Shown here piece by piece: positions 1 to 64,000 of a DNA stretch of 64,000 nucleotides. Under the pieces are notes generated by a model. It did not search any database. It had not been told where the DNA came from and saw only the letters and a program-made list of their open reading frames with translations. This stretch comes from Syncephalis fuscata (Eukaryota; Zoopagomycota; Zoopagomycetes; Zoopagales; Piptocephalidaceae): assembly GCA_025786725.1 (NCBI GenBank), contig JAHLTZ010000015.1, positions 124,001 to 188,000 on the forward strand, read 5' to 3'. A program made the position numbers and the translations under genes. Numbering within the stretch: the stretch's first letter is position 1; the number at the start of each line of letters is the position of its first letter.

Positions 1-216
1 AGCTGCCACATCTGGCGTATGAGATTGATGTAGCTGTTTATTGTAGCGACTATGAATAGACGTGCAATGTATAAACGATGTAACACTTACTGAAGCCATT
101 GTAATAAATGTAGAATCTTTGAATAAAACAATAGCAAGCGAAACGAGAAAAACTAGAAATGCTGTTTTGTAATACGACAGAGCTACTGTACTTTGACTCA
201 CATTTTTATTATCCAT
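1..216 (-). CDS. N-terminus of a putative single-pass membrane protein, runs off the window edge
   Basis: An ATG at 216 opens a frame that stays open for 72 codons to the window edge. After about 20 polar residues comes one hydrophobic helix (roughly residues 22-37, AFLVFLVSLAIVLF), then a polar stretch. This is the shape of a type II membrane protein such as many Golgi glycosyltransferases, but no family motif is visible. A GTAAGT lies in frame just after the hydrophobic segment (near 96), so an intron could begin there and the last 30 or so codons may be intronic. Product not recognised. Confidence 0.4.
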   Translation of the reverse strand, partial: MDNKNVSQSTVALSYYKTAFLVFLVSLAIVLFKDSTFITMASVSVTSFIHCTSIHSRYNKQLHQSHTPDVAA

Positions 217-2327
217 TTCACCTCTCAACACTTTTAAATACAGTTAAACACTTATTCATTACTATTCCATGTATAATATTATATTTAATATTAATTAATT
301 ATATGTAATTATCAGTACAATAATTAATTAATTAGTTATCTTTATTATTGCGTTAATATATATATATACTGTCATTATGATATTAATCGTTCAAAATGCC
401 ATTTATTTAGTCAGATGGGCTATAGGAAAAGTGGCTGTTTAATAAACGAACTTTGTATAGTATTCTATTGATATTAATCTTACATCACAAATATGACCAA
501 AATGCAACAGTAGAATATTAGGAAATAGAGGAGACCATTTAGATGCAATAATCCATACTGTACATAGATGCAACGACTGCGGAACGATATGGAATCGCGA
601 TCATATGGCTTCTATTAGTATTCGATTAATCTTTCTAAATATGGTCAATAACAATAATCAACCTCAAATATTTCAAAAAAATCAAATGGTATGTTATATT
701 GTTTATTTAAATGTATAATATTATTACTGATACAATGTTCTGTCACATTCAATTCTGTTTTATGGAAATGATAATATTATTGTATTACATTAATATTTAT
801 TGTAAATGGTTATTTAAACATAAATTAATCCAATCAACTTGTAATTATTTACATTGTTACAATTGGTTGCGTAAAATAATCTGCTGCTTTGGGAGCCAAA
901 TTACACTTCAGTCATCACACGTTAACTATTTCAAACAACTAATCAATTAATTGAAATCGTGTTAATAGCAAATGTTAGTAATACAATTTTATTATTAGTA
1001 TTGTACTACTAGATAAACTTGTCAATTATATTTTTTAATGCTAGATAATATAATTAGTATTTATTTACACTATAGCCTTGGTAGCATGGCCAGGATAATG
1101 TAAAATTATTCAATTATTTGAAATGGATATTTGTTGTGTATTTCATTAGAGTTAGTATCGATGTATTTTACAATTATTAGCTAACAATTATTCGCTGTTT
1201 TTATGCCTGAAGAGCATTTTATACTACTGAAGTTTAGAGTTACGTTAAGGCTGCTGTAAAATACTCGATATTTACTGCTTTGTATAAATTGTGCTGCTTT
1301 ACAATGCTTAAGACTTAGATATAAGGAAATGTTTGGAAATAAAGTGCCGTTAGATCCAGTAACATGCTTCAAACAAGCTCAAGGTTATGTTTACCCTGTC
1401 TTAAGCTACTAGTGTTTTAGTACAAGGCGGCCAACTAATGTTAGTTACATTTAGGAATAGGCCGATATTCCGCCAGTTATAAATTTTATTAAAACTAATA
1501 TAGAGTTTCTACTAGGGGTACTTGATACCCTATGCTGTTTTATAACTTTAATACAAATGTCTAGTATGTGCTATCTATCCGGATAACACATTCAATTGAT
1601 CCTAGCAATTATTCTAAAGATAAATACAAGTTACCAAGGACAGTCCAATGCCATTATTACTCCCTAAATTACCGAGGAAAACTAGCCAAGGTTTAATATA
1701 ATAATCCAGATTCAATTGGCTACCCGTTGCTTCTAACATTGAGGGCACCATTACTGAGTTTGGTTCTGCGCCTGGATACCCCATTCCTTTACTTGTTTCC
1801 AGCAGAATTTAATTGCCATTAATTTTAGTAAGTTTGGGTTGTGACTACATTAATAAAACCGTACAATTGTGGCGATGATGGTGTAGAATTATGCAGGCGT
1901 TTCAGGGACAAAGAAATCATTCAAGTTGGTGCTGGTACCACCATGCTTTTTGGACACTGTCCCATGTGAAAATGCAAGTACAACGACAACATAGATATTA
2001 TGACACGTTTCTACGTATATTATACTTTGACAATCAGCAATAATTCATATCACAAAGACTTTACACATAGTATAGTTATAAACTTTTGTATATAATTTAA
2101 AATAAAAGCTAGCTTTTTATTCATAAATTTCATTATAATATTATCTACCTGCAAAATGACTAACCATTAGTCTTACAATATTGTTCATATTGATGTAAGG
2201 CCTGCCCCCAAAAACTGGTTTATAGCTAAACGCGACTTTGCCTAAAACCTGCAAGTGATAGCTATATAATGGTGCAATTTAGCTTATTAAACGTGTAGCT
2301 TTATCACCTTCTATTCTAACTTTCAAT
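217..2327. other. Long AT-rich gap with a possible decayed coding relic and a duplicated 5' flank
   Basis: Positions 217-1080 are strongly AT-rich and I see nothing in them. From about 1190 to 1830 base composition is less extreme. A minus-strand frame near 1610-1795 stays open for over 50 codons (it includes LNLDYYIKPWLVFLGN), then hits stops, so a dead gene is possible but I cannot name it. About 1890-2327 resembles the sequence before the second receptor copy (about 4930-5629), including a shared TTGGTACCACCAT-type block, so it is the duplicated upstream region of that family. Confidence 0.5.
2272..2280 (+). promoter_or_regulatory. TATA box of receptor-like copy A
   Basis: CTATATAATGGTGCAAT begins 56 nt before the ATG at 2328. 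The same string occurs at the equivalent place before copy B (5565), so it survives in both duplicates while neighbouring bases differ. Confidence 0.5.
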
Positions 2328-4197
2328 ATGCCCTTCTTAAAATACCAACGGCTAGTTCTGCTGTTTTTTATTTATATATTAACACAGATCAATAACGTTC
2401 GAGCAAAAATATTTCTTTCCAATGGCACTGCTACTTCAATAGCCTTCCCTTCAACTGATGTGTTTCTTCATCCAGAATCTTACTATCACTATGAAGGTAT
2501 TGCCTTTGTGTGGCATTTTGCCGATGCTCTAAAACCAAACATGACATGCGCTTTCCCGCCAATTAATGCTTCCGATCCATTAATTAGAAATATGGCCAAC
2601 GATGCATATCAGCATACCGATTTTGCAATAATTATAGACTATTCACTTTCTAAATTCGTTGGCTGCACAACTAAGGAGCAAGTAAGCGACTTTATACAAT
2701 ATAGATGTACTCGTATTATTTTAATTCAGGTTAGCGAAGCAATAGACAACTTGATTCAGCAGCTATCACGCGCAAATTCCCGCCAATTAAATTATTTATT
2801 ATAGTTTCAAATACTTCACCGGCATTTTTCTTAGATTACGATCACATCACAGGTGTCGTTGATGATACGCTTAAAAGAAATATAAAGCCAGGCATAAAAA
2901 TGATATCCGTGATAGACACACCTGATTTGAGTTTTATGAAACAAATCAGTAGCTTTAAACGCTTCTACTATGCTGTTGAACAAGGTAAATCATTTAAAGC
3001 ACAATACATATTAATGTTAAATTGTTAGTAGAACCCAACTCATGGGACATCCTGTTCGCATCAAATTCATATATTGCTTACAAATGGATATATTTTACCA
3101 TGGTAAGCAGTAAAATTAAGCATGTTTATATAATTCTTATTGTATTGCTACAGGTATTAGTCGCTTTGCTATATACGTGTGCCCGTGTGATAAAGCTGGC
3201 AAGACTAAATATGCTAAAACAAAATCTATTTTGGTTGCACTTATTATTACGTTTATATACAGCATCTGTAAGTAAATTCACTACACTATATAATATACAA
3301 CTTATTATTATATACTAGTCTTCTTGGTACACTTGGCTGCTTTAGAAAAAGCATATATAGCATCGGCTTTTTTAAACCTGTACATTATTTTGGCAAAACT
3401 ACCTTTTGATATAATAGTTTGGCATTGGTATGTGATTGTTAGATATTATATTACAACGTTTAATGATTGGTTTCTAGGTCAATTATTGGCAAAAGACTAT
3501 TTTCAAAGACATCAATTATATTTGTTCGGCTTATTGCCATCATTGACATTATAGTAAATATTTTTCAAATCATATCTTTAATAGTGACCATTAATCACAA
3601 TAAAGATTATGATACTATAACGCCATATACAACTCCGTTTATTAGATTTATGCGACTTGTGCTGCCATGGGTTGCTATTGCAATCTTCTGTGGACTTGGT
3701 AAGTCAGTTGTAATAGGTAAAGCATTCAGTATATATTAAACTGGTTTAATAGCATTATGGTTTGGATTGACTTCATACAGACTTAGGAGACATCATGAAG
3801 GGCGTCGCAAGTTTATACAGGTAAATCATTTAATACATTTATTGCAATGGATTCTAATGTTTATATATCATGTCAGCTGGCATGCCTTACTGTACTGGCA
3901 CTTTTCACATACATATTATTTCCGTCTTGCTCCATCTATTATGGCATGAGTCCACTACAACTAGAACCTAATGAATTGCTTACAAAGGAGTTCATGTTTG
4001 ACACATCCTATATGATACGTGCATTCGTATTTTTAACAGTTCTTGGCATGGAGTGGCCATATTCACTGAATCTAGTTGAGCCAGAAATACGAGCACCACT
4101 TGGTGGAATGACAACTATTGAATATGATTCAACTGCGGAAGAGGTGCCGATACAATGGCGGCTGACCCGAAAAATTACAAGAATGATTAAACGTTAG
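2328..4197 (+). pseudogene. Secreted-domain plus 7-TM receptor-like gene, copy A (frame-broken)
   Basis: Exon 1 encodes a signal peptide (ending near NNVRA) and an extracellular domain containing HPESYYHYEG, NMTC and NAS glycosylation-type sites, and CTTKEQ. Later exons add about seven hydrophobic helices and end LTRKITRMIKR. Introns are placed as in copy B, for example GTAAGC at about 2681, GTAAAT at about 2983, GTAAGC at about 3102, GTATGT at about 3429 and GTAAGT near 3700. Aligning copies A and B shows two single-base losses in A, near 2773 (before the PPIKLFIIVS stretch) and near 3222 (second helix). The topology resembles a G-protein-coupled receptor with a large ectodomain; the ectodomain faintly recalls protease-associated (PA) domains. 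Family assignment is inference. Because this assembly drops single bases elsewhere, copy A could be intact in reality. Confidence 0.6.
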
Positions 4198-5629
4198 AAT
4201 ATTAGCGCGAATAATTAATTAAACTATTTTTGAATGCAATAATAAATAGAAATAATTATTGCTGTATTTCATAATTAATTCTGTATTTTACATTTGATTA
4301 TTTAATTTATAAATTAATGTTTGTCAATAATAGCTGCAGTTATGAAAAATATAAATTATATAAACGCTTAGCTTAATAATTTTACTTATAACTAAAATTG
4401 AAATTAGTCAGTTTATTGATAGTGAAAATAGTCTAGCTGTTATTAATTATGAATCTACAAGCTAAAATTGAATACAAAATTAAACAGATAAGCTATTGCC
4501 AAACTCATTATACTTGAATTTGTGCTTTAACATATTGGTATTAATCATAATTTAAATGCTTGACATTACTACATGATTTAAAATAGTGCCAAAATGTATA
4601 GAAATTAAACAGCAATTTACAAAGGCGTTGATTCATTGATGCATGCATATTCAAGTTAGCCGTGAGTTAGTTTTTATTAGGCCATGTTGTATCCAAATGA
4701 TATTCAAGGCGTCATCCATCTCATTATCAGCACTTTTAAATTATTACAAATAATATTAATTAAAACTTTAATGCTGCTTTTAGCTTACAAAACACTGTTT
4801 CTAAACCTAATTTTAAACTTGGGTAGGTCATTATTTAACCTGTTTTCAGAACTATTCAATAATACTAATACTAATAAGTTTAGACCATGGTTTCATAATC
4901 AATATCAGAAACGTAATAATAATTAAAGCGGAGTTTGTATGGATTTTAGGACAAAGAGGTGGTTCAAGTTGAATACGGCATTGGTACCACCATATTGTTT
5001 AGCATTGCTCCATAAGAGTTTTGGATGGTTTAATTATGTGAACGTTGTGCGTCGTCACATCCTGGAGTAAACAGATGGGTATTACTTACAGGTAAGTAGG
5101 ACTGGCAATAGGAAATCAGTGAATACTGACCATACTGCTATTCTAGGTTTTACCTGTAATGGGGAGTCATATATGTGTAAATGAAAAGAGTTTATTAGTT
5201 AAAGGGAGAAACAGAAAGGCAAGGAACAACTAACTATAGGCGTTGTTTTGGACTTGGAGGAAAGTTGTTTAACGTCACTGACCAGTTTTCGAAATCAGCT
5301 TTGCAAATACGTTCCATGCATATTATACTTTGACTATTTACCAATAGTTTATTTTACCAACATTTTGTGTTTTTTATCAAGTATAAACCTTGTATAAATT
5401 TAAATAATAAATTGGCTGTTTATATATACATTTTAGCATAACATTATTTACGTACAAAAATGCTAACCATTAGTTTCACGATATTGCGTGTGCCAATGTA
5501 AGAGGCCTATTATAAAAACCGGTTTCCATTTACATGCATCTTTCTGAAAGCATGCGATTAGTAACTATATAATGGTGCAATCCAGTCTATTGAGCATGTA
5601 ACTGTATCGCTTTCTATTCTAATTTCAAC
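4198..5629. other. Intergenic spacer between receptor copies; weak short ORF at 4684-4926
   Basis: The first 480 bases are AT-rich with no signal. An 80-codon plus-strand frame at 4684-4926 encodes a leucine-rich hydrophobic peptide with a basic, asparagine-rich tail. It has no paralogue in the other duplication unit and no recognisable motif, so it may be chance. From about 4930 the sequence is the duplicated upstream flank of copy B. Confidence 0.4.
5565..5573 (+). promoter_or_regulatory. TATA box of receptor-like copy B
   Basis: CTATATAATGGTGCAA lies 65 nt before the ATG at 5630 and matches the element before copy A. Confidence 0.5.
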
Positions 5630-7499
5630 ATGTTCCTTTTAAGATTTCAACAACTGATTTTATTAATATTTATCTATATATCGGTACAGACTAATAATGC
5701 GCAAGCAAAAATCACTATGTTAAATGGAACTAATCCGCCAATAGTTTTTCCTTCGGATGACGTGTTTCTTCATCCAGAATCTTATTACCACTATGAAGGT
5801 ATTGCCCTTTTATGGCAGTTTGCTGATTATAGCAAGTCAAATATGACATGTTCTTTCCCGTCAGTTAATGCTTCCGACCCAGCAATTCAAGCTATTGCCG
5901 ACAATGCACATAAATATTGAGATTTTGCAGTAGTTGCAAACTACATATCTTCTTCGTATGCTCTTTGCCTAACTAAGGAGCAAGTAAGTGCTTATATTAC
6001 AATATATACATGTGTATATTAATTTTAATTTAGGTTAGCAAAGCAATAGACAATTTGACATGGCAATTAGCACGAGCAGGATTTCCGCCAGTAAGGCTGT
6101 TTATTCTAGTCTCTGATATTCAACCAGATTTCTTTTTATATTACGATCATATTGTATGTTTAGCTTCAGCTAGACTCGATGAATTTGTAGGATCAGGTTC
6201 AATGAAAACAGTGGCGATGGAAATACCTGGTTTTCCAAGATTCATGGTAAATACTAATGGCTATACAAGTTTTCATTATACTGCTGAGCAAGGTAAATTA
6301 CAAAAGCTCAATATACATTAAAACTAAATTGTTAATAGAGCCCAGTCCATGGAATGAAATATTCTTTTCTCAAACATATATTGCTTACAAATGGATATAC
6401 TTTACTTTGGTAAGTAATAGAATTAACCATATATATAGTACCTATTGTATTGTTATAGGTGTTAGTCGCTTTGCTATATACGTGTGTCCGTATTATAATG
6501 CTGGCAAGACTAAAGCTATTAAAACGAAATTTACTTTTGGCTGCATTTGTCATCGGTTTTATATACAGTATTTGTAAGTAAATCCAAACCATACCGGAAC
6601 AACAACTTATAATTATATAATAGTTTTCCTTATACATTTAGCTGCTTTACACAAAACACACCAACCATCGGTTTCTTTAAATTTGTATATTCTTTTAGCA
6701 GAAATACCTTTCGATATAATACTTTGGCATTGATATGTAATTACTAGGCCTTAGCTATACAATGTTTAATACTTAATATTAGGTCAATTGTCGGCAAAAA
6801 ACTATTTTCAAAGATAATGATGCTACCTATTTGGCTTATTATTATTACTGATGTTATAGCAAACATTTTTCAAATTGTATACTTAATAATGATTGCCAAT
6901 CAAAAGCAAAATTATGGTATTACAGCACCAAACAAGGCCCCATTTCTTGAATCTATGAGACTTGTGCTTCCATGGGTTACTATGACAATGTTTTTTGGGT
7001 TTGGTAAGTCAACGTACAAATTGCGGCACTTAATTAAAACTAATTCCATTTGATAGTATTATGGCTTGGATTTATTTCATACAAGCTTAGAAAGCACTCT
7101 GAAGGTCGCCGCAAATTTATACAGGTAAAAATTGGATAAATTTATTGTAATAGAATGTAGTGCTTATATATCACACCAGCTGGCATGCTTTACCTTACTA
7201 GGCCTTTTTACATATATACTGTTCCCGTTCTGTTATATATATCCTCCCATGACTCCATTAATGGTAAAGCCTGATGAAGTATTCAAAACGGAATTTATGT
7301 TTGATACAGCCTACATGATCCGTGCACTCATATTCTTATCAGTTCTTGGTATACAATGGCCACATCCACCAAAGCTAACTGAGCCAAAAATACGGGAACC
7401 ACTTGGTGGAATGACAACCATTGGATATGAATCAAAGTAGAGGAAGTACCGATACAATGGCAGTTGACTCGTAAAATTACAAGAATGATTCAACGTTAG
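5630..7499 (+). pseudogene. Secreted-domain plus 7-TM receptor-like gene, copy B (three lesions)
   Basis: The plan matches copy A: signal peptide ending near NNAQA, ectodomain with HPESYYHYEG, then helices such as WIYFTL-VLVALLYTC, LAAFVIGFIYSI, IWLIIITDVIANIFQIVYLI and LACFTLLGLFTYILF. Three defects are visible against copy A. An in-frame TGA at 5918-5920 replaces a Thr codon. The intron donor GTATGT of copy A is ATATGT here (G to A at 6733). One base is missing near 7437, which would cut off the VPIQWQLTRK tail. The nonsense codon and the lost splice donor are substitutions, so they are better evidence of decay than single-base losses. Function, if any, is unknown; a receptor role is inferred from topology only. 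Confidence 0.65.
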
Positions 7500-7710
7500 C
7501 ACGTCATTTTAAACAATCAACTAACTTATGTTTTTAATTTGATAATCAATAATGAATAGCTATCATCGTATTTTATAATCAAGTACAATTACTTATATAT
7601 ATATAGATATATGACACAAACAAAATCATTTAATGACTACGCTATTTAATCAATTTATATATCAATTTGCTGCTAATAAATTTTATTTATAGTACGATAT
7701 GCAATTTGCT

Positions 7711-9595
7711 CTATTGTTGTGCACATTGCACACCTCCACCCATGCCATGATCATCTTCATCGTCGGTATACATTTCTTCATCCTCTTCGTCATGTTGTTC
7801 CGCCTTCTATAAATATATTTATTAATTACTGTAATCTACCATTTAATTGCTACTTACTTCAGCATCACAATCTTCCAACTGACAATCATCTAAATGTTTG
7901 AGTTTTTGCGTCGATGTGGGTGGTCGTGGTGGTAACATTGTCTCCAATTGCTAAATAGCATTTTAATTAATTATCTAACAAGCAATGCATATATATATAT
8001 ATATACTACTTACTTTAGCATTATCTGGCGTCATCCAGCCAGATTCAGGAAACTGTACAAAGAACCGCACAAACAAGTCACCTTTATCAAATGGCCGTCG
8101 ATATTCTGGCATACCTTCATTCTTGATACATTTTACTTCATCTAGTAATTTGTATAAAAATGAGCACTCATTAACTGATTTATAGCAATTCAACTTACTG
8201 GGCCGAATTACTTGTCCGGGAGATTGTGTCACTACAATACCTCGACCATCCAAATGGACTAGCAATACTTTACTAAATCCACAAAGTGCTTCAGTCAACG
8301 TAACGGTAACATCAGTCCATAAGTGATGGCCTTGTCGTTCCATACGATCGTGTGGCTTTTGTTCCAATATAAAGATAAGATCCCCTGCCGGCACGCCAGG
8401 CTCTTGATCTGCTTGACCGGCCAATACAATACGCTGTCCTTCTTTCATACCCTTCTCTACGTGAACTTCTAATTTTCTTGATGCCTTTATCACGCATTGG
8501 CCATTGCACTTTTTGCAACGATCCTTTTCAAGTAGAATCTTGCCTTCACCACGACCTAAATAACCCATTAAATTATTGTTCCATTGTATAATTCATATTA
8601 CTGTACATTTTCGACAAGTAGATCGTACGCGCTGCACCATTGATCCCATACGCTGTTCTTTAGTTATAGTACCCGTGCCTTGACAAGGTTTACATGTTCG
8701 TGGTCCACGCTTTCCTCCTTTGCTATTATGTCAATAGCTATCATTAATACTATTCTGTATTCCGATCCATAAAGCTACTTACCCCGAACAAGTATTGCAA
8801 ACTTCTGTTCGTTCAACAGATATATTTTTAGTAATGCCATTATACAATTCTTCCAATGTAACTTCTAATGGTGTTTTGATATCTTCTCCTTTGGTACGAC
8901 GACGCGGCTTTTTCGCTATATATTCTGAATAAGCCATAGTCACACTTCGATACACTACGCTAACCTTGCTGCTGATGACGAAAGAATCCACCACCTCCCA
9001 TAAACATGTCCTCATCGTCATTCATAAACTGCGCACCAAATAGATCATTAAAGAAATCCATCGGTGGTCCATCATGCCCGCCGTCAAATCCAAATCCATA
9101 ATCGCCATGATTGGGTGTACCAGAACCAAATCGATCATATTTCTCTCTACATCAATGAGTTACTAATCCATAGCTTATTTGTTTAATTACCTTTTCTCCG
9201 GATCACTTAGAATATCATAAGCATGGCTAGAATACGTTACATTAAATAGCATTAGATGGTTGTTGTTTCAAACTTTAACAACAATTTCTATACCTAATTT
9301 CTTTAAACTATTATTTGTTAGTATATTTTATATAACTTTAACTTTAACTTACTTTATCACCGGCATCAGGATTCTTATCAGGATGGTATTGCATTGCCTA
9401 ACAGTGTTTACAGTAATATTAATATATTACAGTTGTAGCCATTAACGATCATTACTAACCAATTTGCGATACGCCTATTATTGTTATTATCAGTAACATG
9501 CTAAATTATCTCCTATTTATACTTACTTTCTTAATAGTAATGGCCTCGGCCTGTCTATCGACACCAAGAATATTGTAGTAATCTTCCTCAGCCAT
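7711..9595 (-). CDS. YDJ1: Type I (DNAJA) Hsp40 co-chaperone, farnesylated
   Basis: This Hsp70 co-chaperone begins MAEEDYYNILGVD and is split into about nine or ten exons. The J-domain contains the diagnostic HPD (AMQYHPDKNPDAG). A Gly/Phe-rich linker follows, then a zinc-finger region with four CxxCxGxG-like repeats (CNTCSG, CKPCQGTG, CRKCTGRG, CKKCNGQC; the last has Cys in place of the final Gly). The client-binding C-terminal domains include PGQVIRP. The acidic tail ends MGGGVQCAQQ, and CAQQ is a CaaX farnesylation box as in yeast Ydj1 and human DNAJA proteins, which places it on the cytosolic face of membranes. It is transcribed divergently from the palmitoyltransferase at 9955. No break was seen in this gene. 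Confidence 0.93.
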
Positions 9596-9954
9596 GATAA
9601 TTCGTGCAAATATATACGCTATTGATTACGTGAATCGGCAAAGTGAAGAAACGTTAAGCGATGAAAAACCGAATATTTCTTTTTTTAATGTTCTCCGATT
9701 CATTTTTCTATGGAATTACACAAATTTGAACTTTCCAATTCGGTGTTGACATTTTATTATGTTGCATTTTAGTGTACTACTGCGTATCACTCATTGATTT
9801 CTCAGCGCTCATTTCCTGCTGTCGTTGTTGCCGCTCTCACAGCTACCATTGCTGTCATTGTCAGTTAAACGCTGTTATTGCTTGACCTTATATACTGGGT
9901 AGTATATAGTATTGTAGTCTTTATAGCTATCATTGCAGCACTTGAAGCACCACT
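9596..9954. promoter_or_regulatory. Divergent promoter region between YDJ1-like and DHHC genes
   Basis: This 359-bp spacer separates two start codons on opposite strands and holds no supported ORF. It must carry both promoters. No clear TATA box or heat-shock element array was recognised. Confidence 0.4.
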
Positions 9955-11544
9955 ATGAGTAAACTCGAACGATACATGAGCAATGCTATTCGCATTTTCA
10001 GCATGTTTCCCGTAGTCTTTTGCCTTGGACTAATCAGTTGGTCATATTATGGATTCGCTATATCGTTGTGCGGCCATCTCCTTCGAAATGAGTCGGCTAT
10101 TCAAGGTAAATCTATTTAGTATTTATCAGTGCCAAGAATAACCATGTATTTACATAGGGGTCTTTTATTTATTAATCTATCATCCAATATTGATACTATT
10201 TGTTACAAGCTTTATTCGTTGTGTTCGTACACATCCTGGTCGACCACCAGCGCTTGAAGTAAGGCTATTTACGTAAATATGACTGTCTAAATATTTGCTT
10301 ACTGTAATAATTATTCTATCTAGTCGGTAAATGAAGAAGAGATTGACGTAACAATCGATGAAGAAGAAGAAGAAGAACAAGGTTTAGTAAACCAAGCAGC
10401 TGATTTAGAACTGGAATTGAGTCATAGAATTATTGACTATACACATCATACACGTACACCATATCCTTTGGAAGGTGATGCGCCAGGAGACAATGGTGTA
10501 TTTACTAATAGTGTTCATACATCATCAATTACCACGGCTGTAAATACAACTACCGCTAGTCCTGCCATGACATCATCGGCCATCAATGGACAGGCACTAG
10601 CAAGTGTTGTTACAGTAAAAGAAGATGGCCAGCGTCGCTTTTGTCGTAAATGTAAAGTTGAGAAACCAGATCGCACTCATCATTGTAGTGTGTGTGGCGA
10701 GTAAGTCTACAAAACAACAGGTTTACTATTTATTAATGTTGATGATAGATGTATATTAAAGATGGATCAGTAAGTAAAATTAATATTAAAAATATTAACT
10801 AAATTTGTTTATTGTTTTGTATCAGTCATTGTCCATGGTAAGTCACTTTAATGTTTATAAATAATTATTAATAATTAATAACTAGGGTTAATAACTGTGT
10901 TGGACATCACAATCAAAAGTTCTTTTATTTATTCGTATTCTGGGGAGCCATTTACACTTCATTTGTGGGATTGGCCACTATTCCACCCGTCTATGATGTT
11001 TTAACTAGCGAGAATGTAGGCGAATATATTTAAAAGTAATTATTTATATCTAATTACCAACTCTACTTAGGGACTACTTATTATAAATATCCATTGGTTA
11101 TTTGTTGTTTTATGTGGCTGTATTTTTGGTGTATGTCTAATGGGATTTGCTGGTTATCATGGCTATTTGCTACTTACGAATCAAACAACAATTGAGACAT
11201 TTCAACGTAATCGATTCCGTCGATTGGGTGGCACTATTGACAGTCGTCGTAAACAATTGAATCTATTTGATCTTGGTTGGCGGTAAGTTTAGTATTTTTT
11301 ATTTAATAATACTATAGTAATAAAATGATATATATATATATATATAATTAGAGAGAATGTAAGTCAGGTATTGGGACCTGTACCGCTACTATGGCTAGTT
11401 CCCGTTAAAAACACGCAAGTAACAACTTTTATAACTGTTATTTGTACTAATTATTGATACAACTATAGACCTGGAGATGGCCGTGTATTCCGACTAAATG
11501 AGCGGGCCTATGAAGCGGTCAGCATTCATGAAATGCTTGTATAA
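9955..11544 (+). CDS. DHHC palmitoyltransferase, Pfa3/ZDHHC15-like
   Basis: This integral membrane S-acyltransferase transfers palmitate to protein cysteines. Two N-terminal helices precede a long acidic, Ser/Thr-rich cytosolic loop. The cysteine-rich catalytic domain reads RRFCRKCKVEKPDRTHHCSV, then [20 protein letters not shown]. Two more helices, the TTxE motif (TTIETF) and the family's C-terminal NLFDLGWRENVSQVLG follow. The catalytic core is spread over tiny exons: a 21-nt exon at about 10750-10770, then a 12-nt exon at 10826-10837 (TCATTGTCCATG) that carries most of HHCPW. The reading frame closes perfectly across all junctions. The aromatic DLGW tail favours the Pfa3 vacuolar group, but the exact orthologue is uncertain. 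Confidence 0.88.
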
Positions 11545-11688
11545 AATGCATCAATTCGTATTATCTCTATTATGGTGGTGATACGAGCACAGTGTATATC
11601 CGTAAAATGGATGATTTATTGATTTGGATTCAAATAAACACAGCAGTTGAATGCCATGAATTATACGCTCGTCTTTGCTGAATATCGT

Positions 11689-12365
11689 CTAATAGGCAGT
11701 GCCGCTGAAGCCCTTGCCTTTATAACCTTCAGACGACATACCAGTGACTGGATTGGCCTTTTGTGAGCGCATGTATTCATCGGTTTGTTCGCGCCATTCC
11801 TTGCTCATGGTATGAGGAGTCTCTTGAGCTATTGTATATGTAATGAAAGATTAGCAAATAGTACAAATATAGCTATGCTTTAATAGCTTACCGCGAGTAC
11901 GGATGGCGCTGAATAGACCAGCGGTAACCACTAGGGAGGCTACAATACCGCCAACAACCTTGAGGGTAAATCCTGGCTTGTGAAGTGGTTCGCGAGCACC
12001 GTGTGGACCAAATGCAATATAATAGGCTAATACAACGCGTATTCAGAGTATTTAATAATGTTATTGTTGTGTGTATGTGTATGTATGTGTGTATTTTATA
12101 AGCATAAATAGAATTAGTTATTCAATATAACCACATTAAATGCTATTAATACTTGCCAGCTTTCTTTTCCTCTACGATAGAGATTTCCAGTCACCGGTCA
12201 TGCGCTCATCCAACTGCTTTTCAAGACTAGAGCGCTCTTCAGCGGATAGACGGCCCAGTTAGAGGTGATGTTGGATAGTGCGGGTGTATTGATGGCGGCA
12301 GAAGACTGTGCCCGACGCGGAACGGCACGCACCGCGCGAATAGCACCAAGGCGTAGTTGATTCAT
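11689..12365 (-). CDS. Cytochrome c oxidase subunit IV (Cox4/yeast Cox5 family)
   Basis: This nuclear-encoded subunit of respiratory complex IV has an N-terminal mitochondrial presequence (MNQLRLGAIRAVRAVPRRAQ), then LSAEERSSLEKQLDERMTGD, the AYYIAFGPHGAREP segment, one transmembrane helix (VVGGIVASLVVTAGLF) and a C-terminal intermembrane-space tail ending GFSGTAY. The frame is broken twice in exon 1, near 12251 and near 12176, each time by one missing base relative to the family sequence. For an essential gene this suggests sequence error. The first intron uses a GC donor (GCAAGT, 12151-12156). It converges on the DHHC gene with about 145 bp between stop codons. Confidence 0.88.
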
Positions 12366-14099
12366 AATTTAATCGACCGCTATGAAAAAAGAGAAAGTAT
12401 TATATATATACACACGTGTACCTAATACTGCCGTGTATATATATATCTGGTTAAGCAAAGATAAAACCAAACGAAATACGATTGATCAACGAAAGGAGAG
12501 AGGAAGAGGAGAGAAGGGAAAAAGGGGAAATGGGAACACACATGCTATTACACGATGGTATTAATTTGCTCAGTCAGATTACCGTTGAACGCGTCACTTG
12601 TCACATGCAGGTACATTGTAGACACGTATACATATAATGTATCATTTAAATAGTCTATATAATATAGTTGGCATCTAATGAGTTTCTTTTATTTAACTAT
12701 AAAGATGTAGAATGAATGAAATAAAGAGGAATGGCGTGGTATTTCAAGATCTATTCATGCCGTTTTACTCCGATCGTTTGAAAATCTTTAAATGGATAGA
12801 CCTGACGGAACTTGAACAAGTAAATAATAAGATTGTTTTAGTATAACATGCTATCCAAGTTATATTATAATTAAATGACCGTTTTATTGCAATATATCGT
12901 ACAATTATCAAGGTAATTATAAAAGTTTATATTTAATGGCTCGGCATGAGTGATTAAAAACTTTATAGATTGAAATAGCAAACAATTAAAGAATTGTTAT
13001 AGTTTTGCTATACTCGTTTTTCATTATCTAGCTTGCTTTAATTCAACTCGAAGCCTATTATTTATATTAAACACATATACATGATATACAATGTTATCCA
13101 CCATGGCTGTAGCTATTTAATGTAATAACTAGTAAAGTATCGGCTCAATAATAGAATTGCTTGAGATTATACGAATACTCACTAGTGTACCTATACAATG
13201 CTACTAGACTATTTAATAGCACATAGCAACAACCAAGCCATTACACAAATAATTAGTTAAATTAAAAAGACTATTTATTTAAGTAAGCACTGTTACCAAT
13301 AGGCTATCTACTAATGCAAAAATATCTATTTCGAGTATCTATCCGTATCACATATATAATTATTAATTATTAAATTATTAAATAACTTATAATCCAAATT
13401 ATTTAGTATACAATATATATTATTTATATATTAGTATCCATACAATGGCCAACTTAATCTAGCCTATAATAATAATAAAAAATAAAGTAATAAGTAACAT
13501 AGACTTAACGGTCCAAAATCATAATGATTCTGTAATGATTATTAATAAAAATCAAGTAGGATTGATAGAAAAATATGCACACACAAATAAACATCGTTTT
13601 CTGCACTTTGCATTCTCAAATCGCCATAGTTTCTGTTAGCTATCGGTTGATTCTATTCGTATTTTTCTACTCATTGACGCATCTTTGTCTTTCTTTTTGC
13701 CATCGCTATCGGTGCTATCATCAACAAGCTTATTTTACTTTTACTACTGATTGAAGAAAAGATATAGCGTGCTGTGTGTGTGTGTAGGTGTCTGTCTATG
13801 TAGGTAAATATTTAAGCGATTGTAGCTATAACATCCATTCATCACCTACATAGCACGGTAAAGAGGATTGTTTTTTTTGTTTCTTTCCAGCGTTACTATT
13901 GTTTAGCTTATTAACATTTGATATTATTGGTATTATTAATATTAGTATTAGTATTATTAGTGTTACAAGAATAGTAATACGCGTGGCTGTGTACAGGCGT
14001 GTATACTTGTATTCCATCAAGTACTACTTGCGCAGCAATAACTATAACAACAACAACAACAGTAGCAGCAACTAAGATAGCAACTGTGCACAAGTGGCC
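12366..14099. other. AT-rich intergenic region with one weak short ORF
   Basis: Mostly AT-rich with microsatellites (TATATA near 12400 and a TG tract near 13775). A 44-codon frame at 12712-12846 begins MNEIKRNGVVFQDLFMPFYS and is followed by a plausible GTAAAT donor, so it could be an isolated or decayed first exon; no continuation was found. The last 300 bases are the promoter of the deubiquitinase gene, with (AAC)n and (AGT)n tracts. Confidence 0.4.
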
Positions 14100-16754
14100 A
14101 TGGCCGCCACCTTTGCGAGTATGCTTAAAGTAAGTAGAGATATATAGAATAGAGAATAGTTATACTAATAAAACGGATATTAGGGACCGACACCAACAAC
14201 GGCTCCATCAATAACAACGGCAACAACACAACAACAGCAGCAGCAGCCATTCCAGCAGTGGTATCAGATACACGAAGAAATGATGATAAGGACCATCCAT
14301 CTAATGTTACGGCAACTACAACAACACCAACAGTTGTAAAACAATCTATTCAATTTGGCAATATTGGCCATAAAGAAGTAGCCCGCGTAGTTGGATTACT
14401 TGGCAGAAAGCAACAGGTAGATATATATATATATTATATGAATATATACAAACTATAATTATCTTTATTAGTTACCATGGGTGTCTTCTCTACCAAAACC
14501 TGGTCAATTTCAAAGATGGAATGGTCCAGTTAAAAAGTCAACTGATGAACAGACTCAGAATACCGCAGCAGTGTCAGTATCGGGACAATTAACTGAACCA
14601 ACACCATCTGCACCAAGTGCACCAAAAACATGGGCCCAATTAACGAAACAGAACATAAAGCCATCTGCTACACCCATTATAAATACTACACTACTACTGC
14701 TACTACTACTACACCTGCAACAGCTGTCAACGGAACAGAAAAACCTGCTACTACTAATGGTGCACACTCTAATCAGCCAGAAATGAAACTAGCGCCATTG
14801 ACTACAATTTCAGATCATATGAATGGTGCTAATAAGCCATTTGCTTCATTGCCACGTAAGTGTTACAGTAATGAATCCAATGAATTGTATATTAATTGTA
14901 AATATAGGCTTATTACAAGACTATACATTATCATTCCATGTACCATTGATACAGCCGCGTGGTATGCTTAATAGCAACAATACGTGCTATATGAACGCCA
15001 TTCTACAGCCATTGGCCCATTGTCCACCATTCTACAACTTGTTTAACACTATTGGTCAGCGGGTAGCCTTTTCGTTCAATAGCGAAACACCTTTAATTGA
15101 ATCTATGTAGGTGGCCAGTGTTAGTATCGGCAACAGTATTATTAATACATAGTCAATTAGGGTCATGTTTGTTAAAGAATTCCAAGAATTAGATGCTATT
15201 AAAGGTAGGCTATAGTTAGATTAGTAGTAATTAATTGCAGTAGTTAATAGAGTATATATTAATAACAATATAGAACTTGATCCATTTGCACCCGAATATG
15301 TCTATGAAACTTTAAGAAAGTTGAAAAAGTTTGATTCTTTACGAGGTCGTCAAGAAGATGCCGATGAATTCCTTGGTTCATTGCTTGATACACTTCATGA
15401 AGAGTTTGATCAAGGTAGTTAGCATCTAATTATAGATTAATAAATACTAATATACACTGTAACTAAATAGCGAGACGTAAATATCAAGAAGCTCAGGAAA
15501 TAGAAAACAAAGGATTGTTAAAAGAAACGGAAGAAAGCGATATAGGAGAATTGAATGGCGGTGCAGCTTGGTTAGAAGTGGGCAAAAAACAAAAGACATG
15601 CCAAACACGTACGGTAATTAAGCAATAATCATTTAATATAATTACAATAGTTATTAACATTTGATATTAATATTTATTAGATGGATATCAATGAATCGCC
15701 TATTAGTCAAATGTTTTGGGGTAAAATACGCTCTGTGGTAAAGAGAACTGGCAGTCGAGACTCGGCCACATAGAGCCTTTCCGTTCTTTACACTTGGACA
15801 TTTCTGTAAGTGTCTGTATTTAACACGTTAAATATTACTAATCGATTTATTAAGTCACCCCATATACACAGTATCGAGGATGCTCTTGTACAATTGACGG
15901 TTATAGAAGAGTTGGATGTAACACCATCTGCTCATTCTTCTGAGGTATTTATTTATATTAACACTATACTATGCTATTTAGCTAACATATACTATTAGGC
16001 AATGGTAATAACTAAACAAAACCAACTGCAAGACTTACCACCTATGCTTGTACTGCATATTAAACGCTTCCACTATGATCCGGAAATGGGCACTCAAAAA
16101 CTACGACGTCGAGTGACCTATGGCTCTCGTTTACAGATTAGATCAGGTATATTAACAATAATTGAATAGTATATATATATAAACATATTACTAATGACAA
16201 TTTATAATATTTAGAAATGGTATCGCCATCCCGTCGTGACAAATTACCCGAGTATTTGTTAGTAGGGGGTAAGTAGAAGCTAGTGGTATCATTAAACAAT
16301 ATACTAATATAGATGATGATAATCAGTGGTATATCATCATGGTATGCATACAGCCGGTGGACATTATACGTGTGATGTACGCCGACAAGATGGTCAATGG
16401 ATTCGAATCAATGACACGGTAATAAAACCGATTGCCGAATCAGAAGTGTGTGTGTCCATCCCTTCCAGTATAGCAGAAGACACGTCGATTGGTACCGGTA
16501 GCAATATGGATTGGAATGGCTGGAGTCATACAACAGAGGGAGATGCCTACCTACTTTTCTATATGGATGCTAGCCTGTACTCTACAACAACAATAACCGC
16601 AACGGCAGCAACAGCAGTAAAAACGGCCAGATTAAATAGCAACAACAGTCATTCGACATTGGCATCGCGGAAACGATCTGTGCAAACAACGCCGACATTG
16701 ACATCCACGACTACTGCTTCATCATCTTCTACACATCAACGCAGCCGTAAATAA
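14100..16754 (+). CDS. Ubiquitin-specific protease, USP10/Ubp3-like
   Basis: This cysteine deubiquitinase has a low-complexity Thr/Gln/Asn-rich N-terminus followed by a USP catalytic domain. The Cys box reads GMLNSNNTCYMNAILQPL, with Cys in the expected place. RGRQEDADEFLGSLLDTLHE is the conserved QEDADE segment, LPPMLVLHIKRFHYD follows, and the His box is YHHGMHTAGGHYTCDV. The best match is USP10/Ubp3, including the insert between the boxes. A Ser/Thr-rich tail ends THQRSRK. Single-base losses break the frame near 14690 (in an ACT repeat) and near 15769 (between DSAT and EPFRSLHLDI), and the join of exon 1 (MAATFASMLK) to the later frame is also off by one. These look like assembly deletions. 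About ten exons. Confidence 0.87.
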
Positions 16755-17098
16755 TTAGCGTTATTACTAAAATAATAAAGATTTATATTCAATGGCATCC
16801 AGTGTGTATTTATGCACCATTAGTTAGTTTTTTCTATTATACAAACAATAAACCAACTATTAATACATGTTACATATTATATTGTTAATTAATTAATAAA
16901 GATTAATACAATATACACACAATAATTGAAGCAGCAATGGGAAAGAAATTCATTTTGCAGCATGTGTCATAAATGTGTGTTATGAACGAAGACATATTCA
17001 CTAGATAGAATGAATAGAAAGAAAGACCATTCAGTGTCAAAATGTATTAAAGATAATCAAAAGATACACGCTGACAAAGTTGTAACGCACTGGGTCGT
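16755..17098. other. Convergent 3' flank, no gene seen
   Basis: An AT-rich spacer between two convergent stop codons. It carries AATAAA-like strings for both genes (for example AATAATAAAG near 16770) but no ORF or RNA signal. Confidence 0.4.
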
Positions 17099-18114
17099 TT
17101 AGTTACCCCAGTTAGCACCGCCTTGAGCATTGGACTCAGCGGCCCAGTCACCAGAGTCGTTCCATTCAGTGGTCTCGACGGTCCAGCTACCAGTAACGGT
17201 GACACCGCCAGCATCAGCCATAGCGGCAACAGCTGGGTTGATGGCACCAGCGGCTGTGGCACCTGAAGCTTCCCAGCTGGTGACGGTAGTCTCAGTGACT
17301 TCCCAGGTACCGGCTTCGGCACCTTCGACGGTCATACCGGCCTCAATGGCAGCAGCAGCGGCGCGGCAGCCTCGGCTTCCTTCTCTTGTTCCTCTGGGTC
17401 GCGGTAGAAGAACATATCAACCATAACATCCCATGGCTTGCGACGGTCTTGGCGACCACGGAGGCGCAATACCTCACGAGCCAAAAGCCACCACATCAAA
17501 CCAATAGCGTGACGACCCTTGTTGTTGGTTGGGATGGCCACATCAACGTAGTTCAATGAAGCATCAGTATCGCAAAGAGCAATAACTGGAATGTTGACGT
17601 ACGAAGCTTCCTTGATAGCTTGGTAATCGGTACGTGGGTCGGTAACGATGATCAAACGTGGCTCCTTGAACTGACGAGTGATGTAATTGGTAAAGTTACC
17701 TGGTGTGAAACGGCCAGCAATAGCTTGGCAGCCAGTGTACTTGGCGAACTTTAGGACAGCACGCTGACCGTATGGACGAGCGGAAATGGCAACAACATCA
17801 GCTGGATTTTCAATGGCAGCAATGATACGAGCAGCCAAGACCATCTTCTCCCAGGTCTTACCGACGTTCAAGATGTTGATACCATCAGCACGACGGGTCC
17901 AGATGTATGGCTCCATCTTCTTCTCGCAGTTCTTGGCACCAATGTGGCTTTGAGCAGCCAAAAGGCGCTGGATGTCCTCATCAGAGGCTAGTAGTAACAA
18001 CAATAGTAATAAAAAAGAAATAGCGCGACAAGTTTGTGGTCAATATGGCGAATCATTGAATTTAAACGCGTAAACGCTAAACATACCTTTAAGGGCAGCA
18101 GGCAATCGAGACAT
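17099..18114 (-). CDS. RPS0: 40S ribosomal protein uS2 (RPSA/Rps0)
   Basis: A structural protein of the small ribosomal subunit needed for late 18S rRNA processing. A 28-nt first coding exon (MSRLPAALK) is followed by one long exon beginning [20 protein letters not shown]. The sequence is near-universal for this family, for example [32 protein letters not shown] and [20 protein letters not shown]. The C-terminal acidic, Trp-rich tail ([19 protein letters not shown], ending GGANWGN) lies one frame away. One base is missing in a GCC/GCT repeat near 17352. A break in an essential, single ribosomal protein gene is most easily read as a sequencing deletion. The start is fixed by conserved MSRLP and the short intron at about 17988-18086. 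Confidence 0.95.
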
Positions 18115-19027
18115 GATGTGTCGAAAAAGTTACGGTACGACCGAGAAGACCTTTATCGTAGCGACAATGTCGTCGTAGAATAAAAGAAGAAAGAGAAGGA
18201 AAAAACAAGATATTGTTAGTTAAATTAATATTATAATCATCACTAAATTCATAACAGCCATCATTTATAATATCCATCACTTTTCTACACTTGTTTTAAC
18301 CAATATATACATATACAAATAAAAATCTATATAGATACATAGATACATGGATGGATGGATGGATGGATGTACCATTAAATAGCTGTTACGCGTGGCTACT
18401 TACTTTTAGTCTTTCGTATAAAGTGTCCCAAATGATTGCCGGGAATACGCCGTTGAAATACACTAGGCGGGAAAGGGAGCGATCCACTTTGGGAGGCACG
18501 TTTGCTGTCTCACAAATAAGCACACACACACACACACACACTGATATTAACATGCAATTACAATTACATACATTAATACAATTACCAATATACAATTACA
18601 TTATTTTCATTTGTTTGTAGATTTCAGTATAAATAAACAATCATATATATAAATTATAAACCTTGAAAGCATCTTCATTTAAACTTTACACAAATAGACG
18701 TGATTGCTGTGTATACAATTGAGCAAACGCCTAGAAAGCACGTCAAATAATGGAACGACGTCAACGGCATAGCACACACACGCACATGCACATACGAAAG
18801 AAAGAAACGGTAATCAATGGACGAAAGAATAAGAAGAAATTCAATAGCATGTGTAGGTGCGGAGAAAAAGAAGAGCAAACAAAGGTGTAGCTGTAAAGCT
18901 ACAATTGATTGCTAAAAAGAATAGGATGAAATTAGTAGGATGATGAATATAATAACAACAAATATTGCTATAAATGCTGTCATTGTTTTATATCATCGCT
19001 ATGGCTGCCTTCATTCCAAAAAGGCGA
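18115..19027. other. Intergenic region with microsatellites and one possible unassigned coding exon
   Basis: Holds a GATG/GGAT repeat (about 18346-18368) and a CA repeat (about 18523-18541). On the minus strand about 18390-18490 is GC-richer than its surroundings, is preceded by a TG tract ending in ACAG (an acceptor-like site), is open as PPKVDRSLSRLVYFNGVF and ends in a good donor (AAA then GTAAGT). It looks like an internal coding exon, but no convincing flanking exons were found. The rest shows nothing. Confidence 0.35.
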
Positions 19028-19836
19028 TTAATCCCGTGTGCAGTCGTTGGAGATGTGGCCATACTCCTTGCATTTGTAGCATTGTGGGCCTCGGGTGCAG
19101 TCACGGCTGATGTGGTCAGTTCCACCGCATGAGTAGCAGGCACGGTCACCGCCGTTGTTGTTGTTGCGGTAGCCGCGGTTACCACCACGAGGACCACCAC
19201 GGCGGTCACCGTAGTTGCCACCGCTGCTGCCACCTTGTGGGCAGTCGCGGGCCAAGTGAGTAGTTTCACCGCAGTTGTGGCAGGCACGGGGAGTGCGCTT
19301 TGGTGCTTCTGGGCAGTCACGAGAGATGTGGCCGGTTTGTTGGCAGTTGTAGCATGACTTTGGTGCAGCTTCTTGGGTGCAGTCCTTGCTGGTGTGGCCT
19401 GGTTGTTGGCAGTTGTAGCAGAGACGTTCTTGACCCTTTGGGCAGTCACGTGCTTGATGGTCGACTATAGTGTTATAAGAATAATAAAATTAGTATAAAA
19501 TTAATTAAGCAATTACATAAAAAGCTATTAAGTAATAATAATAAAATAGCTTTAAGTAAATCATCACGCCCCATAGAATAGTCCTATACTTACACGCACA
19601 GAACAACAATCATCACAATAACAACAACATAGCAACATTCGAAGCAACCATCAACAATACACTCTCTCACTCTCACGAAGCAACATCAACAGCAACGACG
19701 ACGACAACAACAACAAAACGATAGTAAAGGATGAAATATAGTGTCCATAGGGCGGCTATAGGACTCCATAGGGATCGATCAACTCACACTGGCCACAGTT
19801 GTAACAACCAGCTTTAGGGCGACTGTTGTAAGACAT
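19028..19836 (-). CDS. GIS2: CCHC zinc-knuckle protein, Gis2/CNBP family
   Basis: A small nucleic-acid-binding protein of the CNBP/Gis2 family, which in yeast and animals binds mRNA and promotes translation. Six CX2CX4HX4C knuckles are visible: CYNCGQFDHQARDC (split by the intron), CYNCQQPGHTSKDC, CYNCQQTGHISRDC, CHNCGETTHLARDC, CYSCGGTDHISRDC and CYKCKEYGHISNDC. An RGG-rich linker (GGPRGGNRGYRNNNNGG) lies between knuckles four and five. Animal CNBP usually has seven knuckles. The single intron, about 320 bp, is long for this genome; its donor is GTGAGT, and splicing restores the first knuckle exactly. CT/CA-rich tracts lie inside it. Confidence 0.93.
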
Positions 19837-20086
19837 GTTAATTTAAACTTTCAACGACGACAACGACAATAACAACGAGCGGCTAAGCAAGTAGAGAATA
19901 AAACGGACCGTAATCCAAAAGTAACAAAGGAGAAAGAGAAGCAGGAAGAAAAAAGTGAAGAATAGTGGCCTGGGAAAATCATTTAGTTGTTGATTATAAA
20001 CTGCCAAATTAATTCACACACACACACACACACAATGTTTTATAGTGACCATTCTTTACTATTACTGCTATTTATTATGCTTCGAT

Positions 20087-23000
20087 TTAACGACGGGCTT
20101 TTTTACGTTGAGCCGGGCCATTGTCTAAATCTTTACGTTTTCCACGTTTTTCATCATAAGCTTGTGCTTTACGATCCAGTTCGTCCCAGTCATCGCCTGA
20201 CCCTTCAGAGTCATCGAATCCTTCGGAATCATCATCGTCATCTTCAGAGTAGGCGTCTTCAGAATCATTGTCACTATATTCCGTCTATTTATATAATAGT
20301 GAATATAAAGTAATCAATGTTTAATAATAATAATAAAACTTACCGATTGTGATTGATTAGAATCACTCATTTCAAACTCGCTAGCCGACTCTTCTGATGA
20401 TTGTTGCTCATCCTATATTATATTATTATTATTAGTTTTGTTTATTAATATATATCGTATATATACATATACATATACATATAATACTTACATCACTCTT
20501 CTCTCGTAGGAAAGACCAGCCACCTTCTTCGAAAAAGGCGGCTGGATCAGCATTAATTGTCTTCATAATAGCAGTCCAGTTCAAGTTGACCGGTCCTTCT
20601 GTGAATGATACATCGACCGAACTGATATAATATATAGTTGGTTAGAAATAAACGATGCAATGTTGATATAATAAACACTATTTTACTTACTCTAACCATT
20701 CCTTGACGTTATCAAGTTGTGTCATAGGAATTGTATTGACATGAACTGGTGTTCGCTTGAAATCCTTAAATACGAAAACCATATCAAAGTTTTTTAATCC
20801 AAACTATATACAAATATGTACAGTTATATAATTTGTTATTAATATAACCTTTTAACAAGTAAATAACTTACTTGTACACGTTCTAAATGTGCAATTTCAA
20901 TATCGGCAATGGTTACGACTAAAAAGGGCGGATCACTTAGATAGACGAGACAATCGGTCGTCGGTTGAAGTAATACGTTTGAACGATGTGGTACACCAAA
21001 GAAGCCAAGATCACGGAAAGGAACATCCACAGCCACTCGAGGATGACTCTATATAATATACGTATTAGTTGAATACTATTTATAATAGTAAGTTATCAAT
21101 ACTTGCCATATCAGCAATACGATCGGCAAATTGTTTAAATTCCTTGTTTAAAAACATACGACGACGACGTTCATCTTGTTCGGCAGCTAATTCATCTTCA
21201 TCGCCATAATGTTGACGACGACGACGATTGCCCGTTTCATCAAATTGATTATCTGAAGCTTCACGATAGAATTGTATATCCTGTAATATATATATATATA
21301 TATATGATTAAGTATTTAATTAGTTAATTAACCAATTACTAATTAATTACCTTTGTCTTCTTCTTGCCCATCATAACTGGATGATGAAGGTGTACATGAA
21401 GAATGACTACAAGTTCATTATCACATGGCTGGAAGAATAAATGTTTAATATTACTAAATAGTAAATCTAATTATAATAAAATGAATTAATAACAACTATT
21501 AATGTCTATAATTAACTAATTACCAACACGCTGATCAGCTCGGAGTGGCGATTGATAACGAAGACCATTTTGATGAATTTGTAATTCTCCTGGTACACGT
21601 TTACCTTCCATGGATGGACGGATAAATACGAGAGGCAATCGGATACGTGGCCCTAATAGATTAGTAGTATTAGTGTTTTTGCAATATACATATATATATT
21701 CAATATCTGTTACTTACCAGCTATTTCTACTAGACGGCCTTGAGATACAATATCTTCCATTTCCTTGGTCTCTGCATCGCTATTTAATCATATTAGCCCT
21801 ATAATGGTATTAATACTATACTGGTGGGTCACTTACCGTTTAGTAAGATCTTTCTTTAGATCAGTGATATCCTTGTATAGTTGCAAGAATCGATTTGTAT
21901 CTGGACTACGATAGAGTAGAGCACGTACAAATGTGGCATTTAGATCTTCAAATGGCTGTTATAGCATAACAGTAATCAGTACACTTCTGTCAATGATAGT
22001 CTATTATTACACGTACTTGATCGTCTTTCTTGCTGCCTGGTTGGCCTGGAGTAACAAAATTGAAGCGTAATAAAACATAATCACCTTCCTCGCTTTTACT
22101 GATATTCTTGATTGTTGATAAATGGAATGGAACGGCCAATCCATAAACGGGCAGAATAACTGTAAAGGCACGTCGATCCACAACAATCTTACAATTGTCA
22201 AGTCCTTTAGGCAGCGATTCAACACGACGATAACTTTCAAACTTTTTCAATACAGGTTTGGCCGAATTTTGATCGGCATTTTGACTATCGGCAAATCGAT
22301 CAATACCTTCACGTTGACGGCGTTCGGCAAGTTCACGTTGATGCATTTGACGCTTTTGTTCCGTAGACTCTTCATCCTATATAGACGTATATATGATAAA
22401 TATCTGTATAAAATATTTATACAACTTGTTCTAACCTGTGCTTCACTGCGGAATTTCGTCTTTAATACAGCGGTACTTGTAGGACGTGTTGGTGCTGATC
22501 GGCGCTGTTCATTCTCAGCATCTTTACCTTCTTCTTCCTCGTCCTATAATTAAATAATATTATTAAATTATTAAATAAAATACGATTAATCCCGTTTAAC
22601 TTACTTTGAAAAAGTAAGATATGTCATTTGCTGCTTTACTGCACTCGGTCAATATCTGCGGTGTATCTTCAGTTACTAGAACTGTATCGCTCAACTGCAG
22701 CGCATAACTAAATGACATAATTAATATTCTATCAGTAATTAAGCTATTAAACTCAATTGCTATTACTTACGTAGCAGCTTTTGTATCAGATGAATTTGGT
22801 ATTTCTAGATTTTGTAAACCAACTGATAAATTAATAACCATGCCTGGTTCAATTTTACGCGTATTTTTGGCATTAATAACATAAAGTGATTCGCGGAATT
22901 CAATGCCCATCTATAAACAAATACATTAGTAGTCAAATAGTAATAGCGCTCATTAAACATTAATACTTACGCCAAATCCACAATTTTTTACAAAATGCTT

Positions 23001-24455
23001 TTCAAGATCGGGCCGTTTCGCACGTATTATACCCATAGCCTTATTGTAGATTTCATTTAATGGTGTGCCTTTACGTAAAGCATCAATTAGTTTGGATTGT
23101 AAATCTAGTAAAAATGAATAATTCTTTTCTTGGGACTATAAACATCAAGTGTAATATTTCAATTAGTTTAAATGTCACAATACCGACAATAACCATGACA
23201 AACTACCTTTTGTGGATCAATCAAATAAGTACGACCAATATTGGCACAGTAAGACTTGTAGCGCACACCAAGTGAACAAAGAATAGTGCCCGCGTGTAGC
23301 TTTTGTTCATCTGATATAGCCGATGAACGTAAATCAAACTTGCCACCACTTTGAACAATAGGCGAATAACACCAATCAACTGTATCAGCATCAGCATCGG
23401 CCGGGAATCGAATAGAGGCATGCTTCTTGTCATCTAACAGTGTATTTTCAATCATTTCAGACAACTTGTCGTGCGTAATTGACTTTTCTTCATCAACCAA
23501 TGCCGACATTTCTTTAACAAAATAGTGCTTCATCATATTAGATGATAACTTGGCAGCTGTTCGAGTATTCCTCTATTCGTACAATACAATTAGTTTGTGT
23601 GTTATTTGTAACTATAATGACGATATTAGTTAGATAACTTACTAATTCTTCATCATCTTTGACCGCAAATAGCTGGGCCATTGAAGTAGTAATATCAACT
23701 GTTTCACCTTTAATATCTGATGCCTTTAAAGCAGATTCCCATTCATTGATCAAACTACCACTAAATTGATCTTTGGGTAAAACACCCATACGATGCTATT
23801 ATTAAATAATTAATAATTAATTAAATAGTTAGTTAATATTATATTACATCATTAATATTATATTTAATTAATTACCTCGCCACAGCCACGAATAGTATCA
23901 ATAATTGTGGTCCATACTTTTGCATTTTCTTCAGCATTTTTTGTTCGTTTATGGACTTCCAATAAATCGTGTTTATCAGATTGCTTCAATTCTTCTAATA
24001 TTGCAGCTATTTGTATAAAAAGTATGGTTAAAATGATGGTTTAAGCGATATATAATCTATTATACCTTTACTAGCACTCGTTACGGCGTGTAGCTTCTTT
24101 TTAGTAAATAAAAGTAGCGTATTTGGAAATTCGTAACCAAATAGCCATGTCTATAAAATTATAAATAAATAAATTATTTGCCATTACATAACATATATAT
24201 ATATATATATAATATAGATACTTACTTGTAATGCCGTTGATTTACGGTAGAGGATCTCTTCTTCAATAGCACCCACAACAATCAATAGGCAGTCGGCATT
24301 TTCAAATAAATGCTGCGTAGGATCGTCCGACTAGTATATATATGAGTATTGCTATAAACTAGACTAGACCGGTACAAACAACTTACTTTCCACCGAGTCA
24401 ACAACTGGCGTAATCGACGTCCAAAAGCCCGTGTGTCCAGTTGAATCTTTGACAT
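20087..24455 (-). CDS. SPT16: FACT complex large subunit Spt16
   Basis: A histone chaperone subunit that reorganises nucleosomes during transcription and replication. It begins [19 protein letters not shown]. The N-terminal aminopeptidase-like (pita-bread) domain includes [19 protein letters not shown]. The linker and middle domain contain [28 protein letters not shown] and [20 protein letters not shown], followed by FERVQ-type segments and [11 protein letters not shown]. The acidic C-terminal tail (repeated DSED/DDDDS) ends in basic AQRKKARR, a nuclear signal. About seventeen short introns were followed and every junction kept the frame, so this long gene is unbroken. It is divergent from RPN8, suggesting a shared promoter region. 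Confidence 0.95.
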
Positions 24456-24866
24456 GATCACAACACCGTCTGATCACCACTATATTCAAACTTAAACTAA
24501 GCTATCTTAAAATAACGAGAAAGTCGTTTGGATCTCTTGACTAAAAAAAAGAAAGAAACCGTCTAATGCGCGCCCTTTTACAACGCGTCTCATAACCTTG
24601 TAATAATTAACACACACACACACACAATTACAATTTGATATGATTTGTGTGGTAATGTTTTCACTTTACTAATCATCATCCTAATAATCATAATCATCAT
24701 GATGATGACGCATAATCACCACCACACACACACACTTCTTATTAACTGAACAATCTTTATTGTCTACTACTACTACTACTTATATTCTCTTTTTCATCAA
24801 AGCCATTGTTATCATCATCCATAGTCGTCATCGTTTTATCGTAGCTTATTATTAGTAACTCGAAAT
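24456..24866. promoter_or_regulatory. Divergent promoter region SPT16 / RPN8
   Basis: A 411-bp spacer between divergent start codons with CA repeats (about 24611 and 24722), a CAT/ATG mirror stretch near 24675-24710 and an ACT repeat near 24765. No ORF and no clear TATA element. Confidence 0.4.
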
Positions 24867-26090
24867 ATGCCGGCCACACAAGGTACTGTTCCTGAAAAGA
24901 TTGTAGTTCATCCTGTCGTGTTATTGTCGGCGGTTGACCACTACAATCGAGTGGCTAGCAATACGAAGAAACGAGTTGTAGGCGTTCTACTTGGTCAATG
25001 GCAAGGCAAGACAGTCAATGTTTGCAACAGTTTTGCCGGTAAGTATATTGGCTAGCCTATTTGTATACGATCGTTGTATTAATGCACTGTACTCGCGCCT
25101 CTTTAGTACCGTTCGAGGAGAACGAACGCGATCCTTCCGTTTGGTTCCTCGACCACGACTATGTCGAATCTATGATGACAATGTTTAAAAAAGTTAATGG
25201 TGGGCTATATGCTGCTTAATCTGTATCCATTTGTTAATTATTGTTTAATATATTATATTATACTATGCTACACTATAATATGATATGATATAAATAGCGA
25301 AAGAAGTAATGATCGGTTGGTATCATAGCGGACCTAAATTACGCGGAGCTGATCTTGCTATCAATGAGCTGTTCAAACGCTATATGCCCAGTCCAGTTCT
25401 GGTGGTTATTGATGTACAGCCATCAACAGTTGGTCTACCTACCGATGCTTATTATGCAGTAGAGGAAATCCACGATGTAAGCTATTTAGTAATAGCATAT
25501 AGGTTAATGTTAATGTGTTTATTAATTAGGATGGCACGGCTACAACCCGTACATTTTTGCATATTCCTTCGTCCATTGAAGCCGAAGAAGCCGAAGAGAT
25601 TGGTGTTGAGCATTTATTGCGTGATATTAAAGATGACACGGCCGTCTCTACACTATCAACTCGATTGACCAATCAACTAGATTCCCTTCGAGGATTACGT
25701 GAACGTATTGTGCTTATTCGTGACTATTTGGCCAAGGTGGTTACAGGCAGTCTACCGGTTAACCACCAGATTCTATGCAATCTACAAGATATCTTTAACT
25801 TGTTGCCTGATGTATCTGATCCTGAAACGGTCAAGGCATTCTCGGTCCAGACAAACGATCAGTTATTGGTTATTTATCTTGCTTCGTTGGTACGCGCTGT
25901 CGTCGCACTCCATAACTTGATTGATAACAAGCTGGCCAACCGCGATGCTGAACGGGCTGAACAAGAAGTTGTACAGACCAGTAACGCGGAAACGACCGAT
26001 GACACGCCATCAGCATCGAATAAGGAAAAGGAAAAGGAAAAGTCTGGTGCAACGGAAAAGATAACTAATAATAGTTATCGTTCGTTATGA
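24867..26090 (+). CDS. RPN8: 26S proteasome regulatory subunit Rpn8 (PSMD7)
   Basis: A non-catalytic MPN-domain subunit of the proteasome lid that pairs with the deubiquitinase Rpn11. It begins [20 protein letters not shown], followed by [19 protein letters not shown], the MPN core [19 protein letters not shown] and [20 protein letters not shown]. The metal-binding HxH of an active JAMM motif is absent, as expected for Rpn8. A helical C-terminal region ([36 protein letters not shown]) and a Lys/Glu-rich tail follow. Four coding exons with short introns; the frame is intact throughout. Confidence 0.95.
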
Positions 26091-26256
26091 CGGCCATCAT
26101 CACTACCACACTACCACAGTAAATGACATGGATTTCAATGCAAATAAATTCTCTTTAGAAATTGGTCAGATAGTATTTAGAATAGCTTTATATAGATAAA
26201 ATGACATAATTGGGAAAATGAAAGAGATACAACGACGATGTCCTGCAATAATACCA

Positions 26257-28861
26257 CTATACTGGACTAATCGGTGAATGGATCGATCGATCCTGGTTGT
26301 CTTGTGGTGTGTCGGCAGCACGCTCAGCTAAGGCAAATGCTTGGTGGGCAGCTGGACATCGATTCACATTCTGGTCTAGATCGACAGTCCAACAAAGGAA
26401 AGTGGCATCCGATCTAATAGTTGTAGCATAGAATAGTAAATGGTTAATAGTTAATAGTCATATCTGACATGCATAATGATCTAATAGCTTACATGGCGGT
26501 AAGGACACGTGTATAGAAACGAGCAACGAAAAAGTTGATACTACCGCCAATAGTACCAATAAGCGCGGCATGGGGTGTCTTTAATGACTGTGCAGCATAA
26601 GTGTAGGCCACCATACCGGATATGGCAGCAATACAGAAAGAACTTAACATAAGTACAACACGTACAATAGTATCTGAATAGATCAATTAATTAATAAATA
26701 TTTGATAATTATTTGTATTTATATTTACCTGTATCAAAACGGTGCACTAAATTACGTCGAAACATTCGGGTCACTTGTTGTGTTGAGGCTAGAAATCCTA
26801 GACCAGTTAAACCAGCATAAGCCGGTGTATATCCACTAACACTGGCCATAGATCGAATAAGCCAGCGTTGCATGCCATGAACAACTACAACACCGGAATG
26901 TATACGGAATAGCTATAAAGTTGTTAGTTAATTATTTATATGTAATCTATAATAGTAATATTTATAAATAATACTTACTCGTCCAACAATAAAACCAAGC
27001 ACACGAGTGACACGAGTAGCCGTGACAATTAACGCGGCAATTGAAGCAGTGCCCAGTTGTTTTGTAGCTACTACAGCTAGTGCTGGTGCTGCACGTCCAC
27101 CATACACCGGCCATTCTCTCTAAATACATAAATACATAAATAAGTAAATACATAAATACGTAATAGTGCTTATTACTTACCGTAAGAAATACCATTGAGA
27201 AACGACATTGGCTGTTGTAATTCTATTCAGTTGTTATCATTTAAAATTAAATATAAATATATCTATTTAAACTTACCGTTGTATATCGTTTAGTATATTT
27301 GTCGTCCAGAAAAACATAACAACATAGAAGAAAGATAGCCAGCCAGTACTAGAATCGGGTACCCATGTTGTAGGATCTAGAGTTATGCTTATTAGATTAT
27401 ATATGATAATTAGTGTAGCAAATACATACCACCACGAGGAGATGGAACAATCCCACCTAGAAGCATCACTCGATTGAAGAAAACAAGCCATAATGCAGTG
27501 AAGGCGACATAAAGACCGTTGAGAAAAGCACCAACCGCCAACAAGTCTGGATTGGCCTTTAAAATATCAAGTGATAACTAGAGTACACAGTAACGACATT
27601 AATATATACATATCAACTAATGAACCAATCAATCAATCAGCCAATAGCTTACCTCAATAATAGTAATTGATTGTTGAAGACGATACCAACGCCGTTTTAT
27701 GTAAAAACCAAATCCACCAGCAGTAAATAACGATACAATCGATAATACAATCATACTATCATTGTTTATAGATTACAATTAATATAAAGACTTTTATTGT
27801 AATAATTACTTACCCCGCACTCGGTGGCTCTTTAATCATGGCCGGACCCACAAATGCCTCAGTCATCATCCATATAAATACACCCACAGCAATTAGTGGT
27901 ATTAATATAACATGAATTCGCACCAATATCTAATTCAGTATTAATAAATATGTTATAATAAATGGATTATTACTTACGCGAACATAATTTCGTAGTAAAA
28001 ATATCCAAATGGCCCCCACACCACACAAAGCAACAAGCATTGTGCCAAGTAATCCTATAATAAATGTTAATTAGTTATACATTTAATACACTTTTATGCC
28101 ATTTACCAAGTGATTCTTTAAGAGCCATATAAGTACTACGTGATAAAAATCGACCCAACGAAGAAGACTAGCATAATAGTAGTGATTAATTCGTTTTCAT
28201 CTATTAATATTAATAAATATACATACACTTGTGTTTACTAATAATATAAGACCAGTAATAAAGAATCCTGCAAGCGATAATAGATACAATGCAGCAAATA
28301 CACGATCCCGATATTTACGTGGTAGATCGGCCGGTGTATTACCCGGACGTGTAGCTGAAGCAAGCTATAACTACAATTACAATCACAATACCATAATAGT
28401 TTATTAAACTTACATCGGTTGATTTACCAGTACTCTTATTAATTAAGCGATCAGTCATTGAGTGACTTTCACTTAGTAGATCAACACTTGATGGATCTTC
28501 AGCATAAATATCAGATCCGCCCTATATATATATATATATATATATAATATATGATTAATTTATATAATTACAAACTATAGTACCAATTACTAACCTGCCA
28601 TGCTCGTGTAGGATTATTATGATTCTGATTGTTAGATGAACGCGATCGTCCTGGAGATGGTACATGTAATTGCTGTCGATCTTTTGGGTCTAAATTTGTG
28701 CTAAATGCCACTGAACGGAATGAGGCCTGCATACTATGTTCACTACTTAGTGGCGATAATGTGTCAGAACGAGCAAGCGGTGACCTTGAATGGACACGTA
28801 GTGTGGCTGCACTCTGTATAATATCATTATTACCACTGCCATGACTTATATGATGGCTATT

Positions 28862-28893
<32 letters not shown>

Positions 28894-29134
28894 TATGAGT
28901 ATTTATGGTAGTGGCTGTTGTAGTCATTGGTATGGGGGTGCCAAGATGTGATCGCTGACCAAGATGATTTAACGGCGACGGCGATGGCGAACGTCGACCA
29001 ATACCTGTATCATGCATCGAGTAGAAGATAGATGGTGCGTCAAAGTACTCTGTTGGTTGCGAGGCGAGTAAGCCTTCTCGTTGCTGCACATCACGAGCAC
29101 TCTGGCCTCCATCGCCTGCATCTGGGTCCATCAT
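26257..29134 (-). CDS. Choline-transporter-like (CTL/SLC44, Pns1) membrane protein
   Basis: A polytopic membrane transporter of the CTL family. The long cytosolic N-terminus (MMDPDAGDGGQSARDVQQRE) is rich in Ser, Thr and His with a (Ala)n/(Thr)n stretch. About ten transmembrane segments follow, for example YLLSLAGFFITGLILLV, LLGTMLVALCGVGAIWIFLL and MIVLSIVSLFTAGGFGFYI. The conserved C-terminal domain has VVVHGMQRWLIRSM, GTIGGSINFFVARFYTRVL and the signature FLCWTVDLDQNVNRCP that marks the family end. About ten exons, no break seen. The substrate is not predictable from sequence; yeast Pns1 is not required for choline uptake. Confidence 0.88.
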
Positions 29135-29537
29135 CGTGACAGAAAAGTATTGACAAACTTATGCTATATAAAATGGCATACACTACAGAATAAAAGGAGT
29201 GGTATATAGGCAACGCAACGCTAATAACAATAAGTAGTAGACAAGGAATGAAACGAGATGAATTTAAAAAGCAATAAAGGAGGACGAGTGTACGCGCATA
29301 GAACTGCTTACTCACATTGACGACAACATGTGGCAGTCACCACCATTTTCATTATAATGACTACAACACGTGACTCATTATCAATCCGTGTTATTATTGC
29401 TGCGAGTATTATGACTACCATATGGCTCTCCTTACTCTTTTACTAATACGTATAACATAGTGCATAGTACATAGTACATATAACATGTCACAATCAGCAA
29501 CGAGTACTCGGCAGAGATTGGTAAGACAGCAGCGACT
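29135..29537. promoter_or_regulatory. Divergent promoter region between CTL gene and orphan membrane protein gene
   Basis: A 403-bp spacer with no supported ORF. Repeats of ACATAGTGCATAGTACATAG sit near 29454-29480, just upstream of the plus-strand gene. Confidence 0.35.
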
Positions 29538-30368
29538 ATGGACTTCACCCTTGGCACCGATGACGCTGGCCGGTAAGTAATGCTTGAAGTAAGCCACTAC
29601 CATGACTATTGACGTAGCAATATGTATAAAGAGACGGATCGTCTTGTGGCCAGTATATGTCCACTGCTTGATAGTAAGGCATTGCCATTATGCGTGGCAC
29701 GTGAGAGTATTCCGTATACATCGGTCGATGCACTAGAAGGTGCAGATAAACAGAGTAATAAAGCCTTGACAGCAGCACATGGCCAACAGCATGATAAGAG
29801 TGTCTATCAACAGCCACTTGAAAGATTGGCCATGAATTGTCAAAATCAATATGAGGTACAGCATGAGTTACAGAAACAGGCAGCAGTTGTACACATGTAC
29901 GGTGCCTGTCAGCCATTACATCACAATGCGGCCAAAGCAGTTTATGCTTATCGTCGATTGCGCACCCTCTTCATTATGACCACAACATTGACGTGTGGTC
30001 ATCGTGCTCTACGCTGGAGTACTCGTCGTGGCTGGTTAACACGTTGGTTTAGTCCACAACAGCTATACCGTGCCAATAATACAACACGCTGGTTAGCTAT
30101 TGCTAGTATGGTTGTATTGGGTGGCTGGTATTGGTGGCAATGCCGGTCAGTGGGTGGACTTGGCTGGTGGCATGCCATGTATTATCGTTATGTAACAACG
30201 CCACCTGTCACTGTACATGTCACAAATTCAACCTTACTAGATACTAATCAAAGCGATGATGAGTCTGAACCAACTGCGGTAGAACACTTTCTTGTTCATC
30301 GACGTATTATTGCGCAACAAAAATTACAGGCTACGGGCACAGCATTAGATTTACTTCCAATTGTTTAA
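29538..30368 (+). CDS. Unrecognised protein with two C-terminal hydrophobic segments
   Basis: An 11-codon first exon (MDFTLGTDDAG) is spliced through GTAAGT at 29573 to an acceptor at 29617, giving GRNMYKETDRLVASICPLLD and an uninterrupted 249-codon second exon. The middle is Gln/His-rich and could form a short coiled coil (NQYEVQHELQKQAAVVHMYG). Two hydrophobic stretches follow (LFIMTTTLTCG and WLAIASMVVLGGWYWW), then an acidic, Thr-rich tail ending TALDLLPIV. The long unbroken frame, clean splice join and normal promoter spacing argue for a real gene. I do not recognise the family; an organelle membrane protein is possible. Confidence 0.65.
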
Positions 30369-30519
30369 GTGTACATAGTTTTTTTTAGATTATATCCTTA
30401 TAAAATAACAATTGCCATTCCATATTCATTGCATTAATGTAGTAATTATGACACAGTGTTTAAAGAACAATTGTTATGCTATTAAAACAATCTCAACAGT
30501 GGACACGCTGTAATTAGAA

Positions 30520-31183
30520 TTAAACAGTGTTACGAAGCACTAATAAAATACATAAATTAGCAATAAATTACCTATAATATTGTTATAAATATCTTACCAA
30601 GAATGACCGAATCGCCTCTTAGAAACATCTTGCTAATAAACCGATCTTTGTTAACTGGCTTGGCCTTCTTTTGGCCTTTGGCTGCTCTTGGTGCTTCGGA
30701 CCACATCTAATTAATTTGTTAGTAAATACTGCTTATAGTATTATTGATGAACAAGTTACCTCTTTAACATTCTCCAATACCATGTTGCAATGACGATCGA
30801 ATGCCTTAACGCGCGCCAATAGCTTATGGTTGTTGCGACAGCTGATAAGTACTTGTGTGTTGTTGCGTACTGCCTGTTGAAGTACGGAAAGTGGACCCGT
30901 ATTGAATTCTTCCTCTTCTAGCTTGCGCAACTCCTCTTCGCTAAGCTCTGCTTTAGGTTTAGACGCAATTGCCGTACTAGAATAGAGTGAGAGAGGGGAG
31001 GCGATGGCGATCGTGGCCAATGCACAAAACGATGAGGTTAGTCATTGTCTTAATAATTGGAATCTAGATGTGGTGACGCGTTCTAAAGTACGTGTTCCAC
31101 TGTATTTATTATCTCTCATCATCATGACTATTATTTACAGTCATCTTTATAACCATCCCCGTAAGAACGCCTACTTACCTCAT
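30520..31183 (-). CDS. SNRPD2: Small nuclear ribonucleoprotein SmD2
   Basis: A core Sm-ring protein of spliceosomal snRNPs. The sequence [20 protein letters not shown], then [37 protein letters not shown] and [18 protein letters not shown] matches SmD2 along its full length. The start is unusual: the first coding exon holds only five coding bases (ATG AG, 31179-31183), followed by a GTAAGT donor and a ~200-bp intron to 30976. This gives [18 protein letters not shown]. Two more introns precede the Sm2 motif and the final 7-codon exon. A longer frame reading upstream without this intron lacks an ATG. Confidence 0.92.
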
Positions 31184-31469
31184 GCTGTAATCTTTGTGAA
31201 TAGAATATAAATGGATGGATAGATAGATGGATGGATAGATGATTTGTTAACTGGTCAAATAAACAACATAGAACACTTGATGGATGGATGGATGGATGAT
31301 GGATGTTTCTTTGATGACGTGTAATTTAGAAATCAAAACATTGAGTCACACTAAATATACATTTTATTATATGCTTGCTTGAACCTAATTGATAATAGTG
31401 ATAATAAATATTAGTTGCTATTCAATAATTAATAGTGTATATTGTAGGATTAGTCAGTAGTTTTTAGTA

Positions 31470-32799
31470 TTATCCAAGTAGTTGGGCGTATTTCAATAGC
31501 TCTTGATCGTTAACTAAATGATTATAATATTGGTTATCAAACGATATGCAAACATCTAGTCCATTCTTAAGTGTTCCACAGGGAGATGGGGCATCGAGTA
31601 TCGTAATAAGTTCTTGAATGGCATTCATAAGTCGTCGACAGCATACTGGATTACCTTCGCCAAAATTTACGGTATAATATCCAAGTTTAGACCAATCGGT
31701 ACTAACAAAATCGGCATGCTTTACCCAATTGGCAGCTCGATCAGCCAAGGATAGTTTACTATGAATGTCGCCGCATGCCATCCAGTCTGGTATAGTTATT
31801 CTTTTACCAGAAATAACTGCTTGTCGATGAGCGAAGGCAACATGACCAATTGAATTGTTTAAAACTTCATCAGCGGTCAGTTGTAGCTCGGTTAAATGTA
31901 CAGCGTTACCAAAATAATTGACAGGAAATTCTGGTAGATTAGGCCGCATGTTAAGCGCAGAATATTCAACTAATGGCTGATCTTTGGGTAAATTACGTGC
32001 TCTTATGCATGCACGCCAAAATAATGCAACTACAACATCAATGGTGGAAACGTGGACTGCTTCATATGCTGCGTCATCTAGCGGTGCTATGGCATCTTTT
32101 TTTAATTGTGTTAATTGATCAAAAGTTAGTCGATACATTAATGATTGTCTTGGCATAAATGATTCATCACTACTAATTTGTGACTTGTTAAAAGCACCTT
32201 GTTCTATTAGTAGTTTATTCGACTCGGGAGAAAGACGTAGAAACTGTCGATCATGGCTGGGCGGTGGCGGTGTTTCTCCACGAGCAAATGCTGCCCATGA
32301 CTTCAATAGCATCGACCATCCAGATCCATCTGCAATGTAATGATGGCCCGCTACACACATAACTAATCCAGAATTGTTTGCAAATCGTGTTATTTTAATG
32401 GCAAGCAATGGCATATTCTCTGTTGATGGTTGTACAATGGCACGCCATTCATTTGTTAAATCTTTGTACGGCCAATCGGGCTCAAATTTTGCAATGTCAT
32501 TTCTGAATCGACTTCGCTTATTAAAACACCTTTGCTAGATGGCCTCACTTCGTATTCGCCATCCTTCCGTTTGGTCAATCGACCACACACAATAGGATAT
32601 TGATTGATTGTTTTGCGAAGACTAATAATCAAAGCATCTATTGGCATAAATCTGCTTTCTGTCGATGATTTTTGTAGAAAAGCAAACGCTGTGCGTATAT
32701 TGGACCGGGAACATAGTCTGCATGGCTTAATTGATACGTCTTCTGTTTAGAAACATTAGCTAACGTTAGCCAAATCTCTCTATCATTTCCCACACTCAT
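31470..32799 (-). CDS. BAHD-type HXXXDG acyltransferase, copy 1
   Basis: Acyl-CoA-dependent O/N-acyltransferase family (PF02458-like). It starts MSVGNDREIWLTLANVSKQK. The catalytic HXXXDG is HHYIADG, and the structural DFGWG-like motif near the end is NFGEG, with Asp changed to Asn. It ends ELLKYAQLLG. It is intronless, unlike the housekeeping genes around it. Two single-base losses interrupt the N-terminal third compared with copy 2 (near 32647 and near 32503, the latter in an A run), after which the frame is intact to the stop. The substrate is unknown; in fungi such enzymes often decorate secondary metabolites. Its 32232-32685 segment is almost identical to copy 2. Confidence 0.75.
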
Positions 32800-33952
32800 A
32801 TACAGTAAACGGCTTAAAAGTTTGGTTCACTATTATACTAAAAAAACAGAATAAATGGTCGCTCGGCTACTAGATTGTACGTTGAGCAGGGTATATGATA
32901 CTGAAGCAATTAAACATTAAAACCTTTATAAAATTTTGAACTTTATTTAGCATGGATACAAACAATGAGATGTGTACTTTTTTTACAAAAAACTAGGCAG
33001 CTTGGCCGATAATGTAAAAATATGTTGTTTTTGCAATATGAAGGATAAAAATTGTATATTCTTAAACCCTATAGCAATTATAGCTAGCCAAGAAATTAGA
33101 CTACTTATTTGCCAAATAACCAAGTAAAATGACTTGGTTAAAATTTTCTCTTGACTATACCTATAATCTTGATCAATTATATTTAAATATGATTCTAATC
33201 AAATGCTCGTTTACAGTTTACTGGTGTGAACATAAGCTGAATGACATGGACCAATTTGTTACTAATCATTATAATGCCCAGAATTCTTTTATGCAGTATG
33301 TCGTTCTTGGACCAATCCGAGATCACTTTAATTTACAAACTCCGAACTATCAGCACTTATTTCACGGCAAGGATGGTTCCAATTATTCATATCTGTTTGT
33401 TTCTACTAAATGCTGATAGCTTATCAATTGAATAGTGAATTTAAACTTGGAACTTTTAATCGGATGATTGTACTGATACAATCAGAGCTTTAATTTACAT
33501 TGCTTATACTCTATTCTATTCTTGGAGTAATTGGCTGAAACTTTATCTTACTAGCTATTATTTAGCAAAATAAAATTACACACAATGTAGATTTAACAGC
33601 TGAAAATATCACAAATATTATTAGTTAGCTGTAATGATGTATTTGAATTATTACTTGCATTTGCTTATTAGTGGATTTGCTAGTACAGTATAGTGGGAAC
33701 GATATCAATCACGATGATAAGAAGTACTAGCTCCGCAGAAAATCGTGGGCAATTGCCCATACTGCTCCATGTAGGCTGAGTATACTTGGAACCAAATAAT
33801 AGCCGGGGCAATCAATACATATGATACAACAAGCGACAATATCGAGCTATAAAAGGGTTCGGTAAGCAAGTACTTGCTAATATGGCTGCAACAATTTATC
33901 TCTCTAATAGCTTACTATTATTTCTACCCAATAAGCTGCACACATATTTACC
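32800..33952. other. AT-rich gap, promoter of the secreted barwin-fold gene
   Basis: No convincing gene. A 95-codon frame at 33129-33416 has no recognisable features. The last 150 bases contain a good TATA box for the gene at 33953. Confidence 0.4.
33848..33856 (+). promoter_or_regulatory. TATA box of secreted DPBB gene
   Basis: GAGCTATAAAAGGGTTC gives a near-perfect TATAAAAG element about 105 nt upstream of the ATG at 33953. Confidence 0.55.
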
Positions 33953-34399
33953 ATGACTAAGACTGCTTTCATTACACTGATCGCAATGGTGTCTGTGACG
34001 CTGAGCGTACAGTCGACCAACGCTGCATCTCTACAGATGGCTAGTCAAAATAATCAATCTTTCAACACCACGGCTCAAAACACTCTATCCAGGCGGGGCG
34101 ATGGCACTTTTTATAACATAGGGGGCGGATACACAGCCTGTGGCGAAACTCACTCTGATAACGAATTCTACGCGGCCATAGCTCCTTCCTTCTTCACAGC
34201 AGCTAATCGAAACAGTGACCCAATGTGTCAAAAGTGTGCCCTTGTAACTGGACCAAAGGGCCAAGTCAAAGTGCGTGTTAACGATGTTTGTCCATCATGT
34301 GCGCATGATGCTATCGATATGACTCCAGCGGCTTTCAATCAAATTGCCAATCCAGAACAAGGCCGAGTGTCCATTAGCTGGGATTTTACCAACTGTTAA
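33953..34399 (+). CDS. Small secreted double-psi beta-barrel (barwin/RlpA/expansin-like) protein
   Basis: A 148-residue intronless protein. The signal peptide covers about residues 1-24 (cleavage after QSTNA). A short Asn/Gln/Ser-rich propeptide ends in a dibasic Kex2-type site, SRR at 46-48. The mature domain is GDGTFYNIGGGYTACGE through HDAIDMTPAAFNQIA and GRVSISWDFTNC. Six cysteines (TACGE, PMCQKC, VCPSC, TNC) fit three disulfides. The conserved Asp (122, in AIDM) of the barwin/expansin fold is present. Such proteins bind or loosen polysaccharides or act as secreted effectors; which applies here is unknown. It stands alone within the accessory island and has a strong TATA box. Confidence 0.85.
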   Translation: MTKTAFITLIAMVSVTLSVQSTNAASLQMASQNNQSFNTTAQNTLSRRGDGTFYNIGGGYTACGETHSDNEFYAAIAPSFFTAANRNSDPMCQKCALVTGPKGQVKVRVNDVCPSCAHDAIDMTPAAFNQIANPEQGRVSISWDFTNC

Positions 34400-34846
34400 A
34401 TGGGCGTAAATTCATTTGTTTGTATGTATTTTGAAACAAGTTTTGTATTTTAATTTACAATGTTGATCATAAATAAATTGAATACAAGATTTGATAATTA
34501 AAATGACTACGTTGACTATCATACTGCGTTTTAATAATAGCATTGTTAATTAATTAGAATAAAAGACAGTAGTTGGCCTATTATACATATTTTTTGAGTT
34601 TTATATTGTTGTAAAATATGTTTAACTTTATAATCTTTAAAATGTTATGCTGTATGAATACAAATTATAATGATATAAATATATAGAAAATATATATGTA
34701 CTAGATAGAATTGACAATGATAATAAACCTACGATAATGAGTACTTGATAGTTGATGCTATTACCACCAAATCCCATGTTTAATAAAACAATGTTAATTC
34801 AATTGCGTAAATATTATTAAGAATAGTCTTCAACCTTTAAATCCTA
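34400..34846. other. AT-rich 3' flank, no gene seen
   Basis: Contains AATAAA-like strings after the DPBB gene (for example ATAAATAAATTG near 34470) and long A/T runs. No ORF is supported. Confidence 0.4.
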
Positions 34847-36882
34847 CTAAATTGTTAATAAATTGCTTAATGGCTGTGTAATAGTCTTAATACAAACAAT
34901 ATCAATAAATATACTATTGATATTGTCAATAAAATGGCTAATGTTTTGTGATTGTAGTGAATACAAATTGGATACGAACATGATATAGCAATTTGATTGC
35001 ATATAATTAAAATAAAGCCATATGTTTATTACTTCAAATTTGCATATCTGAATAGACATAGATGAATGCAAGTTTGCTAGTAATACAATAGGATCATGGC
35101 TAAATATGAATAAACAAGCATTGGTTGGACTTGCGATATAAATAGACTGAACGGCAGTTGTCAAATGGTCTTGTCCTTTACCGAACATATACCTAAAGTG
35201 CATTGAACTAGCAAATGTAGTTGTAATACCAATGCTGATGTCTTGAAAGTGCCGGTTATTCTATGTTCATAAATGTACATATTATATGTCATATAATTAG
35301 CGTATAGCAAATTATGTGCAATATTACTTACTTTCTATTAGTATAAATTATTAAACATGCACAGTGCATGACATATATTGAATAAATAGTCAAGTATTTT
35401 ACAATGCGCTTACCAGCTATTAACACAAATTGTTAAATATAAAATACATATAGCATATGCTTAGAAAATGATTAATATTCATTCTACTTACCAGCTATTA
35501 ACACAAATTATTAAATATAAATAGTATGCGACATGTATTAGTACATGATTGATTAATATAAAATGTCACCTACGCTCTATTGATACATATTATTAAGCAC
35601 AAACAGTGTATGGCATACGTTTAGTGTATAGTTAATTGATATACAATGGAACTTACGAGCTATCATACATGTTATTAAACACACAATATATGGATATGCT
35701 TAATGAATAGTTAATCAATATACAATATTACTTACTAGCTAGTAGTATAAATTATTAAACATGCACAGTGCATGACATATATTGAATAAATAATGAAGTA
35801 TTTTACAATGCCACTTACCAACTATTAACACAGATTTTAAATATATAAGCATGGCATATGTTTAATAAATGACTAGTTAATATACAATGTACATACACTC
35901 TATTCACATTATTAGTAAACACACACAGTGCATATTTATGTTTAGCATATTGTTAACCAATATACAATGCCACTTACTCCCTATTAATGCAAGTCATTAA
36001 ACAGACACAGTGTATGACGTATGTTTAGTGCACATTTAATTGATATACAATCCACTTACATCCTGTTAGTACAAGTACATTAAATAGGCAGTGTATATCA
36101 TGTTTTAGTGCATATGCAATTAATATACAATGCCACTTACTCGCTATTGATGCAGAGTATTAGTTAGACACAGTATATATTGGATGGTTAGCGTATTTCG
36201 ACTGCTATACAATGGCACTTACATGCTATCAATAGAATTATCAGTTACACACAGTACATGGCATATATTTAGTGTGTATTCATTAATCTACAATCCTACT
36301 TACCTTCTATTAATACAAGTCATTAAACACGTACAGTGTGTGCTATAACTTAGCCTCTAATTAATTAATATACGCCGCTAATTACCTTCTATTAACATAC
36401 ATTGTTGAGCACATACAATGAATGGCATATGATTAGTGAATAGTCGGTTAATATAAAATGTCACTTACTAGCTATAGTACAAATTATTCAAACCACACAA
36501 TACACAATACATAATTAATACGTAGTTAATTTATTTAAAATGCCACTTACCCTCTATTAATACAAGTTGTTAAACATCCACGGTGCATTTCATATGTTTA
36601 ATATGGATTTAGTTAATATACAGCATTACTTACCATCTAGTAAAGCCAAATTAACAGCAAAAGTATATTTAGTGGCTAAATAAATAAATATTATAATTGT
36701 AACATACTTCATGAATTTTATTTAGACTGGTATCCGCGGCTGTACTAACTTTAGTTAACTAAATAATTAGTTATTGTAATTACAGCATACCATTATGATT
36801 TATTTGGACTGGCATCCACCATGGCTGTACTGGCTACAAAAGCCACAAGAATGGTGCAAACGACAGCAATAGAAAGCTTCAT
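34847..36882 (-). CDS. Putative secreted protein assembled from seventeen single-codon exons
   Basis: Exon 1 (36882-36791) encodes a signal peptide, MKLSIAVVCTILVAFVASTA. Exon 2 (36758-36708) is 17 codons. Seventeen 3-nt exons follow, at plus-strand low coordinates 36634, 36551, 36469, 36386, 36304, 36223, 36141, 36060, 35978, 35897, 35819, 35736, 35657, 35574, 35492, 35414 and 35332. Their codons are ATG, AGG, CTA, AAG, AAG, CAT, CGA, GAT, GGA, AGT, TTG, CTA, CTC, AGC, CTG, CTG, AAA, giving M R L K K H R D G S L L L S L L K. A 71-nt intron then joins, in phase 0, a terminal exon from 35260 open for 137 codons (NNRHFQDISIGITTTF to LSNLLTI) with stop at 34847. Every intron is GT...AG, and exons 2 to the last are multiples of three. 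Exon 1 as assembled is one base short of a multiple of three and hits TAA at codon 30; exon 2 resembles its 3' part but has one more A. No known family. The model is predicted and unproven without RNA. Confidence 0.5.
35264..36636 (-). repeat. Array of 17 tandem intron-plus-microexon units, ~82 bp each
   Basis: Unit spacings are 83, 82, 83, 82, 81, 82, 81, 82, 81, 78, 83, 79, 83, 82, 78 and 82 bp. On the minus strand a typical unit runs GTAAGTGGCATTGTATATTA, a middle with ACATATGCCATACACTGTG, then AACTTGTATTAATAG and three variable bases. Donors are GTAAG in 14 units, with single GTAGG, GTATG and GTAAT variants. Acceptors are TAG in 16 and CAG in one. Units are diverged from each other in the middle but keep both splice sites. 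Whatever the gene model, the repeat itself is directly visible. Confidence 0.9.
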
Positions 36883-38610
36883 GGTGATATTGAATTGTTG
36901 AGACAAACAAGTGAATAGGCGATATAGCACGGCTAGTAGAAAGTAGATGATGGTGAGTGTTCGGCAAGAGTAGAATGTGATGATAATACCACTAGTCAGT
37001 TACATGTATTGTATGGACTATATAAATACACGACTATGCTGGTATTTCAGCACGGTGTATGTATGAGCTATACCATTAATGTGCAATGTGAACCAATAAC
37101 GGCGCATCCACATGGTAACTTCAGGCATATGTATACCAATATATCAATAATGTGCTAACATGCAGCATAGTTTTGTTTTATTTTCTGGGCATTTATACAT
37201 ATGAATGACAATTTAATCAACTAAACCATATGCGATAGAAATGCACCTATCAATGTGTAGTATATTGTTACACAGCTCGCCTATGCGATGCATACTAAAT
37301 TTATTGGTTCTAGAAATAGCAACAATGCATTGCTATGCCTTTATTATTGCTTTCGCTGATAATATCAATCCTCAATATTTACAGGTATTCCAAACAGCGC
37401 ATAACACCAATGTGACAGGAACACTAGTGCATTAAACGTGTATTGCTTTACAGGTATCCATTGTTCTGTATAGAACAGTTGTAGCTATTCGGCCTTGAAA
37501 CTATACCGATTGGTTTACATGTTCATTCGATCTGGCACTATAATTAATGCTTACAAATAAGTTGTTCATTTAGTACGTGCTATCAACGGCCTATATAAAT
37601 ATTGTTTTTAATTGACTACCAGTATTAATTGTTGACTGTTCATGATATGTAGTTTCAACAATAAAGTATTTTAAACAAGTATCGGTGTAGCTGACGATTC
37701 AGTTTTAAAGTGACGCAGATGAACCAAATTGTGTATAGTACAATGTAAAATATTAAACTACATCCATAAGACAGCTCCACCAAATAAAACTAGCTTAAGT
37801 AGGCTATTATGCTTTAACCAATATAACAGGAAACGCTTGACAAGAGGGAAAACGGATGAGAGGGGATCAGTCAGTATTATTCGATATTGCCATGCAAGAG
37901 TCTACTCATGAGTATTGTAGGTAATAAAGTATATGGCATAAGTTAATGTTTATTCTAACTTCTATGCTACTAAATAGAAGAAAAAGGAACTCTGGTCATT
38001 GAATTGTAATGCGTGTTTTGGATTGTTTATGTCATTTGTTACCATTTGGCTAGATCAAGTTGTAGCATAGTGTCTTTTTATGATATTATGTACAATTAAT
38101 CTAAATACTAAAGCACTATTTTACGTCATTTTCAATTAGTTTACATACGATTTATACCACTTTTGAATAAGCAGCAGACTATTGACAAGTCTTGTGCTAA
38201 TTATATATCTGTTTGTTGCTATGCTCTATTCCATTGTTTAATTTAATTAATAATAATAGAAATGACTATATCTATTGTCCAATTATTAAAAAAAATAAAT
38301 GTTATAACATCAATATCAATGTAATAGCATGCTGGCCGCATGGCAATAATAATTTAATGCATTTATTTGTATCTATTGTAAAAATATTCATGTACTAATA
38401 ATCCAGGTTAAGATTATTTTGTACATAAATTGCAACACAAGTTAGTACAAAAAATTCAGACTTTAAGTTTAGCCATTGATTACAAATGTATTGCTAATGA
38501 GGTCTTTGCTCTACACAAGCAACAAGTTTTGCGTTATTTAATGTTTATAATCAATCTTCGTCTTTTAGTGTTTGTAATCGAATTTATTATCGCTATTGGT
38601 TTAAATCGAA
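36883..38610. other. Intergenic region, nothing firm beyond the promoter
   Basis: The first 150 bases are the promoter of the minus-strand gene. Short frames (37241-37435, 37729-37911, 38213-38398) lack motifs, splice context or plausible composition. I see no gene or RNA. Confidence 0.4.
37018..37028 (-). promoter_or_regulatory. TATA-like element of the single-codon-exon gene
   Basis: On the minus strand TATTTATATAG lies about 140 nt upstream of the ATG at 36882, at a distance like the TATA boxes of the other secreted-protein genes in this window. Confidence 0.4.
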
Positions 38611-39915
38611 ATGATTGTTGGTGAGATGAACAAAACGTGGTTAGCGTTATATGATGAACGTTTGCAGCAGGTGTATCAACTGAGCCATACAAATTATAGG
38701 CCACCTTCACTTTATATAAACCGATTGCTTTTCTACAAAAATCATCGACAGAAAGCAGTATTTATGCCAATAGATGCTTTGATTATTAGTCTTCGCAAAA
38801 CAATCAATCAATATCCTATTGTGTGTGGTCGATTGACCAAACGGGAGGATGGCGAATACGAAGTGAGGCCATCTAGCAAAGGTGTTTTAATAAGCGAAGT
38901 CGATTCAGAAAATGACATTGCAAAATTTGAGCCCGATTGGCCGTACAAAGATTTAACAAATGAATGGCGTGCCATTGTACAACCATCAACAGAGAATATG
39001 CCATTGCTTGCCATTAAAATAACACGATTTGCAAACAATTCTGGATTAGTTATGTGTGTAGCGGGCCATCATTACATTGCAGATGGATCTGGATGGTCGA
39101 TGCTATTGAAGTCATGGGCAGCATTCGCTCGTGGAGAAACACCGCCACCGCCCAGCCATGATCGACAGTTTCTACGTCTTACATCAAAATAAGATATGAG
39201 CCAAAATTAAAGCTATTTAAGTAAAAGTCAAAATGAAGGCGGCTCTATCACTATCCCAGTTTATAAAACCTTTATTGTTTAATTCATTTCTGATCAGCTT
39301 GTATTGTCAAATAACAATGCAATAAAAACTCTTAGCAAACAAGAGTAAAAAACAAATTGATTTTCCACCATTAATTTCGTATTAGCATTGCTATGGCGAG
39401 CAAGCATCCGAGTTCGACAAATTTCAAAAAATCAACCAATAATTTCACTTTCGGCTTTTAATATGCGCTCTAACATATCTAAATTGCTGATAATTATTTT
39501 GGAAATGCGTACAACATATTAATAGTTCAAATAACAGCAGGTAGTATAGTTGCTATGCACAGCCAGTCAGTAAATAAAGCCCGATCAGAAATAAAAGACG
39601 CATGGCTCTTATTTTCAAAACTTCAAAATAATAGTGCAATCACTAACCTAGTTCCTGATTCACAAAATGTTATAGCATTTGCTACTAGTGATTGGTCAAG
39701 ATTTGGCTACTATACACTAGATTTGGTGATGGAGTTCCTGTGTACTATCGAAGGTTTATGTCGTCTGCTCAACGTAGTGCCGTTATCTTTGGCACGCCGC
39801 CATCGCCAAAGACCGCTATAGCAGGCTTAGATGTATGTATCAACAAAGAAGAAAAGATTTATGGCCACTTATTAAAGATCAAGAGCTGTTCACCTACGCA
39901 AAAATTATTGGTTAA
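38611..39915 (+). pseudogene. BAHD acyltransferase copy 2: intact converted 5' half, decayed 3' half
   Basis: The N-terminal 190 codons are open from MIVGEMNKTWLALYDERLQQ through HHYIADG to HDRQFLRL. The frame then meets TAA three codons later (39190). Homology to copy 1 continues past it with further in-frame stops (four TAA and one TGA in about 190 bases) and later frame changes: FVLALLWRASIRVRQISKNQ, then DNYFGNAYNI, then FGDGVPVYYRRFM, ending TYAKIIG before TAA at 39915. Positions 38725-39180 are nearly identical to copy 1 although sequences on both sides differ strongly, the mark of gene conversion. Any expressed product would lack the DFGWG half of the enzyme. Confidence 0.8.
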
Positions 39916-40313
39916 AATTATAAACAGCGCTGTTATAACCATTACTTATTTTTGGTAATTCAATGGTGTCCTTATTCTTAGACAAAAAACCTAGCATTTA
40001 TACTATAAATTGTGTTTTTCAAATAATAAGACATGACTTTTATAAAATACATAATAAAATTACATTTGGTAATTGCATCATATATCACAATATTAGCAAT
40101 TCAATAAATTAATCAATATATATATCGTAAATGTCTATCAATTATCAAAATAAACATCATAAACAACACTACAATACGCTATATATTTTTAATTATATAA
40201 CATTAAGTAAACACTTATTTATAGTTCCCATTATAAATATAATCCAATTATCTATTAGATCAAAACTTTCACTATTAACTTAAACCAGCCATTTATTAAC
40301 AATTCATTTAGGA
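39916..40313. other. AT-rich convergent spacer, right part duplicated
   Basis: No gene. From about 40170 the sequence matches the flank before 42130 almost base for base, so it belongs to the tandem unit carrying copies 3 and 4. Confidence 0.45.
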
Positions 40314-41646
40314 TTAACCAAGCAATACGGCATACGACATAAACTCTTTGTCATTAATTAGACGTTCACTATGCTCTTTTTCAATGGTAATGCATAAATC
40401 ATATCCAATTTTTGAAGTATTCGGAGATGGAGCCGAATCAAAAATGGCAACAAACATGCGACTCGTGTATATATAGCGTCGACAGCGCGTGGGCGTCCCT
40501 TCACCAAAATCAACGGTATAATAACCAAACTTTGACCAATCCGTATGAATAAAATCTGAAGTTGTTAGCCAATTTTCTCTTCTCTTAACCAAAGATTCAG
40601 TGCTATGGATTTCAGATCTTCCTACCCAAACATCAATTGGCTCGTTTTTTGCCACTGTAACAGCCTGGCGATGCATCGCCGATATACGACCAATACTAAG
40701 ATTAAGTACTTCACCAGCAGTCATTTGAAGGTTACTAAGATTAAGTGTATTACCAAAATAGTTATCAGGAAGGTCCGGCACAAAAGGCCGCATATTAACT
40801 GCTCCATTATTAATTACAATATGAGTGTTGGGTAGTTGCCGCGCTTTAATCGTTGCTCTCCATAACAGCATAATCACTACATCCATAGTTGAAAACCAAT
40901 CGGTTTCGCGTTCCTTTTCACTAAGTGATTCGATGGCTGTTTGTTTTAAAAGGGCCAATTTATCTGGACTAAAGTGAAATCCCAAAGCACAACCATCTTT
41001 TAATTTTCCACCATAATTCAGCTGCTCACCAATACTTGATGGGTGTTGTCTTTTTTGCGGCTTAATTAACGCTGAATCTAGTCGTAGTAGACGACGATCA
41101 TGATTAGGTATTATTGGTGCTTCTCCACGTGCTAAAGCGGCCCATGTCTTTAACAAAATAAAAAAGCCGCCTTCATCTGCAACATAATGATGGCAAGCAA
41201 TACACAGGGCTAGACCAGAATTATTAGCGAAACGGGTCAGCTGAACTGCAAATACCGGTTCTTCTTCGGGTGGCAAGCGAGAAAGTGCATCCAAGTCTGA
41301 CGAGACACAAGATTGTCCCCAGTTTGGTTCAAATATGGATATATCGTTGCTAGAAAACGATTCGCCAAATCTTACGCCTTGTTGAGATGGTCGTATCTCA
41401 TATTCACCATCATCTCGACAGGCGAATCGACCATAAAGAATAGGAAAGTATCTAGTGTTTTATGCAACGCTTCAACCAAAAATCCGTTGACATAAAATTG
41501 GCGCTTTGTTGTTCATTTTTATAGAATAAAAATCTTTGTGGGCATGTTGGTCCCACTACATAGTCAGCATGACATAATAGATATGTCTTATTAGCATGAC
41601 TATTTTTTGGCACTAGTCGTATTTCTGTTGTATAATCGATGGTCAT
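40314..41646 (-). CDS. BAHD-type acyltransferase, copy 3
   Basis: An intronless gene beginning MTIDYTTEIRLVPKNSHANK and ending FMSYAVLLG. The catalytic motif is HHYVADEGG (HXXXD retained, next residue Glu rather than Gly) and the late motif is DFGEG. It is about 90% identical to copy 4. Two single-base losses relative to copy 4, near 41483 (GGATTTTTGG against GGATGTTTTGG) and near 41451, throw the first third out of frame; from the FPILYGRF region onward the frame is open to the stop. Given the deletion pattern of this assembly the gene may be functional. Acyl acceptor unknown. Confidence 0.7.
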
Positions 41647-42129
41647 ATTGGCAATGATATAGTACTAGAATAGTAAGAAATAAAAGAATGAAATGCGCAA
41701 GTCAATTATAACCTGCTATCCTTTGTATTTAAGTCGAACACATCAAGTGACAGTCCTAAATTAGTATGGCTATTCAATCAATCAGTTCTAGACTAAACAT
41801 GCAGTATGTCCGCATTTGGTTGTTCAACGCAATATGCATTATTCTATATTATTTACTGGAGCACTCACAATTAACACTAGCTCACATCGGCAGTATCCAT
41901 ATTCTAAAACCTAATACCTTAATCATTAATCATATTGTATTCATTGCTTTTAATATGTTTTATTTAATAAAATAGTAAATAACATTACAATACGCTATAT
42001 ATTTTTAATTATGCAACATTAAGTAAACACTTATTTATAGTTCCCATTATAAATATAATCTAATTATCTATTAGATCAAAACTTTCACTATTAACTTAAA
42101 CCAGCCATTTATTAATAATTCATTTAGGA
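41647..42129. other. Spacer between BAHD copies 3 and 4, all duplicated flank
   Basis: Contains the promoter side of copy 3 (matching 43464-43700) and the 3' flank of copy 4. The 69-codon frame at 41766-41975 is not kept in the paralogous flank and is not called. Confidence 0.45.
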
Positions 42130-43463
42130 TTAACCAAGCAATACGGCATACGACATAAACTCTTTGTCATTAATTAGACGTTCACTATGCTCTTTTTCAA
42201 TGGTAATGCATAAATCATATCCAATTTTTGAAGTATTCGGAGATGGAGCCGAATCAAAAATGATAACAAGCATGCGACTTGAATCTATATAGCGTCGACA
42301 GCGCGTGGGTATTCCTTCGCCAAAATCAATGGTATAATAACCAAACTTTGACCAATCCGTATGAATAAAATCTGAAGTTGTTAGCCAATGCGCTTTTCTG
42401 TCTTCCAAAGATTCAGTACTATGGATTTCAGATCTTCCTACCCAAACATCAATTGGCTCGCTCTTTACCGCTGTAATAGCCTGGCGATGCATCGCCGATA
42501 TACGACCAATACTAAGATTAAGTACCTCACCGGCCGTCATTTGAAGGTCACTAAAACTAACTGTATTACCAAAATAGTTATCGGAAGGTCTGGCACAAAA
42601 GGCCGCATATTAACTGCTCCATTATTAATTACAATATGAGTATCGGGTAGTTGCCGCGCTTTAATCGTTGCTCTCCATAACAGCATAATCACTACATCCA
42701 TAGTTGAAAACCAATCGGTTTTGCGTTCCTTTTCACTAAGTGATTCGATGGCTGTTTGTTTTAAAAGGGCCAATTTATCTGGACTAAAGTGAAATCCCAA
42801 AGCACAGCCATCTTTTAATTTTCCACCATAATTCAGCTGCTCACCAATACTTGATGGGTGTTGTCTTTTTTGCGGCTTAACTAACGCTGAATCTAGTCGT
42901 AGTAGATGACGATCATGATTAGGTATTATTGGTGCTTCTCCACGTGCTAAAGCGGCCCATGTTCTTAATATAAGAAAAAAACTACCTTCATCTGCAATAT
43001 AATGATGGCAAGCAATACACAGGGCTAGACCAGAATTATTAGCGAAACGGGTCAACTGAACTGCAAATACCGGCTCCTCTTCGGGTGGCAAGCGAGAAAG
43101 TGCACCCATATCTAACGAGACACAAGATTGTCCCCAGTTTGGTTCAAATATGGATATATCGTTGCTAGAAAACGATTCGCCAAATCTTACGCCTTGTTGA
43201 GATGGTCGTATCTCATATTCACCATCATCTCGACAGGCGAATCGACCATAAAGAATAGGAAAGTACTCTAATGTTTTATGCAACGCTTCAACCAAAACAT
43301 CCGTTGACATAAAATTGGCGCTTTGTTGTTCATTTTTATAGAATAAAAATCTTTGTGGACACGATGGTCTCGCTACATAGTCAGCATGACATAATAGATA
43401 CGTCTTGTTAGCATGACTATTCTTTGGTGTTAGCCATATCTCTGCCGTGTGATCAATAGTCAT
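42130..43463 (-). CDS. BAHD-type acyltransferase, copy 4
   Basis: An intronless gene beginning MTIDHTAEIWLTPKNSHANK, with catalytic HHYIADEGS, then NGAVNMRPFVPDLP, DFGEG and the end FMSYAVLLG. The frame is open for about 307 codons, then shifts near 42585, where copy 3 reads CTTCCTGATAAC and copy 4 has one base less, and resumes in the next frame to the stop. The break falls inside the conserved DNYFGN segment. Either this copy has lost its C-terminal domain or one base is missing from the assembly. HXXXD and DFGEG are both present in sequence. Confidence 0.72.
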
Positions 43464-43900
43464 ATTGACAATGATATAATGGTGAGAATAATAGGAAATA
43501 GAAAAGCGAAAGGCGCAAGTCGGTCATAAACCTAATACCCTTTGTATTTAAGTCGAGCACATCTGATAGCAGGCCTGATTTAGCAGGCTTGTTCATCAAT
43601 CAGTTTTAGACTGAACACGTAGTATGTCCACATTTGGTTGTCCAACACAATGCACATTATTCTATACTATCTATCGGATGCATATGCACGCATTAAACTG
43701 GTATTGAAGTAAATATAGTAATGTAGCGTTGCAAGCAGTGTTATCAATATCAAATTCAAATTCAAATTCAAATACAAATACAAAAAGTGGTTCAGTTGTT
43801 ATTATTCATCACACATCTAATAGTGTTAAAGTGTTTATTTATGCACGGGCTGTAACGCTGCCATCATTAACTCTGTTATACCAATCATTGTATAGAGTAA
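43464..43900. other. Spacer with duplicated BAHD promoter and a CAAATT repeat
   Basis: 43464-43700 is the 5' flank shared with copy 3. A short (AAATTC)n stretch lies at about 43750-43784. A 119-codon plus-strand frame starting at 43729 runs across the last exons and introns of the minus-strand NDUFS6 gene and is not a gene. Confidence 0.45.
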
Positions 43901-44583
43901 TTAATGATGATGTGGCAATTGCTGGAATCGAACACCACCTATTAATACAAATATACATTAATATACATAATTACTATTACTATGCTTCTACTATTTATGC
44001 TTACAATATCCACATGTATTTGGTTTGCCATCATCCTACATTAACACATACACAAATTATTAGTTTATTAAACTATTTAAATACATAGGATTGTACTTAC
44101 TAGATTAATATAGACTTTAGGATGTCCCAAGGCACCGCCACCTAAATATTCAATCGAGTTGGAATTATTTACTACTGCACTAATAAACAATTATTTATTT
44201 TAAGCTTACCACCATCGCAGACTGCCCTGCGACCTTCCACTTGGACCACAGGAATCTCAGCAATAAGATCTATGGCGGCCATAGGTCTAGGCTACTCATT
44301 TACCAATATATTATATATAAATATGTATAATATGTATTACTATAGATATATACACGCTATTACACGTATGGAATCCTACCTGGGCCTCGAGTTCTGTTTG
44401 TTCAAAGCGCGCATTATCAATCGCCACTGATCGTTCGCGTTGATTCTTACTCCATAGACTAGAGCGATTGGGTGCTTGTTGAGCCGCGTCCTTTACCGGT
44501 GGATTGGCCAGTACGTCTGACTGGAAACGACGTGCCAATGTCACTACGGGCCGTTTACCAGCTAAAGTAATAGCACGAAGCAT
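43901..44583 (-). CDS. NDUFS6: Complex I 13-kDa zinc subunit NDUFS6
   Basis: An accessory zinc-binding subunit of mitochondrial NADH:ubiquinone oxidoreductase, needed for assembly of the N-module. The presequence is MLRAITLAGKRPVVTLARRF. Exon joins give MAAIDLIAEIPVVQVEGRRA, CDGGGGALGHPKVYINL, DDGKPNTCGYC and GVRFQQLPHHH. The zinc ligands (Cys of CDGGG, His of GHPKV and the CGYC pair) are all present. Small exons, including one of 31 nt at about 43995-44025, join without loss of frame. Its presence shows the organism has complex I. It is divergent from SUS1 with 167 bp between starts. Confidence 0.93.
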
Positions 44584-44750
44584 GATGAAGTATAAAAACT
44601 AAAAGAAAGGAGAAAACTAAACGATATCACATACGCACACACTTGTCCACACAGATATTCATTTGGTGTTGTTATTACCATTATTGTTAGTATTCTAACT
44701 TCTTTTTATCAACACGTCAACTACTATTACTGTCACTTCTACTATTACCG

Positions 44751-45279
44751 ATGATTGGCAAGGAGGAAGAGGAGCGTTTTCGCGCATTTATTAACCAACA
44801 GTTGGCTGAATCAGGAGAATATGATAGGTAAGAATATTGGCTACATAGACCTATGGATTCATAACAAACAATTTAGTCTTAAACAACATCTTCAACAACG
44901 TTTAACTGAGACTGGCTGGGTAGATCGTGTACAGAAACGGGCTAAAGGTACTTTATATACTTATATATATATAAATATATGTAATATTGGTCTACTTGTA
45001 TATTGTATCTAATATATCGATAAATACTAGAAACTATACGTTCCAAAGGTATCGAGAATGTAACAGTAGGCCAGTTAATGAGCGAAACAGGTCCTAGTGC
45101 ACTTGGTAAGTAGCGCATAATCGATGTCATTATTTAGTATTAACAAATATGAATTGACTAATTCATTTATTTATTTTTAATGTTAATGTTAAAACATAGC
45201 CGATGTTCCACCTGAGATATTAACCGATATTGTCGGTCGTTTACAAGAATTTATGAAGCAGCGTATATCGGATAATTGA
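44751..45279 (+). CDS. SUS1: SAGA/TREX-2 subunit Sus1 (ENY2)
   Basis: A small helical protein shared by the SAGA deubiquitinase module and the TREX-2 mRNA-export complex. Four exons join to MIGKEEEERFRAFINQQLAE, SGEYDRLKQHLQQRLTETGW, VDRVQKRAKETIRSKGIENV, TVGQLMSETGPSALADVPPE and ILTDIVGRLQEFMKQRISDN. This is the full length of the family, about 100 residues. Yeast SUS1 is also unusual in having two introns; here there are three. Confidence 0.92.
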
Positions 45280-45315
45280 ACAATTACGAATAGTATAAAT
45301 ATAGTATAAATACAT

Positions 45316-46591
45316 CTAATCGGTAGTGGCGACCTGGCGTTGTAGTTGTGGACGAGCCTCATCCCATGGACCGTGAATTTCACTGTAATCATCATCATCA
45401 TCATATTGCTATTAATAAGAAAGTTGAGCAATTTGATTTACTTACTTTTTGTATTTCTGTATCGAAATAAGCCACCATGTACAGACAAATGTAACAAATA
45501 GACACGTCAATACATAGATGAGCATTAGAGTCCATGAAATGTAATAATACATAACTGTGCACACCATAACAAGAATACACGTTAATATATTGCTATGTCG
45601 CATTGATAGTTTCTAAATTATATAAAATAATAGTAGAATAAGTATACGAGTGTCATTGCTTGTTGGTAATCTACCTTCAATTGACGACGAAGAATAGGAA
45701 ATAGAGCAAACCATTCAACGGCAGTTGATGTCAATGCAAATACATCTAAATTGTTATCAAGTCGTGAAGCAAGTAATACTGAAGCAAAAATTGCGGTATT
45801 GGTTGACATGGCTCCTGAAAATCTATAATACATATATGTATCGTTATTATAAACATAGTAGCTATTGCAAATGGTATACTGTCACCTACTGAATATTGCC
45901 CCGTTCTCCAGATCCATAGTCATGCATTAACATATTCGCTAGAAACATACAAACTGTCATGGCCCATATTGTATCCACGCTAATATCCTTGGTAAGTATA
46001 CGTAGAATAGGCGACAGACCAAGTAGAGTGGCAAATATAAAGAATGCACTCTTTAACGTGCCCCATCCTATAATAAAGTAGTGTTAGTCTGTTAATACAT
46101 AGTATGTAATGAATTCACATAATTAATACGTACGTTGTACTTTATACTGAACATCAAGTTGCCGTGTACTAATATCCCAGAATACATAGCCACCAATGGT
46201 TAATAAAGCACCAGACCAAATCAACAGATAAGATGAAAGCCGTTCCGTGTAAAGATATATAAATAGGGCGACAAATATCAATACACTCGTGGCATGTTGA
46301 AGAATAACACTGAAATCCTGTACTGTTGTCCAATAGTCATGAACACGTAAATTGGCTATTGATACCATAATTGTAATTATTAAATGATGTCTATACTAAA
46401 TAGAATGAATAATTACCATTACGCTGTAAATGTTCGAGAAATGTGACATCAACATAGTTATCTGGATATGGCTGCTTCATATAAAGCACCTTACGGAATA
46501 CAACACGTTCAGACGACCATGAACTACCCTCTTCTTCCGAAGAAGGCGTGGTACAAGTAGTTGATGCATCCGCCGTCTTTTTTACTTCCAT
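45316..46591 (-). CDS. GPI2: GPI-GlcNAc transferase subunit PIG-C (Gpi2)
   Basis: A membrane subunit of the ER complex that starts GPI-anchor synthesis by moving GlcNAc to phosphatidylinositol. The conserved N-terminal stretch is VLYMKQPYPDNYVDVTFLEH. Multiple helices follow (HATSVLIFVALFIYLYTERL; TLKSAFFIFATLLGLSPILR), then FSGAMSTNTAIFASVLLASR, and the hallmark C-terminus is SEIHGPWDEARPQLQRQ. About six exons. The ATG used is MEVKKTADAS. An upstream exon (46760-46678) with its own ATG, MLATFCPVDGTVFQEEDQFC, ends in a clean GTAAGT donor whose acceptor lies just before SAIDSPQATMEVKK. The phases differ by one base, so it is either 5' UTR or an N-terminal zinc-ribbon-like extension hidden by a missing base. 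Confidence 0.9.
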
Positions 46592-46944
46592 TGTCGCTTG
46601 AGGGGAGTCAATAGCCGACTAGCAACAGTATTAGTAATAGTTACAAGAAAAGAACCGTTCACGATGAATAAGTAACTTACCGTCGGTGTCCACACCGAGT
46701 ACAGAACTGATCCTCCTCCTGAAAAACAGTGCCGTCTACAGGACAGAAAGTGGCCAACATTATAAAATGGAAAAAATAGATGTGAACGCGATGACGTGAT
46801 CTTGCTCAATCTCTCTCGTCTTTAACCAACACTCACACCTCTTTCGTTCTATTTACACTACTCTGCTGTGTACCAACTCATCTACTACTTTTACTACTTC
46901 TACTACTTCTCTACTCGTTACTCGTACATTTTTGTTTATTCATC
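46592..46944. promoter_or_regulatory. Divergent promoter region PIG-C / RPT1
   Basis: Includes the upstream exon and intron of the PIG-C gene (46605-46760) and, on the RPT1 side, an ACTACTTCT repeat at about 46875-46915. No TATA box was recognised. Confidence 0.4.
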
Positions 46945-49139
<2,195 letters not shown>

Positions 49140-49404
49140 ACGGAATACACGTGTGTGCATACACGTATAACTACTTGTGCCCTCAATAACCATGTGGTTA
49201 TTTGGCCAAGTGGTTGATTAAACGGCGATTACCAATAGGGTCATTTAAATAAATGGTTGATTTATCAATATAAAAAGTGTTAACTAACCAATGAGTCTAA
49301 AATAAAGCCATTAATAAATTCATTTAAATAGGAGACAGAAAGTATCAATGGTTTATTGAATAGTATGAGTGTGGAAATAGAGTGTGTCTAGTATTCCAAT
49401 TGGA

Positions 49405-50461
49405 TTAGACTAACTTCTTAGCCACAAAGAACTGTTTCAAATGGCGCATTTGCCAAACACAAGTGGCACCCAACACGGCCAATTGCATTATAGTCCACCA
49501 AACAACGCGAGAATTTGTAAGTTCGCTTTGGTCGCGGAAAGACATTTCACGATCCTATTAGTAATAAATAATGATTAAATAAATTTAATACAAAGATATT
49601 CCAACTTACACGTTGATAGTCTTGTTCACGCTTAATATCCTCAATACGGTTATTAAGTTCACGTACTTTCCAGTAAAGATCTATATAGCATAGCATAACA
49701 TTAGTTTAAATAATAATAGTTATTATTATTATTATTATTATTATAGTATTACCACTAAGTTTGGCATCTTTACGCTCAGTTGGGTCAGCTCCATCTTGAC
49801 CAACAATCATATCAAGGGTCAAACGCTAGACAATAAAACAATAGTTGGATTAGTTATTGTCAAATAGATGGTAGTAATTTGACTTACAATATGCGATGAA
49901 GAAAACCAGCCATCAGTAATGTTTGTTTGCAAACAGATAGTATGATCACCGGCTTCTGCCGATGTAAATACGAATCGACCATTGCTTGCGCCCTTTTGGT
50001 TGACCATTTTATAGCCTGGCTTCTCCTATTATAAGGATAGAGAAGAGAGTAAATGAATAAGTATATGGTGTATTATTATGGCTGTTAAATAAATAGCTAC
50101 TTGCCTCTACTGTGATTTGAATACCAATATTGTGGTTTTCAGCATAGAGATGCATTCCCTCGTTATATTCTTCGGCGCGATAATGTCCTATTCAGTAGCA
50201 GTAGTGTTCATAGGTGGTTAGCCAATCAGCGTATTCAGTGTATTCGTAGTCATAAAGTAATAACCACGCATTGCATATCTAGTTGTTGATCAGGCTATTG
50301 CGTCAGTACTTACCAACAACAAGTGTCTCCTTGGGCAGTTCTTCGATGAAGCATTTTGGATTAGAACCATCAAGGTAGAAATGGAACGCAGTGGTAAGTG
50401 GCACTACAGCCACTAGACCAAGTGCCAATAAGGCAAGACGCGAGACAGAATACGATAGCAT
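49405..50461 (-). CDS. p24-alpha family cargo receptor (TMED9/Erp1-like)
   Basis: A type I membrane protein of COPI/COPII vesicles between ER and Golgi. The signal peptide ends near LTTA, followed by [20 protein letters not shown], the GOLD domain ([20 protein letters not shown]), a luminal coiled coil ([20 protein letters not shown], then DYQRDRE), one transmembrane helix ([17 protein letters not shown]) and the cytosolic tail [11 protein letters not shown]. The tail carries both FF (COPII) and KK (COPI) signals, and FF-x-AKKLV is the alpha-subfamily signature. Six exons, frame intact. Confidence 0.92.
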
Positions 50462-50732
50462 GGATAGACAGTAGATGAATAATAAACGATATGCTTTGTC
50501 ACAGTCGGTAAAGTAGAAAGATGACGACGACGACAAGGACAACGACGACAGCAACAATAACTGTAACAGTAACTAACTATGAATTCCGTAAAAGATACTC
50601 TTTGCGTGTGTGTGTGGGCCATCATCACTTATGGTTTAATGACAATGGACCAATGATAAAACACCACGCCAAATAGATTTAAAATTTTCTTTATTCCATT
50701 CAAATTTAACATATTGATATCTATTAACTTAA

Positions 50733-52176
50733 ATGTTGAAAGCTTACCGTATTTATTATGGTACAACGTATCAATTATCGAGATATAAGGCGTTTAGTCG
50801 TATAGGTTTACCACAAAGCTATACACATACTACTGCTCAGTAAGTTAATAAATAAAAGATATATTGTTACTTGTTATAGTGACCATGATCGATATATATA
50901 TATTAATGTATATATTAACAATATATAGTCAACCAATACAGCAGATAAATAGAAATATTAACAAAGTTATATCAAGTAATTCTTTATTACACTCGTCTAG
51001 CAATTATTGCACAAAATATGTACAACAAACAGCATTATCGCCATTAAATACGCGTCGAGTAGATGTTGTAACCAGTCAATTAATACGTATTACACCAATA
51101 GCTTCAATAAGTAGCAGTAATTCAAACGGAGGCATTGTTGATGGACTAGCATGGGGATTAGTTGGCTTATTAGAAGCACAACAATCACTGCTTATTTCAT
51201 TACATGAAGCTATTTCTTTTGCTGGTACAGCTTGTCCGTGGTGGGCAACGCTTATGATTGGTACGGTGGTGGTACGTACACTATTTACACTGCCTATAGC
51301 TATTGCCCAACAAAGATCAACGGCCCGTCTACTTGGACTACAGCCAATGCTTAAAGCATGGCAAGAAACGCTAGCCCGTCAATTGGGTCGTGAAGCGCGC
51401 GACCAGCGTTGGCATTTTGCTTACTATGAACAACAATTACAACGACGTGTAAGTTGCCCCTCCTCCCTCCACTCGTTTATTATATTAAATACTTATCCTA
51501 CACCACGGTAGTTTAGACGCAAGGTAAATGAAATTTATTGGCAACAGCGTTGTCATCCGGCTATGGGAATTGCCGCCATGATGATACAGATACCACTATT
51601 TATATCGATGTCACTGGCCGTAAGACGACTCTGCCATCAACCCATACCTTGGTTAGAAGCGTATTTTAATAATAGTGATAGCAATGATCGTGTGGCAACC
51701 GTGGCACTTGAAATGGCTCAACCAGAAGCCGGTCTTCTTTGGTGGACCGATTTAACTGCCATTGATCCTACGCTCGTTCTACCCGTAGTCATTGGACTTG
51801 TACATCTAGCAAATGTTGAATTAAATGCAGTAAGCCATTAATTAATTATAGTATTTGTTAATAATACTAAATACTTTGTATTAATATTAATGTAGAACGG
51901 TGCACGTAACTCATCACCGACAGTGTGGCAACAACGTATACGCTATGTATTACGCGGTGTCTCCATTGCTACTGTACCTATTGCGTCCCAATTACCTACA
52001 GTAAGTACTAATATAATTGTATATATTATATTGATATTGATATTATTTGTAATAAATAGGCTATTTGTATCTATTGGTGTACATCAGCCATTTACAGTCT
52101 ACTTCAAAATATTGCTTTTCAACGACCAACAATACAAACATGGTTTGGATTTCCATCTAAATCACGTCCATCTTAA
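50733..52176 (+). CDS. COX18: Mitochondrial inner-membrane insertase Cox18 (Oxa1/YidC family)
   Basis: It exports the C-terminal tail of Cox2 across the inner membrane. A presequence (MLKAYRIYYGTTYQLSRYKA) is followed by a poorly conserved stretch and the YidC-like core: CPWWATLMIGTVVVRTLFTL, EIYWQQRCHPAMGIAAMMIQ, LLWWTDLTAIDPTLVLPVVI, RYVLRGVSIATVPIASQLPT and AICIYWCTSAIYSLLQNIAF. The CHP segment and IPIA-type TM4 favour COX18 over OXA1. Five exons, frame intact. It converges with the NOPCHAP1-like gene, 46 bp between stops. Confidence 0.87.
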
Positions 52177-52222
52177 TTTGTATTTTATTTAATAAAAATA
52201 ATAGTAAATTACATAATATTAA

Positions 52223-52977
52223 CTATTCCACATCCATTGCTTCATTATCCGACCCTTCTTCTTCGGATGATTCATCAGAGCTATCACTCTCATCACTCTC
52301 ATCTTCACTTTCTTCCTCTTCTTCTTTCATCATAATAATTTGAGGTGGTGAAGATGATGGCTTGTTATTAGTGCCTGGTAGACGGATTTCTGGCGTTAAC
52401 TCATCTTGATCGGCTTGTTGTGCCTCAAGTACGCCTAATCCCAGGTTCTATTTTTATTTGTTTATTAATCATCAAATAGCCATCAATTAAATAATTCATT
52501 TATCTTACCATTTCAATATATTCATCATCTTCTGACACAGCTTCTATATCATATTGCTGTGGGTCTTGGTTATTTGCTGGAATAATGTTTGGTTTGCTTG
52601 TTGCATCTGTGGTAAAAATGCCGATACTCTTGCCAGTACTATTGTAATTATAACTGATCAATTAACTGTATTGTATCTAATTAATAGACTTACAATCGTT
52701 AGGTGCATTAATATGCGAAATAGCTGGTTTAGTTTTTGGTTGGTTTTTTAATTGTTCAGTATCCATTATATCCTTGGATTTATTATCAGCGGTAGGTGAT
52801 GTTTCTAGACCTAGTCGTTGAGCTATTTAACATATCATGTAAGTATATTCATTGGCCATATTGTAGTATTGCTATCAATTTACCTATAGAGCGTTGGCCA
52901 GCATTAAGCAGGTCTTTTGAAGCTGGAGAAGAGCTTGAAGCTTCATTATTGTTGTCATTGGATAGTGAAGACGACAT
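52223..52977 (-). CDS. NOPCHAP1 (C12orf45)-like box C/D snoRNP assembly factor
   Basis: The animal protein links NOP58 to the R2TP chaperone system. The sequence begins MSSSLSNDNNNEASSSSPAS. The family core is NDLLARVSAFLPQMQQANQT, followed by DIEAVSEDDEYIEMNLGLGV, then LEAQQ. A Ser/Glu/Asp-rich acidic tail ends EAMDVE. The two halves of the core are one frame apart; a single missing base near 52560 within one exon would explain this. Four exons. The YIEMNLGLGVLE block is the strongest evidence for the assignment. Confidence 0.8.
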
Positions 52978-53208
52978 TTCCTCCAAGTCTTTGTTATTGC
53001 TATTGCTACTATTACAATAGCTGTACAGTAACAATACTACTAGTGGTTCAATGTAAAATGAAGCAAGAAAGAATTGCAAAAATAACAAATAATGTTTTTT
53101 TTGTTTTTATTCTTTAATCGTTTAGTACAATAGTCATACAATTCTATTGATTATTGTCTAGTCTATCTGTTTTTCATTAACAACCTATAACATACACTAG
53201 TGTACACG

Positions 53209-54423
53209 ATGCCTCGGGAAATAGAGCCGTCGATTAATGAGCGCGAATTTGTACTGGCCGCACTAGGCAGGGCAAGCGTGTTGACGGCCGCACGCCATAT
53301 GATACGCGATCTATCGATGTACAGTTGGGACCTGCCTATGGATTGGCCGAAGTAGCCCTGGGTAAAACGCGGTAAGTAGCAAGTAGATACACGTCTCTTC
53401 ATCGCTTAGACAATCAAGCTTACCTACCCGATACTAGTGTTGTGGCAAAAGTATCAGCTCAAGTTGTACGTCCTTTTCCTGACCGTCCTAATGAAGGCCA
53501 ATTCCAACTAAGCTTGGAGCTATCACCTATGGCATCACCAACCATCGAAACGGGTCGGTAAGTATAGTACTATTTAAATCAAATGTATTTATTATTTATG
53601 CATAATATGTTGTTTATAAAGAATGTCGGAGGAAGAGGTTCTAGTAACGCGTGTATTAGAGAAAGCAATCCGACAAAGTCGAGCAGTAGATACAGAAAGT
53701 CTATGTATTTTGGCAGGAGAAAAGGTATGCAATTAAAGTATACTAGAATTGTAAACAGTATTTAATCTGCTATTACTTATCATACTGTTATACTTGTAGG
53801 TATGGTCAGTACGCGTCGATGTCCATGTATTGGATCATTATGGCAATCTTATTGATTGTGCCACTATGGCCACTATGGCGGCACTACTTCATTTCCGTCG
53901 ACCTGATATTACTATTGTTGGCGAGGAAGTTACAATTGTATCCTTTATGCCATTGTTAATGTTATTAATCAATACTATTATGAAGTTAATACTTGACCCA
54001 ACCTGTTGTTTAGCACTCATTAGAAGAACGTAATCCTGTTCCACTTTCATTACATCATATTCCTATCTGTGTTAGTTTTGCCTTTTTCCAACAAGGGTAA
54101 GTTATTATACTAGACTATTTATACAAGATATATACTAATATATATATAGTGAACAATTGGTAGTAGATCCAAGCCATTTAGAAGAACGACTACAAGATGG
54201 AGATATGACTGTAACCGTAAACACACATCGTGAATTATGTGCACTCTCAAAAGCTGGTGGAGCACCATTACCACCTGCACAAATACTACGTTGTATTCAA
54301 TTAGCCACAACAAAAGGTGCTGAAATGACTGAATCTATTCAGAATGCCGTACATAAATCATTAGCCATTCTTTTACCAGGTGGTCAAAAAGGAGGCGGTG
54401 GTGGCATTGGACTTGATCGATAA
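53209..54423 (+). CDS. RRP45: Exosome core subunit Rrp45 (EXOSC9)
   Basis: An RNase PH-like subunit of the 3'-5' RNA exosome ring. It begins MPREIEPSINEREFVLAAL, then (after a one-base loss near 53265) DGRTPYDTRSIDVQLGPAYG, followed by QAV.TESLCILAGEK-type sequence, VWSVRVDVHVLDHYGNLIDC, ALLHFRRPDITIVGEEVTI, NPVPLSLHHIPICVSFAFFQ and DPSHLEERLQDGDMTVTVNT. It ends GGGGGIGLDR, shorter than human EXOSC9, without the long acidic tail. The protein is expected to be non-catalytic. Six or seven exons. The frame is sound apart from the exon 1 break. Confidence 0.92.
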
Positions 54424-54819
54424 TTAGCATAATTAATATAAACAAAACCACTATTATTATACATATTATTATGTATATTATGATTATATGCACCGTTGTT
54501 ATGTTATTATGATTATATGTATTATTATTATTATTATTATATGGTAATTGAAAATAGATTGATCTTATTGAGAAAAATGACAATTAGAATTGAAATAACT
54601 ACCATATAATTGTAGTTACAGCACTACCGTTATTCTATGATTTTTATAACTATCGACAAATACTATTGTCGACATTTACAATCATTGAATAACAATTTAA
54701 ACCACAAACACGTATATGCCAATATATGAGCCATGGTAAATAGAAATCACCTCCATTACGCCTAGCTATGCTTAATGGTTCGATCGTAGTTACCAAGGTC
54801 ATTGTGCAATACACCAAGC
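54424..54819. other. Convergent AT-rich spacer, no gene seen
   Basis: 3' flanks of RRP45 and ORM with an ATT/TTA repeat near 54525-54540. Nothing else was recognised. Confidence 0.4.
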
Positions 54820-55871
54820 CTAAGTATCCACCTTGTTGATACCAAAGATGCGAACCCGATGCATTGAAGGCAGCTTGCCTACCAGCACGGCCAATAACGA
54901 GATGAAATTGACACAAAATGTAGATACATCATAATGTGTATAATGTGTGCTCATTAGAAATCTATAATAAATAGTCAGTGTTGTTGTTAATAAACTATAT
55001 AGAAATGACAATTACTATAGATGTCACGTACAGTATAGTGGGGACAGCTGTAAGAAATTTACGCGTCGGTGTAAATTGCTGTCCATCATCAATCTGTTCC
55101 CAAAGTGTCAAGCCATCGCTATCACCTTGATCAAACCGGAATGGTGCACCCAATGTCCAATGGAACATGAAAAAAGTAATCTATATAACGCAGCATCAAT
55201 AGTTAATATATGGATGACTAATGTAGACTGAAAATAATATAATGCCAAGAATTGTATAACTGTATAAATAGTAGTTATATTTTATGGATTGGAATCAATG
55301 CCGCCCATCATACACCAGGTGTGAGTGAATGAGTGAATGAGTGAGTGGGTGTGTGAATGGACGAGTAAGCATACACGCATCTCCACTACACAACACGTGT
55401 ATTCAATACAGTCACACCTGCTTGCCCCCCTTGAGCCTAGTTATGGCCTTACCACTATCACTACCACTATAGTAGATAGTAGTAGATAGTAGTAGGAGTA
55501 GCAGTAATAGCAATAGACTATGTTACTATGGCACAATACCTACCAGGTTATAGCTAAGTAGCGTTAAGGTCCAACTGGACTCGGTTGATGTGCCGGGTAG
55601 AGACGAAAAAAATAGCTTCATGGCCACTACAAAAAAGATATGAACCATCCAAGCACCTATATACATATATGCATACAAATAAATAAATACAATTAAACGT
55701 AGTATATAGTGTCGTTCATTTGGAATAGATTAGCTGGTGCGTAATAATATGCAGTGCATAATTACCGCGATAATTAACCCATGATGAGTTGGGATTCACA
55801 TGAGAACCCGAACTACTACTTCGACGATGATGGCCAGGTCGTTTAGGTACAGGTGCATTAGGTAAAGCCAT
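54820..55871 (-). CDS. ORM1: ORM/ORMDL sphingolipid regulator
   Basis: An ER membrane protein that inhibits serine palmitoyltransferase and senses sphingolipid levels. The N-terminus MALPNAPVPKRPGHHRRSSS is Ser-rich, a likely phospho-regulatory segment as in yeast Orm proteins. The conserved domain reads VNPNSSWVNYRGAWMVHIFF, then FHWTLGAPFRFDQGDSDGLT, LWEQIDDGQQFTPTRKFLTA, HYTHYDVSTFCVNFISLLAV and LPSMHRVRIFGINKVDT. Four helices. One intron of about 360 bp (within 55190-55550) holds a GAGTGAAT repeat and is long for this genome. No break seen. Confidence 0.93.
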
Positions 55872-56565
55872 TGGAATAAGCAAACTGTTGATTGAAATGG
55901 AGTTGTTCAAATGATAAACGAGGAAAAGCGCAAGGAACAAGGAGCTAACGTTGCTCGTGAGTTAAAGACCGAAACGACCACAACCGTCAGAAGAATATGA
56001 AGCCGTGTCAGAGAAAGAAATGCAGGCACGTAGTAAGAATGAACGAGACAATAGGAATGGATCTCAAAGGAAACCAACGAATTTTGAACGAGAAGCGGAC
56101 AAGTAAGCCGAAAAAGAAAGAAGGAAAGAGAATAAGTATGAGTAACCGTTATTATTATTATGTGGCCGGAAGATAAACACATTAGTTAGTTATTTTAAGC
56201 CTATTAGTCTCTATTTGTAAACATTATAGCACCGATACATTGATTTCATCACACCCATACACACATATATATATATACTGTCATCTATAACAAACACACA
56301 CACACACGTGCTTTCATGCTGGTATTTTCTCCGCATGGTACAAAACAAAGTCATTTGATGCATTAAGATGTCATATGATGACGGGCGTGTATTGACATGG
56401 ATAGACATGGGTGTGCACAAGTGTACTATCATCTTTCATGACTGTATTCCGTTATAGGTTTAGGCTGTTTAAAGGTTAGACTAGAGGGCTATAGAGCATA
56501 CAATGCATCACAAATGATTTATGACGATCGTTAATATGTTTCGGCAAGTCAACAGTGGAATGAAC
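55872..56565. other. Intergenic region with CA and TATA microsatellites
   Basis: ORM promoter side plus HOG1 3' flank. Contains a TATATATATA run (about 56266) and a CA repeat (about 56292-56306). Short frames here look spurious. Confidence 0.4.
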
Positions 56566-58331
<1,766 letters not shown>

Positions 58332-59685
58332 CTTGTGGAAAAACTACAGCAATATCTATGTAATTCATACAAACAAAAGACGTTAGTATATTTGCTTGCT
58401 TGTTCAATCATTGGTAGGTAAATAGGCCGAGTTGTTAACCAAGACAGCGCCCACATAGACGGGCAACCACAAGTGCAAGCGTTACCAAGTCGACTAGACA
58501 AACTACCGGCGATTGTACAGTAGAGTGTCGCCGCTTATTCATCTGGCTACTGCCCAGCCAACGCTTACCAAGACGATGTAGAGAATCGATAAAAAGAGTT
58601 GAAAAGAAGGCTCACAGGTCCGATTAAGCAGAATAGCCACTTACCGTACTTTTTAGATAGTTGAAAACGACGAAAGAGAAAAACAGGTGAATAACAGAAT
58701 CCAAAGGGTAAACAATTGGCGGTCGGAACAATAATAGTGCGAACAGTAACAATGACGACAATGAAATAGAAAACCGAATAAACACTCAGATAAAAGTATT
58801 TTGTAAATGGATGAACGAGTGAATTAACATGACCAGATAGATGCCATGGATCACAAAATATTTGTACGCAGTTTAAATAAATAGATAAGCCAGTAGACGG
58901 ATATAGACAGACACGTAGATAGATAGTCAGCTACAACTAGTCAAAGATAGATAGACAGCTACATACGTAAAGACACATGTAGACAGACAGACAGATAGAT
59001 AGATAGCAGCCATGCGTCAAAAGTAATTTGCCGAAAGAGTATATACATCAATAGATAAATGGGCCAAAGTTCTATCAAACGTAATCCAGGCCTGTTAATG
59101 ATGTCAGCGATCAATAATGTTACAAAAACTGCAGGTCCACTGTCCTAGAAACCGGCTATTCGATGCATTATTGTAATTATGTTTATTGTGTTATAGCTGT
59201 ATTCAATAGATTGTTTTAATTTATGTAATATTAGTGTTATTAAACGTATTTACATTAATATGTATTGATATTATCTAGTAATGAATGAATTAATATATAT
59301 ATTATTTCTTGTAACAACTAATAGTACAATGATATCTATAGTAATGATATACTCGCCAATATTGATGTTAGTTCTAATATAATCGATCATAATAACCACT
59401 GTCATTTACATAAATCGGTCTAATAGATAGCATTGCATAATTTACGTAGAGTGTAGAAGAATGGATGTTTTTAGAAACATATGTAAATGAAAGAGGACGT
59501 CATTTTTATAAACTGTCGTCATTATTCTACAGTTCTGTAAGCTCCCAACTAAAACACATAAATATGCTAGACACGTATCTTGGCTATCATCCATCTACAA
59601 ATTTATCTATCCTAGCTTTCTCCTTTTCATTCAACATATCTTTTTGTTGTTGTTATAACCGAACTGATAGTCATATTTGTTAGCA
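58332..59685. other. Long divergent intergenic region HOG1 / SOD2 with GATA/GACA repeats
   Basis: Contains GATAGATA and GACAGACA tracts (about 58905-59010). A 29-codon frame at 59059-59148 starts MGQSSIKRNPG (an N-myristoylation-like start) but has no other support. From about 59150 the sequence is AT-rich. The last 100 bases are the SOD2 leader. Confidence 0.4.
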
Positions 59686-60631
59686 ATGCTTCGTACTTTT
59701 ATTACACGTGCTGCCAGTGCCTCGTCACGCAGACCAATGGCTGCCTCGGCTGTAACGGGTATTCTCGCGCGCAACAAGCACACGCTGCCCGACCTACCGT
59801 ATGATTTCCATGAGTTGGAGCCGGTCATTTCGGCCGAGATTATGCGTCTGCACTATACTAAGCATCACCAGACCTATGTGAACAACTTGAACGTAGCTGA
59901 AGAGCAGCTAGCTGGCGCGGTACGCGAAAAGGACCCAGCTGAATATATCTCACTGGCATCCGCCCTTAAATTCAATGGTGGTGGTCATATCAACCACTCG
60001 ATATTCTGGACAAATCTTGCACCACCAAAAAAAGGTGGTGGTGAAGCACCAACTGGTAAATGACAATCAGCTACATACGAATGAATAGCTTACTAATCAT
60101 AGTGTTGCTGATTAAAACTACGATTTAGGCGATCTACTTGAGGCTATCAAGCGTGATTTTGGCTCATTGGAAGCGTTTATCACCAAATTCAATGCCTCTA
60201 CAGCAGCCGTGCAAGGATCTGGCTGGGGCTGGCTTGGTTACCATACTGGCAACAAAACACTTCAAATTGCCACCACTTCTAACCAGGATCCATTGAAACG
60301 TAAGTTACTTATAACATCTATATTATGTTGCGGTATTGATTGTTTGTCTATCTACCAGCTACCACTGGACTTGTTCCGCTTCTTGGCGTGGATGTATGGG
60401 AGCATGTAAGTAATCCAACAGTTGATAACAGCTGCTCTATCGCTTCTTTCTTCTAACGCAATAGCAATAGGCCTACTATTTGGATTATAAGAATGCTCGC
60501 CCTGACTACTTGAACGTATTTGGGAAGTGGTCAACTGGAAGAATGTTTCTGAACGCTACAGTGCGGCCATAAGCGTAAATAGTTGGCATATATCATTTTC
60601 ACATAATGCTAAATGGTTCAAGCGAATATAA
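59686..60631 (+). CDS. SOD2: Mitochondrial manganese superoxide dismutase
   Basis: Dismutates superoxide in the matrix. The presequence [20 protein letters not shown] is followed by mature [20 protein letters not shown]. The metal ligands are visible: the His of [10 protein letters not shown], the His of HINHSIFW, the Asp of LLGVDVWEH and the His of the same motif. [10 protein letters not shown] follows. Four exons. Near 60519 one base is missing before [16 protein letters not shown]; as assembled the protein would end in unrelated residues. After that single correction the frame runs to 60631, but a stop at 60582 after a second lost base would give a more typical length. It converges on ALG8. 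Confidence 0.92.
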
Positions 60632-60667
60632 CATGCCAATAAATTTGCACTTTTATTTCAACTATTG

Positions 60668-62779
60668 CTATTCAATGTGTGCTTTGTCGTCTGATGACGT
60701 GGAAGGTTTGGTGGTTGGCCAAAGAAACCCACGATATAGCCAAAGCCATGAAACGGTCACACCTACTGCACAGTAGACTGAAAGTAGCATTAGAGGTAGG
60801 AATTCAAGACGTTCTAGACCAAATAGCGCTGTATGAATAAGTCCAGCATAAGTTTGAACGCCAATTAGACCAACTAGATAAATACAAAGTGGACGGCCTA
60901 GTATGTCCACAAAATCACTGCCTTGCTTCTCTTCACTGTATTCAGTTATTGATTAGTTCATTGTATAGTTGAAATCAATGTATAACTACTATTACATACT
61001 TTGCAACAATTCGACCAAGAATAGTGTAAATTAAAATGGACCATATGCTAATAATAGCTATCTTAGTAGGCCCCTCTATTGTAAATAATGAAGTATATGT
61101 TTAATAACTAGCATTAGTGCGTATAACTATTGCTCACCTGCTGGTGTAAAAAGTAGAGGCAATAATGAGATGTGGCCAGCAGCACTCAGCAACGTAAATA
61201 TACGAAACTTTTGTTTATTTTCAGTGGCGACAAGACTGCAGCAATGCCACATGCTATTAGTAATCCATCAAACAAACATATACTACTTACCTCAATGGGA
61301 TAATCATTAATAGTACAGCTTTCTCATGAACATGCCATCCAAACATAAATGAAGCAAATCCACATAGTACCAGAGTGTCGATAAACCGTTTTTTGGTCGG
61401 ATTTTTAAACAAACTAACCAGAGCAGGCTAAAATAACTTAATTAGCGGCGCAATACTATGATATAATGTATACTTGCAATTTGAAATAAAAGTGTTAACG
61501 CAAACGTATGCCATGGTAGAATATTCGGCAATATACCATATGATGTGTCGCCAACTAGACCGCGGGTCATAGATGCTGGCGTATTAATACGACGCTTTAG
61601 AATAGTGTTATTAACTATATGAATACAGTTAGATGTGTATAATATAAAATTAATATAACAACTGACCTGTTAATAATAAACGATCTGCAAATGAATAAAG
61701 TGCCCAGAAATTGGGTGCCCAGAAAGCATGGCACAGACCGCGTTTGAATGGAAACAGACGCGATATTACTTGTTCGAGTTGGCCCATGGCTAGAAAAGGG
61801 CCAAATGAAAGCAGTGTAATACCCACTACTAAACTGCCTACTTTAGCAAGTCGTTCTAGACTCTCGCGTAAAGCGGCAGATTGCCAACCAGATGGAAAAC
61901 AGTAAGCGCGTAATAAATAAACAAAATAGGCTGGTGCTAAGTAAAGAAAGATGTGTTTAAAATTTAGTAATACGGCAAACCACGTAGCTGCATAAAGTGG
62001 ACGATTCTAATTGATATTATTTAATATAATAACTGAATTAGAACAATGGTTATATACCTTAATGATTTCTACAATAGACATGACCAGAATACCGAATAAA
62101 AATCCATTGTACTGAAAATGAATATGTACTGATAAAGTTAGGGATTATTATGCCATACTCTAGCGAATTAGCAATACAAGGATATGATCTATAATGAGTA
62201 GCCCAACATTAAGAAAAACACCTGCGGCCATTACAACGCGTTCCTGCTTAGTACGCCATGCAACCTCTTTGACAAATCTATAATCAAATAGGTCTACATT
62301 ATTTATTGTTTACACTGACCCGGAGGCACACTTACCGATGCAGAGCATAGCACAATAGGCCATCAGTTGCGATAACTGTTAGTCGTTGGTATAATACGCA
62401 CTCCCAGCTCTGATATGGTGCAGCCGAAATGGTTGTAATACGAGGGTCAACCCATGGCGTGACCAGCGATAGTATATACTCAAACCAAGCAAAAAAAGGT
62501 GGATAATCAAGTGTCCATTCACTCGTATCCTACTTGCATTAATAAAATGGAATTACGACTAAAGTAAGCTGCTTACCTCGTAGTACCACTTAGATATAGG
62601 TAATGTATGAGTAATGGCAAGCCAATTCCGATGAACGTCAAAATCTGTCGAGCGACTAGGCTATAGTTAAATATACTGCCCAATACCATGTATTCAAATA
62701 GCGTAACTTACTAGGATGGAATAAGAAATAGTTTAAGCAGCGTGCCTGCAATTGCCACGTGCAGAAACGCAGAGGCCAT
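60668..62779 (-). CDS. ALG8: Dolichyl-P-Glc alpha-1,3-glucosyltransferase ALG8
   Basis: Adds the second glucose to the lipid-linked oligosaccharide in the ER lumen. Starts [20 protein letters not shown]. Family motifs in order: [117 protein letters not shown] and [19 protein letters not shown] near the C-terminus. The LDYPPFFAW and HVHEKA motifs separate ALG8 from ALG6/ALG10. About ten exons were traced; ends [13 protein letters not shown]. Confidence 0.92.
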
Positions 62780-63436
62780 GTTTATACTGTGGCAACAAGA
62801 AAGTGTAATGAAGTGATGGTGAAGATAGTTTAACTAATACGCGACTGTTGCGTGTGTAAAGAAGGACAGACAAATAGAGATCATTACTAACGGAGTTTTA
62901 TTTTAAACACCAGCTACTGACTATTTAGAGCAATACTAATTTATTGTAAGCTAATGTGGCCATTGTATGGCATTACAGTAGCTGTAAAACCTATTGATTT
63001 GATACTAGTATATCTATGTAGATGCTGTATGTCTATTGTATAAATAGCATTGTACCATAATAATAATAATAGTAGTAGTAGTTATAACATGTTGATTTTA
63101 TAAAAAATAGTAATCATTAGTGAAATACGCACAAATATATTCATTATAAATGTTAGTCTCTTATCTGTCTAGCTTTTTAGTAATAACCATTAACATGTTG
63201 TAAAAATAATAATTTGATTTAAAAAAACAATGTTTAATAGTTTATGAACAAAGTAAACAACAATATCAACCCTTCTAATCGACAGCATCTTGTTATTGCA
63301 TATTGGTTACTAGGAAGACTGATGAATAATAGCATTGTATCTTCTGGTGTAATAGCAGAGTTTGTACTAGAAACCGCGACTTGAAAGGCCTAGATAACGT
63401 TGATTGCTTCATGGATGGTTGAAGTAGCAGAGAGGT
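62780..63436. other. AT-rich intergenic region, no gene seen
   Basis: ALG8 promoter side with a GTAGTAGTAG-type repeat near 63070-63080. The right end is the 3' flank of the cysteine-rich gene. Nothing else supported. Confidence 0.4.
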
Positions 63437-63528
63437 TTATTTTCCGCAGTTGCAGGTGGTGCCGCACTTGCAAGCATCACCGCAGCGCAGCCGCTGCATT
63501 CTGGATCGGCCTTGATGATTGGAAGCAT
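63437..63528 (-). CDS. Very small cysteine-rich, metallothionein-like peptide
   Basis: A minus-strand frame begins MLPIIKADPECSGC and continues, after one missing base near 63494, as CGDACKCGTTCNCGK and stop. The cysteines fall in C-x2-C, C-x-C and C-x3-C-x-C pairs like short fungal copper metallothioneins. As assembled (92 nt) the frame is broken; a shorter intact alternative starts MQRLRCGDACKCG. Upstream, in frame with MLPII, is a hydrophobic run (LLFLLAPASYPTHKSPIP) that looks like a secretion signal but has no ATG, so a secreted cysteine-rich peptide is an alternative. A TATA box lies about 145 nt upstream. Confidence 0.55.
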
Positions 63529-63670
63529 GATAACTGGAATCGGTGACTTGTGTGTTGGATAGCTTGCTGGTGCAAGTAAGAACAGCAGTGTGGTACTGAA
63601 AAGTAGAAAGCTGAAAAGATAGTGTGTGTGGTGCGATGGGTAAGTGCAGCTAGATGGGCATTATCTGGCC

Positions 63671-63680
63671 CTTTTATATT
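63671..63680 (-). promoter_or_regulatory. TATA box of the cysteine-rich peptide gene
   Basis: On the minus strand AATATAAAAGGGCC contains a strong TATAAAAG, matching the style of the DPBB gene promoter. Confidence 0.5.
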
Positions 63681-63791
63681 CCATGCGCCAAAACTGCTCT
63701 ATATGGTTTCTAGAAATAGCTGACCACAATACGTCATTGCCAATGGTTAGAATGGCGTAAAAGTAAACTTGATACAAATCCATAGCATTCC

Positions 63792-63960
63792 CGTGGTATG
63801 CGCGATTTTTGCCCACAATAAAATGAGATGATGCCTTCCGGTATCGTGTAACGCAGGTGACTTGAACGGTGGATTGCAGTCAAGCATCAGTTCAAGTCAT
63901 CGAAAACGACACGATACCAGATGGCACACCTCAATTTACTCATGCAGAAATCGCGTGTAC
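63792..63960. repeat. Large imperfect inverted repeat
   Basis: Arms at about 63792-63867 and 63890-63960 pair as reverse complements over roughly 75 nt with mismatches. Matching blocks include CGGTATCGTGT with ACACGATACC, GACTTGAAC with GTTCAAGTC, and GCGCGATTT with AAATCGCGT. The loop is about 22 nt. It lies upstream of the minus-strand cysteine-rich gene. Confidence 0.7.
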
Positions 63961-64000
63961 ATCATCGCATGGGACCAGCGTCTTGTCGTATGGTATTTTA

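Follow-up and report, generated by a model that had tools for sequence, protein, structure and literature searches.

What could a gene encode in which one intron follows another with only three nucleotides between them? The question arises from a 64,000-nt stretch of the Syncephalis fuscata genome (hereafter the window), in which an earlier note had described a minus-strand gene of seventeen consecutive one-codon exons, preceded by a signal-peptide exon and joined in phase 0 to a terminal exon open for 137 codons. The 17 tandem units, each an intron followed by 3 nt, are present on the minus strand at 36636–35332, exactly where they had been placed. In all of them (17/17) the acceptor is followed by 3 nt and then by the next donor, and none of the triplets is a stop (0/17), again as the note had it. 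The triplets are, in order, ATG AGG CTA AAG AAG CAT CGA GAT GGA AGT TTG CTA CTC AGC CTG CTG AAA. They are preceded by a TAG acceptor in 16 cases and by CAG in one, and followed by the donor GTAAGT in 13 of 17, with GTAATT, GTATGT, GTAGGT and GTAAGC occurring once each. The parts of the locus, all on the minus strand, are as follows.

36791..36882, minus strand: first exon of the window copy, encoding the signal peptide, MKLSIAVVCTILVAFVASTAMVDASPNKS; in-frame TAA at 36795-36793, donor GTATGC at 36790
36637..36790, minus strand: interval between exon 1 and the array, defined from the alignment of paralogs and the locus models
35332..36636, minus strand: array of 17 triplets and the 16 introns (75-80 nt) between them; read in phase 1 as EAKEASRWKFATQPAE, with K and a stop following across the last junction
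36636, 36553, 36471, 36388, 36306, 36225, 36143, 36062, 35980, minus strand: first bases of triplets 1 to 9
35899, 35821, 35738, 35659, 35576, 35494, 35416, 35334, minus strand: first bases of triplets 10 to 17
35261..35331, minus strand: last intron of the array, 71 nt
35256..35260, minus strand: opening of the terminal exon, with AA as the remainder of the last phase-1 codon and TAA at 35258-35256 ending the frame
34847..35255, minus strand: 3′ untranslated region, from 1-nt indels among paralogs and identity to the sequence 3′ of intronless stops

The window array and its genomic family

Read in phase 1, the window array gives EAKEASRWKFATQPAEK before the TAA. The same terminal-exon arrangement, a completed codon and then TAA, is found in the models of two other loci (L027 and L045), and a TAA stands at the matching place in the intronless loci L040, L046, L047 and L048. 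The interval between exon 1 and the array contains extra sequence in the window and in L019 compared with L020 and L027, in which the first intron is 72 nt. The upstream signal-peptide exon proposed at 36882 does exist, but its frame is closed by the TAA before the donor is reached. Because this stop precedes the donor, the window copy is probably a dead, non-functional member of its family, and its earlier description as a coding gene is not supported.

Contig C57, which contains the window, is one of 299 in an assembly of 28.95 Mb. One junction-class pattern, allowing up to three mismatches, has 1,976 matches in this genome and 0 in a reversed control. The junction TTAATAG-N3-GTAAGTG occurs 933 times genome-wide. 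With a spacing of 0–2 nt, the same flanks occur four times, always at 2 nt (reversed control, 1), and with a spacing of 4–30 nt they occur 36 times, some of these enclosing a true 3-nt junction (reversed control, 17). A search with the signal-peptide exon of the family returned 335 candidates, of which 150 were scored, giving at least 150 genome matches at E ≤ 0.01 that include intronless genes. Twelve loci (L034–L045) were hand-picked from this list and are therefore a non-random set; 11 carry arrays and one (L040) is intronless. By inspection, a hydrophobic N terminus is conserved across the family, which points to a signal peptide and a secreted product. We hold with considerable confidence, for the explanation as a whole, that the window array is one member of a large S. 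fuscata family of small secreted proteins. Candidate secreted proteins of this kind probably number more than 100 in this fungus, whose genus is placed in the Zoopagales and is described as one of mycoparasites (excerpt of PMC10386755).

Proteins were searched with a single array product and with six products aligned; every sequence returned at the chosen thresholds came from S. fuscata. Ten different annotated S. fuscata proteins were matched, and none equals a spliced array product. Some of the ten consist of exon 1 plus a short other sequence, the three that were checked are intronless, and the course of two more (P0006 and P0007) does not follow the triplets. Six spliced products and four annotated paralogs gave no Pfam match above the curated cut-off; weak matches were to Toxin_2 (E = 0.0015, L042), zf-C2HC_2 (E = 0.021, L041) and Gloverin (E = 0.051, P0010).

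Length and reading phase of the internal exons

To measure exon length, introns were chained using splice-site profiles that contain no exon bases, with exons of 0–40 nt allowed. Without any length prior, internal exons were 3 nt long in 258 of 259 cases (27 chains). An enlarged set of 58 chains, duplicate loci included, gave 573 of 577, the remainder being three exons of 2 nt and one of 6 nt. The longest prior-free chain, in L013, has 41 internal 3-nt exons between 42 introns. Intron lengths fell within 74–80 nt in 267 of 286 cases, with 60–100 nt allowed. The window array was missed by this frame-agnostic search, which applies strict splice-site scores, and was examined on its own.

Among 30 intron-bearing copies, counting near-copies, 27 have an exon 1 that ends in phase 1; L019, L021 and the window are the exceptions. 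We analysed reading phase in 52 non-redundant arrays from 30 loci, comprising 611 triplets and assembled with neither a 3-nt prior nor a ban on stops. Joined and read in phase 1, they contain 0 stops in 559 codons, which come from related paralogs and so are not 559 independent tests; counted by locus, phase-1 stops are found in 0 of 30. Shuffling triplets between arrays (5,000 times) produced a mean of 25.6 phase-1 stops and a minimum of 11, and shuffling within arrays a mean of 27.3 and a minimum of 13. Phase 1 also yields 69 cysteines against 40.3 in shuffles, with 0 of 5,000 shuffles reaching 69, and the phase-2 reading contains 38 stops. One fact complicates this picture: in the same arrays phase-0 stop triplets are scarce as well (0 of 611). 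Because stops that would arise across neighbouring triplets are avoided even though the triplets lie ~80 bp apart in the DNA, we infer that the triplets are joined in order and translated. A backwards reading of the array, raised by the terminal ATG of L013, was dropped, the strand being fixed by the splice sites.

The same genome contains uninterrupted relatives. Annotated P0008, P0010 and P0012 are contiguous open reading frames, and the P0008 locus (L046), like L040, L047 and L048, shares with the array genes its 5′ untranslated region, signal peptide and Arg-Arg, which are followed by a cysteine-rich mature part and a TAA. All four spliced models compared align with the intronless genes in the 5′ untranslated region; the intronless 3′ region aligns with the spliced models of L041, L042 and L045, and the 3′ end of L034 gave no alignment. 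The sequence is CKECINEC...CNKPGRCKAECA-stop in P0008 and CRVCLENC...CHTWSTCSRACA-stop in the 32-intron model of L045, with identical spacing C-x2-C-x3-C ... C-x5-C-x3-C-A-stop. Likewise, the array product of L009, TCKCQDEDGNCTSC, matches intronless P0012, ACKCRDDDGYCTSC, the two having the 13-residue motif CKCxDxDGxCTSC in common. These two array products carry the cysteine scaffold or motif of intronless paralogs, and this fixes phase 1. The structure of P0008 was predicted poorly, with a mean pLDDT of 62 from a two-sequence alignment.

Taken together, the phase-1 end of exon 1, the stop-free phase-1 codons and intronless paralogs encoding the same kind of protein support a reading in which each 3-nt exon would supply positions 2 and 3 of one codon and position 1 of the codon after it, with an intron splitting every codon. 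The run of consecutive 3-nt exons seen in the window was therefore recognised correctly, and such runs extend through secreted-protein genes far beyond what could be seen there, but their interpretation as whole codons is not supported in view of these same three observations.

In L045 the stop lies directly 3′ of the last predicted acceptor, positioned as in the intronless genes, and in L041 it lies a few codons later. L042, L010, L011 and L016 use an acceptor ~40 nt deeper in the region homologous to the intronless 3′ untranslated region, and their stops fall elsewhere. The window region 34847..35255 is 71–77% identical to the post-stop sequence of four intronless members over the first 120–300 nt. 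The 137-codon frame is open, as described, yet because of this homology and of 1-nt indels among paralogs we read it as 3′ untranslated region and not as a terminal coding exon.

Predicted genes, splicing and alternative readings

Full-length models were built with a 3-nt prior and with in-frame stops forbidden. The principal models, all predicted, are as follows.

L034: exon 1 of 94 nt, 49 triplet exons and 50 introns; product ...RR-ERYRFCNMDPFSCGLACNNPSRGGDNGHQICTDCTYSECMEKCKTYCEK
L041: 41 introns
L042 and L045: 32 introns each
L027, related to the window gene and with its exon-1 frame unbroken: 13 introns, ...RREAKEASRWKFTK
L022: ...RRAVAPLAKRALDRRGPRPATI

In L034 only 13 nt of fetched sequence lie beyond the end of the model, which leaves its last junction uncertain; the prior-free search regained 30 of its triplets, in four pieces. 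L027 admits two models, one ending at the TAA after 13 introns and one running on past it. No clean full model was obtained for L012, L015, L016, L025, L026, L035, L036, L043 and L044.

Several departures from the basic pattern were noted in the models. One or more exons of 6 nt, chiefly close to the array's 5′ end, appear in L010, L011, L012, L016, L025, L037, L038, L041, L042, L044 and L045, and a 15-nt exon appears in L013, L022 and L023. Both look as if some intron positions had never received their intron. The mature part lacks cysteines in L013, L014, L021–L024 and L028 and is rich in Gly/Ser/Arg or in Pro; some of these members have RR and KR sites (for example, AVAPLAKR), and annotated P0013 (RRAVEPLAKR) looks related to them. 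A repeated element of ~400 bp containing GAATTTGCGCTGCTTCC lies inside array regions and confuses the gene models (L012, L015, L016, L023, L025, L032, L035, L036, L043 and L044; for example, at about L032:3518-3950). One end of it looks tRNA-like by eye, and ARAGORN found no tRNA in the eight loci scanned.

We infer splicing from coding constraint in the genome sequence. On this footing, living members very probably consist of a signal exon, tens of 3-nt exons separated by phase-1 introns, and a terminal exon, the spliced triplets encoding a secreted protein. Exon 1, of ~94–97 nt, would encode the conserved signal peptide and a propeptide ending in Arg-Arg, likely a Kex2-type cleavage site. 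Tens of mostly 3-nt exons would follow, set between spliceosomal introns of mostly 74–80 nt that are all in phase 1. The terminal exon would complete the last split codon, reach a stop immediately or some codons later, and carry the 3′ untranslated region. Joined, the triplets would give a short and often cysteine-rich mature protein, Gly/Ser/Arg- or Pro-rich in some members, which may have an extracellular role, perhaps directed at the host fungus. The introns would be removed by intron definition one after another, so that with each splice the upstream exon lengthens by three bases. Such stepwise removal is suggested because two introns flanking a 3-nt exon could hardly be handled at once and no exon definition can operate across 3 nt; the short introns, GTAAGT-type donors and TAG acceptors suit intron definition.

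Three other readings were weighed. The intron-bearing copies could be mostly decaying by-products, with only the intronless paralogs at work and the open phase-1 frames a recent leftover. The exon-1 frame lesions of the window copy, L019 and L021 fit this reading, as do the lost acceptor of L020, the 2-nt exons of L014 and the fact that the three mapped annotated members are all intronless. We nevertheless consider it improbable, given that exon-1 phase is kept in 27 of 30 copies and phase-1 stops are found in 0 of 30 loci despite array introns that have diverged far (0.57 identity between loci).

There is only a very slim chance, in our estimate, that the arrays are a noncoding minisatellite or composite intron, spliced out whole or untranscribed, with GT...AG-N3 as its repeat unit. 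Unit length is indeed regular, Tandem Repeats Finder reports part of the array as a 79–81-bp repeat, and annotated P0006 and P0007 do not track the triplets. Such a repeat would leave unaccounted for the joint stops across adjacent triplets (0 of 559 against 25.6), the enrichment of phase-1 cysteines and the presence in phase-1 products of the scaffold of intronless genes. In a plain minisatellite, moreover, the triplet should drift with its unit, yet it is near-random beside introns that are 95–98% identical.

The phase-0 array of the earlier note, with whole-codon exons joined to a 137-codon terminal coding exon, has next to no chance of being right and was dropped: it has in its favour the stop-free window triplets, the open terminal frame and 0 stop triplets among 611 in the array set (9.1 expected if positions are independent), and against it the phase statistics and the 27 of 30 copies whose exon 1 ends in phase 1, the match of phase-1 products to intronless paralogs, the mere 2 cysteines in 611 phase-0 residues, a terminal frame broken by 1-nt indels in paralogs and homologous to post-stop sequence of intronless genes, and stop triplets elsewhere in the genome. 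These last occur at 4 of 573 places matching one junction pattern (five TRR matches, one of them TGG), so that the absence of stop triplets, true of the window, does not hold genome-wide. For the scarcity of phase-0 stops we propose two sources, the dinucleotides at positions 2–3 of phase-1 codons and putative splice-site conflicts, in which TAG-TAG would add an acceptor and TAG-TAA an overlapping donor.

Origin of the introns and relation to known gene architectures

Among 170 within-locus intron pairs that are 95–98% identical, the downstream triplet differs in 86%, compared with 96% for random triplet pairs. At ≥98% identity, triplets differ in 75% of 20 pairs within loci and in 28% of 39 pairs between loci, the latter being paralogous gene copies. 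Mean intron identity within arrays is 0.66–0.68 at 1–11 units apart and 0.59 at 12 or more; between loci it is 0.57 over compared sites. Near-identical introns beside unrelated triplets suggest that multiplication or homogenisation of introns mostly leaves the codons behind. In L013 some blocks look, by eye, as if duplicated with their triplets, and most near-identical introns carry differing ones. Unit duplication as the whole story is weakened by the differing triplets beside 95–98% identical introns. A rise in mismatches near intron ends, predicted for conversion purged near exons, was absent from the 79-nt intron profile (664 pairs in which both triplets differ, 20 in which both agree).

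Intronless genes may have received their introns by intron-exact insertion, or short-tract conversion may have acted together with codon selection. The intronless copies could be the ancestors or could be products of complementary DNA. More tentatively, and against our own leaning, intronless effector genes may have become codon-by-codon split genes through intron-exact copying, their message being assembled three bases per step, like a ratchet, on a frame-safe 3-nt grid. A copying process such as reverse splicing or an introner would keep inserting or homogenising ~79-nt introns in phase 1 at nearly every codon. On the resulting grid, recombination within introns could gain, lose or exchange single residues with the frame unshifted.

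Near-identical array pairs were observed on single contigs (C1, C2, C24 and C57), some of them inverted; examples are L021/L022, L019/L020 and L013/L014. L021 and L022 share their array fully and differ by an exon-1 frame lesion, from an assembly error or a young duplication. In the close paralog pair L013/L014, divergence is 41%, 21% and 59% at the three triplet positions in turn and 6% in introns, but the arrays may be out of register and so give no rate.

Introners, or introner-like elements, are near-identical introns found in many genes of one genome. The S. fuscata arrays have the feature of near-identical introns at unrelated exon sequence; we know of no case of introners at nearly every codon of one gene. 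At recursive splice sites (AG|GT), the acceptor adjoins the donor and an intron is removed stepwise. In the S. fuscata arrays, by contrast, each step would leave a constant 3-nt residue in the mRNA.

Among the closest known architectures is that of the flatworm micro-exon genes (MEGs), which have many consecutive short exons, mostly multiples of three, that automatic annotation sees poorly, and whose products in schistosomes are secreted (excerpts of PMC10526429 and PMC7653826). The array gene models fall within the working definition given in the excerpt of PMC7653826, namely a minimum of seven exons, of which half or more are <70 nt with a length divisible by three, in runs of at least four. 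A secreted product with a hydrophobic N terminus (here by inspection) is a further likeness to schistosome MEGs. As described in the same excerpts, schistosome MEG short exons are mostly 15 bp (6–81 in the text and 3–81 in the abstract), number 10–20 and are separated by introns of 0.1–5 kb. The S. fuscata arrays differ in all three respects: exons are 3 nt in 573 of 577 cases, introns are mostly 74–80 nt, and runs reach 41 triplets in L013 and, in the model of L034, 49. The likeness rests on gene architecture, no sequence relation to flatworm MEGs having been seen.

Aphid bicycle genes carry cysteine motifs. Their products are putative effectors, and the many internal exons are unusually small and almost all begin at codon position 2 (excerpt of PMC9168663), the same internal-exon phase as in the S. 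fuscata arrays. This animal family, with ~17 exons on average and no run of 3-nt exons described in that excerpt, is likewise compared by gene architecture. Exons of 1–3 nt can be spliced, as reported in excerpts for 3-nt exons of Ncam and Drosophila TnT, each occurring singly (PMC8042270), for a 1-nt exon of Arabidopsis APC11 (PMC4674806) and for a 1-nt exon of Fusarium CYP621A, for which the evidence was an intronless relative together with SRA reads (PMC12940212). Those, however, are one per case, against dozens in series here. For APC11 the authors suggest intron definition with recursive splicing (PMC4674806, excerpt), and the stepwise scheme proposed here is close to that suggestion. The term ‘consecutive micro-exons’ is an MEG criterion in the excerpt of PMC7653826 and an alignment error in that of PMC10166558. 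Searches of open-licence literature on Syncephalis or Zancudomyces, including an excerpt of PMC10386755, gave no description of genes of this kind. Searches of open-licence literature on microexons and tiny exons yielded no precedent for runs of 3-nt exons. Microexon-rich genes and single 3-nt exons are known already, and what appears new, within these searches, is the run of 3-nt exons, extreme in degree. Judged from their sequence, the S. fuscata arrays would be the most finely split genes that we found described.

A practical lower limit on exon size is assumed, set by collision of the splicing complexes on both sides. If our reading is true, pure intron definition passes this limit dozens of times per transcript, and faithfully enough to make protein. 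The array genes would then be a natural test of ordered co-transcriptional splicing, and intronless paralogs beside arrays would offer a direct system for bulk intron gain or loss. The arrays also point to an annotation blind spot for candidate secreted proteins in one fungus.

The neighbourhood of the window array includes two further features. Adjoining it at 33953-34399 (plus strand) is an expansin/barwin-like protein of 148 aa that looks secreted and contains a double-psi beta-barrel (DPBB_1, E = 8e-13). Four clustered genes or fragments of a transferase family (PF02458) lie at 31473-32799 (minus strand), 38611-39910 (plus strand), 40317-41646 (minus strand) and 42133-43463 (minus strand), of which the copy at 38611-39910 is spread across several frames.
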